From IMG/VR virus record IMGVR_UViG_3300035670_000379, positions 1 to 45,996 of that record: a stretch of 45,996 nt of DNA; one strand, given 5' to 3'. The first letter of the stretch is position 1; each line of letters begins with the position of its first letter. Shown in pieces: positions 1-45,996 of this stretch. Both the position numbers and the translations under genes were made by a program. The notes beneath the pieces are model-generated. The model saw only the letters and a list, made by a program, of their open reading frames with translations. It was not told the origin of the DNA and did no database searches. Origin of the DNA: a virus.

Positions 1-127
1 ACCATAGCAGATGATAAAATGGGCGTAGTGCCCAAGGGCTTCAAGGTCTCGCAAAACAAGACGAGCCCCTGGGTCGACGCCGAAGGAGTGAACCGTGGCC
101 GATACGACGAAATCCTCAACCAGTACG
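1..127. repeat. Terminal direct repeat, left copy
   Basis: This segment is identical, base for base, to the last 127 bases of the window. The repeat lies inside a single continuous reading frame at both ends and keeps the frame, so it is not a gene duplication. A 127-base overlap is typical of a circular contig from a de Bruijn assembler with k=127; a true terminal redundancy is the alternative. Confidence 0.95.
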
Positions 128-3100
128 GTCGACGCGCTGATGCAGCAGATGTCGCTCCTGCCGGGCTTGCCGATGCAGGCGGACTCCTTCAACAGCGTCC
201 AGCCGATGCCGGGCGAGCAGAACCCGCAGACGGCGCCGCAGGAACCGACACCGGAGTCCTAGAGCAAGGCCCCCTCGGCACATTCAACCCGCGCACCCTC
301 GAGCTGGTTCTCAATCCCAACTCGGACCTGACGACGTTCTTCCACGAGCTCGGGCACTTCTTCCTCGAGGTGCAGGCCGACATCGCCAGCCAGCCCGATG
401 CGCCGCCGATGATCGTGGAGGACATGGCCAAGATCCTGGCGTGGTTCGGCGTACCCGACCTCGCCACCTGGAACGGCTACACCCTCGAGCAGAAGCGCCC
501 GTACCACGAGCGCCTGGCCGAGAGCTTTGAGCAGTACCTGATGGAGGGCAAGGCCCCCAGCGTCGAGCTGCAGCCGGTGTTCCGTCGCATCCGGGCCTGG
601 TTCCTGAACGCCTACAAGTCGATCCAGAAGTTCCTGTCCGACCGCGGCATGGTCGAGGGCTCGCCCATGCAGCTCAACGACGACATCCGCCGCGTGATGG
701 ACCGCATGCTCGCCACCGACGAGCAGATCCAGCAGGCCAACGAGGTGGCCGGCCTGGTGCCCGACGAGCAGGCCGACGGCGAGGCGGCCGAGCGCCTGCA
801 GAAGCGCTCGATGGCCGATCTCAAGTGGGCCGTGAAGGCGCGCGACAAGGTCATCGCCAAGCTGAAGAAAGAGGCCCGCGAGGTCGAGAAAGCCACGCGC
901 GCCGAGGTCACGGCCGAGGTGGATGCTTCGCCCGAGATGCGGGCCCAGGCCGCGCTGGATGCGCTGACCGTCGACGTCGAGTACGACGGCAAGCTGGCCG
1001 AGTGGAAGGCTGCACGCAAGGCTGCAGAAACCGCTGCCAAGGACGAGATCAGCACGGCCATGCTTGAGGCCGAGGTGGCCAAGACGGGCGAGCCTCTGGC
1101 TGGGTTGAAAAAGGGCCAGTTCCTGGCCAAGGTGCGCAGCGAAGTCGCCAACAAGGTCGACGCTCGCATGATTGAGTGGGACCGCGCCAACCGCAAGCCG
1201 AGCAAGGCGCAGTACGCCACTGACGCTGACGTGGCGGCGGTGGCCGACTCGTTCGGCTACGAGACGGTCGACGCGATGCTGCAGGCCATCGACGCCTTCG
1301 GCAGCCGCACCGAGGCCATCGACGCCCTGACCGAGCGCCGCATGCTGGAGGAAAACGGCGACCTGATCGACGAGCGTGCGATCCAGGAAGCCGCCAACGA
1401 GGCGGTGCACAACGAGGCCCGGACGCGCAGCCTGGCCACCGAGCTGCGCACGCAGCAGGAGATGCTGGGCCAGCGCACCGACACCGGCCAGGTCAACGCC
1501 CGCGGCGCCCGCATCACGGTCAACGCGCTGATCGAGGCGGCCAAGCAGTTCGGCGCCAACGTCGTCGCACGCACGTCGCTGCGTGATCTCAAGGCCACGG
1601 CCTGGAAGCACACCGCCGCCGAGCGCCGCGCTGGCAAGCGCTGGCAAGAGCACACCGCCAAGGGTGAGACGGCCGACGCCGTCAAGGCCAAGCAGGACCA
1701 GGTGCTCAACAACGCCGCGGCCAAGGCGGCGCTCGATGCCACGGCCGAGGCCAAGAAGATCCTCGAGTTCTTCAAGCGCGTCACCAAGGGCAACGACGAG
1801 AAGGTGGTGGAGAAGGGCCGCGACCCGGACATCGTCAACGCCGCCCGCGCCGTGCTGGCCGCCTACGGCATCGAGACCCCGACCACCAAGGCCGCCGCGG
1901 CGTACCTGGAGGCGCTGCAGCAGAACGACCCCGAGACCGCCGCGGTGGTGGGCCCGATGATCCTGCAGGCCACGCAGAACGCGCAGCCGCTCGAGGCCCT
2001 CACGTTTGAGGAGTTGCAGGGCCTGCACGAGTCGATCCAGGCGATGTGGTTCCTGGCCAAGCGCTCGCGGCAGATGGAGGTCGACGGCGACCTCATGGAC
2101 ATCGACGACGCGGCCAACGAGCTCTACACCCGCATGGAGGAGATCGGGATCCCCGACACCGTGCCGGGCGAGTCGGGCGCGCTGACCAAGGCGGAGCTGA
2201 TCAAGCGCGCCGTGCTGCAGCAAGCGCCCGCGCTGCTGCGCCGGGTGGAGCAGTGGGCCGAGGCCAAGGACGGCAAGTTCGGCGGGCCGTTCCTGCGCCT
2301 GATCTTCCAGCCCATCAAGGACGCCGCCGACCGCTACCGCGCCGAGCGCCTGGAGTACCGCAAGAAGTTCCAGGCCCTGGTCGACAACATTGCCCCGATG
2401 ATGCCGACGCAGCCAATCGAGGCGCCCGAGCTCGGCTACACCTTCGGCCGCGGGCACAACGGCATCGGCATGGCCGAGCTGCTGCACGCGATCCTGCACA
2501 CCGGCAACGAGAGCAACAAGCGCAAGCTGCTGCTCGGCCGCGGCTGGGCCACCGAGAACCCCGACGGCACGCTCGACACCAGCCGCTGGGATGCGTTCAT
2601 CCAGCGGCTGGCCAACTCAGGCGTGCTGCAGCGCGAGCACTTCGACTTCGCCCAGGGCGTATGGGATCTGCTGGAGCAGACCAAGCCGCTGGCGCAGAAG
2701 ACGCACCGCGACGTGTTCGGCCGTTACTTCGCCGAGGTCACCGCCGACACGTTCACCGACCCCTTCGGCGTGGCGCGTCGCGGCGGCTACGTGCCGGCCC
2801 AGGCCGACCCGCTGCTGGTGCAGGACGCGGAGCTGCGCGACCTGCTTGAGACCGAGAACGCGGGCATGAGCTACGCCTTCCCGTCGACTAACCGCGGGTT
2901 CACCAAGAGCCGCGTCGAGTACAACCGGCCGCTGAAGCTGGACCTGCGCAGCCTGCCGCAGCACATCGACAAGGTGCTGCTGTTCAGCCACATGGAAGCG
3001 CCGGTGCGCTCGGCCGCCAGGCTGATCAAGCGCCCGAAAGTGAGCCAGCCCCTGGGCCGCATCGACCCGGCGGCCATCAGCGGCGTGCTCAAGCCCTGGC

Positions 3101-4272
3101 TGAATCGCTCCGCACGCCAGACGGTGGAGACCCCGATCAGTGCAGACGCGGGCCTGAACCGCATGCTGTCCTCGATCCGCGGGCGCACGGGCATGGCGCT
3201 CATGTTCGCCAACCTGAGCAACACGCTGCAGCAGATCACCGGCGTGAGCTCGGCCGCGATCAAGGTCAAGCCCAGCCTGATGATGCGCTCGCTGGCCGAC
3301 TACGTGGCCAACCCGAAGAAGTTCTCCCAGGCCGTGTGGGACGCCTCGCCCTACATGGCCGACCGCGCCAGCAACGAGGTGGCGGTGCTCTCGGACACGC
3401 TGGAGAAGATCCTCATCAACCCGAGCGTGTACGAGCGCACCGAGAGCTTCACGCGCCAGCACGCCTACTTCCTGCAGACGGCGTTTGACAACGTGCTCTC
3501 GCCCATCATCTGGCAGGCCGCCTACAACCAGGGCCTGGCCGAGGGGATGGAAGAGCGCATGGCCATCCGCTACGCCGACGGCGTGATCCGCCAGACCCAG
3601 GGCTCGACCCTGCCCGAGGACGTGAGCCGCATCGAGACGGGCCCGGCCTACGCGCGCGTCTTCACGCAGTTTGTGGGCTACTTCAACATGCTGGCCAACA
3701 CCAACGCCACGGCACTGAAGCAGATCGCCCAGGAGCAGGGGCTCAAGAAGGGCGCCGGCAAGGCGTTCGGCGTGTTGATGCTGGGGCTGATGATCCCGAT
3801 CTGGGTGGCTGAGGCGATCGCGCTCGCGTTCAAGGGTGGGCCCGACGACGAGGACGACGACGGTTACCTGGACGACTGGTTGGCCCAGGTGTTCGGGTTC
3901 GGCACGATCAAGGGCGTGCTCTCGGGCATCCCGTTCGTGGGCGCACTCGGCCAGTCGGTGGTCAACCGCTTCAACGACCAGCCGGCCGACGACAAGTTCT
4001 CGCTCTCGCCCACGGTGTCGGTGCTCGAGTCCGCGGCCGGCGCCCCGGCCAGCGTTTACAAGGCGATCGTCGACGACGCGAGCGCGCAGAAGGCCGTGCG
4101 CGACGTGGCCGCGCTCATCACCGTCACCACCGGCCTGCCGGCCATGACCCTGGCCCGACCCGTGGGCTACGCCGCCGGCGTCGCGCAGGGCAAGATCGAG
4201 CCCACCGGCCCCGTCGACGCTGCGCGCGGCCTGGTGACCGGCACCGCGAGCCCCGAGTCCAAGCAGCGATAG
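1..4272 (+). CDS. Giant internal virion protein, C-terminal part, with zinc-metallopeptidase motif
   Basis: The frame is open from base 1 and is the continuation of the gene starting at 42450; joined across the circular overlap the product is about 2,563 aa. The ATG at 19 is internal, not the start. A zincin-type HELGH motif at 343-357 (about residues 1255-1259 of the joined protein) is followed by an E-rich segment (AESFEQYL) that could give the third zinc ligand. A long Ala/Glu/Lys-rich, probably helical stretch covers roughly 780-1800. The last third (about 2740-4200) resembles the conserved C-terminal module of large polyvalent phage proteins (LPD38-type), with a hydrophobic membrane-like helix near 3757-3825 and an acidic DDEDDD run after it. 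Its place after gp13/14/15-like genes suggests the T7 gp16 role: an ejected core protein that crosses the envelope. The peptidase activity is inferred from the motif only. Confidence 0.85.
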   Translation, partial: TIADDKMGVVPKGFKVSQNKTSPWVDAEGVNRGRYDEILNQYGRRADAADVAPAGLADAGGLLQQRPADAGRAEPADGAAGTDTGVLEQGPLGTFNPRTLELVLNPNSDLTTFFHELGHFFLEVQADIASQPDAPPMIVEDMAKILAWFGVPDLATWNGYTLEQKRPYHERLAESFEQYLMEGKAPSVELQPVFRRIRAWFLNAYKSIQKFLSDRGMVEGSPMQLNDDIRRVMDRMLATDEQIQQANEVAGLVPDEQADGEAAERLQKRSMADLKWAVKARDKVIAKLKKEAREVEKATRAEVTAEVDASPEMRAQAALDALTVDVEYDGKLAEWKAARKAAETAAKDEISTAMLEAEVAKTGEPLAGLKKGQFLAKVRSEVANKVDARMIEWDRANRKPSKAQYATDADVAAVADSFGYETVDAMLQAIDAFGSRTEAIDALTERRMLEENGDLIDERAIQEAANEAVHNEARTRSLATELRTQQEMLGQRTDTGQVNARGARITVNALIEAAKQFGANVVARTSLRDLKATAWKHTAAERRAGKRWQEHTAKGETADAVKAKQDQVLNNAAAKAALDATAEAKKILEFFKRVTKGNDEKVVEKGRDPDIVNAARAVLAAYGIETPTTKAAAAYLEALQQNDPETAAVVGPMILQATQNAQPLEALTFEELQGLHESIQAMWFLAKRSRQMEVDGDLMDIDDAANELYTRMEEIGIPDTVPGESGALTKAELIKRAVLQQAPALLRRVEQWAEAKDGKFGGPFLRLIFQPIKDAADRYRAERLEYRKKFQALVDNIAPMMPTQPIEAPELGYTFGRGHNGIGMAELLHAILHTGNESNKRKLLLGRGWATENPDGTLDTSRWDAFIQRLANSGVLQREHFDFAQGVWDLLEQTKPLAQKTHRDVFGRYFAEVTADTFTDPFGVARRGGYVPAQADPLLVQDAELRDLLETENAGMSYAFPSTNRGFTKSRVEYNRPLKLDLRSLPQHIDKVLLFSHMEAPVRSAARLIKRPKVSQPLGRIDPAAISGVLKPWLNRSARQTVETPISADAGLNRMLSSIRGRTGMALMFANLSNTLQQITGVSSAAIKVKPSLMMRSLADYVANPKKFSQAVWDASPYMADRASNEVAVLSDTLEKILINPSVYERTESFTRQHAYFLQTAFDNVLSPIIWQAAYNQGLAEGMEERMAIRYADGVIRQTQGSTLPEDVSRIETGPAYARVFTQFVGYFNMLANTNATALKQIAQEQGLKKGAGKAFGVLMLGLMIPIWVAEAIALAFKGGPDDEDDDGYLDDWLAQVFGFGTIKGVLSGIPFVGALGQSVVNRFNDQPADDKFSLSPTVSVLESAAGAPASVYKAIVDDASAQKAVRDVAALITVTTGLPAMTLARPVGYAAGVAQGKIEPTGPVDAARGLVTGTASPESKQR

Positions 4273-4273
4273 C

Positions 4274-4305
4274 GTGTCCTTAGGCGCTATAGCAGCGCCT
4301 ACCAT
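4274..4305 (+). promoter_or_regulatory. Phage promoter-like element before the tail fibre
   Basis: GTGTCCTTA, 17 bases, then TACCAT. It matches the repeated GTGTCCGTC-N17-TANNAT element of this phage. The predicted transcription start near 4312 lies downstream of the in-frame TTG at 4309 and upstream of the GGAG and ATG at 4333, which supports 4333 as the true start. Confidence 0.65.
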
Positions 4306-4332
4306 CCTTTGGCACTCGCTGGAGTCCAGAGA

Positions 4333-6570
4333 ATGACCGTACCCGCAACCGCCCGCCGCGCCGGCCCGTACAGCGGGAACGGCTCCACCACGTCTTTCAG
4401 CTTCAGCTTCAAGACGTTCGCCGCGGGAGACCTCGAGGTCACCAAGACCTCGGCCACCGGCATCGAGTCGGTGCTGGTCTTGAACAGCGACTACAGCGTC
4501 ACGCTCAACGGTGACCAGGACGCCAGCCCCGGCGGCAGCATCACCTACCCGATCAGCGGCAGCGCACTCGCCAGCGGCGAGAAGCTCACCATCGTCGGCG
4601 ACCTGGCCTACGAGCAGACGACCGACCTGCTGGGTGGCGGCGCGTTCAACGCCCGCGTGATCGAGGACACGTTCGATCGCACCGTCGTGCAGATCCAGCA
4701 GCTCGAGGAGCGCACCGACCGCACGCTGGTGCTGCCGGTGTCTGCTAGTGGTGTCAGCTCGACTCTGCCCACCCCTGCGTCAGACAAGATCATCGGCTGG
4801 AATTCAACAGCCACAGGTTTTGTCAACCGCGACATCACTGACTTGGCCACTGCAGTCAGCTACGCCAACTGGCGCACCGACACGTTCAACGGCAACGGCA
4901 GCACCACGCAGTTCACGCTGGCCGCCGATCCGGGCAACGTGAACAACCTGGACATCGCCATCGGCGGCGTGGTGCAGACGGCCTCGACCGACTACACCGT
5001 CAGCGGCACCACTCTCACGTTCACCAGCGCACCGCCGTCAGGCACCGCCAACGTCGTTGTCCGCTACGGCCAGGCCCTGCCCGTGGGCACCGCCAACGCC
5101 TCGTTGGTGACGTTCGACCCCGCCGGCACCGGCGCTACCAGCCGCACGGTGCAGAGCAAGCTGCGGGACACCGTGAGCGTGAAAGACTTCGGCGCAGTCG
5201 GTGACGGCGCGGCGGACGACACGGCAGCGATTCAGGCGGCGATTGATTCTCTAACTAACGGCGGTACAGTTTATTTTCCTAGCGGAACATACCGCGTTAC
5301 TGCGTCTATCACTGCCAATGACGCAGTTATCCACATGGTTGGCGCTGGAGTTAGAGCCACCATATTACAGGTCAATCATACTTCCGGCCCTGCAATTCAA
5401 ATAAAATGGTATTTCAGTGGCGTTGCTCACATGACTATTCAAGGCAGTGCCGCCCGCCTTGCTGCTGCCGCCGGAACAAACTACGGAGTATTTTTCCCGA
5501 CAGACTCGACTTTGCCGCAGTCGCGGTTTGGCAACTATGTGCGCGATTGCATTATCAACAATCATTCATCTCATGGCATTTACTGCACAGGCCAAGCGTG
5601 GGTAGTCGAAGACTGTCGGATTTTGGATGTCGGCGGGCATGGAGTTTATATCGACAACTTTGACGCAGATCCCAATTATTCTGCTGGATTTTGCGAAATC
5701 AAAAACACGCAAGTAGTGCGTACTACTGGGCATGGTGTGTGCGGAGGCTTGAATAGAATCGTATTTCGAGTAGTGCTAGATAACGTAGACGTATTCCACA
5801 ACGCGTTGACTGCTGGGGTACGACAATCAACAAACTCTATTCACATCGTTGGTGAAAACGTCGAAATTCGCAGTTGCGGAATTGGCGGATTTTCTGGCGA
5901 TTCTCCTAGTCGCGTGGCGACGTTGGGAGGTGTTTTTATCAATGGCCGTTCGCCCACCATTCGGAATAATCGTTTCATAGATATTGTCGCCCCTGCTGTT
6001 GATCTTGGCGCTAATTCTGATGGGGCGCAGGTTATTGATAACCAAGTCACCGGAGAAGTTCAGGCTAATCTAAATCCGATGGTGCAAGTGGCATCTGGTT
6101 GCACAGGCGTTTTGGTGCGGCAAGGTTTCCCGACATTTGCGACCCGCTTGATGACAGCGGCTCCTATGAACACGGGTAACAGGGCTATTCAATATGACGT
6201 AAGCCCGCAAGGTCACAGGTCGGCAATAAACTCTATCAGCATCAATGACGACGCGGTGTATACGTTTGAATTCTCAGATGTGACTCAAGGCGTGCTGGTG
6301 TTGTCTGGAAACTCTAGCGTCACACGAGGAGGTGTGTTCCAGTTTCGTGTGGGCGACGCAAATGCTTACGTCCAAAACATCAGCACACAAGTAGGTGTAG
6401 CGGGGGCCACCAACGCAGGGGCACCCACTGGAACAACAGGGACGGATGGCAACCTCACGGTATTTGCTGATACCACAGCCAACCGGCTTTATTTGGAAAA
6501 TCGCCGAGGATTCACCGCGCAATGGATGCCTACATTTCTGTCGCTTATGAATGGCGAACTTGTGCTGTGA
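4333..6570 (+). CDS. Tail fibre/tailspike with pectate-lyase-like domain
   Basis: The 745-aa product is a receptor-binding tail protein. The N-terminal ~150 residues look like the T7 gp17-type tail-attachment domain (GNGSTTSFSFSF start, QIQQLEERTDRTL end). A second GNGSTTQFTL module follows, and at residues 284-300 comes KDFGAVGDG...DDTAAIQAAID, the hallmark of the pectate-lyase-3 beta-helix family. The start is the ATG at 4333 with GGAG eight bases upstream; a frame-open TTG at 4309 is rejected because it lies inside the promoter. Base composition falls abruptly near 5230: the first ~900 bases are GC-rich like the rest of the genome, while the remainder is near balanced and uses A/T-ending codons. 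This suggests that the host-recognition part was exchanged. Confidence 0.88.
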   Translation: MTVPATARRAGPYSGNGSTTSFSFSFKTFAAGDLEVTKTSATGIESVLVLNSDYSVTLNGDQDASPGGSITYPISGSALASGEKLTIVGDLAYEQTTDLLGGGAFNARVIEDTFDRTVVQIQQLEERTDRTLVLPVSASGVSSTLPTPASDKIIGWNSTATGFVNRDITDLATAVSYANWRTDTFNGNGSTTQFTLAADPGNVNNLDIAIGGVVQTASTDYTVSGTTLTFTSAPPSGTANVVVRYGQALPVGTANASLVTFDPAGTGATSRTVQSKLRDTVSVKDFGAVGDGAADDTAAIQAAIDSLTNGGTVYFPSGTYRVTASITANDAVIHMVGAGVRATILQVNHTSGPAIQIKWYFSGVAHMTIQGSAARLAAAAGTNYGVFFPTDSTLPQSRFGNYVRDCIINNHSSHGIYCTGQAWVVEDCRILDVGGHGVYIDNFDADPNYSAGFCEIKNTQVVRTTGHGVCGGLNRIVFRVVLDNVDVFHNALTAGVRQSTNSIHIVGENVEIRSCGIGGFSGDSPSRVATLGGVFINGRSPTIRNNRFIDIVAPAVDLGANSDGAQVIDNQVTGEVQANLNPMVQVASGCTGVLVRQGFPTFATRLMTAAPMNTGNRAIQYDVSPQGHRSAINSISINDDAVYTFEFSDVTQGVLVLSGNSSVTRGGVFQFRVGDANAYVQNISTQVGVAGATNAGAPTGTTGTDGNLTVFADTTANRLYLENRRGFTAQWMPTFLSLMNGELVL

Positions 6571-6620
6571 AATCTTCAGCGCTTATGTGTAACGCGCAAA
6601 ATTGATTGGAGTACAACAAC

Positions 6621-6728
6621 ATGGACGACCTCATCTATTGGAACGGTATTGCCGTAGGTTGCTGGGAAGGCAACCACATCGTCTGGTTCAGCCATGCGCC
6701 GCGTGAGGCGATAGAGGCGCTGTCGTGA
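6621..6728 (+). CDS. Small protein downstream of tail fibre (35 aa)
   Basis: A 35-aa ORF beginning MDDLIYWNGIAVG, with an excellent TTGGAG ribosome site nine bases before ATG. Its stop overlaps the GTG of the next gene (GTGA), so it is probably translated with the lysis cassette. Rich in Trp and His, with no membrane segment. Function unknown. Confidence 0.6.
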   Translation: MDDLIYWNGIAVGCWEGNHIVWFSHAPREAIEALS

Positions 6729-6964
6729 ACGACAAAGCCCTCCACCTGGCCCTCGGCTGCATCGCCGCTGCCGTGGCCTACCTCGCCCTCATCGTCCACT
6801 CCACGCTCGGCCTGGGCGCCATGCTGGCCTTCATCACCACCGTCACCGGCATCGGCTACGAGCTTCAGCAGCGCATCCGCAAAGAGGGCCAAGTTGAGGC
6901 CCTCGACGCCATCGCAACCGCCGCTCCAGGCTGGCTGGCCTGGGGTGTTCTGACCTTCATCTGA
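6725..6964 (+). CDS. Small membrane protein of the lysis cassette
   Basis: A 79-aa protein starting at a GTG that overlaps the previous stop. Two hydrophobic helices (about residues 6-24 and 28-44) precede a basic segment (QQRIRKEG), and a third short hydrophobic end follows (WLAWGVLTFI). No family is recognised with certainty. Immediate linkage to a holin-like gene, an endolysin and a 3TM holin suggests a lysis-accessory or antiholin-type role. Confidence 0.7.
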   Translation: MNDKALHLALGCIAAAVAYLALIVHSTLGLGAMLAFITTVTGIGYELQQRIRKEGQVEALDAIATAAPGWLAWGVLTFI

Positions 6965-6969
6965 CGACC

Positions 6970-7173
6970 ATGAACGACATCGACCCCATCAAGTTTGGCC
7001 TGTTGATCGGACAGGTCAAGACCCTCGAGAACCAGGTCGAGGACCTGCAGAAGGACGTCAAGCAGTTGCTGGCGCTGGCCAACAAGAGCAAGGGCGGTTT
7101 CTGGATGGGCATGACGATGGCCAGCTTTGTCGGCGGGGTCGTCTCCTGGGTGGCCAGCCACTGGGGTAAGTGA
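6970..7173 (+). CDS. XhlA-like holin or holin-associated membrane protein
   Basis: A 67-aa protein with an N-terminal heptad-like helix (GQVKTLENQVEDLQKDVKQL, roughly residues 14-33) and a C-terminal transmembrane helix (about residues 44-64) ending WGK. This architecture matches small hemolysin XhlA-type phage proteins encoded beside endolysins. The stop overlaps the endolysin start. The direct evidence is only topology and position, so holin versus holin-associated factor is open. Confidence 0.7.
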   Translation: MNDIDPIKFGLLIGQVKTLENQVEDLQKDVKQLLALANKSKGGFWMGMTMASFVGGVVSWVASHWGK

Positions 7174-7649
7174 TGAACTTCACCACCGCCTTCGCGCTGC
7201 TCCTCGGTCACGAGGGAGATTTCTCCGACCACAAGGATGACAAAGGCGGGGCCACCCGATTCGGGGTGACCGAGGCGGTGGCGCGCGAGGTGGGCTACAA
7301 GGGCGACATGCGCGAGCTGCCGGTAGAGCTGGCGCAACGCATCTACCTCGAGCGCTACTGGAAACCCATCCGCGCCGACGACCTGCCGCCCGGCATCCGC
7401 TACGCGGTCTTCGACAGCTCCGTCAATTCAGGCCCGCGCCAGGCGGCGCTGTGGCTGCAACGCGCGCTGGGTGTGAAGGCCGATGGCGTCATCGGCCCCG
7501 AGACCCTGGCCGCCGCCTACGCCCAAGACATGAACGCACTGCGCCTGCGCATCCTGGCCCAGCGCCTGCGCTTCATGAGCGGCCTGCCCAACTGGCCGAG
7601 CTTCTCCCGCGGCTGGAGCCGGCGCATTGCGGACCTGATGGAGGCCTGA
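7173..7649 (+). CDS. Endolysin, GH108-type N-acetylmuramidase
   Basis: A 158-aa muralytic enzyme that would cleave peptidoglycan at lysis. The N-terminus reads LLGHEGDFSDHKDDKGGATR, the GH108 signature, with Glu14 as the likely catalytic acid. A C-terminal PG_binding_3-type region (ALGVKADGVIGPETL) follows from about residue 90. There is no signal peptide, so export depends on a holin. ATG at 7173 is preferred over GTG at 7170 because GGGG lies at normal spacing. Confidence 0.9.
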   Translation: MNFTTAFALLLGHEGDFSDHKDDKGGATRFGVTEAVAREVGYKGDMRELPVELAQRIYLERYWKPIRADDLPPGIRYAVFDSSVNSGPRQAALWLQRALGVKADGVIGPETLAAAYAQDMNALRLRILAQRLRFMSGLPNWPSFSRGWSRRIADLMEA

Positions 7650-7651
7650 GC

Positions 7652-8062
7652 ATGTGGCAAGTCCTGATCCCTGCGGTCACGCAGATCCTCGACAAGATCA
7701 TCCCCGACCCGGCCCAGGCTGCGGATGCCAAGCTGCGGGCGCTGGAGCTGGCGCAGAAGGGCGAGCTCGCGGTGCTGGATGCTGACCTCAAGCTCGCGCT
7801 CGGCCAGCTCGAGGTCAACAAGGTGGAGGCGGGCACCGATCTGTTCCGCGGCGGCTGGCGCCCGAGCGTCGGCTGGGTCTGCGTGTTCGGCCTGGGCTAC
7901 CAGTTCCTGCTGCAGCCGATCCTGCCCTGGGTGGTGGCCCTGTTCGGGGGCACGGTGCCGCCGCTGCCGGCGATCGACAACGAGACCCTGATGGTCCTCC
8001 TCACCGGCATGCTCGGCCTGGGCGGACTGCGAACCTTTGAGCGACTGAAAGGGAGAGCGTGA
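7652..8062 (+). CDS. Holin, 3TM GTA/phage type
   Basis: A 136-aa protein with an N-terminal amphipathic half (AADAKLRALELAQKGEL), the segment GGWRPSVGWVCVFGLGYQF, and two to three hydrophobic helices after residue 65. This is the pattern of the 'holin of 3TMs' family found in gene transfer agents and phages. It would permeabilise the inner membrane so the muramidase can reach the wall. Its stop overlaps the GTG of the next gene. No Rz/Rz1 spanin pair was identified nearby. Confidence 0.85.
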   Translation: MWQVLIPAVTQILDKIIPDPAQAADAKLRALELAQKGELAVLDADLKLALGQLEVNKVEAGTDLFRGGWRPSVGWVCVFGLGYQFLLQPILPWVVALFGGTVPPLPAIDNETLMVLLTGMLGLGGLRTFERLKGRA

Positions 8063-9204
8063 CCACCCGTGTACCACCCCTCATGGTCGGCGTCGGTGCC
8101 GGCGAGTCCATCCAGGCGGCGATCAACGCGCTGCCCGCCAGTGGGGGTGTGGTCAAGCTGGGGCCCGGCACGCACACCATCTCGACCGCGCTGTCGATCC
8201 GAAGCGGCGTCATCCTGGAGGGCGAGGGCAGCCAGGCCACGACCATCAGCTACACCGGAGCGGCCCAGGCCCTGGTGCAGGCCACGCCCGGCACCCGGAT
8301 CTACGGGGTGGGGGTGAAGGGGATCAAGTTCTCCGACGCCGGCACCGGCACGATCGGGCTGGATCTCGACTCGGTGTCGACCGGCGTGTTCGAGGACCTG
8401 CTCATCGACGGGTTCGACACCTCGGTGGAACTGCAGGGCACGAACGGCTACTGCGTCTACAACCGCTTCTTCAACGTCACCGCGCAGAACGCCACCAGCG
8501 GGTTCCTGGTGGGCGCTGCCGGCAGCAACAGCAACACCTTCCTGGCCTGCCGGGCAAACGTCTGCACCACCGGCTGGAACATCACCGACTCCAACCAGAA
8601 CCAGATCACGCACTGCCAGATCGAGAACTGCACCACCGGGGTCAGCATCACCAGCTCGGCCAGCGCGCTGTCTGATCGCACCACGATCGCGTTCAACCGG
8701 TTCGAGACCTGCACCACCAACGTCAACATCACCAGCTCCAACGTGCGCGAGACGGTGATGCTGGCCAATCACCACGCCACGGGGACCAACACCGACAGCG
8801 GCACCCGCACGCTGCACCTGGACCCGTTCGGCACCACCGGCCCGGCCGTGCACCTGCACTCGGCGCTGACGGCGGTGGCCACGGGCTCGTTCCGGTTCAC
8901 CCGTGGGGTGTCAGGCGGCTCCAGCTTGCCGGCCCTGGTGGTGGCCGACACGGTCACCGGCAGCGGCACGCCGGTCACGCTGCAGGTCGAGACGGAGCGG
9001 GCCACCGGCACGTTCCTGCGCGGCCAGCGGGGCGGGACGACGTACCTGGAGGCCTACGCCAGCGGGGCGCTAGGCATTGCCGACGGGATCACGGCGCCGG
9101 CCGCGGTGGTCGGCCAGGCCATCCTGTACGTCGACACGGCGGACGGGGATCTCAAAATCAAGTTCGGCGACGGCGTGGTCAAAACGATCGCCACCGACAC
9201 CTGA
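8059..9204 (+). CDS. Beta-helix tailspike-like protein
   Basis: A 381-aa protein starting at GTG 8059 (GGGAGAGC just before it, GTGA overlap with the holin). Residues ~12-260 are a right-handed beta-helix of the pectin-lyase type: GESIQAAINALPASGGVVKLGPG is the usual entry, followed by rungs rich in N, T and S. The C-terminus (LYVDTADGDLKIKFGDGVVKTI) is a trimer-tip-like motif seen in phage tail proteins. It is probably a second receptor-binding protein, separate from the fibre at 4333. It retains the GC-rich composition of the genome. Confidence 0.75.
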   Translation: MTTRVPPLMVGVGAGESIQAAINALPASGGVVKLGPGTHTISTALSIRSGVILEGEGSQATTISYTGAAQALVQATPGTRIYGVGVKGIKFSDAGTGTIGLDLDSVSTGVFEDLLIDGFDTSVELQGTNGYCVYNRFFNVTAQNATSGFLVGAAGSNSNTFLACRANVCTTGWNITDSNQNQITHCQIENCTTGVSITSSASALSDRTTIAFNRFETCTTNVNITSSNVRETVMLANHHATGTNTDSGTRTLHLDPFGTTGPAVHLHSALTAVATGSFRFTRGVSGGSSLPALVVADTVTGSGTPVTLQVETERATGTFLRGQRGGTTYLEAYASGALGIADGITAPAAVVGQAILYVDTADGDLKIKFGDGVVKTIATDT

Positions 9205-9216
9205 TCCCGTGCGGGT

Positions 9217-9446
9217 TGCGGGATCTCCAGAAATCCCGCACAAATCCCGCACAACCCCTCGCAAACCCGCATAAACACTGTATTCTTGGTGCCCAGGAGA
9301 TGTGACTACTGCCTGTTTGTAGGTGTTTACCCGTACTCCGATCTGCGCTAAGTCGTTGATTTATATAGACCCCATGTTTCGCTGAGTTCGTTTGCGCTAC
9401 GCTGTGCGGGATAAAAATCCCGCATCATCCCGCACGAATCCCGCAC
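9217..9446. other. Putative attP with integrase arm-type repeats
   Basis: Copies of ATCCCGCA flank a repeat-free centre. Left cluster: inverted at 9217-9224, direct at 9233-9240 and 9244-9251, a variant (AACCCGCA) near 9264. Right cluster: inverted at 9405-9412, direct at 9417-9424, 9427-9434 and 9438-9445, ending three bases before the integrase ATG. The centre includes TGGTGCCCAGGAGA (9287-9300), whose complement reads like a tRNA 3' end (TCTCCTGGGCACCA), a common attachment core. The 244-base gap holds no credible gene. The right cluster overlaps the integrase translation start region, which would allow autoregulation. Confidence 0.7.
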
Positions 9447-9448
9447 GC

Positions 9449-10405
9449 ATGGCGTACTACAGACGGCTGAAAACAGGCTGGAGAGCCCAGGTCGAGAAGG
9501 CCGGCGTGCGCAAGTCTCGCGTGTTCGATCTCAAGGCCGACGCGGTGAGCTGGGCCACCAAGCTCGAGGCCGAGATCGAGGCCCAGGCGCACACCGGCCT
9601 AGCCTCTGACACGCTCACCTTCCACGCCCTGCTCGATCGCTTCCAGCGCGACGAGTGTCCCAAGCGCAAGGGCCAGGATACCGAGGTCAAGCGCCTGGAG
9701 TATCTCAAGCGGCAGATCGCTGACGTGCCCTTGCGTGAGGTCAACGCCACGCTGATCGCCAAGTGGCGCGACCAGCGCATGGCCTCGGTCAAGCCGGCCA
9801 CGGTGCGGCGCGAGATGGCGCTGCTGCGCACGATCCTGGACGTGGCGCGCCGGGAGTGGCGGCTGTTTGCGGTGAACCCCATGGCCGACGTGCGCAAGCC
9901 GCCGGCACCGGCCCCGCGCACCAGGCTCATCACTCAGGAAGAGATCGACGCCGTGGTGAAGGCGCTGAACTACCGCGAGGACATGCCGGTGGTGCAGGCC
10001 AAGCAGCAGGTGGCGGTGATGTTCCTGATCGCCATCGAGACCGGCATGCGCGCCGGCGAGATCGGGCGCGCGGTGATCAAGGGCCGGGTGGCGCACCTGG
10101 CCACCAGCAAGAACTCCGACGCGCGCGAGGTGCCGCTGTCAAAGCGGGCGGTGGAGCTGTACGCCAAGCTGCCCGAAGGGTTCGACCTGGCCGACGGGAC
10201 ACGGGACGGGTCGTTTCGCACGGCGCGCGAAAAAGCGGGGCTGTCAGGCTTCACGTTCCACGACAGCCGGGCCGTGGCGCTGACGAGGCTGTCGAAGAAG
10301 CTCAACGTGATGGAGCTGGCGCGGATGATCGGCCACCGCGACCCGCGCAGCCTGATGATCTACTACCGGCAGGCGGCCGAAGACATCGCCGCCAAGCTGG
10401 ACTAG
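9449..10405 (+). CDS. int: Tyrosine recombinase integrase
   Basis: A 318-aa site-specific recombinase for insertion of the phage into the host chromosome. The N-terminal arm/core-binding part (MAYYRRLKTGWRAQVEK) is followed by the catalytic domain with Arg201 in TGMRAGEI, His271 and Arg274 in HDSR, His296 in GHRD and the tyrosine nucleophile at 305 or 306 (IYYRQ). Start ATG 9449 is chosen because the upstream extension is made of the ATCCCGCA repeats. It is convergent with the excisionase-like gene; their stop codons overlap in CTAG. Confidence 0.95.
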   Translation: MAYYRRLKTGWRAQVEKAGVRKSRVFDLKADAVSWATKLEAEIEAQAHTGLASDTLTFHALLDRFQRDECPKRKGQDTEVKRLEYLKRQIADVPLREVNATLIAKWRDQRMASVKPATVRREMALLRTILDVARREWRLFAVNPMADVRKPPAPAPRTRLITQEEIDAVVKALNYREDMPVVQAKQQVAVMFLIAIETGMRAGEIGRAVIKGRVAHLATSKNSDAREVPLSKRAVELYAKLPEGFDLADGTRDGSFRTAREKAGLSGFTFHDSRAVALTRLSKKLNVMELARMIGHRDPRSLMIYYRQAAEDIAAKLD

Positions 10406-10599
10406 GCGCGCGGCCGGCCTGCGGCGCGCTCGCGCTGCTTGAGCATCCAGTCCTCGACCTCGTCGGCCAGCCAGTAGCGCAAGTAGCGCGACAGCACCAG
10501 CGGCTTGGGGAAGTCTGGGCGCTTGACGAGGTTGTCGCGCACGTAGCGGCGGTCGATGGCCAGGTGCTGCGCGAGCTGGTCTAGGTTGAGGCGAGTCAT
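10402..10599 (-). CDS. Excisionase-like HTH protein
   Basis: A 65-aa protein (MTRLNLDQLAQHLAIDRRYVRDNLVKRPDFPKP...) with a winged-helix/AlpA-MerR-type DNA-binding pattern: a helix-turn-helix over residues 5-27, then a PxP-containing wing and a basic tail. Its end overlaps int by four bases in convergent orientation, the expected place for a recombination directionality factor. It is the last gene of the leftward early operon, so it would be made only when that operon is active. Confidence 0.65.
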   Translation of the reverse strand: MTRLNLDQLAQHLAIDRRYVRDNLVKRPDFPKPLVLSRYLRYWLADEVEDWMLKQRERAAGRPRA

Positions 10600-10778
10600 G
10601 CGTTGTCGTCTCTGAGGTTGTCTGAGTTAAGAGCGCACCACTGGCCATCGGCACCGAGCAACAGGGCAGGGTGCTCGGGGTGCGTCGCGATCACCTGGTT
10701 GCGCTCGGTCAGCGCTAGGCGCGTGCGGTTGTCGTAGCCTGGTGGCAGCTCGGCCAGGAAGGTGAACTCAGTAGCCAT
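10596..10778 (-). CDS. Hypothetical protein (60 aa)
   Basis: MATEFTFLAELPPGYDNRTRLAL... No recognised domain; no membrane segment or cysteine cluster beyond a single Cys. It overlaps the excisionase-like gene by ATGA and the upstream DUF3310 gene by 11 bases, so it belongs to the coupled leftward operon. Confidence 0.6.
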   Translation of the reverse strand: MATEFTFLAELPPGYDNRTRLALTERNQVIATHPEHPALLLGADGQWCALNSDNLRDDNA

Positions 10779-11001
10779 GGGGCGTGCTCCCGAAGCGCGG
10801 GCCCTCGCGGCGCTGCAGCTCGCGGTCGATGTACCAGCGCGCCTTCTTCAGGTCCTCGATGGCGTCGTGCTTGAGGTCTGCGCGCCAGATGTACTTCACC
10901 GCGTTGCCCAGGCAGAAGCCCATGTGCTCGGTGATCTGGATGCACTCGACGCCCGAGGGGTGCGCGGTGTAGTGGGGCGGGTGGTTGACGGGGTCAGTCA
11001 T
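10768..11001 (-). CDS. DUF3310 family protein
   Basis: A 77-aa protein with the characteristic VNHPPHYT...HPSGVECIQITEHMGF...GNAVKYIWRADLK...EDLKKARWYIDRE pattern of DUF3310, a small phage family often annotated near nucleotide metabolism genes. Biochemical function is unknown. The start at 11001 gives an ATGA overlap with the upstream gene and places the VNHPPHY motif at residue 5, as usual for the family. Confidence 0.85.
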   Translation of the reverse strand: MTDPVNHPPHYTAHPSGVECIQITEHMGFCLGNAVKYIWRADLKHDAIEDLKKARWYIDRELQRREGPRFGSTPHGY

Positions 11002-11192
11002 TTCCAGTCGTCCTTGTTGCAGCAGTTCAGCGTCTCGCATACGCCGTCTTCTGCGATCTGGCAGGGCGGTTGCACCGGCTGCGCCAGCGCGGCGCGGAGG
11101 GCGGTGATGATGTGATAGTGCATTTCGCGGGTTGCTCCGCGTGACTCCAACGCCTCCAGCGCCTGCTGGGCGGCGGTTCTCAGGTTGCTCAT
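10998..11192 (-). CDS. Small protein with LRTAAQQAL module (64 aa)
   Basis: MSNLRTAAQQALEALE... ending in a cysteine-containing tail (CQIAEDGVCETLNCCNKDDW). The start at 11192 is set by ATGA overlap with the preceding gene; an upstream GTG at 11204 is less likely. The N-terminus is a paralogue of the proteins starting at 11751 and 12494. Function unknown. Confidence 0.6.
   Translation of the reverse strand: MSNLRTAAQQALEALESRGATREMHYHIITALRAALAQPVQPPCQIAEDGVCETLNCCNKDDWK
11157..11183. repeat. 27-base direct repeat, copy 1 (copy 2 at 12459-12485)
   Basis: Exact 27-base identity between the 5' ends of two paralogous small genes; on the coding strand it encodes the LRTAAQQAL(E/A) segment. A second repeat of 23 bases is shared by 11618-11640 and 12307-12329. 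These show recent duplication or recombination among the small early genes. Confidence 0.85.
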
Positions 11193-11392
11193 GTCGTCAT
11201 CCACTCCGGTTTTTTGGGCAATGGTGCCCAGCCGATGTAGCCAGGCTTGCCGGGGCTGTACTGCCCGTACACGGCCACGCCGCCGGCGGTGAGGAGCTGG
11301 ACCTTGGCAGACAGCGGGCAGGTCTCGAGCGGGCGCCAGTAGTAGGTCTGGTCCACGGCGGCCGACTTGTCGTTCGTCAGCGTGACGGTCAT
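11189..11392 (-). CDS. Hypothetical protein (67 aa)
   Basis: A small protein with a beta-rich, aromatic core (YYWRPLETCPLSAKVQLLTAGGVAVYGQY...GYIGWAPLP), resembling the short DUF551-like phage proteins that end in a 'GWAPLP' turn. The ends overlap both neighbours by ATGA. Function unknown. Confidence 0.6.
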   Translation of the reverse strand: MTVTLTNDKSAAVDQTYYWRPLETCPLSAKVQLLTAGGVAVYGQYSPGKPGYIGWAPLPKKPEWMTT

Positions 11393-11751
11393 GCGTTGCG
11401 CTCCTTCAGCGCGGCCTCGATGGCGCGGGCAAGCGCAAGCGCCGACCGCCCTTCACCATCACGCATGACCCATCGCATCTCCTCATCCGTCAGCCCTCGC
11501 CACTCGCGGCGGAGTGGGTGGGTGTAGAGAAGATTTCTTCCTACAGGCAGCGGGCAGCGCCAGTCGTCAAACTCTCGATCTCCACCTATCGTCACGTAGA
11601 TGGATGCCACCGGCTCCTGCTCCGGCTGCTCCAGCGCGGCCTCAAGCGTGGCAATCAGATCGTTCAGTTCCACGGCGTCCATGTCGCGGCCACTGCTCCA
11701 CTTGCCCAACGCATCTAATGCCAGTTTGAGTGCTTCGCGTAGTGTGGTCAT
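11389..11751 (-). CDS. Modular hypothetical early protein (120 aa)
   Basis: An N-terminal helical module MTTLREALKLALDALGKW, then LEAALEQPEQEPVASIYV, then a beta segment with a basic/aromatic stretch (PLPVGRNLLYTHPLRREWRGLTDEEM) and a C-terminal helix. The EPVA linker and 'YTHP' segment recur in modular small phage proteins. ATGA overlaps on both sides. Function unknown. Confidence 0.6.
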   Translation of the reverse strand: MTTLREALKLALDALGKWSSGRDMDAVELNDLIATLEAALEQPEQEPVASIYVTIGGDREFDDWRCPLPVGRNLLYTHPLRREWRGLTDEEMRWVMRDGEGRSALALARAIEAALKERNA

Positions 11752-11993
11752 TTCGTTTCTCCTCTTGCGCGGATGGCTTCCGCAAGCCTGCCGTGCAGCA
11801 TGTAGCGGTGATCAAGCGGCTTCGCTGCCTCCTCCACCACCTTCGCACACGCCTCGCGCTCGGCAGCGGCGACAAGGGCGGCGAAGCGTTCAAGATGCGA
11901 CTCAGAAAGTAGCCATAACGACCCGTCTACTGCGGATGCGCGAGATGCACCTTTAATCTCACGCGCCATGCGGATGATGTCGTCGCGGGTCAT
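11748..11993 (-). CDS. Hypothetical helical early protein (81 aa)
   Basis: MTRDDIIRMAREIKGA...LERFAALVAAAEREACAKVVEEAA... Mostly helical with a repeated-Ala coiled segment; no enzymatic motif. This sequence style (F/A)AALVAAAEREACA is common in small phage proteins of unknown role. Coupled by ATGA overlaps with both neighbours. Confidence 0.6.
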   Translation of the reverse strand: MTRDDIIRMAREIKGASRASAVDGSLWLLSESHLERFAALVAAAEREACAKVVEEAAKPLDHRYMLHGRLAEAIRARGETK

Positions 11994-12265
11994 GCTTGCA
12001 CCTCCGCTTTGGCATCAATCGGAACAATGACGGTCTTGTGTGTTTTGGCGCATTCGGAGCAGATCACGGCCCAGTCGCCGAGGTAGTCCAGTCGCATGCC
12101 GTACTTTTGATTGAACTCGGGCTTGTCGTACTGGTCTTTGCCAGCCTGTCTGTACGGCGAGAGGTCCTTGTGCCACGCGTCGGTGCCGTCCCCGTAATTG
12201 AGGTGGGCGTCGTAGAACGCCTTGCCTTCGCAGACGTCGCAAAGTCGGTAGTCAGCGAGTGCCAT
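11990..12265 (-). CDS. Small protein with two CxxC pairs (91 aa)
   Basis: MALADYRLCDVCEGKAFYD...WAVICSECAKTHK. Two CxxC motifs, at residues ~9-12 and near the C-terminus, suggest a zinc-ribbon-like fold. The start at 12265 is supported by AAGGAG seven bases upstream, one of the strongest ribosome sites in this operon. Function unknown. Confidence 0.65.
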   Translation of the reverse strand: MALADYRLCDVCEGKAFYDAHLNYGDGTDAWHKDLSPYRQAGKDQYDKPEFNQKYGMRLDYLGDWAVICSECAKTHKTVIVPIDAKAEVQA

Positions 12266-12494
12266 GTTGTTCTCCTTCGGCTTTGACGATGGCGGCGTTG
12301 ATCTCGTGCTCCGGCTGCTCCAGCGCGGCGCGGAGGGCTTCCTCAAGCTGAAACACTGGCGCATGCGCGAGAGTCATAGCCTCTCGGGTCACCTTGTTCA
12401 CCTTGTTGCCGAACGGCGGCACAGCCATCCATCGGCGCTTGAACTCTTGAACATGCGCCAGCGCCTGCTGGGCGGCGGTTCTCAGATCAGTCAT
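12252..12494 (-). CDS. Small protein with LRTAAQQAL module (80 aa)
   Basis: MTDLRTAAQQALAHVQEFKRRW... followed by LEEALRAALEQPEHEI. It is paralogous to the 64-aa protein at 11192 at the N-terminus and to the 120-aa protein in the AALEQPE segment, with long identical DNA stretches. The start overlaps the helicase stop (ATGA). Function unknown. Confidence 0.6.
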   Translation of the reverse strand: MTDLRTAAQQALAHVQEFKRRWMAVPPFGNKVNKVTREAMTLAHAPVFQLEEALRAALEQPEHEINAAIVKAEGEQHGTR

Positions 12495-13978
12495 CGTCTC
12501 CCTTTCATCGCCTCGAGCAGCACGCTCTGCACCGAGGCCTTGGACTGCAGGCGCAGCAGCACGAGCGCGTCGACGGTGTCGCGGGCCACGATGCGGTGCA
12601 CGTACACCGGGCGGTTGTGCCCGGCCTGGGCCTGGCGCGTGGGCCCTATGCGCTCGATGATTTGCTCGTGCTCTTCGAGGTTCCAGTTGAGCGAGAAGAA
12701 CACGATCGTGTTGCCGCCGTCCTGGAGGTTGAGGCCGTGGCCAGCGCTCGCAGGATGAGCGAGTAGCAGTGGTATCCGCCCCAGGTTCCACGCCTCGATC
12801 GTTCGAGGGTCAGCGTCCAGCGTCCGAGCTTGAGGGAACGCACGCTGTAGTCGGGCGAGGTCGGATTTGAAGTGGTATGCCACCAGAACCGGGGCCCCAG
12901 CAGCTTCTTCCACCACTGACGCCAACGCCTCAAGCTTCGCATCGTGCAGCTCCTTCCATGTTCCCTGGTCGTCCACGTACAGCGCGCCATTGGCGGCCTG
13001 CAAACACTTCATGGTCTTGGCCGCGGCGCTGAACGCCTCGACCTCGGTGCCGCCGGCCAGCACGGTGAACATCTCGCGCTCCAGCTCGCGGTAGTGGCGC
13101 CGGGCTGTGGGCGGCAGCTCCACCTCGATCACGTTTTCCACCAGCGGTGGCAGGTCAAGGAAGTCGCCGGCGCGCACGGTGATGGTCAGGTCGCGCAGCC
13201 GCTCCTCGATCTCGGCCTGAGCGTGGGCCAGCGGCACGAGCTGGCGCGCGAAGCGGCTGGCGCCGACCTGCTTGGCCTGGAACCAGCGGTTCTCGAAGGC
13301 CGCGAACGTGCGCCCCAGGCGCAGCCCGGCGTCAAGGAACCAGGCCTGGCCCCAGAGGTCTCGCAGGCCATTGGGGGCCGGCGTGCCGGTCAGATTGACC
13401 CAGCGCTTGACGTACTTGTGCGCCACCTTGCCCAGGGCCTGGGCGCGCACGCCGCCCTGGCGCAGACGGAAGGACTTCAGGCGCGTGCTCTCGTCGGCGA
13501 TCACCGTCTTGAACGGCCAGCGGTCGCCGAGGTGCTCGACCAGCGCGGCGGCGTTGTCGTAGTTGAGCGTGACGATGTCGCACGGCCAGCGCAGGGCCTC
13601 CCGCATGGGGCCCACGCCACCCGCGGCCACCTCGTGGTGGAGGTGGTGCAGGTGGGCCCACTTGCGGATCTCGTCGGGCCAGGTGCTCGAGGCCACGCGC
13701 AGCGGGGCCAGCACCAGGGCGGGGAAGGGATCGTCGACCAGGCTCAGGGCGTCGAGCGCCGTGAGCGCGGAGACAGTCTTACCGGTGCCCATGCCGGCCC
13801 ACACGTTGGCTCGCTCGTTGCCGACGATGTGGTCGATGACGGCCTGCTGGTAGTCTCGGGGACGAAACGCACCAGCTCCTCCTCGGTCCAGTACTGGTGG
13901 CCGTTGGAGCAGCGCCGCCGGCGCTTCGTGCCGTCGCGTGTGTCCAGGACTCGGGTCGGTGCGTCGCAGCGCAAGCAT
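12491..13978 (-). CDS. SNF2-type DNA helicase/ATPase
   Basis: Up to 495 aa. The helicase core begins at about residue 38 (FRPRDYQQAVIDHI). Walker A AGMGTGKT is at residues 61-68, the Walker B-like ADEST at 161-165, then LTGTPAPN, and in the second RecA lobe HPASAGHGLNLQ and WNLEEHEQIIERIGPTRQAQAG. Phage SNF2 proteins are linked to replication or recombination; the partner nuclease here is the VRR-NUC gene just upstream. The first ~37 residues look unlike protein because that DNA also encodes a zinc-ribbon in another frame. The true N-terminus is therefore uncertain: either ATG 13978 is used, or the zinc-ribbon frame feeds in by a -1 shift near CCCC at 13860. Confidence 0.85.
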   Translation of the reverse strand: MLALRRTDPSPGHTRRHEAPAALLQRPPVLDRGGAGAFRPRDYQQAVIDHIVGNERANVWAGMGTGKTVSALTALDALSLVDDPFPALVLAPLRVASSTWPDEIRKWAHLHHLHHEVAAGGVGPMREALRWPCDIVTLNYDNAAALVEHLGDRWPFKTVIADESTRLKSFRLRQGGVRAQALGKVAHKYVKRWVNLTGTPAPNGLRDLWGQAWFLDAGLRLGRTFAAFENRWFQAKQVGASRFARQLVPLAHAQAEIEERLRDLTITVRAGDFLDLPPLVENVIEVELPPTARRHYRELEREMFTVLAGGTEVEAFSAAAKTMKCLQAANGALYVDDQGTWKELHDAKLEALASVVEEAAGAPVLVAYHFKSDLARLQRAFPQARTLDADPRTIEAWNLGRIPLLLAHPASAGHGLNLQDGGNTIVFFSLNWNLEEHEQIIERIGPTRQAQAGHNRPVYVHRIVARDTVDALVLLRLQSKASVQSVLLEAMKGRR

Positions 13979-13983
13979 CTCAC
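13744..13983 (-). CDS. Zinc-ribbon (NrdR-N-like) ORF overlapping the helicase N-terminus
   Basis: From GTG 13983 this frame reads MRCLRCDAPTRVLDTRDGTKRRRRC...GHQYWTEEELVRF, a convincing CxxC...C-type zinc ribbon with an RRRRC strand, like the NrdR N-terminal domain and small phage zinc-finger proteins. After residue ~43 the sequence loses protein character and continues open to 13744 over the helicase frame. GTG 13983 overlaps the VRR-NUC stop (GTGA). Possibilities are a separate small protein, a frameshifted N-terminal domain of the helicase, or a one-base error. Confidence 0.6.
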   Translation of the reverse strand: MRCLRCDAPTRVLDTRDGTKRRRRCSNGHQYWTEEELVRFVPETTSRPSSTTSSATSEPTCGPAWAPVRLSPRSRRSTP

Positions 13984-14258
13984 GGGGTCTCTTTCTGCAG
14001 CAGGTTGTCCACGGCCTCGAGCGAGTCGATCACCTCGACCAGCTCGCCGAGTCGGCGCATGCGGTTGTGTTCGCGGATCTGGTGCGCCTCGGGCGCAACG
14101 CCTGGCGCCTTGAGCTCGACCCACACCGGCATGCGGCCGGGCAGCATCACGCGGCGATCGGGCGCACCGACGCGGCCGATCCACTCGGTCTTGCGGATCT
14201 CGCCGCCGAGCTCCTTGACGCGGCGCTTGAGGTGCGCCTCGATGTCGCGCTCTCTCAT
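13980..14258 (-). CDS. VRR-NUC domain nuclease
   Basis: A 92-aa stand-alone VRR-NUC (PD-(D/E)XK fold) protein. Visible active-site residues are Asp34 (GAPDRRV), Glu48 and Lys50 (VWVELKAPG), with Gln60 (EAHQIREHNRMRRLG). Such phage proteins act as Holliday-junction or structure-selective nucleases; the substrate here is inferred. It overlaps the upstream gene by ATGA and the downstream zinc-ribbon/helicase by GTGA. Confidence 0.88.
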   Translation of the reverse strand: MRERDIEAHLKRRVKELGGEIRKTEWIGRVGAPDRRVMLPGRMPVWVELKAPGVAPEAHQIREHNRMRRLGELVEVIDSLEAVDNLLQKETP

Positions 14259-14470
14259 CGCAGCAGGGCCCACACCACCAGGATGATGAGCGTCCACAGC
14301 GCCGCGCTGATGCCGACGATCATGAAGCAGCCGAGCCGCGCATCGGTGCGCTCCAGGCAGACCTCTGGGTGCGGGCACTGGCGCCGCCCCTGGTGGCAGT
14401 CGCCGTGGCAACAGCGGTGCTGCCACGGCTCGATGCGCGTGTCGAACGCCTGGTCGATGTCCTTGTTCAC
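14255..14470 (-). CDS. Cys/His-rich small membrane protein
   Basis: A 71-aa protein with a soluble Cys/His cluster (HRCCHGDCHQGRRQCPHPEVC) and a C-terminal transmembrane helix (MIVGISAALWTLIILVVWALL). GTG 14470 is chosen over GTG 14479 because it overlaps the preceding stop (GTGA). The cluster could bind zinc. No family recognised. Confidence 0.6.
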   Translation of the reverse strand: MNKDIDQAFDTRIEPWQHRCCHGDCHQGRRQCPHPEVCLERTDARLGCFMIVGISAALWTLIILVVWALLR

Positions 14471-14646
14471 GATGACCACCAGCGCACAAGGATGATGGCC
14501 AGCGAGACGCCGACGGCCACGGCCAAGACCACGCCGGCGATCGACTCGTAGCGGGCCTGGTACGGGCGCTCGATGGCGTAGGCGTGGTGTCGGTCACGGG
14601 GAAACGCTTCCTGCAGCGTGCGGGGAAACTTGCGCGTGGTGTCCAT
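14467..14646 (-). CDS. Small membrane protein with RKFPRTLQEAF motif (59 aa)
   Basis: MDTTRKFPRTLQEAFPRDRHHAY... then one transmembrane helix (GVVLAVAVGVSLAIILV) ending WWSS. The KFPRTLQEAF opening is a pattern seen in small phage proteins of this type. AAAGGA lies eight bases before the ATG. Function unknown; it may be membrane-associated in early infection. Confidence 0.65.
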   Translation of the reverse strand: MDTTRKFPRTLQEAFPRDRHHAYAIERPYQARYESIAGVVLAVAVGVSLAIILVRWWSS

Positions 14647-14656
14647 GTGCGTCCTT

Positions 14657-14788
14657 TCAGAACGGCGCCGGCTCAGTGGGCAACGGTGGCCGCGGCTGGG
14701 GCGGGGCAGGGGGCCGCTTCACGTTGGGCGGCAGGCTGGGGTAGTCCAGCAGGCGCGACGGGAAGGGCCAGGGGTTTGCGGGCTTCAT
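14657..14788 (-). CDS. Proline-rich small protein, first gene of the leftward operon
   Basis: MKPANPWPFPSRLLDYPSLPP... a 43-aa Pro-rich peptide. ATG 14788 is preferred over ATG 14797 because the predicted start of transcription from the TTTACA/TACAGA promoter falls near 14791. No ribosome site is evident, so it may be read as a leaderless message. Function unknown. Confidence 0.5.
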   Translation of the reverse strand: MKPANPWPFPSRLLDYPSLPPNVKRPPAPPQPRPPLPTEPAPF

Positions 14789-14797
14789 GTTTGGCAT

Positions 14798-14825
14798 TCT
14801 GTAGCATTCGCTAAAGAGTTGTAAA
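14798..14825 (-). promoter_or_regulatory. Early leftward promoter with overlapping operator
   Basis: On the minus strand: TTTACA (14825-14820), 16 bases, TACAGA (14803-14798). Between and over the -10 lies the inverted repeat TTTAGC-GAAT-GCTACA (14815-14800), nearly identical to the site at 18998-19013. It likely drives the operon from 14788 down to 10402 under repressor control. Confidence 0.6.
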
Positions 14826-14838
14826 CACCGGGGAAACC

Positions 14839-16629
14839 CTAGACCAGCCCGCCGGCCGCGCCGACGTCGCTCAGGATCGACAGCGCCTCGCGCTCGTACC
14901 AGGCGTGATCCACATCCGAGGGCACCGCCTCGGGCAGCTCCATCAGCGGGCGTGCGCCCTCGCTGCGCGGCACCGTGTAGTTGTTGACCTGGTAGCGCAG
15001 GGCGCCGGCCACGCCGCGGGCGTAGTACCACCTGACCGTCTTGCCCAGGTACTGGCCGCCCTGGTCGACGGCGCCACCCTTGACGGTGCGCACAGTCACC
15101 AGCTTGCGCACATCGCTGCAGGCGCGGACGGTGTCCTCCACCGGCGTGCCGTCACGCAGCCAGCGCACCGCGGCCTCGATGGCCACGCCGTTCACCGGGT
15201 TCTTGGCCAGCGACTCCTGCGCGTAGGCGCCCTTCAACTTCACGCCGCCGTCGGGCTTGATGGCGATGTAGTTGTTGACGTCCCTGGAGTACAGCGCCCG
15301 GTAGCGGGTCTCCTCGGTGTCGAACCCGGTGCGCCGCTCCCAGCGCTGGACGACCTCGCCCATGGCGCCGAGGTCACCGCGGTGGCAGCGGATCACGATG
15401 CCGTCGGTGTTGGCGCTCACCACGCGGACGCCATCGGCCTCGAGGTCCTCGATCAGCATCAGCAGCGCGAGCTGGCCGGTGACGGTGGTCTGGATCAGCA
15501 GGTCTGGCGAGTAGAGCTTCGACCACTTCGAGCCCAGCTTGCCGAAGGACCCGTTGATCGTGATCTTGAGCGCGTCGGCGGTCACCTTGTCGCCTGCAGC
15601 CTTGGCCGCCAGGCGCCGCTCGACGATGCCCTTGTAGGCCTGCAGGAAGGCTGGGCCCATGGCGCGGGGCGCGAGACCCAGGCGCAGGATGATGCTGGGG
15701 TAGTAGCTGGCCACGTCACGGTCCACCAGCACGTAGTCCTCATCGGCCTCCACCGCCTGGCAGGTCTCGCTCGAGTGCAGGCCGCCGATGCCCAGGCGGT
15801 ACACGCCGCGGCCGATCGTGACCGTCTGCCCAGCCAGGGCCTCGGGCTCGGCCACGCCGCCGCTGTCTTGCACGATGAAGTCGGCGGCCTCGATCTCGGC
15901 CAGCTTGTCGCAGAGCTCGAGCGATCGGAACTGCACCCAGCGCGGGGCGCGGTAGTGGTACGACGTGCCGGGCTCGATCGCCTCGCGGATGATGGGCTTG
16001 CCCGTGAGCTTGACGACCTGGTGCGCCAGCACCGCCTCGGCGATCTGCGCGTCGGACTTCGAGCGCAGGTCGATGTCGTACTCGGCGGACATCTTCTCGC
16101 GCAGCTCGAGCTGGGGCTTGAGCTTGCGGTAGAGCGTGTCCGTCGTGATCAGGTCGTTCCGACAATACGTCCTCAGGCGGACGCGATCGGCAGGGGCGAT
16201 GCTTTGCCTGTGGTCGATCGGCAGGTCCTGCAGCCGCGGGCAATGCAGCCGGCCGCCGTAGGTCTTGAGGCTGGCGATGCCGGGCGCCACCTCGATCAGG
16301 TCGATGTGGTCCACGCGCGGCAGCTTCAGGCCCCAGAGCTGCTCGAACTGCCAGCCCTTGTAGCTGCGGCTGATGATGGCCTGCGCCGCCTTGTGGATGC
16401 GCTCGCAGTCGCCTCCGGCCAGGGCCACGGCGATGATCGGGAGGTCGAAGTTCGCGCTGTTGAACCCGACCAGGGTGCGGCCGCGCAGGTTCGCCTTCAG
16501 CGCCTCCACGTCCAGCACCTGGTCCGGGTGCGCCTCGATCTCGGTCACGATGCCCGTCGCGGGGTCGAGGAAGGCCGCGAGGAAGTAGTCGCGGTAGACC
16601 TCGGTGTCGAAGATGGCGATGGGCTTCAT
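14839..16629 (-). CDS. Family B-like DNA polymerase with 3'-5' exonuclease
   Basis: A 596-aa replicative polymerase. Exonuclease motifs: FDTE (Asp8, Glu10), GFNSANFDLP and YCRNDLITTD. Polymerase motif A is DVASYYPSI with Asp305; motif B is KITINGSFG from Lys355; motif C is SANTDG with Asp409. Motif C has Asn407 where most family B enzymes carry Asp (DTDS), and Gly for Ser; this may be a clade feature. The protein is short for the family, as in other small phage polymerases. It lies between the SSB-like gene and the leftward small-gene operon. Confidence 0.9.
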   Translation of the reverse strand: MKPIAIFDTEVYRDYFLAAFLDPATGIVTEIEAHPDQVLDVEALKANLRGRTLVGFNSANFDLPIIAVALAGGDCERIHKAAQAIISRSYKGWQFEQLWGLKLPRVDHIDLIEVAPGIASLKTYGGRLHCPRLQDLPIDHRQSIAPADRVRLRTYCRNDLITTDTLYRKLKPQLELREKMSAEYDIDLRSKSDAQIAEAVLAHQVVKLTGKPIIREAIEPGTSYHYRAPRWVQFRSLELCDKLAEIEAADFIVQDSGGVAEPEALAGQTVTIGRGVYRLGIGGLHSSETCQAVEADEDYVLVDRDVASYYPSIILRLGLAPRAMGPAFLQAYKGIVERRLAAKAAGDKVTADALKITINGSFGKLGSKWSKLYSPDLLIQTTVTGQLALLMLIEDLEADGVRVVSANTDGIVIRCHRGDLGAMGEVVQRWERRTGFDTEETRYRALYSRDVNNYIAIKPDGGVKLKGAYAQESLAKNPVNGVAIEAAVRWLRDGTPVEDTVRACSDVRKLVTVRTVKGGAVDQGGQYLGKTVRWYYARGVAGALRYQVNNYTVPRSEGARPLMELPEAVPSDVDHAWYEREALSILSDVGAAGGLV

Positions 16630-16631
16630 GC

Positions 16632-16662
16632 GTGTCCGTCAGCAGAGGAGCCGGCGCACAAT
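16632..16662 (+). promoter_or_regulatory. Phage promoter-like element facing against the polymerase operon
   Basis: GTGTCCGTC (16632-16640), 16 bases, CACAAT (16657-16662). It matches the late-type element of this phage but points rightward in a region where all genes point left. Its only downstream feature before the terminator is a short transcript. Confidence 0.55.
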
Positions 16663-16668
16663 GGCCTC

Positions 16669-16720
16669 GTCTCCTCTCTGTTGCAGAGATTCAGCCCGCC
16701 ACCCGGCGGGCTTTCTTTTT
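16669..16720 (+). ncRNA. Candidate small RNA (~50 nt) between DNA polymerase and SSB genes
   Basis: The RNA would start about seven bases after the CACAAT box, contain a CTCTG-TTG-CAGAG hairpin (16676-16688) and end in a strong intrinsic terminator. It fits exactly in the 92-base gap between two leftward genes. An ATG overlaps the -10 but the frame it opens runs antisense through the SSB gene and looks non-coding. Function unknown. Confidence 0.5.
16693..16720 (+). terminator. Intrinsic terminator on the plus strand
   Basis: Eight-pair stem AGCCCGCC/GGCGGGCT with an ACCC loop, followed by TTCTTTTT. The T run is only on the plus strand, so it ends a rightward transcript, matching the promoter at 16632. 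Confidence 0.85.
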
Positions 16721-16721
16721 G

Positions 16722-17276
16722 TCAGACCAGGTCCTCGACCTCGAGCTCGTCGAACTCATCCGCCGCGGCCGGGCGGCCACCGCCGAAGGCCTCGCCGTCG
16801 CACACGAACTGGATACCTCTCAGCGTGCAGTTGATGCGCTTGCCGTAGGCGTTGTCCTGGGCCCAGACCTCGACGCTGGCGTTGACGTAGCAGCCGGCGT
16901 AGAGGCGGCCGTCGCGCTCGGTGAGCGGGTTGCGCTGGCCGTCGACCACGGTGGGCCGGGTCTTCGAGCGGGCGGCGACGAACATCATCCCGGCGAACCC
17001 GTCGTAGTCGGGCTTTTCATCGCCGTCGCGCAGGCACACCTTGCCGGTGGAGCGCAGGGCCTTCAACTGGGCGTCGGCCTTGGCGCCCCACTTCTCGCGG
17101 GCCACGGTGGCCAGCACCTTGTCGAGGCCGTCGGCCTGGGCCTGGTCCATGATCAGGGTGGCCTGGTAGCTGGGCTCGCCCTCGCCGTAGGCGCTGGGCT
17201 CGAACAGGGAGGGGAAGGCCAGGCGCACGTTCTTGAGCATCACGCGGCCGGCGGGGGAGGTGTTGTTGGTAGCCAT
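16722..17276 (-). CDS. DUF2815 single-stranded DNA-binding-like protein
   Basis: A 184-aa protein (MATNNTSPAGRVMLKNVRLAFPSLFEP...) of the DUF2815 family, related in fold to T7 gp2.5-type SSBs. The body is OB-fold-like with aromatic beta strands; the C-terminus is a strongly acidic tail (ADEFDELEVEDLV) as in SSB partner-binding tails. AAAGGA precedes the ATG by eight bases. It sits directly upstream of the DNA polymerase and downstream of a nuclease, consistent with a replication/recombination unit. Confidence 0.88.
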   Translation of the reverse strand: MATNNTSPAGRVMLKNVRLAFPSLFEPSAYGEGEPSYQATLIMDQAQADGLDKVLATVAREKWGAKADAQLKALRSTGKVCLRDGDEKPDYDGFAGMMFVAARSKTRPTVVDGQRNPLTERDGRLYAGCYVNASVEVWAQDNAYGKRINCTLRGIQFVCDGEAFGGGRPAAADEFDELEVEDLV

Positions 17277-17289
17277 GGTGTGGTTCCTT

Positions 17290-18528
17290 TCAGTTGGATG
17301 CCGCGACGGTGGTGAATTCCTCGGCCACCGCGCGGGCGTCGATGGCGGGACGGGGATCGGTGACGGGCGCCACGGAGGGCTTGCCGTCGGGTTGGGTGAT
17401 GAGCTCGGCGACCTTGCTCCACTGGCGCTCGCCAATGACGCCGCCCTTCTTCAGCTTCTCGGCGCTGGTGGGCGAGATCAGCTTCAGGTCGTAGGCCTGC
17501 TCGACGGTCAAGCGGAACGTCTTGCGCAGCAGTTCTTCGGCCGCCTTGGGATCGCTCCAGGCGCGTGCGCCGCGCTTGCCCTGCACCAGCTTCCAGCCGG
17601 GCACTGGCAGGCCGTCAGACAGGCGGCGGTGGGCCTCGGCGCGGATGGACGAGCACCAGTCCTCGATCAGGTCGACGCGGCTCAGGGCCGCGGCGATCCA
17701 GTCCTCGGGCGTGTGCTCGTCGGCCGCCGACACCGTGGCCACGGCGAACTCGTCGGGGCTGGCCGGCGTGAACCCGAGCGCGGTGTCGGCGACGCTGTCG
17801 CGCAGGGCAGGGCACGTCGCCTTGGCGCTGCAGAACTTGCACTGCTTCTCGCCCGGGTTGAGGTGCCCGACCGAGAACTCGGCCACCGCCTGGAGCACGC
17901 GGCGCGCGGCGGGGGCAGCGTGCTCGCGGGCCCAGGCGCGGAGCTCGTCGACCCAGAGGTCGTGCTCCTTGATCCCGCCGGCGCGGGGCTGGACGATGAC
18001 CAGGCGGATACGCTCGATGTCGGCCACCTGCTCGGCGATCTCGAGGCAGCCCAGGGCGTAGGCCATGAGCTGGGCGTTGCCCTCGACCTCGACGTCGACG
18101 CCGCGGCCGGTCTTGAGGTCGATGACGATGAGCTCGTTGCCCTTGATCACCAGCGCATCGGCGGTGCCGAAGGCCTCGTGCTCGTCGGGCAGGCCGAGGT
18201 GCTCGCGGAAGCTCACGCGCTGCTCGACGAGCACCGTGCCGTCGTGCGCGGCGATGGCGCGAACGTAGTCGGTGTAGAACTTCGCCACGTCGACCATCTC
18301 GTCGTCGACGGTAAAGTCAAAGCCGTCAGCGTTGTGGTTGGTGCCGAGCAGCTCGGCGTAGACCTGGTCACCGTTCTCCAGGGCATCGGCCGCCACGGCG
18401 TGGCAGGCGGTGCCCCAGGCGCTGTAGGTGTTGCTGGTGCGCTCGGCATCGGCGGTGAGCACCGCGCTGCCGGGGCAGGAGAACAGGCGCTCGAGGACGC
18501 TGGCGCTGAAGATGCGGGCGTGCTGCAT
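17290..18528 (-). CDS. DUF2800 Cas4/AddB-like PD-(D/E)XK nuclease
   Basis: A 412-aa nuclease. Core residues Asp124 (GTADALVI), Asp137 and Lys139 (VIDLKTGRG), and a preceding Glu102, form the PD-(D/E)XK site. Four cysteines arranged one N-terminal (Cys18) and three C-terminal (Cys230, Cys233, Cys239; CKFCSAKATC) match the iron-sulfur cluster layout of Cas4/AddB enzymes. With the DUF2815 SSB it probably processes DNA ends for recombination. The start at 18528 is two bases from the stop of the upstream gene. The C-terminal third is helical and of unknown role. Confidence 0.88.
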   Translation of the reverse strand: MQHARIFSASVLERLFSCPGSAVLTADAERTSNTYSAWGTACHAVAADALENGDQVYAELLGTNHNADGFDFTVDDEMVDVAKFYTDYVRAIAAHDGTVLVEQRVSFREHLGLPDEHEAFGTADALVIKGNELIVIDLKTGRGVDVEVEGNAQLMAYALGCLEIAEQVADIERIRLVIVQPRAGGIKEHDLWVDELRAWAREHAAPAARRVLQAVAEFSVGHLNPGEKQCKFCSAKATCPALRDSVADTALGFTPASPDEFAVATVSAADEHTPEDWIAAALSRVDLIEDWCSSIRAEAHRRLSDGLPVPGWKLVQGKRGARAWSDPKAAEELLRKTFRLTVEQAYDLKLISPTSAEKLKKGGVIGERQWSKVAELITQPDGKPSVAPVTDPRPAIDARAVAEEFTTVAASN

Positions 18529-18529
18529 C

Positions 18530-18967
18530 TCAGGCCTCCAGCGCGGCGTTGACGGTGGCCAGGGCCTCGGCCCACTTCTCAGCCGGCATGACCTTGAAGC
18601 TCTCGTAGCCCATGCCGGTGGCGATGGCCGCGGCCTTCGCCTTGTCCAGCTTGTAGAGCTGCAGCACCGCCTTCTGCAGGTCGGCGTAGGCCACCTGCGG
18701 TACGGCCGGGGGCTCGTCGTCAGGGATGACGATGGCATCGCCCAGGGCTGGGGCCGCCGCGGGCTGCGCAGTAGGCTGGGCCGGGGCAGCCGCCTCGACG
18801 GGGGCAGGCGCCGGTGCCTGTGTCGTCTTCTTCGACTTTGGGGCCGGGGCAGGGCCGACCTCCACGGCGGCGGGCTGGACCTTGATGCCGGTGGCCGGCG
18901 CCTGGATGGTGGTGAAGAAGTCCATCAGCTCGGGCAAGCCGCTGAACGTGAGGGTGACGTTGATCAT
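18530..18967 (-). CDS. Early protein with Pro/Ala-rich linker (145 aa)
   Basis: An N-terminal beta segment (MINVTLTFSGLPELMDFF), a central low-complexity Pro/Ala linker (residues ~45-85), and a C-terminal helical domain (YADLQKAVLQLYKLDKAKAAAIATGMGYESF...). AAAGG is at normal spacing before ATG 18967; an upstream start is possible but lacks a site. It heads the nuclease-SSB-polymerase operon. Possibly a nuclease or SSB partner; function unknown. Confidence 0.65.
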   Translation of the reverse strand: MINVTLTFSGLPELMDFFTTIQAPATGIKVQPAAVEVGPAPAPKSKKTTQAPAPAPVEAAAPAQPTAQPAAAPALGDAIVIPDDEPPAVPQVAYADLQKAVLQLYKLDKAKAAAIATGMGYESFKVMPAEKWAEALATVNAALEA

Positions 18968-18995
18968 GGGGTGGGCCTTTCGCAAAGGGGTTGTG

Positions 18996-19013
18996 ATCGT
19001 AGCAGACGCTAAA
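18996..19013 (-). promoter_or_regulatory. Operator and -10-like box for the replication operon
   Basis: Minus strand: TTTAGC-GTCT-GCTACG (19013-18998), with TACGAT (19001-18996) overlapping its right half. It is the same arrangement as at 14798-14825. No good -35 is seen. It lies just upstream of the gene starting at 18967. Confidence 0.6.
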
Positions 19014-19036
19014 ACAAGGGACGAAAAAATTTGGGG

Positions 19037-19306
19037 TTAGGCCGGCAGCTCGGCCTGTCCGATGGCCAGGGCGCGCTCGCACTGCTTGACCAGCGCGCGA
19101 TAGGCGCGGCGCTCATCGGGCAGCAGGTCGGGGCCGTCGGGGTCGAGCATGAAGCGGCAGTCGTCGAGGATCTCCTGCAGCGTCTCGGGTGTGACGTGCA
19201 GGAAGCCCGGCGCGAACATGCGATCGGCCAGGGCCGGGACCACGTCGCCAATGCAGCGGACGTTCCACTCGTTGGCGATTGAGGGAGTGATGCGCAGGAT
19301 GTGCAT
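19037..19306 (-). CDS. Hypothetical early protein (89 aa)
   Basis: MHILRITPSIANEWNVRCIGD... with a C-terminal helical segment (DERRAYRALVKQCERALAIGQ). AGGAG lies nine bases before the ATG. No recognised domain. It and the next gene precede the operator at 18996-19013. Confidence 0.65.
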   Translation of the reverse strand: MHILRITPSIANEWNVRCIGDVVPALADRMFAPGFLHVTPETLQEILDDCRFMLDPDGPDLLPDERRAYRALVKQCERALAIGQAELPA

Positions 19307-19386
19307 GCTGTTGGTCTCCTGGTTGACGTGTCGGGGTGACACTGGCCAGCCCCGGGGCTGGCCGCTGCCACCGCAGCGGGGAAGGG

Positions 19387-19590
19387 TTAGCGGATCTCGA
19401 TGCCGGCGCGCTGCAGGATCGCGCGCTTTTCCATGTCGTAGCGGTACGCGCCGAGCTGGAAATCGCGCGCGGCGTCGAGCGCGCAGTGCGCCACCGGCTC
19501 GTGCTCGTTCTCAAGGCGCAGGCACCAGTGAACGAAATGCGCCTCGGCCGTGGTGCCAGACACTTGGTCGCCGTAGAGGTAGAAAGCCAT
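19387..19590 (-). CDS. Hypothetical early protein (67 aa)
   Basis: MAFYLYGDQVSGTTAEAHFVHW... with a GGAG site seven bases before ATG. Aromatic and histidine-rich, no membrane segment. First gene after the terminator and promoter at 19619-19681, so likely an early leftward gene under the repressor. Confidence 0.65.
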   Translation of the reverse strand: MAFYLYGDQVSGTTAEAHFVHWCLRLENEHEPVAHCALDAARDFQLGAYRYDMEKRAILQRAGIEIR

Positions 19591-19618
19591 CTTGCTGCTC
19601 CTGGTTGCGTTGTCGATG

Positions 19619-19653
19619 GCTCAAATTTAGCACAAGAAAAAATACATTGGCAA
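19619..19653 (-). promoter_or_regulatory. Early leftward promoter with operator-like site
   Basis: Minus strand TTGCCA (19653-19648), 18 bases, TAAATT (19629-19624). The imperfect palindrome GCTAAATTTGAGC (19631-19619) covers the -10 and carries the GCTAAA half-site seen at the other early promoters. It would drive the genes at 19590 and below. Confidence 0.55.
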
Positions 19654-19681
19654 AATAAACCCGACTTTACAGGTCGGGTTT
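19651..19681 (-). terminator. Intrinsic terminator after the repressor operon
   Basis: A nine-pair perfect stem AAACCCGAC/GTCGGGTTT (19657-19665 and 19673-19681) with a seven-base loop. On the minus strand it is followed by ATTTTG, so it ends transcription arriving from the repressor and 54-aa gene. Confidence 0.8.
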
Positions 19682-19698
19682 AGCGCAACCGGGCGGGA

Positions 19699-19863
19699 TC
19701 AGAGCAGCTCGACGGCGATGTCCACCAGCAGCAGAAGTCCGATCAGGGTCAGGGCCACGCGGTTGGTGCGCGTGTAGCGTCGCAGGTCATCGAGGGGGTC
19801 ATCCCACAGACCGCCGTGCTCTACCAGGTACTTGATGCGCTGCTGTATCTGCTCTTTGCTCAT
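19699..19863 (-). CDS. Small membrane protein coupled to the repressor (54 aa)
   Basis: A soluble N-terminus (MSKEQIQQRIKYLVEHGGLWDDPLD...), a basic stop (RRYTRTNR), and one C-terminal transmembrane helix (VALTLIGLLLLVDIAVELL). Its ATG overlaps the repressor stop (ATGA) and a terminator follows, so it should be made with the repressor in lysogens. That expression pattern and topology fit superinfection exclusion or lysogenic conversion, but this is inference. No family recognised. Confidence 0.7.
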   Translation of the reverse strand: MSKEQIQQRIKYLVEHGGLWDDPLDDLRRYTRTNRVALTLIGLLLLVDIAVELL

Positions 19864-20285
19864 GACGATCCGCTCCCTCGGAGAAGTTTGATCAATTTGT
19901 AGATGTAGGGCTCATCGAGTGAGCCTGTCAATTTGGCCCGGTCATAGACCAATTGGACCAAGGTGCCATACATCTCGGGGTCCGGTCTGAGACCCGCATC
20001 ACGCAAGCACGTCGCCACTGCCTGCACGCACTCGGCCAGCGTCTCGTCGTTGAGCTGCTGCCCGCCGGCGGGGTGGTCGCGGTCGAGCCAGGCCGCCGGC
20101 AGGCCGAGCTTGGCCTCAATCTCCCTGGCCACCTTCTCGCTCACCTCGCGACTGGGCCTGGGCCCTGCGAGCTGCGCGATGTAGCTGCCGTTGCTGTGCC
20201 CCAGCTTCTTACTGAGCGACGTCGGGCCTCCCCACTGCCCGATCAGGGCGCGCAGATTCTGCCGGCGTGTTTCGTAAACGGTCAT
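19860..20285 (-). CDS. CI-like HTH repressor
   Basis: A 141-aa protein with a lambda-repressor-type HTH over residues ~8-50 (RRQNLRALIGQWGGPTSLSKKLGHSNGSYIAQLAGPRPSR... with the LSKKLGHSNGSYIAQL recognition region) followed by EIEAKLGLPAAWLD. It lacks a LexA-like peptidase domain, so induction would not be by simple RecA self-cleavage. AAGG lies eight bases before ATG 20285; alternative ATGs at 20291 and 20303 are less well placed. Divergent from the Cro-like gene with palindromic operators between them, it is the likely master lysogeny regulator. Confidence 0.85.
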   Translation of the reverse strand: MTVYETRRQNLRALIGQWGGPTSLSKKLGHSNGSYIAQLAGPRPSREVSEKVAREIEAKLGLPAAWLDRDHPAGGQQLNDETLAECVQAVATCLRDAGLRPDPEMYGTLVQLVYDRAKLTGSLDEPYIYKLIKLLRGSGSS

Positions 20286-20307
20286 CGTCATACCTTGCCC
20301 CATCGCA

Positions 20308-20345
20308 TTGCGTTTACGCAAGCCTTTTCGGTTTTGCTAAAGTCG
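20308..20345. promoter_or_regulatory. Immunity-region operators between repressor and Cro-like genes
   Basis: TTGCGTTTACGCAA (20308-20321) is a perfect 5+5 inverted repeat. Immediately right, TCGGTTTTGCTAAAGTCG (20328-20345) carries the GCTAAA half-site and recurs almost exactly at 20679-20694. The 64-base gap between the divergent starts must hold both promoters. Confidence 0.65.
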
Positions 20346-20349
20346 GGGC

Positions 20350-20649
20350 ATGAACACCCCACACCCCTTGCGCCTGTGGATGCAGGCCGCCAGTCCAGAC
20401 GAGCGCGCGGCCCTGGCCGAGGCGATCGGCAGCTCGGTGGGCCAGCTCTACCAGTACGCGGGTGGCCACCGCAACGCCAGCGCCGAGCGCGCTGGCCGCA
20501 TCGAGGCCGCCACCGAGCAGATGCACCGCGCCAGCCGCGGGCGCCTGCCGCGCCTTTACCGCACCGACCTGGCCGAGGCCTGTCGCTCCTGCGCCTATGC
20601 ACGGCGCTGCGGTTCTCCAGCATCGGAGTTCCCCCTTGGGGTCGAGTAG
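20350..20649 (+). CDS. Cro/YdaS-like HTH regulator
   Basis: A 99-aa protein (MNTPHPLRLWMQAASPDERAALAEAIGSSVGQLYQYAGGHRNASAERAGRIEAAT...) with the YdaS/Cro-type HTH in residues ~15-55. The C-terminus has a cysteine cluster (LAEACRSCAYARRC). It is divergent from the repressor and upstream of the primase-helicase, the standard place for the lytic regulator. GGGG at 20345-20348 is close to the ATG, so initiation may be from a very short leader. Confidence 0.75.
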   Translation: MNTPHPLRLWMQAASPDERAALAEAIGSSVGQLYQYAGGHRNASAERAGRIEAATEQMHRASRGRLPRLYRTDLAEACRSCAYARRCGSPASEFPLGVE

Positions 20650-20678
20650 TGGCTCCCTGTGTGTCTCCGTGAATTTTA

Positions 20679-20737
20679 TCGGTTTGCTAAGTCGAACCTT
20701 GAGCCCGATGCACCCGCGCCAGGTTGCGTTTGCTCAA
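20679..20737. promoter_or_regulatory. Second operator-like cluster before the primase-helicase
   Basis: Within the 141-base gap 20650-20790: TCGGTTTGCTAAGTCG (20679-20694), a copy of the site before the Cro-like gene, and TTGCGTTTGCTCAA (20724-20737), a one-mismatch version of the palindrome at 20308. They suggest repressor/Cro control of the replication gene. Confidence 0.55.
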
Positions 20738-20790
20738 GGGCTTTACACCCCGCCAACGCCTGGTACCGAGGCGTCTAACCCCGTCAGACC

Positions 20791-22782
20791 ATGAACGCCG
20801 TGACCAAGCTCAACGCGCATCTCACGACCATCACCTGCCCCGACGAGCTGCGCGAGCTGCCGGCCTGGCTCATCTGGCGCTACGAGCACCACGAGGGGGA
20901 GGGCAAGCCGCGCAAGGTGCCGTACTACACCAACGGCCAGCGCCGCCACGGCGTGCAGGGCCGGGCCGAGGACCGCCAGCAGCTCACCACGTTCGACGCG
21001 GCCCGTGCCGCGGCCGCGCGGCGGGGCTTTGACGGCGTGGGCTTTGCGCCCATGCCTGAGTTCAACGTCTGCGCGCTCGACTTCGACCGCTGCGTGCAGG
21101 GCGGCGAGATCCACCCGCAGGTGCTCGAGGTGCTGGGCTCGACCTACGCCGAGTACTCGCCCAGCGGGCTGGGCATCCGCGCCTTCTTCCGCGGCAACCT
21201 GGGCAACCTCAAGGACCACGGCAAGCCGTTCGGGTTCGAGACCTTTTCCTCCAAGGGCTTTGTCACCATCACCGGCAATGCGCTCGAGATCACCCGGGTG
21301 CTGGGCAACGAGAACAGCGTGGCCGAGGTCGACGACACGGTGCTCACCCTGGTGCGCCGTCGCTTCGCCCGGGCCAGCGAGCCCGAGACCGACGCCACCA
21401 CCGCCGAGCGGCTGGGCCTGACGCGATCGCAGCTCGAGGAGGCGCTCGACGCGCTGCCCGGCGACCTGGGCTACGACCAGTGGATCAGCGTCGGCATGGC
21501 GCTGCACCACGAGCTCGGGCCCGAGGGGTTCCAGGTCTGGGACGAGTGGTCCCGGCGCAGCCCGAAGTACACCACCGAGCGCTACGGCCGCGAGCGCTGG
21601 CGCAGCTTCGGCAAGGGCGGCGGGCGCCAGGTCACGGCCCGATCGCTGGTGCGCCTGGCGCACGAACACGGCGCGCACATCACCATCGGAGGCCCGGCCA
21701 GCGTGGAGGAGTTCGAGGCGCTGGTGGAGCAGGGCCAGGCTGCCGAGCCTGACGCTGCGGGCGAGCCCAAGCCGCTGCGCTTTCAGTTCGAGCCGGTAGC
21801 CACCTTCGCCAGCGCCACGGCCTCGCCCTGGATCATCAAGGGCGTGCTGCCCCAGGCCGGCCTGGCGGTGGTCTACGGCGCCAGCGGCAGCGGCAAGAGC
21901 TTCGCCGTGCTGGACATGGCCCTGGCCATCGCCCAGGGGCGCTCCTGGCGCGATCGCAAGGTGCGGCAGGGCAGGGTGGCCTACATCGCCGCCGAGGGCG
22001 CTGACGGCTTCAGGAAGCGCCTGGCGGCCTATGCCCAGCACCACCAGGTGGACCTCACGGCCGTGCCGATGTCGGTGCTCAACGGCGCGCCCAACCTGCT
22101 CGAGGTCAAGGACGCCGCCGACCTGGTGCTGGGCATGCAGGCCTGGGGCGGGGCGGACGTGATCGTGGTCGACACCCTGGCCCAGACCACGCCCGGCGCC
22201 AACGAGAACGCAGGCGAGGACATGGGCCGGGCCATCGCCCACTGCCGGCGCATTCACGAGAAGACCGGCGCGCTGGTGATCCTGATCCACCACAGCGGCA
22301 AGGACCAGGCCAAGGGCGCCCGTGGCTGGTCAGGCCTGCGCGCCGCGGCCGATGCCGAGATCGAGGTCATCCGCGCCGAGGACGGCCAGCGCTCCTTGCG
22401 CCTGTCCAAGAACAAGGACGGCGAGGACGGGCTGCAGTGGGGCTTCAAGCTCGAGACGGTGCAGCTCGGCATCGACGAGGACCTGGACCCCATCACCTCC
22501 TGCGTGGTGGCCGAGGCCGAGCTCAAGGCGGCCAATGGCGGCAAGCCGATGGGCCCCGTGGAGACCGTGGTGCACGCGGTGGTGATGGAGATGGCCCAGG
22601 CGCAAAGCTCGGGGCTCGAGGTGGGGCCTGTGATTGCGGAAGCCGTAAAGCGCTTGCCTGGGCCTGAGGACGGCAAGCGCGACACGCGTCGGCAGCGCGT
22701 CAGGCGCGCAATCGAAACACTCAGCGCCGGCGATCAGGCGCCGTTCTGGCTGCAGGACGACGGCACCCTCGAGGTGGTCTAG
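20791..22782 (+). CDS. Primase-helicase replication protein
   Basis: A 663-aa two-domain protein. The N-terminal ~200 residues resemble primase-polymerase (PrimPol/AEP) domains: ALDFD with Asp97 and Asp99, then [14 protein letters not shown] linker with a Toprim-adjacent [14 protein letters not shown] segment (PriCT-2-like) follows. The C-terminal RepA/AAA_25 ATPase has Walker A GASGSGKS (Lys369), [17 protein letters not shown] and [11 protein letters not shown]. It would prime and unwind at the phage origin for the polymerase encoded at 14839. It ends in a CTAG overlap with the convergent HNH gene. Confidence 0.88.
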
Positions 22783-23363
22783 TCGACATGCTTCCAGGTC
22801 TCACGTTTCACGATATACGCCGCGGCGCGGTACTTGATGCCGTAGTCGACGGCGACGTCCTCGAGCCGTTCGCCGTTGGCGTGTCGCGATCGCACTTCTC
22901 GCACCAGCTCGGGCGTCAACTTGGCACCCGGCGTGCCCTTGCAAACAGGCGTGGCCCGGTGCTCGGTCGTCAGCCGACGGATGTAAGAGCTCGTCACGTC
23001 AAAGACAAACGCCAGCGCTTCAGGTCGATGGCCTTCACGCGCCAGGCTTCGGATGTTGTCCACATCCTCGAGCGTGAGCTTGCTGCAGCGCTTGTTGCGG
23101 GCCTGCGTGAAGCGATCGGCCCATCGGCAGTTCTGCGGCGAGTACGGGCCGTTGACGTCGATTCGGTCGAGCGACATGCCATCGGGCCTGGCGCCCATGT
23201 CGTGCACGAAAGCATCGAAGCTGTTGGCCCACCGGTCGCAGACCTCAATCCCGCGGCCGCCGTAGTGGCGGAAGTCCTTGGAGTCGGGGTCGAGACAACG
23301 CTGTCGCAACGAGTTCCATGTGTTGAACAGCGTGAAGAGGTCGCGTGCGGAGAGGTTTTGCAT
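22779..23363 (-). CDS. HNH homing-type endonuclease with C-terminal HTH
   Basis: A 194-aa protein. The HNH-type core reads [12 protein letters not shown]...[12 protein letters not shown]...[15 protein letters not shown]...CRWAD..TQARNKR (residues ~15-92), and a C-terminal part has two HTH-like segments ([23 protein letters not shown] and [28 protein letters not shown]). It is the only leftward gene in this rightward region and carries its own promoter-like element six bases before its ATG, consistent with an autonomous mobile gene. About 40% of core residues are visibly shared with the protein at 26044. Confidence 0.85.
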
Positions 23364-23369
23364 TCCTCA

Positions 23370-23401
23370 ATTCTGGCGCGATACGTTGCATCGACGGACA
23401 C
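23370..23401 (-). promoter_or_regulatory. Phage promoter-like element of the leftward HNH gene
   Basis: Minus strand GTGTCCGTC (23401-23393), 17 bases, CAGAAT (23375-23370), then six bases to the ATG at 23363. Predicted transcript is leaderless. Confidence 0.65.
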
Positions 23402-23546
23402 GATGCGTTGCACAAAACCATGCAACGCGGCTGCAACACGCGTTGCATCGCACGTTGACGCGTTGCGAAGAGCCGAAATTTACAACGCAACGCACCGCCA
23501 GCCTATAGGCGGCGGTGTTGCGTTGTATCGGATCGGGCGTTGTTGC
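23385..23546. repeat. GTTGC/GCAAC repeat cluster, possible origin or regulatory array
   Basis: At least nine GTTGC or GCAAC pentamers lie in about 160 bases (for example 23385, 23407, 23422, 23433, 23442, 23462, 23487, 23517, 23542), several extended to CGTTGCA(T). This is far denser than chance. It fills the 211-base non-coding gap between the HNH gene and the small HTH gene and could be an iteron array, protein-binding array or packaging-related site. Confidence 0.6.
23482..23526. repeat. Large imperfect inverted repeat
   Basis: The left arm ACAACGCAAC..ACCGCC (23482-23499) pairs with the right arm ending GTTGCGTTGT (to 23526), with a two-base bulge and a central loop containing CCTATAGG. 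It would form a ~16-pair hairpin. It lacks a T tail, so a simple terminator is unlikely. Confidence 0.7.
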
Positions 23547-23574
23547 GTTGAAAACCACTGGAAAGGACAGCCTG

Positions 23575-23829
23575 ATGGTCGGCGTGCTGAAATTAGCGAA
23601 GAACCGGATGGTTGCTGTAAACGACGCGCGACGTCGGATCGGCGAGCAGCACCCTCGCGCCGTGCTGTCAGACCACGAGGTCGAGCTGGTGCACGAGCTC
23701 CACGAGCTGGGCATGGCCTTGGCCGAGATCGCCCGCAAGATGGAGGTGTCGAAAGGCTGCGTCTGGAAGATCGTGCACGGCTACCGCCGCGGTCAGGTGC
23801 CGGCCGGCTGGGTCCGTGTCCGTGATTGA
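23575..23829 (+). CDS. Small HTH protein upstream of terminase
   Basis: An 84-aa basic protein with a resolvase-type HTH (LSDHEVELVHELHELGMALAEIARKMEVSKGCVWKIV) and a basic tail. GAAAGGA lies about eight bases before ATG 23575. It resembles the C-terminal HTH of the neighbouring HNH protein, so it could be a detached homing-endonuclease DNA-binding domain. Its place at the head of the late region also makes it a candidate activator of the GTGTCCGTC promoters. One such promoter lies over its stop codon. Confidence 0.7.
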   Translation: MVGVLKLAKNRMVAVNDARRRIGEQHPRAVLSDHEVELVHELHELGMALAEIARKMEVSKGCVWKIVHGYRRGQVPAGWVRVRD

Positions 23830-23847
23830 GCCGGGCAACGGTAGATT
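23816..23847 (+). promoter_or_regulatory. Phage promoter-like element before small terminase
   Basis: GTGTCCGTG (23816-23824), 17 bases, TAGATT (23842-23847), seven bases to ATG 23855. It overlaps the end of the HTH gene. Confidence 0.65.
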
Positions 23848-23854
23848 GCCGACC

Positions 23855-24268
23855 ATGCCTGCTGGAAGACCTTCGTCCTATCGCCCCAAGTACTGCGAGC
23901 TCGCCGTTGAGCTTGGCGCTCAGGGCAAGAGCCTGGCGCAGATCGGTGCGGCCATGGGCGTGGCTCGGGTGACGCTGTGGGAATGGGCCGAGAAGCACCC
24001 TGAATTCGCGAAGGCCATCGCGCGTGCGCGAGACCTGGCGCTGGCCTGGTGGGAGGAGCAGGCGCACCTCGGCATGTGGGAGTCGCCCGAGGGTGCGCGG
24101 CTCAACCCGCAGCTCTGGTCGCGCTCCATGGCCGCGCGCTTCCCCGACGACTACCGCGAGAGCAAGAAGACCGAGATCACCGGCGCCGACGGCGGCCCGG
24201 TCAAGACGCAGGTGGTGGTGAGCACCGGCGTGCCTGGCGTGGTGCCCGCAGTTGACGAGCTGGTGTGA
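23855..24268 (+). CDS. Terminase small subunit
   Basis: A 137-aa DNA-recognition subunit. AGRPSSYRPKYCELAVELGAQGKSLAQIGAAMGVARVTLWEWAEKHPEF is the HTH typical of this terminase family, followed by AIARARDLALAWWEEQAHLGM and SRSMAARFPDDYRE. The start is ATG 23855, just after the -10-like box, rather than an upstream GTG at 23816 that lies inside the promoter. No ribosome site, consistent with a leaderless mRNA. The large subunit follows after a tiny membrane ORF. Confidence 0.88.
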   Translation: MPAGRPSSYRPKYCELAVELGAQGKSLAQIGAAMGVARVTLWEWAEKHPEFAKAIARARDLALAWWEEQAHLGMWESPEGARLNPQLWSRSMAARFPDDYRESKKTEITGADGGPVKTQVVVSTGVPGVVPAVDELV

Positions 24269-24282
24269 CCTATGATCGGCGC

Positions 24283-24372
24283 ATGGACGAGTTCGCCAAT
24301 GTGCTGGTGCTGGGCTTGGTGATCGCGGCAGCGATCGGCTGGCTGATCGGCGTCGGACGCGGCGACTGGTGA
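24283..24372 (+). CDS. Tiny membrane peptide between terminase genes (29 aa)
   Basis: MDEFANVLVLGLVIAAAIGWLIGVGRGDW: a single transmembrane helix with a short basic/aromatic end. Its TGA overlaps the GTG of the large terminase (GTGA), suggesting translational coupling. A TATGAT box is nearby at 24272. Real but unassigned; it may only serve to couple translation. Confidence 0.5.
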   Translation: MDEFANVLVLGLVIAAAIGWLIGVGRGDW

Positions 24373-25715
24373 CCAAGATCATCGACCTGGGCTACCGGCC
24401 CCGCGCCTGGCAGCGCGACTGCCACCAGAACCGCCGCCGGTTCACCGTGCTGGCGCTGCACCGCCGGGCCGGCAAGACCGAGCTCGGGCTGCGCGAGCTG
24501 GTGGACAAGGCCTTGCGCTTCGAGCGCGAGCTCGGGCTGTTCTTCTACATCGCCCCGCTGCTCAAGCAGGCCAAGGCCATCGCCTGGCTGCGCCTGAAGC
24601 AGATCACGCTGCCGCTGCAGCTCGCCGGCCTGGCCGAGGTCAACGAGTCCGAGCTCTGGGTGCGGCTCACCGCCAACGGCGCCACGATCCGGGTCTACGG
24701 GGCCGACAGCCCTGACCGCATGCGCGGCGTGCGCCTGGACGGCGTGGTGCTCGACGAGGTGGCGCAGATGTCGCCCGAGGTCTGGGACGACATCCTGCAG
24801 CCGGCGCTGTCCGACCGCCTGGGGTGGAGCTTGTTCATCGGCACGCCGAAGGGCGTGAACTTGTTCAGCCAGCTCTTCTACGCCGCGCGCGACAAGCCCG
24901 ACTGGCACGCCGCGCTCTACACCGTGCACGACACCGACTCGATCCCGGCCAGCGAGGTGCAGCGCCTGCAGTCCGAGATGAGCGAGATGTCCTGGCGGCG
25001 TGAGTATTTGTGCGACTTCAGCGCCGCGGGCGATGAGCAGCTCATCAGCCTGGCCGATGTGGAGGAGGCCAGCCGCCGCCACGTCAGGCGCGACCAGTAC
25101 GACTTCGCGCCGGTGATCCTGGGCGTGGACCCGGCGCGGTTCGGCGACGACCGCAGCGTCATCGCCATCCGGCAGGGCCTGGTGTGCCGGCCGTTTAGGG
25201 TCTACACCAAGGTCGACAACATGGCACTCGCCGCCTACGTGGCCCAGGCCATCGAGGACGTGCAGGCCGATGCGGTGTTTGTCGATGCCGGCAACGGCGC
25301 CGGGGTCATCGACAAGCTGCGCCAGCTTGGCCACGAGGTGGTGGAGGTGCACTTCGGCGGCCGCCCGGGCAAGCCGCGCTACGTCAACAAAAGGGCCGAG
25401 ATGTGGTACGAGCTGCGCGACTGGCTCATGGCCGGCGGCTGCATTCCCAACGACGTGGCGCTCAAGCAGGACCTGGCCGCACCGACCTACAAGTTCGACT
25501 CGCAGGACCGCGTCGCGCTCGAGTCCAAGGACGAGCTCAAGGCCCGAGGCCTGCCGTCTCCGGACCTGGGCGATGCGCTGGCGCTCACCTTCGCCTTTCC
25601 CGTGGTCAAGGAACGCGACCTGCGCCGCCAGGCGGCCGTCATGGCCGGGCATCGGGCCAACCAGTTCGACCGCGCCGTCGACGTCACCGGCTACGACCCG
25701 CTGGCCGCGATGTGA
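24369..25715 (+). CDS. Terminase large subunit
   Basis: A 448-aa DNA-packaging motor. The ATPase has Walker A HRRAGKTE (Lys36) and Walker B GVVLDEVA (Asp129, Glu130) with a FIGTPKG coupling motif. The nuclease has three acidic sites: GVDPARFGDD (Asp254), VFVDAGNG, and SPDLGDALALTF. Start GTG overlaps the upstream peptide stop. It packages DNA into the prohead through the portal encoded at 26739. Confidence 0.95.
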   Translation: MTKIIDLGYRPRAWQRDCHQNRRRFTVLALHRRAGKTELGLRELVDKALRFERELGLFFYIAPLLKQAKAIAWLRLKQITLPLQLAGLAEVNESELWVRLTANGATIRVYGADSPDRMRGVRLDGVVLDEVAQMSPEVWDDILQPALSDRLGWSLFIGTPKGVNLFSQLFYAARDKPDWHAALYTVHDTDSIPASEVQRLQSEMSEMSWRREYLCDFSAAGDEQLISLADVEEASRRHVRRDQYDFAPVILGVDPARFGDDRSVIAIRQGLVCRPFRVYTKVDNMALAAYVAQAIEDVQADAVFVDAGNGAGVIDKLRQLGHEVVEVHFGGRPGKPRYVNKRAEMWYELRDWLMAGGCIPNDVALKQDLAAPTYKFDSQDRVALESKDELKARGLPSPDLGDALALTFAFPVVKERDLRRQAAVMAGHRANQFDRAVDVTGYDPLAAM

Positions 25716-25720
25716 GCGGC

Positions 25721-25752
25721 GTGTCCGTCTGATCTGCGGACTTCCGCAGAAT
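25721..25752 (+). promoter_or_regulatory. Phage promoter-like element after terminase
   Basis: GTGTCCGTC (25721-25729), 17 bases, CAGAAT (25747-25752), eight bases to ATG 25761. The spacer also contains the hairpin CTGCGGACTTCCGCAG. Confidence 0.6.
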
Positions 25753-25760
25753 GCCGCCGC

Positions 25761-25997
25761 ATGTGTGCCGTCGGCTCGAGCCAGGAGACCTCCATCGCGG
25801 CCGCGACGCCGGCCGGCATCGGCGGGTCGATGCGCGACGCGGGCGGTGGCATGGCCTCCGGCGCCCGCCGCGTGGCCGGTGGCCGGGGTCGGGGCACGCT
25901 GCTCACCGGCACCGGGGGCTCGGCCCCTGGCGGATCGCTGCTCACCGGCGGCACCGGCTCGCCGATCAAGGCCCCCCGCATCACGATGGAGCGCTGA
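25761..25997 (+). CDS. Gly-rich small protein A (78 aa)
   Basis: MCAVGSSQETSIAAATPAGIGG... with a C-terminal Gly-rich block (GRGTLLTGTGGSAPGGSLLTGGTG). That block resembles the C-terminus of the protein at 26549, so the two look like paralogues separated by the HNH gene. Short Gly-rich proteins of this type are common between terminase and portal in BPP-1/T7-like phages. Function unknown, perhaps structural. No ribosome site. Confidence 0.65.
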   Translation: MCAVGSSQETSIAAATPAGIGGSMRDAGGGMASGARRVAGGRGRGTLLTGTGGSAPGGSLLTGGTGSPIKAPRITMER

Positions 25998-26005
25998 GTA
26001 AAGGC

Positions 26006-26037
26006 GTGTCCGTCAACGCATGTCCTGTCCTAACAAT
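26006..26037 (+). promoter_or_regulatory. Phage promoter-like element before the second HNH gene
   Basis: GTGTCCGTC (26006-26014), 16-17 bases, TAACAAT-like box ending at 26037, six bases to ATG 26044. Confidence 0.6.
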
Positions 26038-26043
26038 CGGGGC

Positions 26044-26562
26044 ATGCCAAAGATCCTTGACCTCACTGGACACAGGTACGGTCATCTGACGGTCGTGATT
26101 CGCGATGGAACCTGCAAAGGTCAACGAGCCTGGCGGTGTCGATGCGAATGCGGTGGTGAGATAACTGTGCCAGCTTCATACCTGCGCACGGGTGACACCC
26201 GATCGTGTGGCTGCTTGTTGCGGAACCATCAGCGAAACGGTTCTGTGACGCATGGCCACAACCGCAACAACAAACCGAGCTCAACGTACAACTCATGGCG
26301 CGCCATGAAAGAACGGTGTCGCTTACCTGGGCATCCTCAATACAGAGACTACGGCGGTCGCGGCGTGTCCGTATGTGAAAGGTGGGCCAGTAAATTCGAA
26401 GCGTTTCTTGAGGACATGGGCGAAAGGCCTCCGGGCAAGACGCTGGATCGCATAGACCCCTTGGGGAATTACGAGCCTTCCAACTGTCGCTGGGCAACGC
26501 GCCTCGAGCAGGCGCAAAACAAGCGGCGCAAGGAGAACGAAAATTTGCATGTCATCGCCTAA
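26044..26562 (+). CDS. HNH homing-type endonuclease with AP2-like N-terminus
   Basis: A 172-aa protein. The N-terminal ~70 residues (DLTGHRYGHLTVVIRD...WRCRCECGGEITVPASYLRTGDTRSCGC) are an AP2/zinc-binding-like DNA-recognition segment with paired cysteines. The HNH core follows: TYNSWRAMKERCRLPGH...YGGRGVSVCERW...DMGERPPGKTLDRIDPLGNY...CRWATRLEQAQNK. Base composition is lower in GC than the flanking genes. It sits between two paralogous Gly-rich genes with its own promoter-like element, typical of an inserted mobile gene. Start ATG 26044 rather than an upstream start, because transcription should begin there. Confidence 0.87.
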   Translation: MPKILDLTGHRYGHLTVVIRDGTCKGQRAWRCRCECGGEITVPASYLRTGDTRSCGCLLRNHQRNGSVTHGHNRNNKPSSTYNSWRAMKERCRLPGHPQYRDYGGRGVSVCERWASKFEAFLEDMGERPPGKTLDRIDPLGNYEPSNCRWATRLEQAQNKRRKENENLHVIA

Positions 26563-26734
26563 GATTCCCCCGCCGCCCCCGCCTCCGCAGGAGGTCAAGC
26601 AGCCCGACTCCATGGCCATGCGCCGGCGCCAGCGCCAGGCCGCGGGCATGGGCGGCGGCACCATGCTGACCGGCCCCTCGGGCGTGGCCTCGGGCTCGCT
26701 CAACACCGGCGGCGCCTCGCTGCTGGGCGGCTGA
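26549..26734 (+). CDS. Gly-rich small protein B (61 aa)
   Basis: A Pro-rich start (MSSPKIPPPPPPPQEV) and a Gly-rich end (GGGTMLTGPSGVASGSLNTGGASLLGG). The end matches the pattern of the protein at 25761. It overlaps the HNH stop by 14 bases and lies four bases before the portal gene. AGGAG is present but about 15 bases upstream. Function unknown. Confidence 0.65.
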   Translation: MSSPKIPPPPPPPQEVKQPDSMAMRRRQRQAAGMGGGTMLTGPSGVASGSLNTGGASLLGG

Positions 26735-26738
26735 CTCC

Positions 26739-28466
26739 ATGCTGTACGGCGCCGGGCCCGACTCGGGCGAGAGCCCGCAGGGCAAGGGCTACGACATCAA
26801 CCGCAAGCTCGCGCGGCTGTCGGCGCTGAAGAGTGAGCGCAGCACCTGGGACACCCACTGGAAGGACATTGCCCAGTACCAGTTCCCGCGCGCCGGCCGG
26901 TTCATCAGCTCCGAGACCAACCAGGGCAGCAAGAAGAACCAGCTCATCTACGACAACACCGCGATCTTCGCGGTGCGCACCCTGGCCGCGGGGATGATGT
27001 CGGGCGTCACCTCGCCCGCGCGGCCCTGGTTCCGGCTGGGGTTGCCCGACAAGGAGCTGATGGAGTTCGGGCCGGTGAAGCAGTGGCTGCACGATGCGGC
27101 CGAGCTCATGCGCGCTGTGTTCGCAGCCAGCAACACCTACAACTCGCTGCACGCCTGCTACGAGGAGCTCGGGGCGTTTGGCACCTGGGCCGACGTGGTG
27201 CTGCCGGATTTCGACAACGTCATCCACCACTACCCGCTGACGGTCGGCGAGTACTACCTCGGCCACAACCACAAGGGCCAGGTCGACACGCTGGCGCGCG
27301 AATTCAAGATGACGGTGGCGCAACTCGTCGAGCAGTTCGGCAAGGACGCCTGCAGCCCGACCGTGCGCAACCTCTGGGACAAGGGCGCCTACGACCAGTG
27401 GATCGACGTGGTGCACATGATCCAGCCGCGGCGCGACCGGGAGTACGGCAAGCGCGATGCCAAGAACATGGCGTTCGAGTCCTGCTACTTCGAGCCCGGG
27501 CGCGAGGCGCAGAACCAGTACCTGAGCGAGTCAGGGTTCCGGCGCTTTCCGGCGCTGTGCCCGCGCTGGACCGTCACCGGCAATGACATCTACGGCCGCT
27601 CGCCGGGGATGGAGGCGCTGGGCGACACCAAGCAACTGCAGTACGAGCAGCAGCGCAAGGCCCAGGCGATCGAGTACCAGGTCAACCCGCCGCTGCAGGT
27701 GCCCACCGCCTACAAGGCCAGCGCCCAGAGCCGGCTGCCGGGCGGGGTGATGTACGTCGATGCGATGTCGCCGGGCGGCGGCGTGCGCTCGGCGTTCGAG
27801 GTCAACCTGCGCCTGGACTTCATGCTCGACTCGATCCGCGACACGCGCGATCGCATCCGCCAGGCCTACTACGCCGACCTGTTCCTGATGCTGGCGCAGC
27901 AGCCGGCCAACGGCCGCATGACCGCCACCGAGGTGGCCGAGCGCCACGAGGAGAAACTCCTCATGCTGGGCCCGGTGCTCGAGCGGCTGCACAACGAGTT
28001 GCTCTCGCCGCTGGTGGACCTGACCTTCGACCGCTGCCTCGAGGCCGGCATCCTGCCGCCCGCGCCCGCGGAGATCGCCGGCACCGAGCTCGACATCGAG
28101 TTCATCAGCGTGCTGGCCCAGGCGCAGCGCGCGGTCGCGGTCAACGGCATGGAGCGGCTGCTCACCACCGCGGTGAGCCTGGCGCCGGTCAAGCCCGAGA
28201 TCCTCGACAAGATCAACTTCGACCAGGTGATCGACGACATGGGCAACGCCTTCGGCGTCAACCCGGCGATCGTGGTGCCCGACGGCCAGGTGGCCGAGAT
28301 GCGCGCCGCCCGGGCTCAGGCGATGCAGGCGCAGCAGTCGGCCGCCACCGCCCCGCAGGTGGTGGAGAGCGCCAAGACCGCCAGCGAAATCAACACCGAC
28401 CAACTGCGCGACGTGATGGGCATGCTGCAGGGCTACTCGAGCCCGAGCCCGGCGATGGTCGAGTGA
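26739..28466 (+). CDS. Portal (head-tail connector) protein
   Basis: A 575-aa protein of the T7 gp8 / Head-tail_con family. Typical features: YDINRKLARLSALKSERSTWDTHWKDIAQYQFP near the N-terminus, TLAAGMMSGVTSPARPWFRL, the NVIHHYPLTVGEYYLG segment, DIYGRSPGMEALGD, and RMTATEVAERHEEKLLMLGPVLERL. It forms the dodecameric ring for DNA entry and tail attachment. Length is normal for the family. No strong ribosome site, but it is close behind gene B. Confidence 0.95.
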   Translation: MLYGAGPDSGESPQGKGYDINRKLARLSALKSERSTWDTHWKDIAQYQFPRAGRFISSETNQGSKKNQLIYDNTAIFAVRTLAAGMMSGVTSPARPWFRLGLPDKELMEFGPVKQWLHDAAELMRAVFAASNTYNSLHACYEELGAFGTWADVVLPDFDNVIHHYPLTVGEYYLGHNHKGQVDTLAREFKMTVAQLVEQFGKDACSPTVRNLWDKGAYDQWIDVVHMIQPRRDREYGKRDAKNMAFESCYFEPGREAQNQYLSESGFRRFPALCPRWTVTGNDIYGRSPGMEALGDTKQLQYEQQRKAQAIEYQVNPPLQVPTAYKASAQSRLPGGVMYVDAMSPGGGVRSAFEVNLRLDFMLDSIRDTRDRIRQAYYADLFLMLAQQPANGRMTATEVAERHEEKLLMLGPVLERLHNELLSPLVDLTFDRCLEAGILPPAPAEIAGTELDIEFISVLAQAQRAVAVNGMERLLTTAVSLAPVKPEILDKINFDQVIDDMGNAFGVNPAIVVPDGQVAEMRAARAQAMQAQQSAATAPQVVESAKTASEINTDQLRDVMGMLQGYSSPSPAMVE

Positions 28467-28468
28467 GC

Positions 28469-28500
28469 GTGTCCGTCTGAGCGCGGCGCGTGTCTACGAT
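28469..28500 (+). promoter_or_regulatory. Phage promoter-like element before the Bbp19-like gene
   Basis: GTGTCCGTC (28469-28477), 17 bases, TACGAT (28495-28500). It begins two bases after the portal stop and would drive the capsid module. Confidence 0.68.
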
Positions 28501-28513
28501 GCGCCCGTCAATC

Positions 28514-28825
28514 ATGCGAGATCCGATGGACCTGCGAGGCCAGGAACGCGAGGCTGAAGTCGAAGAGACGGTGGCCCGCGAGAAACGTCGCAAGGAGCTC
28601 GAGGACCTCAAGTGGCTGATGGCCCACCCCCAAGGACGGCGCATCGTGAGTCGTCTGCTGGAGGAGGCCGGTGTCAACCGCACCACCTTCAACCATAGCG
28701 GCAGCGTTATGGCCTTCGGAGAAGGAAAGCGGCACGTCGGCTTGTTCCTCACGGCAGAAGTGCTCGAGGCCTCGCCCGAGGGGTACTTCAAGCTCCTCAA
28801 AGAGTACCAGGGCAAAGATGGATGA
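28514..28825 (+). CDS. Bbp19-like protein of the capsid module
   Basis: About 103 aa. The conserved block LKWLMAHPQGRRIVSRLLEEAGVNRTTFNHSGSVMAFGEGKRHVGLFLTAEVLEASPEGYFKLLKE matches the Bbp19 family of phage BPP-1. Start is uncertain among 28499, 28514 and 28526; 28499 is inside the -10 box, so 28514 or 28526 is likely. It overlaps the scaffold gene start. Role unknown, conserved next to scaffold. Confidence 0.75.
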   Translation: MRDPMDLRGQEREAEVEETVAREKRRKELEDLKWLMAHPQGRRIVSRLLEEAGVNRTTFNHSGSVMAFGEGKRHVGLFLTAEVLEASPEGYFKLLKEYQGKDG

Positions 28826-29405
28826 CTCGACCACGGTGACCAGCACACCTGCCAACGACGCTGGGGAACCGAAACCAAGTGATGGACAAGCCGCTGCACC
28901 AGCGGCGGACAGCGCGAGCACGACGCCCGCGGCGGACCCCAAGGCCCCCGAGGCCACGGTCCCCGAGGACTATGCGCTCACGATGCCCGACGGGGTGGAA
29001 CTCGACAGCCTCGCCGCTGACGAGTTCAAGGCGATCGCCAAGGAGCTCAAGCTCGACCAGGCGAGTGCGCAGAAGGTCGCGGACATTGGCGCCAAGATGG
29101 CCCAGCGTCAGGTCGAAGCGCACACCAAGCTGGTGGAGACCTGGGTGGAGCAGGTCAAGGCCGACAAAGAAGTCGGCGGCGACAAGCTCACCGAGAACCT
29201 GGCGGTGGCCAAGAAGGCGCTCGACACCTTCGGCACGCCCGAGCTGCGGGATGTGCTGAACAGCACCGGGCTGGGCAACCACCCCGAGGTGATCCGCGCG
29301 TTCTACAAGGCGGGCAAGGCCATCAGCGAAGACCGGTTCGTGCCCGGCAGCCCCAAGGGCGCCGAGACCGACCCGGCCCGAAAACTGTTCCCCAACATGA
29401 CCTGA
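28818..29405 (+). CDS. Capsid scaffolding protein
   Basis: A 195-aa acidic protein with a disordered Ala/Pro/Thr N-terminus (residues 1-45), a predicted helical middle (SLAADEFKAIAKELKLDQASAQKVADIGAKM...), and the C-terminal pattern GNHPEVIRAFYKAGKAISEDRFV usual in scaffold proteins just upstream of podovirus capsid genes. It would guide prohead assembly and then leave. ATG 28818 overlaps the preceding stop. Confidence 0.8.
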   Translation: MDDSTTVTSTPANDAGEPKPSDGQAAAPAADSASTTPAADPKAPEATVPEDYALTMPDGVELDSLAADEFKAIAKELKLDQASAQKVADIGAKMAQRQVEAHTKLVETWVEQVKADKEVGGDKLTENLAVAKKALDTFGTPELRDVLNSTGLGNHPEVIRAFYKAGKAISEDRFVPGSPKGAETDPARKLFPNMT

Positions 29406-29418
29406 AAGGCACACCACC

Positions 29419-30414
29419 ATGGCTACCCTTGCAAGCAACAACCCGACGTTGATCGACGTCTCCAAGCGTCTGGACCCGGACGGCAAGATCGACACCATCG
29501 TCGAGCTGCTCAACCAGTCCAACGAAGTCCTGTCCGACATGTCCTGGGTCGAGGGCAACCTGCCCACCGGCCACAAGTCGACCGTGCGCACCGGCCTGCC
29601 CACCCCGACGTGGCGCAAGCTCTACGGCGGCGTGCAGCCGGGCAAGAGCACCACCGCGCAGATCACCGACTCGTGCGGCATGCTCGAGGCCTATGCCGAG
29701 GTCGACAAGGCCCTGGCCGACCTGAACGGCAACACCGCCGCGTTCCGCCTGTCGGAAGACGCTGCGCACATCGAGTCGATCTCCCAGGAGCACGCCTCGA
29801 CGCTGTTCTACGGCAACGAGGGCACCGAGCCCGAGGCGTTCACGGGCCTGGCCCCGCGCTACAACTCGCTCTCGGCCCAGAACGCGGACAACATCATCGA
29901 CGCCTTCTCGGGCTCCGGTGGTGACCTGACCTCGATCTGGCTGTGCGTGTGGGGTCCGCAGACCGGGTTCGGCATCTACCCGAAGGGCTCGCAGGCCGGC
30001 CTGCAGATGTCCGACAAGGGCCAGGTGACGATCGAGAACGTCGACGGCAACGGCGGCCGCATGGAAGGCTACCGGACGCACTACCGCTGGGACGCGGGCC
30101 TGGTGGTGCGCGACTGGCGCTACTTCGTGCGCATCGCCAACATCGACATCTCCGAGCTCGGCACGATCGCCAACACCAAGAACCTGATCAACTGGATGGT
30201 GCAGGCGACCGAGCGCGTGCCCAGCTTCGGCAAGGGCCGCGCCGTGTTCTACATGAACCGCACCCTGCGCGAGAAGCTGCGCCTGGGCATCCTCGAGCGG
30301 GTGAGCTCCAACCTCACCTGGGAGACGGTCGAAGGCAAGCGCGTGATGACGTTCGACGACATCCCCGTGCGCCGCACCGACGCCCTGATCAACACCGAGA
30401 CCCGCGTGGTTTGA
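29419..30414 (+). CDS. Major capsid protein (BPP-1 Bbp17-like)
   Basis: A 331-aa HK97-type coat protein: MATLASNNPTLIDVSKRLDPDGKI..., ELLNQSNEVLSDMSWVEGNLPTGHKSTVRTGLP, and a C-terminal P-domain-like region (GRAVFYMNRTLREKLRLG...FDDIPVRRTDAL). This pattern is that of the Bbp17-like major capsid family. AAAGG is at normal distance from ATG. It is followed by the cement protein as in BPP-1. Confidence 0.92.
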   Translation: MATLASNNPTLIDVSKRLDPDGKIDTIVELLNQSNEVLSDMSWVEGNLPTGHKSTVRTGLPTPTWRKLYGGVQPGKSTTAQITDSCGMLEAYAEVDKALADLNGNTAAFRLSEDAAHIESISQEHASTLFYGNEGTEPEAFTGLAPRYNSLSAQNADNIIDAFSGSGGDLTSIWLCVWGPQTGFGIYPKGSQAGLQMSDKGQVTIENVDGNGGRMEGYRTHYRWDAGLVVRDWRYFVRIANIDISELGTIANTKNLINWMVQATERVPSFGKGRAVFYMNRTLREKLRLGILERVSSNLTWETVEGKRVMTFDDIPVRRTDALINTETRVV

Positions 30415-30450
30415 TAGGCCCGCAGCTCTGAATCCTGAAAGGAACCCATC

Positions 30451-30897
30451 ATGATCCTCGACAAACGCACTGAGTTCTGCGACGCCACGGCGTTGAACAC
30501 CGGCGCCGCCGGCAGCTACCTGATCGGCGACGTGGTCGACCTCTCGGTCGCCCGCGACCTGGGTGGCGACCAGGCCCTGTACCTGGTGATGACGGTCGGC
30601 ACGGCCGCCACCTCCGGCGGCTCGGCCACGGGCACCTTCAACCTGGTGACCGACGACAACGCCTCGCTGTCCTCGCCCACAACCCTGGTCTCCTCCAAGG
30701 CCTGGACCGTGGCCACGATGACCGCCGGCACCGTGCTCATGGCCGTGCAGCTCCCGATGGAAGGCACCGCGTATGAGCGCTACATCGGCATCCAGCAGGT
30801 GACCGGCACCGCCGCGTTCACGGCCGGGACGGTGAACGCCTTCCTGACCACGGACGTGGCCCGCTGGAAGGCCTACGACAGCCCCTCGCAGGCTTGA
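30451..30897 (+). CDS. Capsid cement/decoration protein (Bbp16-like)
   Basis: A 148-aa beta-rich protein (MILDKRTEFCDATALNTGAAGSYLIGDVVDL..., DQALYLVMTVGTAATSGGSATGTFNLVTDD) of the Bbp16 type, which in BPP-1 is the cementing protein on the capsid surface. GAAAGGAACCCATC precedes ATG. Directly after the coat gene. Confidence 0.85.
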   Translation: MILDKRTEFCDATALNTGAAGSYLIGDVVDLSVARDLGGDQALYLVMTVGTAATSGGSATGTFNLVTDDNASLSSPTTLVSSKAWTVATMTAGTVLMAVQLPMEGTAYERYIGIQQVTGTAAFTAGTVNAFLTTDVARWKAYDSPSQA

Positions 30898-30908
30898 GTA
30901 GGTAGCCC

Positions 30909-31124
30909 ATGAAGAAAGTCGTGGCCACCTCGATCGGGTTCTACAACGGAACCCGCGTGCGTCCCGGCACCACGCTCGAGGTGCCCGACGACTTCAAGGG
31001 CTCGTGGGTGGCGGCGGTCGGTACTCCGGCCGCCGCGCCCGCCAAGCCGAAACCCCGCGCCGAGCCGAAGACCTTGTCCGAGATGGCCAAGGCCTCGGTG
31101 AAGTCCGCCACCGATATTGTCTGA
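30909..31124 (+). CDS. Hypothetical protein after cement gene (71 aa)
   Basis: MKKVVATSIGFYNGTRVRPGTTLEVPDDF... then a Lys/Pro/Ala tail (AAAPAKPKPRAEPKT). The start forms a short beta module often seen in small head-region proteins ('GxRVRPGTxLEVPD'). Possibly a head-completion accessory; unassigned. Confidence 0.6.
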   Translation: MKKVVATSIGFYNGTRVRPGTTLEVPDDFKGSWVAAVGTPAAAPAKPKPRAEPKTLSEMAKASVKSATDIV

Positions 31125-31131
31125 GGGAACC

Positions 31132-31488
31132 ATGGCGACGGTCGATCCCGTCACCACGTTCCCGTTCGAGACCAGCCTCGACGTTGCGGTCACGACCTGG
31201 TCCAACTTGGCCCAGGACGATGACGGCGTGCCGGTGCGCCTGGCGGTCTACTCCGACCGCTCCATTCAGGTCAGCGGCACGTTCGGCGGCGCCTCCGTCA
31301 CCATCGGCGGCTCCAACGACGGCGAGACTTACCACGCCCTGACCGACGTCGGTGGCAACGTGCTGACGCTCACCAGCGGCGCGTTGCGCGCCATCGTCGA
31401 GCTGCCCGTCTACCTCAAGCCCCGCGTGTTCGGGGGCGACGGCACCACCAACCTGAAGGTCGTGCTCTCCGGCCGACGCTCTGTGTGA
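31132..31488 (+). CDS. Hypothetical beta-rich structural protein (118 aa)
   Basis: MATVDPVTTFPFETSLDVAVTTWSNLAQ... with IQVSGTFGGASVTIGGSNDGETYHALTD, a beta-sandwich-like pattern resembling small phage virion proteins. GAGGGAACC lies just before ATG. Likely virion-associated; function unknown. Confidence 0.65.
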   Translation: MATVDPVTTFPFETSLDVAVTTWSNLAQDDDGVPVRLAVYSDRSIQVSGTFGGASVTIGGSNDGETYHALTDVGGNVLTLTSGALRAIVELPVYLKPRVFGGDGTTNLKVVLSGRRSV

Positions 31489-31492
31489 TGCC

Positions 31493-33064
31493 ATGGCCGC
31501 GGCGAGCTACACCACCGACCTGATCGACTGGATCCTGGACTCCGACACCACGGCGTGGACGGAGTTGACGAACGCGACCTCGGGCGGTGCACCTGACGAG
31601 GTGGATACCGAGTCGGCGCTGCAAGGCACCAACTCCTGCTCGCAGATCACCAACACCACGGCGCTGTGTTCGCTGATCCGTATCCTGGCCACGCCGATCA
31701 CGCTGACGGCCGGCCAGGTGTTCCTCATGTGGCACGGCCACGGCGTGGCGACCGCCCTGCAGTCCTACGCCAACGGAGGACTGCGCACGGTGGTGAGCGG
31801 TAACGCGGTTGGCAACTGGAAGGCGTGGGCGGTCGGCGGTAATGACGTCGCGCCGTTCCCCTATGCCAAGTGGGTCAGCACCCCAATCGACCCGACAGTC
31901 ACTGCGGACTACACCAACGGCACGCCGCCGACGGGCGCGACTGACATCTACGGCGTGGGATCAATGTGCATCCTCACGCAGGCGGTGGCTCGCGGCCAGC
32001 CGCACATCGTCGACATCATCCGCTATGGCCGCGCCGAGGCCCGCATCAACGGCGGTGACTTGGCCAACGGCTACGCCACCTTCGCCGGCTACGCTGCGCA
32101 GAACGACACCTCGGCCAATCGCTGGGGGCTGATCCAGTCGGTGACTGGCGGCTACCAGTGGAAGGGCCTGATGGTGCTTGGCCACGCAAGCGCGGTGGAC
32201 TTCCGCGATTCCAACGTGGCGCTGTTTGTACAGGACTGCCGCAAGGTCACGGCCACGTTCAACAAGATCGAGGTACGTCAAGCCGGATCGCGTGTGGACT
32301 GGACCAACGTCTCGATCACCAACTCCTCGCCGCTGACCAACATTTCCCCTGGCGACTTCGAGGCCATTGACGACGCGGACATCAACTTCACGGGTTGCAC
32401 GTTCACCGACATGGGGACGTGGATCTTCAGGCCCAACAGCACCGTCGATGACGTGACCTTCCGCCGCTGCGGGCGGATTACGTTGGGCGGCGCCACGATG
32501 TCCAACTGCGTCATCACCCGCAGCACGGCAACTACGGCGCTGCTGGCAGGTTCTTCGGTCTCGACACTCAGCAACACCAGCTTCACATCCGACGGCACCG
32601 GCCACGCGATTGAGATCACGGGTGGCACCACGCACACGCTCAATGGCCTGACTTTCAGCGGCTACGCCGCAAGCAACGGCAGCACCGGCAACGAAGCGGT
32701 CTACGTCAATATTGCCAGTGGCAACGTCACGATCAACAGCGACAGTGCCATCAGCGTGCGCACCGCGGGCGCGACGGTCACCGTGGTGGCGGGGCAGAAG
32801 ACCCTGACTGTCACAGGCATCGTGAGCGGCTCAGATGTGGTCATCCTGACCGCAGGCACCGACACCGTTCTGGCTATCAACGATGGTGCGACCAACCCCG
32901 TCACCAGCTTTGCCTACAGCTACACCTACTCAGCAAGTACGTTTGTCGATGTGGCTGTCTACAAGGCGGGCTATGTGCCCTACATCGTGCGCAACTACGA
33001 ACTGCAAAACGGCAATGCCTCGCTGCCGGTGGCGCAGGTTGTGGACAGGAACTACACACCATGA
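31493..33064 (+). CDS. Large beta-rich structural protein, candidate head fibre
   Basis: A 523-aa protein rich in N, T, S and G. Residues ~230-430 have beta-helix-like rungs (FTGCTFTDMGTWIFR...VTFRRCGRITLGGATMSNCVITRSTATTALL...), preceded by a jelly-roll-like N-terminal half. No enzymatic motif. It is between the cement gene and the tail genes, so a capsid or neck fibre is plausible. Followed by a 54-aa ORF with ATGA overlap. Confidence 0.6.
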   Translation: MAAASYTTDLIDWILDSDTTAWTELTNATSGGAPDEVDTESALQGTNSCSQITNTTALCSLIRILATPITLTAGQVFLMWHGHGVATALQSYANGGLRTVVSGNAVGNWKAWAVGGNDVAPFPYAKWVSTPIDPTVTADYTNGTPPTGATDIYGVGSMCILTQAVARGQPHIVDIIRYGRAEARINGGDLANGYATFAGYAAQNDTSANRWGLIQSVTGGYQWKGLMVLGHASAVDFRDSNVALFVQDCRKVTATFNKIEVRQAGSRVDWTNVSITNSSPLTNISPGDFEAIDDADINFTGCTFTDMGTWIFRPNSTVDDVTFRRCGRITLGGATMSNCVITRSTATTALLAGSSVSTLSNTSFTSDGTGHAIEITGGTTHTLNGLTFSGYAASNGSTGNEAVYVNIASGNVTINSDSAISVRTAGATVTVVAGQKTLTVTGIVSGSDVVILTAGTDTVLAINDGATNPVTSFAYSYTYSASTFVDVAVYKAGYVPYIVRNYELQNGNASLPVAQVVDRNYTP

Positions 33065-33225
33065 AGACCGTCGTGGACTCCACCGACAAGAAGCACTTGG
33101 GTGAGCGCGTTGACGAGACCGCAGAGGTCATTGTCTTTGCCAATGGAGAAACCATGCGCGTCGAGAAACGGCTGCACGACAACACCGTGCTTGCCAACAG
33201 CAACTACGTCATCTATCTGGAGTAA
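33061..33225 (+). CDS. Small protein (54 aa)
   Basis: MKTVVDSTDKKHLGERVDETAEVIVFANGETMRVEKRLHDNTVLANSNYVIYLE: a compact beta-type sequence. ATGA overlap with the preceding gene shows coupling. Its next neighbour has a GGAGTAACC site six bases after this stop. Function unknown. Confidence 0.6.
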   Translation: MKTVVDSTDKKHLGERVDETAEVIVFANGETMRVEKRLHDNTVLANSNYVIYLE

Positions 33226-33231
33226 CCCATC

Positions 33232-34626
33232 ATGGCGAAGATCATTGACGGCGACGACCTGAACGTCGGCACAGAAATCACCATCGACACCTCTGCCAAG
33301 ACTTTCACCCTGGTGGAGGCGGGCAATCTAGTGGCGAAGGATGGGGTCACGCTCCAGGCGCTGTACTCCAAGTTCATTAAGCTCTGGGAAACGGATACCT
33401 ACAACAAGTTCCCGTTCCCGATGTACGCGATTGACGCGAAGTCTGGTCAATTCCAGTTCGGCACGGACGGTGGCAGCTTCAGCGGATGGAAGCCCGCCAA
33501 CGACACCACGCGCCAGCGGATGCGAGACGGCGGCTGGAGCGAGTACACCAGTTCCGGCGCGTTGGCCCGTCAGTATGTCGGCATCGTGTCTCTGGGGGAT
33601 GTAAACACTGGTGCGCAGTTGTACTACCAGCGTGCATCCGCAGACGGCCCAACCAATTTCACTTTCACCGATGAGGTGAACGAAGGCATTCAGGTTTTCG
33701 GTAACGCAACGGCTGACCCGACTACCACCACCTTCGACAAGCGTGCGTTCTTCAAGGCGTACTGCCGCGAAGAGCAGAAGACGTATGCGGATTCGACTCT
33801 GGCCGACACCGGCCAGACCGCGACGGGGGCCTACACCGTCAACGTGCTGCTGTCCAACGCAGACGACCTGAACGTACTGGTGGCCGATGCGGGTATCGGC
33901 GTTGCTCCATACACCGGGATCACGGTGAGCTACTACTCGGTGGCGCAGTCCATCGACATCAATGCAGTCACCGACAACTACCCCTTCTCGATCATCGTTG
34001 AGGGCAACAACGCTGACTTGCAGGAGATATACACCAAGGTGCAGTACCTGCTGCGCCAAGGCACCGACATCAACAGCGCGGTCACCAACAGCGCAGGCAC
34101 CAAGATCGGCAAGATCCAGAACGACCTGATGTACTTCGTCGGTCCTGATCTGTACTGCCGACAGGGCGTGTTCGTGCAGAACATCGACCCCAACTTCCTC
34201 AACAATATCTACTTCATCGACGACAACGGGGTTGCCCGCCAGTACAACTACGCTGCCGCAGGAACTCTTCAGTTCAACAGCTTCCTGACCAGTGGCAGCA
34301 CGGGCTACTACCGCATGTACATCACCGACTCGGTGGTTGGTGCCGACGACTACGGCACGGCGACCGCCATCACCGTGAACGACAAGGACGGCAACCCGAT
34401 TGCGGGCACCATTGACGCGGCTTCCAAGGGCTTCACGTTCGCCTACGACACCAACACCCAGGGCGGGCGCTCTGTGTTTACTTCGCCAGCCGGTGACGTA
34501 CCTGTGACCGTGGTCGCGGGCAACAAGGGTGTGGCTAAGCCGGTGGTTGCCACAGGCACCATCAGCCGATCCAAGGGCATCGTGATTGGTCTGGTGGCCG
34601 AGCAAGACCGCGCCTACGTGGCCTGA
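33232..34626 (+). CDS. Structural protein of unknown function (464 aa)
   Basis: MAKIIDGDDLNVGTEITIDTSAKTFTL... with LQALYSKFIKLWETDTYNKFPFPMYAIDAKSGQFQFG in the first third. It is beta-rich with many Asn/Asp/Thr and no membrane segments. GGAGTAACCCATC precedes ATG. This style of protein occurs in large multi-subunit collar or whisker structures, but no family is assigned. Confidence 0.6.
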   Translation: MAKIIDGDDLNVGTEITIDTSAKTFTLVEAGNLVAKDGVTLQALYSKFIKLWETDTYNKFPFPMYAIDAKSGQFQFGTDGGSFSGWKPANDTTRQRMRDGGWSEYTSSGALARQYVGIVSLGDVNTGAQLYYQRASADGPTNFTFTDEVNEGIQVFGNATADPTTTTFDKRAFFKAYCREEQKTYADSTLADTGQTATGAYTVNVLLSNADDLNVLVADAGIGVAPYTGITVSYYSVAQSIDINAVTDNYPFSIIVEGNNADLQEIYTKVQYLLRQGTDINSAVTNSAGTKIGKIQNDLMYFVGPDLYCRQGVFVQNIDPNFLNNIYFIDDNGVARQYNYAAAGTLQFNSFLTSGSTGYYRMYITDSVVGADDYGTATAITVNDKDGNPIAGTIDAASKGFTFAYDTNTQGGRSVFTSPAGDVPVTVVAGNKGVAKPVVATGTISRSKGIVIGLVAEQDRAYVA

Positions 34627-34638
34627 TAGGAGAACTTC

Positions 34639-36339
34639 ATGCCGACCAACTCATTCGTTCGCGTCCCGCCCGATAGCACGGGCAAGCGCCTGTTCACGCA
34701 GGAGCACACGGTCGATGCGACCGCCGTGCAGGCCCAGGTCATGCACTTGGCCGACGAGAGCAACCCCAACTATCTCGCGGCGGTGGACGAGAGCGGGGCG
34801 TTGTACACGCGCTTCGCTGAGGGCAAGCCGCAGTTGGACTCGTTCGGCAAGCTGCGGGTCTCGGGCGCGACGGTGCTGGGCGACTACACCTTCAAGGAGG
34901 GCCTGCTGCCCGGTCTGTTTGCTGGCCGCAAGGTCGGCGGCGGCACGATCACGCACAACGACACAGTTCATGCGGCGGTGCTGGCGTTGACCACTGCCAG
35001 CGGCGACATCACTGCGTTCACCTCCAACGTCTACCACCACTACTTCCCGGGCATCTCGCAGCTTGCGGTGATGACCGTGGCCTGCGGTGACGCCGGCAAG
35101 GCGGGCCTGACTCGGCGCTGGGGGTACTTTGACTCCAACAACGGGTTCATGTTCGCTCAGGTTGATGGCGTGCTGAGGGTTCAGGTTCGCAGTGACCGCT
35201 CAGGCTCTGTGACTCTGATTCATGATGTTCCGCAGTCGTCCTGGAATGTGGACAAGGTAGATGGCACAGGCCCCTCCGGCATGACGCTGAGCATGACGGA
35301 CGACAACATCTATTGGATCGACATCCAGTGGCTGGGCGCAGGCCGCATTCGCTTCGGCACCTACTTTCAAGGCCAGCGGGTGGTATGCCACGAGTACTAC
35401 CACGAGGGCAACGGTGGCCTGCCTCACGCCACATCGGGGTCGCTGCCCATCTGCTTCGCCCAGGTCAACACCGCCAGCACCGCCTCGTCGTCTGAGATGC
35501 GGGCGTGGTGCTGCTCAGTGCTGGCAGAAGCCGGCCTCGACATCACGACCTTTGGCAACAACAAGCTCGCCACGTTTGAGAAGACCGTTGACGTAGCGTC
35601 ATGGGTGTCGGGCGGCAGTGGATATGTCTACATCGGATCGCTGTCGCCTCAAGTCCAGATTGGCAACCATACCAACCGCTCGGTGTACTTTCCGACGCAC
35701 CTTGAAGTGCTGGCTTGGGATGAGTCTGGTAACGACGCACGCGCTGAAGTGGAGGTCTACATCGACCCGGCCTTGAGCAACCCGACATGGGCAAGCGTCG
35801 AGGCTCTTGACCCCGGCAACACGGTGCAGCAGGACACCACTGGCACCTACTACGGCGGCGGCATTCACGCCATTGCCGCGTACATGAAGGGCGACTACAC
35901 CCGCAGCCTTGTGGCCGACTACAAGTCCATGACCGGCGGCTCGTTCAAGAACTACGCCGAGAACGGTGGCACGGTCAGTGGCACCATCAGTGCTATCACC
36001 AAGGCCAGTCCTGCGGTGGTGACGTTCAGCCAGCCGCAGACCCCGATCCGTGAGTCTGGCTACCCGGTGACGATTGCAGGCGTGTCAGGCATGACCGAGA
36101 TCAACGGCCAGACGGTCTATGCCAAGGTGGTGGCGCTCAATCAAGTGGCGCTCTACACCGACTCCGCGCTCACCACGCCATACAACTCGACGGCCCACGG
36201 CACCTACACCTCGGGCGGCACGGCCACGGGCTCCTACGGTGATCGACTGGTGTTCAGCGTCGTAGCCAAACCGATTGCTAAAGTCACGGGCACGCTGAAC
36301 CTGCGGCTCGTGCTGAGCTGGAAGGAAATCAACCAGTGA
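34639..36339 (+). CDS. Structural protein with FCCH-like beta module (566 aa)
   Basis: The N-terminal half (residues 80-330) is beta-rich with aromatic residues (VYHHYFPGISQLAVMTVACGDAGKAGL...). Near residues 440-530, TISAITKASPAVVTFSQPQT...GYPVTIAGVSGMTEINGQTVYAKVV is a ubiquitin-activating-enzyme FCCH-like beta domain that recurs in phage fibres. GATAGGAGAACTTC precedes ATG. It overlaps the next gene by GTGA. Likely a virion fibre or collar protein. Confidence 0.6.
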   Translation: MPTNSFVRVPPDSTGKRLFTQEHTVDATAVQAQVMHLADESNPNYLAAVDESGALYTRFAEGKPQLDSFGKLRVSGATVLGDYTFKEGLLPGLFAGRKVGGGTITHNDTVHAAVLALTTASGDITAFTSNVYHHYFPGISQLAVMTVACGDAGKAGLTRRWGYFDSNNGFMFAQVDGVLRVQVRSDRSGSVTLIHDVPQSSWNVDKVDGTGPSGMTLSMTDDNIYWIDIQWLGAGRIRFGTYFQGQRVVCHEYYHEGNGGLPHATSGSLPICFAQVNTASTASSSEMRAWCCSVLAEAGLDITTFGNNKLATFEKTVDVASWVSGGSGYVYIGSLSPQVQIGNHTNRSVYFPTHLEVLAWDESGNDARAEVEVYIDPALSNPTWASVEALDPGNTVQQDTTGTYYGGGIHAIAAYMKGDYTRSLVADYKSMTGGSFKNYAENGGTVSGTISAITKASPAVVTFSQPQTPIRESGYPVTIAGVSGMTEINGQTVYAKVVALNQVALYTDSALTTPYNSTAHGTYTSGGTATGSYGDRLVFSVVAKPIAKVTGTLNLRLVLSWKEINQ

Positions 36340-36896
36340 TCATCTGGGCCGCTCACGGCGTCGAGTGGGCGCTGGCTGAGAAGGTCAGCTTCAACGGCCT
36401 CACCAAGCGCATCACGGTCAACGCGGGCGTCACCACGCTCAGCATCCGGGAGGATGTGTATTCGGCCTGGGTGCGCTGGGTTGAGCGCGAGGACAACGCC
36501 CGCTTTCTTCCGGCCATGCGGTTCTCGGGTGGCGACCCCATCCCGGGCGGCGAGACCGGCGTCACGTTCTTCATGATCAACGGCTGGAAGCTGGAGTACG
36601 ACCCCAACATCGTTGCCATCTCGGGCGTGCTGTACTCCGACGACTACGCCACACCGTACTGGAGCTCGACTGATCAGCCGATCTATCCGGCGGTGGTGTC
36701 CTCGCTGGTGAACTCTGCTGTCGTCACCCAGAACGTGGTGACGGGTGACCTGTCGACGGTGCCGAGCGCCGCCGAGATCGTGGCCGCAATCCTGGCTGCA
36801 GCCCAGGCTACCCCCATCTACGCCGACACCCGCAAGATGAACGGCTCAGCCGTGGTCGGCACCGGGGCCAGCGGAGATCCTTGGCGTGGCGTTTGA
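36336..36896 (+). CDS. Phage structural protein of unknown function (186 aa)
   Basis: MIIWAAHGVEWALAEKVSFNGLTKRITVNAGVTTLSIREDVYSAWVRWVEREDNARFLPAMRFSGGDPI...: the 'YSxWVRWV...FLPAMRxxGGDP' pattern recurs in phage proteins near the tail genes. GTG start with GTGA overlap. The C-terminus is helical and low in complexity (AAEIVAAILAAAQA). Confidence 0.6.
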   Translation: MIIWAAHGVEWALAEKVSFNGLTKRITVNAGVTTLSIREDVYSAWVRWVEREDNARFLPAMRFSGGDPIPGGETGVTFFMINGWKLEYDPNIVAISGVLYSDDYATPYWSSTDQPIYPAVVSSLVNSAVVTQNVVTGDLSTVPSAAEIVAAILAAAQATPIYADTRKMNGSAVVGTGASGDPWRGV

Positions 36897-37005
36897 CCCG
36901 AAGAGCTTCAGCACCCAGGCGTTCAGCCCCACGTCCTGGTTGTTCACGCAGCTCTCGCGCGCAGCCTCAATCCTGCACCTTTTGCTGCGGCGCAATCGGC
37001 GCTGA
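36886..37005 (+). CDS. Small protein with repeated TQAFSPT-like motif (39 aa)
   Basis: MAFDPKSFSTQAFSPTSW... A GGAG site lies nine bases before GTG 36886, and the ORF overlaps the previous stop. Tiny 'MAFDP..F....F.P' proteins are frequent in this position in podoviruses. It ends one base before the next promoter-like element. Confidence 0.5.
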   Translation: MAFDPKSFSTQAFSPTSWLFTQLSRAASILHLLLRRNRR

Positions 37006-37037
37006 GTGTCCGTCGATTCCCCCCTCACCCGTAGAGT
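37006..37037 (+). promoter_or_regulatory. Phage promoter-like element before tail tubular protein A
   Basis: GTGTCCGTC (37006-37014), 17 bases, TAGAGT (37032-37037), six bases to ATG 37044. Confidence 0.68.
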
Positions 37038-37043
37038 CCGCCC

Positions 37044-37643
37044 ATGGCCAGCGCTGTCGACATCGCCAACCTCGCCCTGAGCCACATCGGCGCAGACGCA
37101 GTCGTCACCTCCCTGTCTCCCCCCGACGGCAGCGTCGAATCCGGGCACTGCGCCCGGTTCCTGCCCATCGCGCGGCAGGCAGCGCTGGCCACCCACGCCT
37201 GGAGCTTCGCCGCCAAGCGGGTGGTGCTGGCCGAGCTGACCAACGACTCCACCGAGTGGACCTACAAGTACCAGGTGCCGAGCGACTGCCTGCGCGCCCG
37301 GCAGATCCTGTCGGGCGATGACGCCGACGAGCCCGAGCGCGGCGGCGCCCTGTTCGACAAGTTCGGCGATGCGCTCTTCACCAACCAGCCCGAGGCGACG
37401 CTGCTCTACACGGTGGACGTGACCGACACCACCAAGTACCCGGCGGATTTCACCAGTGCGCTGGGCATGCTGCTGGCGGCGTATCTGGCCGGGCCGATCA
37501 TCAAGGGCACAGAGGGCATGCGCATCGGCAACGCGCTCATGGAGCAGGCCACCAACGCCATGCGCCAGGCCGCCGCGCACGACGCGAACGCCGGCAAGAC
37601 CACCGCCGAGTTCACGCCAGGCGCCCTCAAAGCCCGCGCATGA
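37044..37643 (+). CDS. Tail tubular protein A (T7 gp11-like)
   Basis: A 199-aa adaptor between portal and nozzle. MASAVDIANLALSHIGADAVVTSLSPP...SGHCARFLPIARQAALATHAWSFAAKRV...WTYKYQVPSDCLRARQIL is the gp11 family signature. The ATG lies six bases after the -10-like box, without a ribosome site. It overlaps the next gene by ATGA. Confidence 0.92.
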   Translation: MASAVDIANLALSHIGADAVVTSLSPPDGSVESGHCARFLPIARQAALATHAWSFAAKRVVLAELTNDSTEWTYKYQVPSDCLRARQILSGDDADEPERGGALFDKFGDALFTNQPEATLLYTVDVTDTTKYPADFTSALGMLLAAYLAGPIIKGTEGMRIGNALMEQATNAMRQAAAHDANAGKTTAEFTPGALKARA

Positions 37644-39862
37644 AGACGCTGCTGCGCTCGTTTGCCGGCGGCGAGATCACGCCCGAGCTCTACGGGCGCA
37701 TCGACCTGGCCAAGTTCCAGACCGGCCTGGCGCAGTGCAAGAACTTCACCGTGCTGCCGCACGGGCCGGCCACGCGCCGCCCAGGGTTTGAATTCGTCAA
37801 CGAGGCCAAGGACTCGACCAAGGCGGTGCGGCTGATCCCGTTCTCCTACGCCGCCGACCAGACCGTGGTGCTCGAGTTCGGCGACCAGTACATCCGCTTC
37901 CACGTCAACGGCGACACGCTGCTCGAGGCGAGCAAGGCCGTCGTCAGCATCGTCGGCTCCACCGTCACGGTCACCGCGCACGGCTGGTCGACCGGAGACT
38001 GGGTGTTCATCGGCAACCGGTTCCACAAGATCACCTCGACTGGCGCCGACACCTTCACCACCACCGACCTCTGGGGCGTGGCCACCACCGCCAGCGGCGC
38101 CACCGCGGCGCGGGTCTACACGATCGCGAGCCCCTACCTCGAGGTGGACCTGTTCGCGCTGCACTTCGCGCAGGACAGCGACGTGCTCACCATCACCCAC
38201 CCCAGCTACGCCGCGCGCGAGCTGGCCCGCGCAGGCGCCACCAACTGGACGCTGACCTCGATCAGCTTCGCGCCCAGCGCCACCATCCCCACCGGCGTGG
38301 CGGTCGCGGCCACCGTCGGCACCGCCGGCAACCAGAACCCGCACAGCTACTGCGTGACCTCGATCGCCGCCGACGGCGTGACCGAGTCGCTCGCCTCCAG
38401 CGTGGTCAGCGTCAACAACAACCTGACGGTGAGCGGCAACTACAACACCATCTCCTGGTCGGCCGTGGCCGGCGCCACGCGCTACCGGGTCTACAAGAAA
38501 CGCGGCGGCAGCTTCGGCTACATCGGCGCCACCACCGGCACCAGCGTGGTCGACGACAACGTGCTGGCCGACACCACCGTCACCCCGCCCGAGGACATCT
38601 ACGACCTCAACACCGGCGCGGGCGACTACCCCTCGGCCGTCACCTACTACGAGCAGCGTCGCTGGTTCGCCGGCACGGGCGATGAGCCGCAGACGGTCTG
38701 GGCCACGCGCAACGGCACGCAGAGCAACCTGACCTCGAGCCTGCCGAGCCAGGACGACGACGGCCTGGAGTTCCGCATCGCCGCCCAGCAGCAAAACGCC
38801 ATCCGCCACCTGCTGCCGCTCGCGGACATCATCGCGCTGACCGTGGGTGGGGAGTTTCGGATCTTTGCGGACTCGGCGCCCAACATCACGCCCACCTCGC
38901 TGTCGATCAAGCCGCAGGGCTACACGGGGGCGGCCAACGTGCAGCCGGCGCTGACCTCGGGCTCGATCCTCTACGTGCAGGCCCAGGGCTCGCGCATCCG
39001 CGAACTGGCCTACAACTGGCAGAACAGCGCCTACGTCTCGATCGACATCTCGATCATGGCGCCGCACCTGTTCAACGGCTACAGCGTGGTGGATCTCGCC
39101 TACGTGCGCGCCCCGGTGCCGGCGCTGTGGGCGGTGCGCTCCGACGGCACGCTGCTCGGCATGACCTACGTGCCCGAGCAGCAGGTCTACGGCTGGCACC
39201 AGCACACCACCGACGGCACCTTCGAGAGCGTGTGCGTGGTGAGCGAGGGCCTGGAGGACGTGCTCTACGCGGTGGTCAAGCGCACCGTCAACAGCCGCAC
39301 CGTGCGCTACATCGAGCGCCTGCGCTCGCGCCAGTTCACCGCCCAGGAGGATGCGTTCTTTGTCGACTCGGGCCTGACCTACGACGGCGCGCCGGTGAGC
39401 TCGCTCTCAGGGCTCTGGCACCTCGAGGGCAAGGCCGTGCAGATCCTGGCCGACGGCGCCGTGCACCCCTCGCGCACGGTCACCGCCGGGGCGATCACGC
39501 TGGACGACAGCTACAGCGTGGTGCACGTCGGGCTGGCCTACACCTCCGACCTGCAGACCCTGCCGCTCGCGTTCGAGGCCCAGGCTGGCGGGCAGTTCTT
39601 GCGCAAGAACGTCAACGGCGTGGCCATCCGCGTCACCCAGTCCAGCCTGATCAAGGCCGGGCCCTCGTTCAGCAAGCTCACCGAGTACCCGGCCCGCGAC
39701 CACACCGACCCCTACGACTCGCCACCGGCGCTGCGCACCGGGGAGCTGCGGTTTGCGGTGGGGCCGAGCTGGAACAGCGACGGCGGGGTGTGCGTGCGCC
39801 AGGACCAGCCGCTGCCCCTGACCGTGCTGTCCATGGCCCTGGATGTCGCCACCGGCGGTTGA
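37640..39862 (+). CDS. Tail tubular protein B / nozzle (T7 gp12-like)
   Basis: A 740-aa tail nozzle protein. The N-terminus MKTLLRSFAGGEITPELYGRIDLAKFQTGLAQCKNFTVLPHGPATRRPGFEFV is typical. A fibronectin-like insert (PHSYCVTSIAADGVTES...YRVYKKRGGSFGYIG) occurs near residues 233-300, and SAVTYYEQRRWFAGTGDEPQTVWATRNG follows. It binds the gp11-like adaptor and closes the tail tip. Confidence 0.92.
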   Translation: MKTLLRSFAGGEITPELYGRIDLAKFQTGLAQCKNFTVLPHGPATRRPGFEFVNEAKDSTKAVRLIPFSYAADQTVVLEFGDQYIRFHVNGDTLLEASKAVVSIVGSTVTVTAHGWSTGDWVFIGNRFHKITSTGADTFTTTDLWGVATTASGATAARVYTIASPYLEVDLFALHFAQDSDVLTITHPSYAARELARAGATNWTLTSISFAPSATIPTGVAVAATVGTAGNQNPHSYCVTSIAADGVTESLASSVVSVNNNLTVSGNYNTISWSAVAGATRYRVYKKRGGSFGYIGATTGTSVVDDNVLADTTVTPPEDIYDLNTGAGDYPSAVTYYEQRRWFAGTGDEPQTVWATRNGTQSNLTSSLPSQDDDGLEFRIAAQQQNAIRHLLPLADIIALTVGGEFRIFADSAPNITPTSLSIKPQGYTGAANVQPALTSGSILYVQAQGSRIRELAYNWQNSAYVSIDISIMAPHLFNGYSVVDLAYVRAPVPALWAVRSDGTLLGMTYVPEQQVYGWHQHTTDGTFESVCVVSEGLEDVLYAVVKRTVNSRTVRYIERLRSRQFTAQEDAFFVDSGLTYDGAPVSSLSGLWHLEGKAVQILADGAVHPSRTVTAGAITLDDSYSVVHVGLAYTSDLQTLPLAFEAQAGGQFLRKNVNGVAIRVTQSSLIKAGPSFSKLTEYPARDHTDPYDSPPALRTGELRFAVGPSWNSDGGVCVRQDQPLPLTVLSMALDVATGG

Positions 39863-40319
39863 GGTCCGGGCCCCCACGCCCGAGGACCTCGCCTGGCTGG
39901 CCGAGCACCTGCGCGACCAGGACCTGGCCGAGCTGCAGGCCGCCGGCTGGGACGACCCGCACCAGGCGCTCATCGCCTCGGTGGCGCGCTCCAAGCAGAC
40001 CTTCCTGGCCGTGGCTGACGGGTTACCGGCCGCCCTGTTCGGCTGCGCCGAGTACGGCTCGCTGCTCGCGCCCGTGGGCGTGCCGTGGATGCTCGGCACC
40101 GACGCCGTGGCCCGCCACCGCCGTGTCCTTCAACGCTGGGCCCGCCGCTACATTGAAGCGATGCTGCAGGAGTACCCGCGCCTGTTCAACGCCGTGCACG
40201 CCGAAAACACCGTGTCCGTCCGTTGGCTCCAGGCACTGGGCTTCACCCTGCACCCGGCCACTCCCGCACCGCCCCACGGTGCCCCGTTCCGAGTCTTCGA
40301 GATGAGCCGCCATGTGTGA
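39843..40319 (+). CDS. GNAT-like internal virion protein A (T7 gp13-like)
   Basis: A 158-aa protein of the acetyltransferase-like fold used by podoviruses (gp13/DUF2833 type): VRAPTPEDLAWLAEHL...FLAVADGLPAALFG...TDAVARHRRVLQRWARRY...VHAENTVSVRWLQALGFTLHP. The GNAT fold is visible but acetyltransferase activity is not implied. Overlaps the nozzle gene by 20 bases and the next by 8. Confidence 0.8.
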   Translation: MSPPAVEVRAPTPEDLAWLAEHLRDQDLAELQAAGWDDPHQALIASVARSKQTFLAVADGLPAALFGCAEYGSLLAPVGVPWMLGTDAVARHRRVLQRWARRYIEAMLQEYPRLFNAVHAENTVSVRWLQALGFTLHPATPAPPHGAPFRVFEMSRHV

Positions 40320-40869
40320 GCCGATAACTCTGGGTGCCATCGCCGGTATCGCCACCGGCGCCGCAGGATCTGCCGGCGCGCTGGGCGCTGCGCTCACCGC
40401 CTCGCAGGCCATTGCCCTGGGCGCCTCAGTCGGCGCGGGTGTGATGAGCGCCGGCGCCGCCTACCAGCAGGGCCAGGTCCAGAAGCAGGTCGCCCGCAAC
40501 AACGCCACCATGGCCGAGTACGCCGCGCAAGACGCGCAGCGCCGCGGTGAGGAGGATGCGGCCTCGATCCAGCGCAAGGCCGCCGGGCTCAAGGGCACGC
40601 AGCGCGCCCTGATGGCCGCTCGTGGTATCGACCTGGGCGTGGGCACCGCCGCCGAGATCCAGGACCAGACTGACTTCTTCGGCGAAACCGACGCCGCCAC
40701 CGCCCGGTTCAACGCCTCGCGCGACGCCTGGGCCTACCGCGCCCAGGGCCAGGACATGCTGCAGCAGGGCAAGTGGGCCGCGCGCAACGCCAACGCCCAG
40801 GCGTTCTCCTCGCTGCTGGGCACTGCCGGTTCGGTGGCCGGCAAGTGGAACTCCTACAAGGGCGGATGA
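40312..40869 (+). CDS. Internal virion protein B (T7 gp14-like)
   Basis: A 185-aa protein. The Ala/Gly-rich N-terminus (GAIAGIATGAAGSAGALGAAL...) is a membrane-inserting helix pair, followed by a coiled region (QKQVARNNATMAEYAAQDAQRRGEEDAASIQRKAAGLKGTQRALMAARGIDL) typical of gp14-like proteins. In T7 the homologue forms the outer-membrane pore on DNA ejection. Confidence 0.87.
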   Translation: MCEPITLGAIAGIATGAAGSAGALGAALTASQAIALGASVGAGVMSAGAAYQQGQVQKQVARNNATMAEYAAQDAQRRGEEDAASIQRKAAGLKGTQRALMAARGIDLGVGTAAEIQDQTDFFGETDAATARFNASRDAWAYRAQGQDMLQQGKWAARNANAQAFSSLLGTAGSVAGKWNSYKGG

Positions 40870-40872
40870 TTC

Positions 40873-42453
40873 ATGCCCCAGGTCCCCCTGTACGAAGGCC
40901 CGCAGGTCCGCACCCAGGCCCTGCGCCCGGTCTACCAGAACGCGCCTGACGTCAGCAGCGGGCTGCAGTCCCTGGCCCGCGCGACCGGGCAGCTCGGCGA
41001 GGAGCTCGACCGCAAGATCAAGCGCGACGCCGAGGTCGAGGCCAATCGCATCGACTCCGACATCACCAGCGGCTGGCTGGCCTGGGACTCTGCCGCCAAG
41101 CGCGACCCCAAGTACCGCGGCGAGGGTGTCGCTCAGTACGAGGCCGATGCCGCCAAGTGGTGGGACGACGCCAAGAAGAACTACGGCGCCGACGCCAACG
41201 GCCTGGTGCGTGAGCAGATCGGCATCGCCCTCACCCGCAAGCGCAACCAGGCCATGGGCTCGGTCATGGGCTACGTCACGCAGGAGCGTGAGCGGTTTGC
41301 GGATGACAAGGCCGAGGCGGCCGCCAAGAGCACGATCGAGTTCGGGGTCGACACCGGCGACACGGCCGGCGCGGCCGCCCGGGTGCGCCAGATCGCCGCC
41401 GAGAAGGGCGCGCGCAAGGGTTGGACCACCGAGATGGTGCAGGCCGATCAGCAGCGCCTGCTGGGCACGCTGCACCTGTCCTACATCGAGACCCTGGTCG
41501 AGCGCGACGCCAAGGCCGCGAGGAGCTACTACGAGGCCAACAAGGCCGAGATCCCCGCCCAGGTGCAGTCGCGCGTCGAGAAGGTGCTGACAGGCGAGGC
41601 CGACAACCAGTTCGCCACCCAGTTCGCGGCCAGCGTGGCCACGAAGCCCTTCTCCGAGCAGCTCGCCGAGGCCGCCAAGATCGAGGACCCGGCGCGGCGC
41701 GAGAAGACCCTCACGCAGATCCGCAACAACCAGGCCATGGTCAAGGCCGCGCAGCAAGAGCGCGAGGCGGCCGTGAGCGACCAGGCCTGGCAACTGGTGG
41801 GGCAGGGCAAGAAGGTGCCCGAGGCGCTGCTGGCGCAGATGGACGGCCGCGGCCGGGTGCAGCTCCAGGACTACCTGAAGGACCGCGCCAAGCAGGCCGC
41901 CTCGGGCGAGGCGGTCAAGACCGACTGGGCGGTCTACATCGACGCGCGCGAGAAGCTCGCTGCCGGCGAGAAGGTCAACCTGGTGGCGCTCACCACCAAG
42001 ATCGCCCCGGCGCAGATGGAGCAACTGCTCGACATCCAGACCAAGACGAAGAACCCGTCGAAGGTGCCCGAGGTGGCGACCTCCGAGCAGCAGCTCTCCG
42101 CGTTCACGCGCTCGCTCGATCTCAAGGGCGAGAACGTGGGTAAGTTCCAGGCCGCCGCCTACGACCTGTTCAACGAGCACCTCAAGCGCACCGGCAAGGA
42201 ACCCACCTACGACGAGCGCGAGAAGATCATGCGCGACCTCAATCGCGAGATCGTCACCAAGCCGGGGTTCTTCTGGGACACCAAGGACCCCGCGTTCAAG
42301 GCCGACCGTGAGGTGCGCAACAAGGCGCTCGGCGTGGGGGCACCGGCTCCCGCGGCCGGCCCGGTGCGTATTACCAGCACCGACGAGTGGGCCAGGTTGC
42401 CCAAGGGCACCATCTACATCGATCCCCAGGGCAATCAGCGCACCAAGCAATGA
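40873..42453 (+). CDS. Internal virion protein C (T7 gp15-like)
   Basis: A 526-aa, mostly helical, Ala/Glu/Lys/Arg-rich protein: MPQVPLYEGPQVRTQALRPVYQNAPDVSSGLQSLARATGQLGEELDRK... A long alpha-helical middle and a C-terminal acidic/basic end. Location between gp14-like and the giant protein fits the gp15 core role. Its TGA overlaps the next ATG. Confidence 0.85.
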   Translation: MPQVPLYEGPQVRTQALRPVYQNAPDVSSGLQSLARATGQLGEELDRKIKRDAEVEANRIDSDITSGWLAWDSAAKRDPKYRGEGVAQYEADAAKWWDDAKKNYGADANGLVREQIGIALTRKRNQAMGSVMGYVTQERERFADDKAEAAAKSTIEFGVDTGDTAGAAARVRQIAAEKGARKGWTTEMVQADQQRLLGTLHLSYIETLVERDAKAARSYYEANKAEIPAQVQSRVEKVLTGEADNQFATQFAASVATKPFSEQLAEAAKIEDPARREKTLTQIRNNQAMVKAAQQEREAAVSDQAWQLVGQGKKVPEALLAQMDGRGRVQLQDYLKDRAKQAASGEAVKTDWAVYIDAREKLAAGEKVNLVALTTKIAPAQMEQLLDIQTKTKNPSKVPEVATSEQQLSAFTRSLDLKGENVGKFQAAAYDLFNEHLKRTGKEPTYDEREKIMRDLNREIVTKPGFFWDTKDPAFKADREVRNKALGVGAPAPAAGPVRITSTDEWARLPKGTIYIDPQGNQRTKQ

Positions 42454-45400
42454 GCTGGCAGAACGACCCCATCACGCCGCCGGCTCCCTCAAGCGCTCCC
42501 GCTGCCCCGTGGGCCAATGACCCGATCGTGGGGCCCACCCCGCGCCAGGTCCTGAGCACCGCCGTCACCATCAAGCCCGACGCCATGGCCGAGGCCGAGC
42601 GCCTGGCCAAGCGCTACCCGGCACCGGCCGAGGTCATCGTGCAGGACCTGGAGGCCTACCGCCTGCAGGAGGTGCTGGACCTCTCGGACAGCGACCTGCA
42701 GAAGGCGCCGATGCTGCGCGAGCTGATGCGCCGCGACGTCAAGGTCGCCGCCATGGCGCAGGACGACACCGCGAGACTGGTCGACCTTGAGAAACGTGTG
42801 CGCACGTTCGGCGAGTTGAAGCCGTGGAACGGCCCCGAGCCGACCACGCTCAGCGTCGTCACCGGCCTGGCCAAGTCGATACCGCAAGCTGCGGGGGCCA
42901 TCAAGGCTGGCCTGCAAATGCAGATGGGTGATGCGCTTGAGGCCCTGGGCCTGGTCAAACGCGACCCGGTCTACCTGGCCGACCAGCAGCGCAAGCTCGC
43001 CCAAGCCATGGGGGCGTCGGACTTCACTCGCCCGAATTTTGAGTCGAGCACCGCCGCAGGTATCTACGGCGGTGCCGAGAGTTTCCTGCGCGCCATCCCC
43101 GGTGTTGCGGCGTCGGTGGCGATGCGCAGCCCTACGCCGGCCATGATCGCTATCGGCGGGCAGACCCAGGCCGAGGCCTACGGCAAGTACCGCGCCCGCG
43201 GCGGTACGCCGGGCGAAGCGTTTGCCGGCGCAACCGGGGAAGCCCTGGTCGAGATCGCTACCGAGTACCTGCCCGGCAAGTACCTGGCCGAGTCGCTCGG
43301 CAAGACTGGCGCCAAAGAGTTCATCCTCAACCTTGTCAAGAAGGACGTGCTGGGGGAACAAGCCGCAACGATCCTCCAAGACGCGATCGACACCGCGATC
43401 GCCAACCCGGACAAGACTTGGGAGCAGTACCTCGCCGAGCGCCCTGACGCGGCGTACCAGACGCTGGTGGCCACGCTGACGCAGGCCGGCCTGATGTCCG
43501 GTGTCAACACTGTGGTGCGGCGCGTTGCCGAGATGGGGGACAAGTCGGTAGAGGCTCAAGCCACCGCAGACGCCCTGCAGCAGGCAATGGCCGGCGCCGA
43601 GGCCTCACTCCTGCGCCAGCGCTCGCCCGAGCAGTTCCGCTCGCTCATGAGCGAGATGTCGCAGGACGGGTCGATCTACATCGACGCCGAGGTCCTGAAC
43701 CAGATGCCGCCCGAGCTGCTGCAGCAGATGCCGGGCGTGGTCGAGGCGCTGCCCGAGGCGCTGGCGGCCAACAGCTCGGTGGAGGTCAAGCTCGCCGATG
43801 CGCTCACCGTGCTGCCCGGCACGCCCCAGGCCGAGGTGTTCATGCAGAACGCCCGCAGCGCGCCCGATGCGCCGACCCTGGTGGAGTCGCAAGAGGCCGG
43901 GGCCAAGGCGCAGGAGTTCCTGCAGCAGGAGTTCCAGCGCGTCGTGCAGCAGGCCTCGGACCAAGAGGCGGTGCGCCAGTCGCGCGAGGTGGTCAAGCAG
44001 AGCATCTTGGGAGAGCTCAACGCCGCTGGCCGCCAGCAGGTCAAGGTCAACGACATCAAGGCCGGGCTGGCCGCCGACTACTTCGCGGTCATGGGCTCGA
44101 AGATGGGCATGACCGCCGAGGAGTTCTACCAGCGCTACCGGCTGCGCGTGCTGGGGCAGGCCACAGGGCAGGGCGAGGTGCTGAATGCGCCGGGCGCGCA
44201 GTCAAGGGTCACGCTCGCTGGGCGCGACATCCCGATCACGCTTGGCCAACGAGACGCTCAAGCTGGTTTCCGGCTGGTTGATGTGGACACTGCGGCTTTC
44301 GACGCGGCGTTCCTGGCCGGCGACCGCAACACGGGTGGTTTCTACATTGGGCCGGGTGGCACAGGCGCGACGATCGGCGACAGATACCAGCGCTTCGGAG
44401 AGTTCGCCAGCACCGCGAAAAGCATCGAAGCGCCGACGGTAACCGTCAAGCCAGACGGCACCGTCGGTTTTGGTAACGGCCGCCACCGCTTTGCCTACAT
44501 GCGCGACAACGGCGTGGCCCAGATCCCGGTGGCCATGGACGAGGAGTCCTACGCCAACGCAGTGGCCGCCGGGCTGGTGGCCCAGGAACAGGTCTTCAAC
44601 CAAACACCCGGCGCTCTGCCGCTCTGGTCACTTGAGCGAGCCAAAGGTGCCCGCGTCACCGACGCCATCAAGAAGGCCGCCATTGCGCTGTCGCCGACCG
44701 CCAAGCAAGCCCGCAAGAACTACGACAAGCTCGACGCCATCTTCGCCAAGGTGCCCGACCCGCTGGCAAGCGAGGAGGCCTGGCGCAAGTTCATGTCGTT
44801 TCTGGTGGCCGATCGCGACGTCTTGGGTGTTCCTTACAACGCGCTCAAGTACGCGCAAAGCCCGGAGGCCGTGGCCGAGTACCTGAGCCGCTTGCGTCCT
44901 GACCAGCTCGCATCGCGCCGCGCAGGCTTCGAGCTCGGTGCCAAGATTCGCCAAGAGTACCTTGAAGGTCGCGCCACGCCGGTGACCACCGGCCGCCTGC
45001 TGCTGTGGGCTATGCTGTCGCGAAAGGCTGGTGCCTATCCGCACGAGGCCGCCTACATGGACCTGGTCAACGGCGGCGTGGACCAGTGGATCGAGAAGGC
45101 CGTCAACGGGACCTGGACCGAGGCCGACAGCGAGGGCTACGTCAAGTGGTCGTCGGAGTTCATGGCAAGCAAGAAGGGCGGCGTCAGCCCCTCGGCCGGA
45201 GTGACTTCCAACGCCAACGACTTTGGCCGCATCTTGCTGACAAAAATGTCCAGCAAGGACGAGAACGGCGAGACCTCGCTCACGCGCCTGCACAACCTGA
45301 TCGCCAACCCCGACGTGTCAACCGACCAGGTGCGTCGAGAGTTCTTTGCACTTGGCGACAGCCTGGGCATCCAGAACAAGGTGCTCTCGTTCGCGCTGCT

Positions 45401-45996
45401 GGTGACCGGGCGCTGGGACACGCTGGTGCTCGACCGCGTGCAGTTCACGCATTTGTGGGGCGACCAGTACCGCGAGCGCGCCGGCCAGCGCAACATCTAC
45501 GACAACGGACTGGCTGCGGCCGGCGAGGGTCACTTCGGACTGGCCGTGTACGAAGCCCTGGCTCGCGGCATGAGCCAGTCGGTGCGACGCGGCTACGAGC
45601 TGGCGGGACTGACAGGGCAGGGCGATGGCACCCTCGGTGCCTTCCATTGGGACTCGTGGCTGATCGAGTCGTCGCAGGCCATTGGCCACCCAACGATCGA
45701 GGCACTCGACACCGAGACGCCACGCCCCGATCTGGCCGTGCGCCAGGGCAAGTTCGACACTTACAGCTACAACTTCGAGTACCGGGCCGACGGCCAGTAC
45801 CAGATCCCCCTGCTGGACGGCAGCGGCTACCGCCTCATGTCGCCCGCAGAGGCAGCGGAGTTCGCCAATACCATAGCAGATGATAAAATGGGCGTAGTGC
45901 CCAAGGGCTTCAAGGTCTCGCAAAACAAGACGAGCCCCTGGGTCGACGCCGAAGGAGTGAACCGTGGCCGATACGACGAAATCCTCAACCAGTACG
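42450..45996 (+). CDS. Giant internal virion protein, N-terminal part
   Basis: The start ATG overlaps the previous stop (ATGA) and the frame stays open to the window end. It continues at base 1 through the 127-base overlap (unique part 42450-45869 = 1,140 aa, then 1,423 aa), total about 2,563 aa. Residues ~200-250 hold hydrophobic Gly-rich helices (AAGIYGGAESFLRAIPGVAASVAM...). A ParB-like GRHR motif sits at 677-680 (VGFGNGRHRFAYM). The region ~740-1100 is a conserved-looking globular segment (KNYDKLDAIFAKV..., GRWDTLVLDRVQFTHLWG). No transglycosylase motif as in T7 gp16 was found. It would be ejected with the DNA; the exact role is unknown. Confidence 0.85.
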   Translation, partial: MSWQNDPITPPAPSSAPAAPWANDPIVGPTPRQVLSTAVTIKPDAMAEAERLAKRYPAPAEVIVQDLEAYRLQEVLDLSDSDLQKAPMLRELMRRDVKVAAMAQDDTARLVDLEKRVRTFGELKPWNGPEPTTLSVVTGLAKSIPQAAGAIKAGLQMQMGDALEALGLVKRDPVYLADQQRKLAQAMGASDFTRPNFESSTAAGIYGGAESFLRAIPGVAASVAMRSPTPAMIAIGGQTQAEAYGKYRARGGTPGEAFAGATGEALVEIATEYLPGKYLAESLGKTGAKEFILNLVKKDVLGEQAATILQDAIDTAIANPDKTWEQYLAERPDAAYQTLVATLTQAGLMSGVNTVVRRVAEMGDKSVEAQATADALQQAMAGAEASLLRQRSPEQFRSLMSEMSQDGSIYIDAEVLNQMPPELLQQMPGVVEALPEALAANSSVEVKLADALTVLPGTPQAEVFMQNARSAPDAPTLVESQEAGAKAQEFLQQEFQRVVQQASDQEAVRQSREVVKQSILGELNAAGRQQVKVNDIKAGLAADYFAVMGSKMGMTAEEFYQRYRLRVLGQATGQGEVLNAPGAQSRVTLAGRDIPITLGQRDAQAGFRLVDVDTAAFDAAFLAGDRNTGGFYIGPGGTGATIGDRYQRFGEFASTAKSIEAPTVTVKPDGTVGFGNGRHRFAYMRDNGVAQIPVAMDEESYANAVAAGLVAQEQVFNQTPGALPLWSLERAKGARVTDAIKKAAIALSPTAKQARKNYDKLDAIFAKVPDPLASEEAWRKFMSFLVADRDVLGVPYNALKYAQSPEAVAEYLSRLRPDQLASRRAGFELGAKIRQEYLEGRATPVTTGRLLLWAMLSRKAGAYPHEAAYMDLVNGGVDQWIEKAVNGTWTEADSEGYVKWSSEFMASKKGGVSPSAGVTSNANDFGRILLTKMSSKDENGETSLTRLHNLIANPDVSTDQVRREFFALGDSLGIQNKVLSFALLVTGRWDTLVLDRVQFTHLWGDQYRERAGQRNIYDNGLAAAGEGHFGLAVYEALARGMSQSVRRGYELAGLTGQGDGTLGAFHWDSWLIESSQAIGHPTIEALDTETPRPDLAVRQGKFDTYSYNFEYRADGQYQIPLLDGSGYRLMSPAEAAEFANTIADDKMGVVPKGFKVSQNKTSPWVDAEGVNRGRYDEILNQY
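45870..45996. repeat. Terminal direct repeat, right copy
   Basis: Exact copy of bases 1-127; see the left copy. It should be counted once in the circular genome. Confidence 0.95.

Follow-up and report, generated by a model that had tools for sequence, protein, structure and literature searches.

The short gap between the SSB and DNA polymerase genes of this phage very probably contains a real small RNA (sRNA) gene of the RF02278 family type, a judgement that we base on sequence. Our explanation as a whole, which we consider probable, is that the phage has adopted an RF02278-like sRNA gene, that this gene is read from one of the phage's late-class promoters and that its product would block translation starts. 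The record analysed, hereafter the window, is the 45,996-bp viral record G000 (IMGVR_UViG_3300035670_000379). Its 127-bp ends are identical (1-127 and 45870-45996), pointing to a circular or terminally repeated assembly.

The gap (16630-16721, 92 nt) separates the SSB stop from the pol start within a leftward operon of exonuclease, SSB and DNA polymerase genes. The SSB is a 69% match to Bordetella phage BPP-1, and the surrounding gene order is alike. Terminase, portal and later genes are read rightward, starting at about 23.6 kb; by analogy with such phages, we label leftward genes as early and rightward genes as late. An integrase gene (9449-10405, plus strand) has no counterpart among the related contigs examined, and the lineage of the window may be temperate, the other phages being incomplete or different. 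Plus-strand open reading frames of 647 and 227 aa that span the gap lie antisense to pol and SSB and were omitted by the gene-calling pass. The preliminary description had placed a promoter, a small hairpin and an intrinsic terminator on the plus strand of these 92 bases, opposite to the leftward SSB and pol, and this layout, including both the hairpin and a terminator with a T run on the plus strand only, is what we observe:

14839 to 16629, minus strand: DNA polymerase gene (pol), start ATG at 16629; phrog_1252, E 1e-185.
16722 to 17276, minus strand: SSB gene (Enc34/Gp2.5-like), start ATG at 17276, stop at 16722-16724.
16630 to 16640, plus strand: late-type promoter box GCGTGTCCGTC (-35 region), the same box as at late promoters of the phage and its relatives.
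16657 to 16662, plus strand: -10 element CACAAT, 19 nt after GTGTCC and 6 nt before the GTCTCC of the RNA.
16668 to 16720, plus strand: sRNA gene, RF02278/S17-like, about 52 nt, supported by Rfam, by a 36-locus model and by its fold.
16669 to 16676, plus strand: anti-Shine-Dalgarno seed GUCUCCUC (Site 1 of S17), invariant in the 36-locus alignment.
16675 to 16689, plus strand: first hairpin, 6 bp with loop UUG, seen in the fold; bacterial copies are all longer.
16693 to 16720, plus strand: intrinsic terminator, stem 16693-16712 followed by a T-rich tail, found by terminator scan and fold.

The gap sequence resembles a known RNA family. Rfam at its gathering threshold gave no match anywhere in the window. 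In E-value mode, the gap stretch aligned at 16668-16719 with RF02278 (Betaproteobacteria toxic small RNA, or double-hairpin RNA) over the full model (1-64 of 64); both stems fold, and the Rfam alignment flags two pairs on each side of hairpin 1 as non-standard or deleted. The score of 41.2 bits falls below the gathering cut-off of 50, but over the whole genome it corresponds to an E-value of 1.3e-8 against 14.1 bits for the next match, and unrelated stretches of these phages reach 10-18 bits. A model built from 36 bacterial loci, with the window excluded, gave the gap 47.9 bits as the sole match in 358 kb of the phage and its relatives; bacterial copies score 41-75 bits under the same model. 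Since the loci of this model were chosen by words shared with the window, the Rfam score is the cleaner test. The word pair GTCTCCTC...GATTYAGCCCG occurs at at least 120 loci in bacterial genomes. It is almost confined to Burkholderiales and other Betaproteobacteria, its carriers being nearly all Burkholderia, Massilia, Janthinobacterium, Collimonas, Bordetella, Roseateles and similar. Like RF02278 RNAs, the gap RNA has a CU-rich seed at its 5' end, the first six bases of which are unpaired in the fold. The distance from the end of the -10 element to GTCTCC is 6 nt at 62 bacterial loci and 7 nt at 43, and it is 6 nt in the window.

The predicted structure agrees with this assignment. The 52-nt RNA folds into two hairpins at -23.2 kcal/mol, compared with -11.2 for shuffled sequences (z -5.0). 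The terminator has an 8-bp stem, 7 pairs of which are G-C, and the tail TTTCTTTTTG. Its stem is the longest among 8 terminator-like sites in 18 kb, and since that count is no more than chance (7.3 expected), the terminator is credible through its stem and the Rfam match. The proposal that the gap encodes a discrete RNA of about 50 nt, read from a phage promoter and ended by an intrinsic terminator, gains strong support from the full-length family match. The identity of the RNA, its seed, its terminator and its promoter boxes all find support in the sequence.

The promoter boxes tie the RNA to the phage itself. The 11-mer GCGTGTCCGTC has five copies on the plus strand (16134, 16630, 25719, 26004 and 28467) and appeared in none of 100 third-order Markov simulations. 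The promoter class of this phage group has the form GCGTGTCCGT-N18-nAnnAT, its spacing being fixed, and related phages carry the two boxes at orthologous late positions: before the tail gene, after terminase and after the portal gene. The sites in the window and a candidate regulator are as follows:

4272 to 4305, plus strand: late promoter before the tail gene, at a site orthologous to that in relatives.
25719 to 25752, plus strand: late promoter after terminase, two-box match.
26004 to 26037, plus strand: late promoter, with the orthologous site in the related contig G006.
28467 to 28500, plus strand: late promoter after the portal gene, two-box match.
23575 to 23829, plus strand: 84-aa HTH protein, candidate late activator, with weak PHROG and Pfam HTH matches.

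The 84-aa protein is encoded upstream of terminase, is 63-88% identical in relatives and may be the activator of this promoter class. On the minus strand, an HNH endonuclease gene (22779-23363) is closely preceded by a further match to the class, CGTGTCCGTC ... CAGAAT at 23403, which points leftward. When all viral contigs were scanned for one exact form (TACCAT) at spacing 20, it was found in 20 contigs, of which nine or more are relatives; the same form at spacing 19, scanned for as a control, turned up in six viral contigs, none recognised as relatives. Together with the orthologous late positions, these scans indicate that the late-type promoter is a real class. The pattern TTCATGCGTGTCCGT occurred in 22 contigs, pol or SSB in none of them. 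No sigma-70 type promoter was called in the gap. The gap copy has the GCGTGTCCGT box and an nAnnAT -10 element; its GTGTCC-to--10 distance is 19 nt, against 20 nt in the late promoter copies of relatives, and its strength is therefore uncertain. The earlier claim of a late-type promoter is thus borne out, as both boxes belong to the phage's late family, with the refinement that the spacing is one base shorter. From these boxes, we lean slightly towards placing the sRNA under phage late-type control.

The same promoter class provides the alternative that survives best. It had been argued that the short RNA is the only candidate for a transcript ending at the terminator; this no longer stands, as pol itself contains another promoter match of equal quality:

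16134 to 16166, plus strand: GCGTGTCCGT ... GACAAT, spacing 19, antisense to pol.

The terminator might then mainly end a longer antisense transcript, initiated here or by read-through from late genes, and the short RNA might be its processed 3' end. If the 16134 site were active, a transcript of about 550 nt would carry the sRNA at its 3' end, as S17L carries S17S, and its function could be antisense shut-off of pol, with SSB and exonuclease protected from antisense reading. This site scores like the late promoters, and its -10 element is formed by the only TAT among the 25 Tyr codons of pol; TAT is likewise unique at the same codon in three relatives (L039, L040 and L042). In Bordetella, RNase E generates S17S from S17L (PMC11722255), and the stretch from 10.4 to 16.7 kb yielded no other strong plus-strand terminator. 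However, synonymous conservation around 16134 is ordinary, two relatives (L041 and L045) have TAC, and the gap has a promoter of its own at a host-like distance from the RNA start. We regard the longer transcript as an unlikely main role of the terminator.

Comparison with bacterial members shows what the phage RNA has kept. The seed-to-GATT span is 11 nt in the window versus 15-22 nt in 125 bacterial loci, and the second CU-rich stretch, located in the loop of the first hairpin at 111 of these 125 loci, is absent. The phage RNA has therefore lost Site 2 while retaining Site 1 and the terminator. Of positions 2-28, identical in Bordetella S17, only the Site 1 part is retained; given this and the score below the Rfam cut-off, the RNA is best called RF02278-like rather than a member. 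With the B. cenocepacia RNAs of RF02278 (ncS03, ncS05, ncS27, ncS62; bdhR1), it shares the 5' GUCUCCUC, a hairpin and GAUUC, as well as the AGCCCG terminator, the length and the -10 distance. It differs from them in its sub-cut-off score, in its short first hairpin without the CU-rich loop and in being located in a phage genome, behind a phage-type promoter box and antisense to a phage gene. The Site 1 seed and the terminator are shared with Bordetella S17 (S17S) as well, and action at ribosome binding sites would be expected of both RNAs (PMC11722255). The fully conserved 27-nt region of S17, however, is not intact in the phage RNA, for want of Site 2, and S17S is processed from a longer RNA, whereas the phage RNA has a direct promoter.

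Close relatives, the polymerases of which are 83-92% identical, do not share this RNA: the 36-locus model detected it in none of them within the 358 kb searched, and conservation of the gap in close relatives was not found. Conservation of the hairpin in related phages, proposed earlier as a check, is thus absent. Instead, five relative loci have a different structured element with compensatory changes in the SSB-pol gap, and L043 has no gap, so the gap is a variable site. The other element (L001:4915-5148, L003:5588-5767, L039:4824-5000 and L044:4778-5000) is about 170-230 nt long and apparently pseudoknotted, its helices GTCGCRCC/GGYGCGAC and CCCCRGCAT/ATGCYGGGG crossing each other. Eight pairs are changed on both sides, in five sequences only, two of them nearly identical, and the element matched no Rfam family. 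A search with pol for prophage relatives in bacterial genomes found none.

A variable site could also harbour a decayed piece of host DNA, an RNA gene gained by recombination that has since lost its function. Absence from relatives, the shortened first hairpin and the lost CU-rich loop would fit such decay. On the other hand, the RNA gene has kept its seed, both stems, its terminator and the -10 distance, and the box upstream corresponds to that of the phage's own promoters, an agreement that decay would not produce; we therefore consider decay improbable. Far less credible is the idea that the hairpins serve the leftward SSB-pol mRNA alone, stabilising it between the two cistrons or controlling translation, and that the plus-strand resemblance is incidental. 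In its favour, this gap holds a covarying structured element in relatives, and the minus strand of the gap also folds well; against it, neither the T run nor the family match exists on the minus strand, and the relatives' element is not in the window. Chance resemblance of a terminator and promoter-like words to RF02278, which the sub-threshold score and the background of 10-18 bits might suggest, can practically be dismissed in view of an E-value of about 1e-8 with two models and a promoter word never seen in the simulations.

RNAs of the RF02278/S17 type occur in other viral contigs too. The words GTCTCCTC and GATTYAGCCCG were found in seven viral contigs, all of them full-length model matches of 45-65 bits, with RF02278/S17-type sRNAs at these positions:

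L118:780, L116:1683, L119:8909 and L120:2321: near terminase large-subunit genes, which belong to different families (L118 taken with L116).
L114:10064, L115:1665 and L117:1770: similar records, flanks less clearly viral.

To judge from three other lineages that bear terminase genes, phages seem to have come to carry the family on several occasions. Among the contigs seen, only the window combines the sRNA with a phage late-type box; a search of other viral contigs for the promoter box followed by GTCTCCTC gave five matches, the sRNA in none. BLAST of the 60-nt region against phages returned mostly terminator-side matches, none covering 80%. Against isolated phages, the sRNA regions of L114 and L118 had no match, and that of L120 had only short partial matches, to Bordetella avium phages.

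How might such an RNA act? We propose that a rightward RNA would start at about 16668/16669 from the GCGTGTCCGT box and CACAAT promoter and end at about 16720 at the terminator, presenting in order 5'-GUCUCCUC, the small hairpin, GAUUC and the terminator. It would be a divergent phage-borne relative of RF02278/double-hairpin/S17 RNAs, with a gene that probably came from a host and became linked to a phage promoter box. Its 5' end would pair with GAGGAGAC-like Shine-Dalgarno sequences and block translation initiation, probably with Hfq; the time of expression, the part of Hfq and the targets we infer. Family RNAs of B. cenocepacia contain reverse complements of ribosome binding sites, and over-expression of ncS27 slows growth (PMC5688073); growth inhibition on over-expression is reported for RF02278 family members (PMC5688073, PMC4603805). 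Bordetella S17 is Hfq-dependent, and most of its listed targets pair via Site 1 near ribosome binding sites (PMC11722255). On this ground, predicted action on ribosome binding sites is a likely mode for the phage RNA as well.

Proposed targets in trans would be host mRNAs and early phage mRNAs. GGAGAC-type sites occur at some leftward genes (e.g. 19037-19306 and 12252-12494). Seed matches to start regions differ between early (leftward) and late (rightward) genes only weakly (P 0.014), and shuffled seeds equalled the real seed in 36 of 200 cases, the real seed being no better overall; trans targets within the phage are therefore only a suggestion. The proposed target in cis lies opposite the RNA:

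16626 to 16677, minus strand: polymerase leader, with AGAGGAG at 16677-16671 and a possible 11-codon TTG ORF at 16661-16626.

The RNA is perfectly complementary to this leader, including AGAGGAG ahead of the 11-codon ORF, the TGA of which overlaps the pol ATG, so that the two may be translationally coupled. Pairing here would act as a late brake on polymerase synthesis. As read from this complementarity, the leader is a tentative candidate for the physiological target, and we would not call it probable. Shielding of the polymerase operon from antisense reading, suggested earlier, is a possible secondary effect.

Short phage RNAs acting on host or phage mRNAs are known, including lambda PreS, VpdS, DicF, sar and the OOP antisense RNAs, as described in the review PMC12197685; their sequences are unrelated to the gap RNA. 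In the passages of that review consulted, no phage-encoded sRNA is said to be related to a core sRNA family of a host. The literature that we found on RF02278/S17 describes chromosomal copies, with no mention of a phage copy. RF02278/S17 sRNAs are widespread in Burkholderia-type bacteria, and an sRNA resembling this host family, apparently under the virus's own late switch, suggests that the virus took over a host control RNA. In its fullest form, which is speculative and rather doubtful, a host anti-Shine-Dalgarno sRNA was adopted under a late promoter and antisense to the pol leader, one 52-nt RNA both stops polymerase production and silences host mRNAs at a late stage of infection, and the family was acquired several times by phages of Burkholderia-type bacteria. 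Such an RNA would tie host translation silencing to the control of phage replication. The phage version, a natural stripped-down variant with Site 1 only, would help to test which part of the RNA matters, and the case shows that Rfam matches below threshold deserve attention when they fall in phage gaps. If several unrelated phage lineages do carry copies, viruses would appear to exploit the RF02278/S17 regulator.
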